5,238 nt of DNA from positions 1 to 5,238 of the forward strand of contig CAMWMY010000107.1 in NCBI GenBank assembly GCA_947175465.1, read 5' to 3'. Below are positions 1 to 5,238 of the stretch, in pieces. Positions within the stretch are counted from its first letter, which is position 1. Every line of letters starts with the position of its first letter. The position numbers and the translations under genes are program-made. Source of the DNA: an uncultured Erysipelotrichaceae bacterium (GTDB taxonomy: Bacteria > Bacillota_I > Bacilli_A > Erysipelotrichales > Erysipelotrichaceae). Below the pieces are notes generated by a model. It made no database searches, was not told the origin of the DNA, and worked only from the letters and a program-made list of their open reading frames with translations.

Positions 1-738
1 ATTCAAAGTAGGGTTATTTCCAATATTAATAATGGCCATATATCGATTCCCTTTTACATAAACACTTCCGATATAAACACCATTTTTAGGATAAATATAA
101 GGATAATTTAATAATAAATTCGCTGTTGGAAAGCCAATTTTTCTTCCTATTTGTCGTCCCTTAAACACTTTTCCTTTCATACAGTAAAAACGTCCAAGCA
201 ATTGCCCAACATGGTCTACTTCCCCATCTATAATAAGTTTTTCAATAAAAGAAGAGCGTACTTTTTCTTCTTGAATGCATACTTCATCTACAACAATAAC
301 ATTGAATTTAGATTGGTCTTTTAGCGTTGCTATATTCCCTTCTCCCTTATTGGCATAATGAAAATCATGACCACAAATAAGTGTCTGCACTTGCAAAGGA
401 TTTAAAATTTCCTGATGGAAGCGTTTGACTGATAAATGTGCAAGCTCTTCATGAAAATGAATGATAATCCACATTTCAATTCCCATTTCTTGTGCAAGTT
501 GCATACGATCATTCATAGAAGTTATATGCGAAATTGATTTCATTTGGTGAAGAATACTCCAAGGATCTGGATCAAAAGTAATGACTGCAGGTACAGTGTT
601 GGTTTGTTTCGCTTGTTGCAATACTTTATCAATTAAAACTTGATGACCTTTATGTAAGCCATCAAAATATCCAATACAAGCAGTAATCGGTTTTTCTTGC
701 TTAATTTTTTGATGAATATCAACATGATAAATTTCCAT
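1..738 (-). CDS. ribF: Bifunctional riboflavin kinase / FAD synthetase RibF (3' end outside window)
   Basis: RibF phosphorylates riboflavin to FMN and then adenylylates FMN to FAD in the cytoplasm. The first 246 codons are present and open; about 60 C-terminal residues of a usual 305-320 aa protein lie beyond the left edge. The N-terminal FMN adenylyltransferase domain (about 1-165) shows the nucleotidyltransferase signature GYFDGLHKGHQ at 23-33, with the HxGH pair His29/His32, and TFDPDP at 54-59. The riboflavin kinase domain begins near 187 and carries GRKIGFPTANL at 198-208, including the PTAN motif that binds metal and nucleotide. The ATG at 738 is chosen because GGAGGG lies 6 bases upstream. 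The gene follows truB by 11 bases, so the two are almost certainly co-transcribed and probably translationally coupled. One oddity is that the usual SSTxIR-type motif reads RSSFIE at 161-166, so its terminal Arg is Glu. Family assignment is very secure. Confidence 0.96.
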   Translation of the reverse strand, partial: MEIYHVDIHQKIKQEKPITACIGYFDGLHKGHQVLIDKVLQQAKQTNTVPAVITFDPDPWSILHQMKSISHITSMNDRMQLAQEMGIEMWIIIHFHEELAHLSVKRFHQEILNPLQVQTLICGHDFHYANKGEGNIATLKDQSKFNVIVVDEVCIQEEKVRSSFIEKLIIDGEVDHVGQLLGRFYCMKGKVFKGRQIGRKIGFPTANLLLNYPYIYPKNGVYIGSVYVKGNRYMAIINIGNNPTLN

Positions 739-744
739 TTTTAT

Positions 745-752
745 CCCTCCTA
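745..752 (-). promoter_or_regulatory. ribF ribosome binding site overlapping the truB stop codon
   Basis: On the minus strand the sequence TAGGAGGG combines the truB stop codon TAG (752-750) with the GGAGGG Shine-Dalgarno of ribF (750-745). The ATG at 738 follows 6 bases later. Ribosomes finishing truB would terminate on the ribF initiation site, so the arrangement supports translational coupling and fixes the ribF start. The coupling itself is inferred. Confidence 0.8.
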
Positions 753-1580
753 CCATAATCCCCTTACACAAGAAAACCATTTTCCATGATGGCGTCTATA
801 AAAAGCGACAACTTCATTTTGATGGACGATAACAACTTCATCTTCTTTACAATCTAAGGCTATAGTTTTCCCATTATATACATCTTTTATAGGTTCATAA
901 GAAACATAAGGAAAATGAGACAATGCATCAAACATGGAAAAAAGTTTAAAATCACCTTGCTCAACTTGACTTAAAGTAACACAATCTTTTAAATGAAAGC
1001 GCCCTACTTTCGTTCGTACTAAAGACTTCATACATCCTAAATTATTACTTTTTTTCGCTATATCTACACATAAGGAGCGTACATAAGTTCCACTACTACA
1101 TGCTACTCTAAAAGTTAGCTCTTTTTCATCTAAGGCTTCTATGTCATGGATACAAATCTTTCTTTTCGGTCTTATAACTTCTTCATGATTTCTTGCATAT
1201 TCATATAATTTTTTCCCGTTTACACGAACACTTGATATCAGTGGTGGCAATTGTTCTTGTTCTCCTAAAAAAGTTTTTAACAATGATGAAAAATTTTGAA
1301 TAGGAGTAATTTCTTTGGTTTCTAATATTTCGCCACTAATATCATCACTTAAGGTCCTTTTTCCTAATTCTAAAGTTGCTATGTATTCTTTATCTGTATC
1401 TTCTAAGTAAGGTAATATTTTACAAGCTCGATTAATTAATACAAGTAATACCCCTGTTGCATCTGGATCAAGCGTACCACTATGTCCAATTTTCTTAATA
1501 TTTAATATTTTTCGAAGCTTATAGACAACATCATGTGATGTCATTCCAGCTTCTTTATAAACTAATAATATACCATCCAT
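750..1580 (-). CDS. truB: tRNA pseudouridine(55) synthase TruB
   Basis: TruB isomerises uridine 55 in the T-loop of tRNAs to pseudouridine. The 276-residue product is complete, slightly shorter than the roughly 300 aa usual for the family. The N-terminal DGILLVYKEAGMTSHDVV segment (2-19) is typical. The catalytic block GHSGTLDPDATGVL (32-45) contains the nucleophile Asp38. The active-site Tyr is Tyr66 in KEYIATLELG; the RNA-contact block NGKKLYEYAR covers 121-130; and SGTYVRSL (163-170) supplies the conserved Tyr166 and Arg168. The C-terminal 60-70 residues form a short PUA-like tail. The usual TDTxD motif after the LG turn reads TLSDD (76-80), a minor divergence. The ATG at 1580 is preceded by AGAGGTGAT, with AGGTGAT at 1590-1584. 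The gene sits 33 bases after aroD and 11 before ribF. Truncation is not indicated. Confidence 0.97.
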   Translation of the reverse strand: MDGILLVYKEAGMTSHDVVYKLRKILNIKKIGHSGTLDPDATGVLLVLINRACKILPYLEDTDKEYIATLELGKRTLSDDISGEILETKEITPIQNFSSLLKTFLGEQEQLPPLISSVRVNGKKLYEYARNHEEVIRPKRKICIHDIEALDEKELTFRVACSSGTYVRSLCVDIAKKSNNLGCMKSLVRTKVGRFHLKDCVTLSQVEQGDFKLFSMFDALSHFPYVSYEPIKDVYNGKTIALDCKEDEVVIVHQNEVVAFYRRHHGKWFSCVRGLW

Positions 1581-1596
1581 CGTATCACCTCTTTGT

Positions 1597-1605
1597 ATTA
1601 TAACA
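1597..1605 (-). promoter_or_regulatory. Possible internal extended -10 promoter before truB
   Basis: In the 33-base gap between aroD and truB the minus strand reads TGTTATAAT: a perfect TATAAT (1602-1597) preceded by TG at 1605-1604, the extended -10 arrangement. The best -35-like hexamer, TTGTAA (1627-1622), is 19 bases upstream and lies within the end of aroD. A start 6-7 bases downstream would fall near 1590, leaving a leader of only about 10 bases that begins at the truB Shine-Dalgarno. That is short, so the match may be chance in an AT-rich gap. Confidence 0.35.
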
Positions 1606-1613
1606 TATATTTT

Positions 1614-2381
1614 TTATTTACTTACAAGATTCTTTAAGCTCTTCAACATCCAACGCATTTCATAAATATTAGGTTGTCCTAAAGAATTTGCTGTCTCAAA
1701 AGTAACAAAAATAATAGAAGATCCTATAAATGGTGCACACAGTCGTGAGATTTTTCCTAAAGATGACATCGAAATAGCAATCATAGGTTGTTTTAAACAT
1801 TGGGTATACATAAAAAATGAAGACTTCATTAAGGCATTAACATCAGCATATTCTTTAGGCATTAAAGCAATTTTTAAAATATCTGCTCCTGTAGATTGCA
1901 TCTTTTTCCATAAAGAAATACATGTTTCATAAGAGAATGTTTGGTGGAAATTATGATAAGATAATAACACTTTTTTATGATGCCTTTGTGCATGTAAAAT
2001 CAGTTCATATATTTGAGAGCGATGTTCACAATATTCGATATCAATTATATCAATATAGGGGCTTTCCATCATTTTATACAACAGATCTTCATAGTGTTTT
2101 TCCCCTATATCCATTTGCCCTCCTTGGGCTTGTGTTCGAAATGTACAAAGAAGAGGTAGTTCTTTAGCAAAAGTATGGATAAGAGCAAGTATATCTTCTA
2201 TCTCTTTCCATTCATTGTTATATGTAAAAAAGTCTAATCGCCATTCAATTAAATCAACTTCTTTATTAGATAAAAAAGATACTTCTTTTTTTATTTCTTC
2301 TTTTGTGTTTCCCATGATAGATACACATAGTTTAGGATCTCCTTCCCCAATAACAACATCTTTTACATTGACTATCTTCAT
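1614..2381 (-). CDS. aroD: Type I 3-dehydroquinate dehydratase AroD
   Basis: AroD dehydrates 3-dehydroquinate to 3-dehydroshikimate, the third step of the shikimate pathway to aromatic amino acids, through a Schiff base. The 255-residue product matches the family length (about 250-255). Numbered from the ATG at 2381, the residues align without shift to the well-studied Salmonella enzyme: Glu46 and Arg48 in EWRLDF, His143 in SYHNF, the Schiff-base Lys170 in ADILKIA, Arg213, and Gln236 in the substrate-closing loop. The exception is residue 86, normally Glu in FRxxxEGG, which here is Gln in FRTQAQGG (81-88). I chose the ATG at 2381 over an in-frame GTG at 2405 because AGGTGAT ends 3 bases before the ATG, whereas nothing resembling a Shine-Dalgarno precedes the GTG. 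It has its own upstream promoter and leads into truB and ribF with no terminator between. Other aro genes are not in view. Confidence 0.95.
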   Translation of the reverse strand: MKIVNVKDVVIGEGDPKLCVSIMGNTKEEIKKEVSFLSNKEVDLIEWRLDFFTYNNEWKEIEDILALIHTFAKELPLLCTFRTQAQGGQMDIGEKHYEDLLYKMMESPYIDIIDIEYCEHRSQIYELILHAQRHHKKVLLSYHNFHQTFSYETCISLWKKMQSTGADILKIALMPKEYADVNALMKSSFFMYTQCLKQPMIAISMSSLGKISRLCAPFIGSSIIFVTFETANSLGQPNIYEMRWMLKSLKNLVSK

Positions 2382-2438
2382 TTCATCACCTACTTTACAT
2401 AACACTCAAAAAATATTTATTCCCTTTTCATGCTTCTT

Positions 2439-2467
2439 ATTTTACAACTTTTCTTCTTTATTCTCAA
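2439..2467 (-). promoter_or_regulatory. Sigma-A-type promoter for the aroD-truB-ribF operon
   Basis: The minus strand carries TTGAGA (2467-2462), a spacer of exactly 17 bases, and TAAAAT (2444-2439). Each hexamer matches the housekeeping consensus at 5 of 6 positions, and a TG dinucleotide sits directly before the -10. The predicted transcription start is near 2432, giving a leader of about 50 bases to the aroD ATG at 2381. The promoter lies downstream of the lysin terminator at 2511-2548, which fits a new transcription unit. I see no operator-like inverted repeat in the leader. Confidence 0.65.
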
Positions 2468-2510
2468 ATTTTCCTCATCTTCATGGCATAAATATAATTG
2501 AAAAATTCAA

Positions 2511-2548
2511 TATAAAAAGACTTTTCGATTTTTATCAAAAAGTCCTCT
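2511..2548 (-). terminator. Intrinsic terminator after the GH25 lysin gene
   Basis: Read on the minus strand, 2544-2519 folds into an 11-bp stem (GACTTTTTGAT against ATCGAAAAGTC, one T-G wobble) with an AAAA loop, followed directly by TTTTTATA (2518-2511). Bases 2545-2548 can extend pairing into the U-tract. It begins about 40 bases after the lysin stop codon at 2585 and separates that gene from the aroD operon promoter. Confidence 0.85.
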
Positions 2549-2584
2549 TATAAATAATGTATCTATTCTTTATTGTAATGGCTA

Positions 2585-4330
2585 TTAAACAGCAATTAAA
2601 TCGCTTATGTGCATAGCTGCTGTAACTTCTTGATTAACTCCAATAACAACACGATCACCTTGAATTTCCATAACAGTATAAGTGTTTGTAAAAACAAAAT
2701 CTGCTAGTGAATTTCCTGTGTAATCTTTGCTTCCAGCAACTACTTTTACAAGACTTCCTACATGGATTTCTTTAGAACTACTTGTAATCGCATCCTCATT
2801 AATCCAACCTGTCCCATTATTAATCAAATATGGGTTTCTTGCACCAGATACAATTTTAGTAATCGTTCCTGTCGATATCGCTGGTATTAAAGGTGTTGTA
2901 CTCGTACTTGAAGTATAAATTTTATCATATGTCACAACATCGCCAACATTTCGATTTTCAGGAGAAGTAGGTATCTTCGATGAATTCATAATTGCTTCAT
3001 CATTTACCCACCCTGTTCCATCATTGATAAGATAAGGATTTCTTGTATTGGGAAGAACTTGTGTTATTGTTCCACTTGTAATATCAGGTAAAAGTCCTTC
3101 TACACTTTCACTTGATGTATAGATCGTATGAAAAGTCACAACTCCAATAACAACACGATCACCTTGAATTTCCATAACAGTATAAGTGTTTGTAAAAACA
3201 AAATCTGCTAGTGAATTTCCTGTGTAATCTTTGCTTCCAGCAACTACTTTTACAAGACTTCCTACATGGATTTCTTTAGAACTACTTGTAATCGCATCCT
3301 CATTAATCCAACCTGTCCCATTATTAATCAAATATGGGTTTCTTGCACCAGATACAATTTTAGTAATCGTTCCTGTCGATATCGCTGGTATTAAAGGTGT
3401 TGTACTCGTACTTGAAGTATAAATTTTATCATATGTCACAACATCGCCAACATTTCGATTTTCAGGAGAAGTAGGTATCTTCGATGAATTCATAATTGCT
3501 TCATCATTTACCCACCCTGTTCCATCATTGATAAGATAAGGATTTCTTGTATTGGGAAGAACTTGTGTTATTGTTCCACTTGTAATATCAGGTAAAAGTC
3601 CTTCTACACTTTCACTTGATGTATAGATCGTATGAAAAGTCACAACATCTCCAACATGATAAAGCGTATCGACAGGAGGTTGTGGTGTTACATCCGATCC
3701 GTCACTTCCATTTAATCCTAATGTCTTTATAATCGAAGGATAATCTTTGTATGCAATATTCATATCGGTTCTAGGGCTTGATCCTGGTACACTTCCATCA
3801 CTTGTATATTGCCACATTCCAAATGGTTTTGTAAAAGTAGGTGCCTGTGCCCATTGTGCTAACCATTTATCAAAAGGATCTAATTCATCAGAATTTAATT
3901 TTGTTGTAAACCAATATAAATTAGAATATACACCAGCATAATATCCTGCAGCTTCAATAGCTCGACAAGTATAGCGAATAATCTCTATCAATAATGCATT
4001 GTTATCAATAACTCCTTGTCGCTCCTTGTATCCATCTGCATCTTCCATATCAATATAAACAGGATATAAAGGACGAAATTGTTTAATTAAATTCACTAAA
4101 CCTTCAGCTTCTTCTTCCATTGTTTGTGTATCTGTTGCATAAGAATAATGATACAATCCATAAGGAAGTCCAACACGTTCACATTCTGCAACATTTTGGC
4201 GAAGCATTTTATCTTCTTCAAAATGTCCCCAGCTACATCGAATAATCGCAAATTGAATACCACTATCTTTAATTTCTTGCCAGTTTAACACACCATTGTG
4301 TTCACTCACATCAATTCCTTTCCACGTCAT
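2585..4330 (-). CDS. GH25 lysozyme (N-acetylmuramidase-type lysin) with duplicated SH3-like C-terminal modules
   Basis: The predicted enzyme cleaves the muramic acid-glucosamine bond of peptidoglycan. Residues 1-205 form the GH25 domain: GIDVSEHNG at 5-13 with Asp7; the acidic pair Asp94/Glu96 in YIDMEDADG; then WQYTSDG (173-179) and TDMN with Asp189. A short Ser/Gly/Pro linker (206-225) leads to SH3-like modules. Modules A (226-283) and B (294-351) are about 60% identical to each other and share IYTSS, GTIT, RNPYLIN and GTGW; module C (from 356) is a different type ending GDRVVIGV. Residues 229-396 are repeated exactly as 397-564, giving the order A-B-C'-A'-B'-C. The first C is truncated where it fuses to A'. 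The start at 4330 is supported by AGAGGT 6 bases upstream. There is no signal peptide or membrane segment, as in phage-type endolysins, but no holin or phage gene is visible. An autolysin or prophage remnant are the alternatives. It is transcribed alone, with a terminator at 2511-2548. Confidence 0.93.
   Translation of the reverse strand: MTWKGIDVSEHNGVLNWQEIKDSGIQFAIIRCSWGHFEEDKMLRQNVAECERVGLPYGLYHYSYATDTQTMEEEAEGLVNLIKQFRPLYPVYIDMEDADGYKERQGVIDNNALLIEIIRYTCRAIEAAGYYAGVYSNLYWFTTKLNSDELDPFDKWLAQWAQAPTFTKPFGMWQYTSDGSVPGSSPRTDMNIAYKDYPSIIKTLGLNGSDGSDVTPQPPVDTLYHVGDVVTFHTIYTSSESVEGLLPDITSGTITQVLPNTRNPYLINDGTGWVNDEAIMNSSKIPTSPENRNVGDVVTYDKIYTSSTSTTPLIPAISTGTITKIVSGARNPYLINNGTGWINEDAITSSSKEIHVGSLVKVVAGSKDYTGNSLADFVFTNTYTVMEIQGDRVVIGVVTFHTIYTSSESVEGLLPDITSGTITQVLPNTRNPYLINDGTGWVNDEAIMNSSKIPTSPENRNVGDVVTYDKIYTSSTSTTPLIPAISTGTITKIVSGARNPYLINNGTGWINEDAITSSSKEIHVGSLVKVVAGSKDYTGNSLADFVFTNTYTVMEIQGDRVVIGVNQEVTAAMHISDLIAV
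2639..3142. repeat. Tandem repeat unit 1 of the 504-bp exact duplication
   Basis: This unit matches 3143-3646 at an offset of exactly 504 bases. I compared the two copies by eye and found no mismatch across the whole unit. The run of identity extends from 2636 to 3142 in this copy and breaks on both sides (2635 against 3139, 3143 against 3647). The 3-base sequence aac occurs at 2636-2638, 3140-3142 and 3644-3646, at each edge of the units. In the protein this is the C-terminal copy, residues 397-564. Confidence 0.95.
3143..3646. repeat. Tandem repeat unit 2 of the 504-bp exact duplication
   Basis: This is the second unit, directly abutting the first. It encodes residues 229-396, the N-terminal copy. 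Its length of 504 bases is 168 codons, so the reading frame of the lysin is kept through both copies. The unit begins inside module A, three residues after its VGD, and ends within module C; its borders do not follow domain borders. Confidence 0.95.
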
Positions 4331-4400
4331 TGTATTACCTCTCTTTCACCCCATGTTATGTCCATCTTTTATTTTGGTTCAGGCAAATAAGGAAATTTTC

Positions 4401-4429
4401 ATTCAAAAATACAAAATTATAAAAGTCAA
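4401..4429 (-). promoter_or_regulatory. Possible promoter of the GH25 lysin gene
   Basis: The minus strand carries TTGACT (4429-4424), 5 of 6 to the -35 consensus, then 17 bases and TTGAAT (4406-4401), 4 of 6 to the -10 consensus. This would give a leader of about 65 bases before the ATG at 4330. The -10 is weak and the region is very AT-rich, so the assignment is tentative. It lies back to back with the plus-strand promoter at 4452-4460. Confidence 0.35.
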
Positions 4430-4451
4430 GAGTATTCTTTTTCATTTTCTA

Positions 4452-4460
4452 TGCTATACT
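4452..4460 (+). promoter_or_regulatory. Extended -10 promoter of the plus-strand RNA gene
   Basis: TGCTATACT is a TG-N extended -10 whose TATACT (4455-4460) matches the consensus at 5 of 6. I see no good -35 at 16-18 bases, which extended -10 promoters tolerate. The predicted start is near G4467, one base before the closing stem of the RNA begins (4468). That agreement supports both calls. Confidence 0.6.
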
Positions 4461-4466
4461 ATTCAT

Positions 4467-4645
4467 GTCTAGAGGGTGTATATTTTTCCTACACTTAGAG
4501 ATACGGGAAACTGGACGTTATATTAATGTGTTGAATGCCTGCTACGAGCAGGAATCCTAATTTAATATACAGGTTACCCACCTGGACTTACCAGGAAAGA
4601 TCTCCCCCTTTAGATTTCATTAAAAACGCAATATTTTGCGTTTTT
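4467..4645 (+). ncRNA. Structured small RNA, probably 6S RNA (ssrS/bsrA-like)
   Basis: This is an independent plus-strand RNA gene of about 175-180 nt with its own promoter and terminator and no reading frame. Visible pairings: a 9-bp closing stem of 4468-4476 with 4606-4614 (one G-U); GAGAT 4498-4502 with ATCTC 4600-4604; GGGAAAC 4505-4511 with GTTACCC 4573-4579 (one mismatch); an 8-bp helix of 4519-4526 with 4562-4569; an apical hairpin CCTGC/GCAGG (4538-4542, 4548-4552); and a side hairpin CCTGG/CCAGG (4581-4585, 4591-4595). A small hairpin (4477-4480 with 4490-4493) lies on the 5' side. A long rod with a closing stem, an open central region and a 3'-side hairpin introduced by CCCACCTGGA resembles 6S RNA, which binds sigma-A RNA polymerase and releases it through short product RNAs. 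The length also fits. The 6S identity is from memory of its shape and motifs; the existence of a structured RNA is surer. It lacks the GGAAGGAAGCA-like loop of SRP RNA and is not a tRNA. Confidence 0.6.
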
Positions 4646-4647
4646 TT
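4622..4647. terminator. Bidirectional intrinsic terminator shared by the RNA gene and the DUF1287 gene
   Basis: AAAAACGCAA (4622-4631) pairs perfectly with TTGCGTTTTT (4636-4645) around a 4-base TATT loop. On the plus strand the stem runs into seven T's (4641-4647) and ends the RNA. On the minus strand it ends in TTTTT and follows directly on the TAA stop (4648-4646) of the DUF1287 gene, so it can stop both converging transcripts. Confidence 0.88.
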
Positions 4648-5238
4648 ATTTTTGTAAGGAAAAACGAAAATGCCCACTAATTCCTTTTAGAAAATCCTCT
4701 CTCCACAAACCATCTTCATCTTGTACAGGAAGTCCACCATGATGTAGCAAAAAAGGAATTCCATGAGCATTTCTTTCATCAGAGAGAATGGCAATATGCT
4801 TATTAGAAAAGGTGACAATATCTCCTGGCTGCCATTCTTCTTTTTGTGTTAGATCCAGTGTTAAAGATAAGCAATGCCTTTCAAGAAAAACATGAATATT
4901 CTCAACTCGACGAAAGTCGATATTAGGATCTGGTCGTCCATTTACACGAGGATATGCCTCTATATTGTAGGCAATATCTTGATCAATCATTTGTTTTAAA
5001 TCATAGCCTGCCTCTTTTAAAGCACGCCAAATAAGGTCGGTACATACTCCTTCTTCCTTTGGAGGATAACCTCCTTGATAATAAGCACTTCTATATACAG
5101 GATTTTTACGAAGTTCATTTTTGGCTGCAAATACAATATCACTATAATCATCAATTCCATCTTGATCTTTATCAATAGAACTTTTTATTGTAGTTATCCC
5201 AAAATCTTCACTCGTATAACGTCTGTGTGGAATTAAAT
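4646..5238 (-). CDS. DUF1287 family protein, NlpC/P60-like fold (5' end outside window)
   Basis: The C-terminal 196 residues are present and the frame stays open to the right edge; the true start lies beyond 5238. The ATG at 4990 is internal, because the conserved core continues upstream of it. Numbering from the first whole codon (5236), an acidic calcium-loop-like segment DKDQDGIDDYSD spans 22-33. GYPPKEEGVCTDLIWRAL (56-73) holds the likely catalytic Cys65, ANIDFRR-like PNIDFRR lies at 104-110, and WQPGDIVTFSNKHIAILSD (135-153) supplies the likely catalytic His147. GIPFLLHHGG (159-168) and GHFRF near the end complete the family pattern. DUF1287 proteins resemble NlpC/P60 and amidase-type cysteine peptidases, so a cell-wall role is plausible but unproven; a signal or lipoprotein peptide would be in the missing part. 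The family match is from recalled relatives such as YiiJ. It converges on the RNA gene and shares its terminator. Confidence 0.9.
   Translation of the reverse strand, partial: LIPHRRYTSEDFGITTIKSSIDKDQDGIDDYSDIVFAAKNELRKNPVYRSAYYQGGYPPKEEGVCTDLIWRALKEAGYDLKQMIDQDIAYNIEAYPRVNGRPDPNIDFRRVENIHVFLERHCLSLTLDLTQKEEWQPGDIVTFSNKHIAILSDERNAHGIPFLLHHGGLPVQDEDGLWREDFLKGISGHFRFSLQK

Follow-up and report, generated by a model that had tools for sequence, protein, structure and literature searches.

Has a lysozyme gene of an uncultured Erysipelotrichaceae bacterium only just duplicated most of its tail, or was the second copy created by the library or the assembly? The question arises from a perfect tandem repeat in the 5,238-nt stretch of DNA that we analyzed (the window), which is one whole contig (C107) of GenBank assembly GCA_947175465.1. 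The assembly, which we infer to be a metagenome bin, comprises 234 contigs that total 1.40 Mb, at 83% completeness.

A perfect 504-bp tandem repeat within one open frame

Exact comparison of the window to itself shows that positions 2636–3142 and 3140–3646 are identical at 507 of 507 bases, with an offset of 504 and no mismatches. This corresponds to two 504-bp units that abut, with an overlap of 3 nt at the unit junction (3140–3142, minus strand; AAC, or GTT on the coding strand, encoding V397). In gene order, the first copy is 3140–3646 (minus strand, residues 229–397, the unit plus the overlap) and the second copy is 2636–3142 (minus strand, residues 397–565). Both copies are inside a single open frame of 581 codons (2585–4330, minus strand), and each unit is 168 codons, which retains the frame. 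The original prediction, of a perfect in-frame 504-bp tandem repeat of 168 codons at 2636–3646, was exact in all of these respects. At every other offset from 20 to 2499, exact runs within the window are shorter than 18 nt, and when the entire assembly (83% complete) was searched at the DNA level, no copies of the unit beyond these two were found.

We also surveyed 60 contigs of the same assembly, of which 57 were readable (621 kb; two were cut at 20,000 bases) and three were all N. The longest abutting exact repeat in the 57 readable contigs is 65 nt, so the 504-bp repeat is far from what would be expected by chance. (Contigs C210, C225, and C234 of this assembly, L110–L112, are all N.)

Contig 28 (G000:C28, L080) encodes a surface-type protein of 1449 aa (3–4352, plus strand) that has MBG domains. 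Two exact repeats lie within its gene, one of 368 nt at an offset of 1017 and one of 214 nt at an offset of 774, and neither abuts. This protein is a candidate variable-length surface protein of the same genome. Its long exact repeats may be as uncertain as the repeat in the lysozyme gene.

The gene probably belongs to the chromosome

The 581-aa product of the two-unit gene (2585–4330, minus strand) is a predicted muramidase. It matches glycoside hydrolase family 25 (GH25; PF01183, E = 4.6e-27) at 95.9 bits, above the curated threshold of 27, it matches the phage endolysin family phrog_291 (E = 4.9e-43), and the predicted protein has the GH25 fold. The catalytic domain is encoded by 3782–4315 (minus strand, residues 6–183). 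A Shine-Dalgarno-like GAGAGG (4338–4343, minus strand) lies 5' of the ATG and supports residue 1 as the start, and a terminator-like hairpin (2511–2552, minus strand) lies 3' of the gene. (A consensus scan of the window found three such hairpins versus 1.9 expected from shuffles.)

Three sites match a start codon plus Shine-Dalgarno sequence, the true start included. One of them is a GTG with GGAG upstream (3641–3652, minus strand) at residue 230, at the start of the first tail module. It could possibly act as an internal start, and hence as a separate start for a free binding domain. At the joint, the spacing in the corresponding copy is shorter.

The original prediction described the gene as a lysin gene, which we qualify in that its neighbors are housekeeping genes and no prophage is visible around it. 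On the same strand are two genes that we take, from their translations, to be ribF and truB; aroD (1614–2405; type I 3-dehydroquinate dehydratase, TIGR01093, 188 bits, cut-off 139.3); and a gene for a DUF1287 protein, cut by the contig end (4646–5236; PF06940, E = 7.3e-48). A 6S RNA lies upstream on the opposite strand (4463–4620, plus strand; RF00013, 50.5 bits, gathering score 46.4). In the related locus L004, from Erysipelotrichales bacterium B98_23_ET_BP, the gene order appears from the translations to be DUF1287-like, short-chain dehydrogenase-like, lysozyme, two genes, one gene in the opposite orientation, truB, and ribF. The DUF1287-like gene, truB, and ribF are thus nearby and in the same order as in the window, whereas aroD is not between the lysozyme and truB in L004, and the L004 stretch has no 6S RNA that reaches the Rfam gathering cut-off. 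Because the neighbors are housekeeping genes and are partly shared with L004, this is probably a resident chromosomal gene of the host and not a phage gene, as judged from a contig of just 5.2 kb. We rejected the possibility of a prophage gene because of these chromosomal-type neighbors: within the contig, ribF, truB, aroD, 6S RNA, and the DUF1287 gene surround the lysozyme gene and no phage or prophage setting was found.

Searches of viral sequences gave distant relatives. The window protein matched 91 of 50,697 phage records, and all 91 matches were below 60% identity. Neither the window protein nor a 24-nt pattern across the junction had a match in viral contigs, a collection that may lack the records nearest to the window's genome. 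A viral profile search found at least 530 relatives among the first 600 stretches. When the best 80 of these were filtered by the NPYL motif of the tail, 4 of 80 had an open frame with NPYL, with one motif each.

The assembly also contains a second GH25 gene (G000:C22, 8295–8864, plus strand; 1474–2151 in L003), which encodes about 225 aa and has no wall-binding modules. Judging by translations, it sits between scpB-like and carboxypeptidase-like genes.

The relatives found have one unit

The best homolog of the protein (P0001, 99% identity) has 413 amino acids, which is 581 minus 168. If one unit is removed from the window protein, the two sequences differ only at residues 115, 151, and 408, all of which are outside the unit, and three differences are too few for any pattern. 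Five member sequences and a contig of 2,196 bp are represented by P0001, with no source given; because it is not letter-identical to the window protein, we infer that it probably comes from another strain of the same species. P0002–P0012 also have one unit, and P0001–P0012 are 409–422 aa long. (P0004 is the L004 protein, with 62% identity, one unit, and 415 aa.) The comparison of orthologs that the original prediction had proposed gives one unit in each of P0001–P0012 and no doubled homolog among those listed. In P0001–P0012, GH25 sequence is reached only a few residues into the protein, which leaves no evident signal peptide; in the window protein, the first predicted strand starts at residue 3.

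More broadly, we considered 150 homologs (120 listed of 796, plus 30 that were new among 86 matches from a search directed at the junction). We counted two NPYL motifs in 76 of these, one in 49, and none in 25, while the window protein has four. None of the 150 homologs listed has more than two, by a count that a module with an altered motif would escape. The longest of them, P0120 (547 aa), has no NPYL. The 86 matches from the junction-directed search are at most 447 aa long, and none is doubled as judged by NPYL count and length. Matches to 19 relatives in genome contigs, a collection from which records near the window may be absent, span at most 1236 bp, which is too short for two sets of modules. 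When we searched 145 related genomes with P0001, 88 had a match, and by eye, no overlapping pair of partial matches in one frame, as seen in the window, was present among the matches listed. Overall, the homolog, contig, and genome searches, from which the records nearest the window's genome may be missing, gave no second two-unit protein. Among the genomes compared, no other belongs to the genus. As the relatives found have one unit, a single unit is the usual form, and this lineage would have gained the second one, provided that the assembly is correct.

A different module seems to have been duplicated elsewhere in the family. P0016 (50% identity in the alignment, 41% in the homolog search) contains an exact 57-aa module repeat at residues 226–282 and 355–411; the copies are 129 residues apart, with another module between them. 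The next-longest exact internal repeat among the 150 homologs is 29 aa (P0060). So, module duplication with low divergence has probably occurred at least once more in the family.

The breakpoints are inside modules

We placed approximate module borders by using an AlphaFold2 (AF2) model of P0001 (mean pLDDT 89.7, pTM 0.58, 48 sequences). In this model, GH25 (about residues 1–205) is followed by a loose linker, module A (first strand 229–232), a loose stretch at 283–289, module B, and module C (strands 359–362, 383–389, 392–397, 400–406, and 410–412). Transferred to the window (all minus strand), these borders give a complete module A (3488–3664, about residues 223–281), in which the repeat begins at residue 229; module B (3281–3460, about 291–350); module C', which is truncated at the junction and lacks the last two predicted strands (3140–3268, residues 355–397); module A', which lacks the leading YHVGD and is fused to C' (2984–3142, about 397–449); module B' (2777–2956, about 459–518); and a complete module C (2588–2764, about 523–581). 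According to the model, the breakpoints are at V229, in the first strand of A, and at V397, before the last two strands of C. As both are inside modules, the middle joint would be a fusion of two incomplete modules, C'/A'. The proposal that the set of modules had been doubled is right about the arrangement, A-B-C'/A'-B'-C, and the doubling is not a clean one.

Modules A and B are older relatives of each other, with 34 of 59 amino acids identical (58%, in line with the roughly 60% that had been estimated by eye), 113 of 177 bases identical (64%), and 28 of 59 third positions shared.

What these modules do is suggested by their position and predicted fold. The tail modules are mostly beta in the AF2 model of P0001, so each of A, B, and C is expected to fold as a small beta domain; given this and their position after the catalytic domain, they are likely to bind the cell wall. 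Searched separately, A, B, C, and the joint had no Pfam match and hence no match to an SH3 family. The sole Pfam match above its cut-off over the tail of the whole protein is PUA_3 (residues 335–371, 30.2 bits, cut-off 22.6). Structural comparisons with Foldseek and VIA-align were filled by the GH25 domain and barely sampled modules A–C. A model of the two-unit protein has a mean pLDDT of 78.5, with 10-residue block means of 50–71 in C' and 68–89 in C. The alignment had next to no depth over copy 1, so the lower values in C' are no sign of misfolding, and the joint cannot be judged from this model.

A real duplication or an artifact?

Our preferred explanation, which we consider probable, is that a single tandem duplication happened very recently in a GH25 lysozyme that is probably chromosomal, and that the ends were possibly joined at the 3-nt match. 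The one-unit form would have had GH25 followed by A, B, and C, and the duplication would have taken in the whole of B together with most of A and most of C to give A-B-C'/A'-B'-C while leaving the catalytic domain untouched. The copies differ at 0 of 504 sites (at most 0.59%, 95% bound). The original prediction held that the repeat is either very recent or being homogenized, and the little or no divergence that this implies is what we see, alongside a one-unit relative at 99% identity. As for the joining, a match of 3 nt or more occurs at 8.5% of 22,800 random 504-bp joins drawn from the 57 assembly contigs. Since the match is within the range of chance, it favors a microhomology route just mildly. 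In a study of Salmonella, the duplications that are reported as confirmed (5 of 8 tested) had matches of at least 11 bp, and short matches were treated as a mark of chimeric reads (PMC3411829). According to the available text of that study, long matches were chosen for testing, so short matches are not thereby false (PMC3411829). Subject to this bias, the Salmonella pattern would make an annealing-type event less likely here, or else point to an artifact.

An artifact would mean that the organism has one unit and that a chimeric molecule, or overlapping pieces placed end to end, made the second copy. We agree with the original prediction that this is the main alternative, and we think it unlikely. 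The assembly is fragmentary (234 contigs, 83% complete), a relative at 99% identity has one unit, the copies have not diverged at all, the 3-nt match at the junction is at chance level (8.5%), and the breakpoints are blind to the borders of the modules, all of which would fit with an artifact. Also, assemblies from short reads are reported to misjudge long tandem repeats, although the bacterial case described in the available text is an under-count (PMC6868369). Against an artifact, the frame is kept (a 1 in 3 event by chance), and no comparable abutting repeat was seen in the 57 readable contigs. Furthermore, an overlap of 3 nt seems too short for an assembler to join on: the k-mers described for assemblers are 21–96 (PMC6868369), and as 3 nt is far below this, a read that crosses the junction should exist.

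If the duplication is real, the true array could also have three or more units, of which the assembly shows two. In Yersinia ruckeri, identical repeats of about 300 bp in Ilm were reportedly under-counted in short-read genomes (PMC6868369), so the number here could exceed two as well; we give this a small chance. Finally, the duplication might be older, with gene conversion, or cycles in which a unit is lost and regained, keeping its copies identical. Homogenization would also yield identity at every site, and other surface proteins are described as having highly identical repeats whose number varies (PMC8201768). This seems very unlikely because the relative at 99% identity and the other homologs listed have one unit by motif count, and an old duplication would need to have been lost repeatedly.

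Comparison to known systems

The one-unit orthologs P0001–P0012 have the same GH25-A-B-C architecture and, like the window protein, no evident signal peptide, and are 409–422 aa long instead of 581 aa. The endolysin of Clostridium perfringens phage phiSM101 (PDB 4krt/4kru) is encoded by a phage, unlike the window lysozyme, and we know of no perfect tandem repeat in it. In the available text on other phage lysins, deletions and a 4-aa duplication are described and no perfect duplication of a module (PMC9371310). Our literature searches, which were not specific to this gene, found no report of the repeat.

Tandem binding motifs are said to be common in the lysins of Gram-positive hosts (PMC6023083). 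A variant of Ply500 with an extra wall-binding domain, EAD_CBD500-500, is described as having much higher affinity and improved activity at high salt (PMC6023083). Like the window lysozyme, it has an additional copy of its wall-binding part. It was designed, with one whole domain added, whereas the window gene is natural and has incomplete modules at its joint. By analogy to Ply500, the two-unit enzyme would be expected to stay on the wall longer.

At the DNA level, there is a parallel to the Periscope Proteins (such as SasG, Rib, and Sgo_0707), which are described as having long, identical, in-frame DNA repeats that encode folded domains and whose number is expected to change by recombination, a hallmark of the group; the repeat domains named in a survey of them include LysM and SH3_3 (PMC8201768). 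The window gene shares the long, highly identical repeats (507 of 507 bases). The one-unit protein at 99% identity, for which no source is given, and the two units in the window assembly may reflect a difference in number between strains. In contrast, Periscope Proteins are described as surface stalks that project a ligand-binding domain, and the named ones are anchored to the wall, while the window protein is a predicted muramidase and its repeat unit does not start and stop at domain borders. Reading the sequence, we found no C-terminal motif for wall attachment and no sign of surface projection: the protein ends in module C (...DLIAV). As no anchor is visible, we describe the gene as Periscope-like at the DNA level and do not class the product as a Periscope Protein. 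A bolder proposal is a "periscope lysozyme," in which the length of the wall-binding array varies between strains by block recombination and tunes the grip on the wall, with C'/A' as a new hybrid module; this is doubtful.

Implications for the lysozyme and its family

If the duplication is real, it is an ordinary kind of event, as bacterial surface proteins are already known to have repeats of this kind. Recombination would be expected to remove or add units, given that the copies are identical. With its tail nearly doubled, the enzyme would be expected to stay longer on the wall, and the fused C'/A' joint would carry some risk of misfolding. The wall binding, the altered avidity, and the expansion from strain to strain that the original prediction put forward are all inferences. 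If the repeat is not real, then it is still instructive as a caution about tandem repeats when an assembly is fragmentary. If it is real, then a domain duplication in a lysozyme has been caught before its copies diverged, with the one-unit form at hand for comparison, and the one-unit and two-unit forms would lend themselves to testing whether the time that the enzyme spends on the wall changes with additional wall-binding modules.
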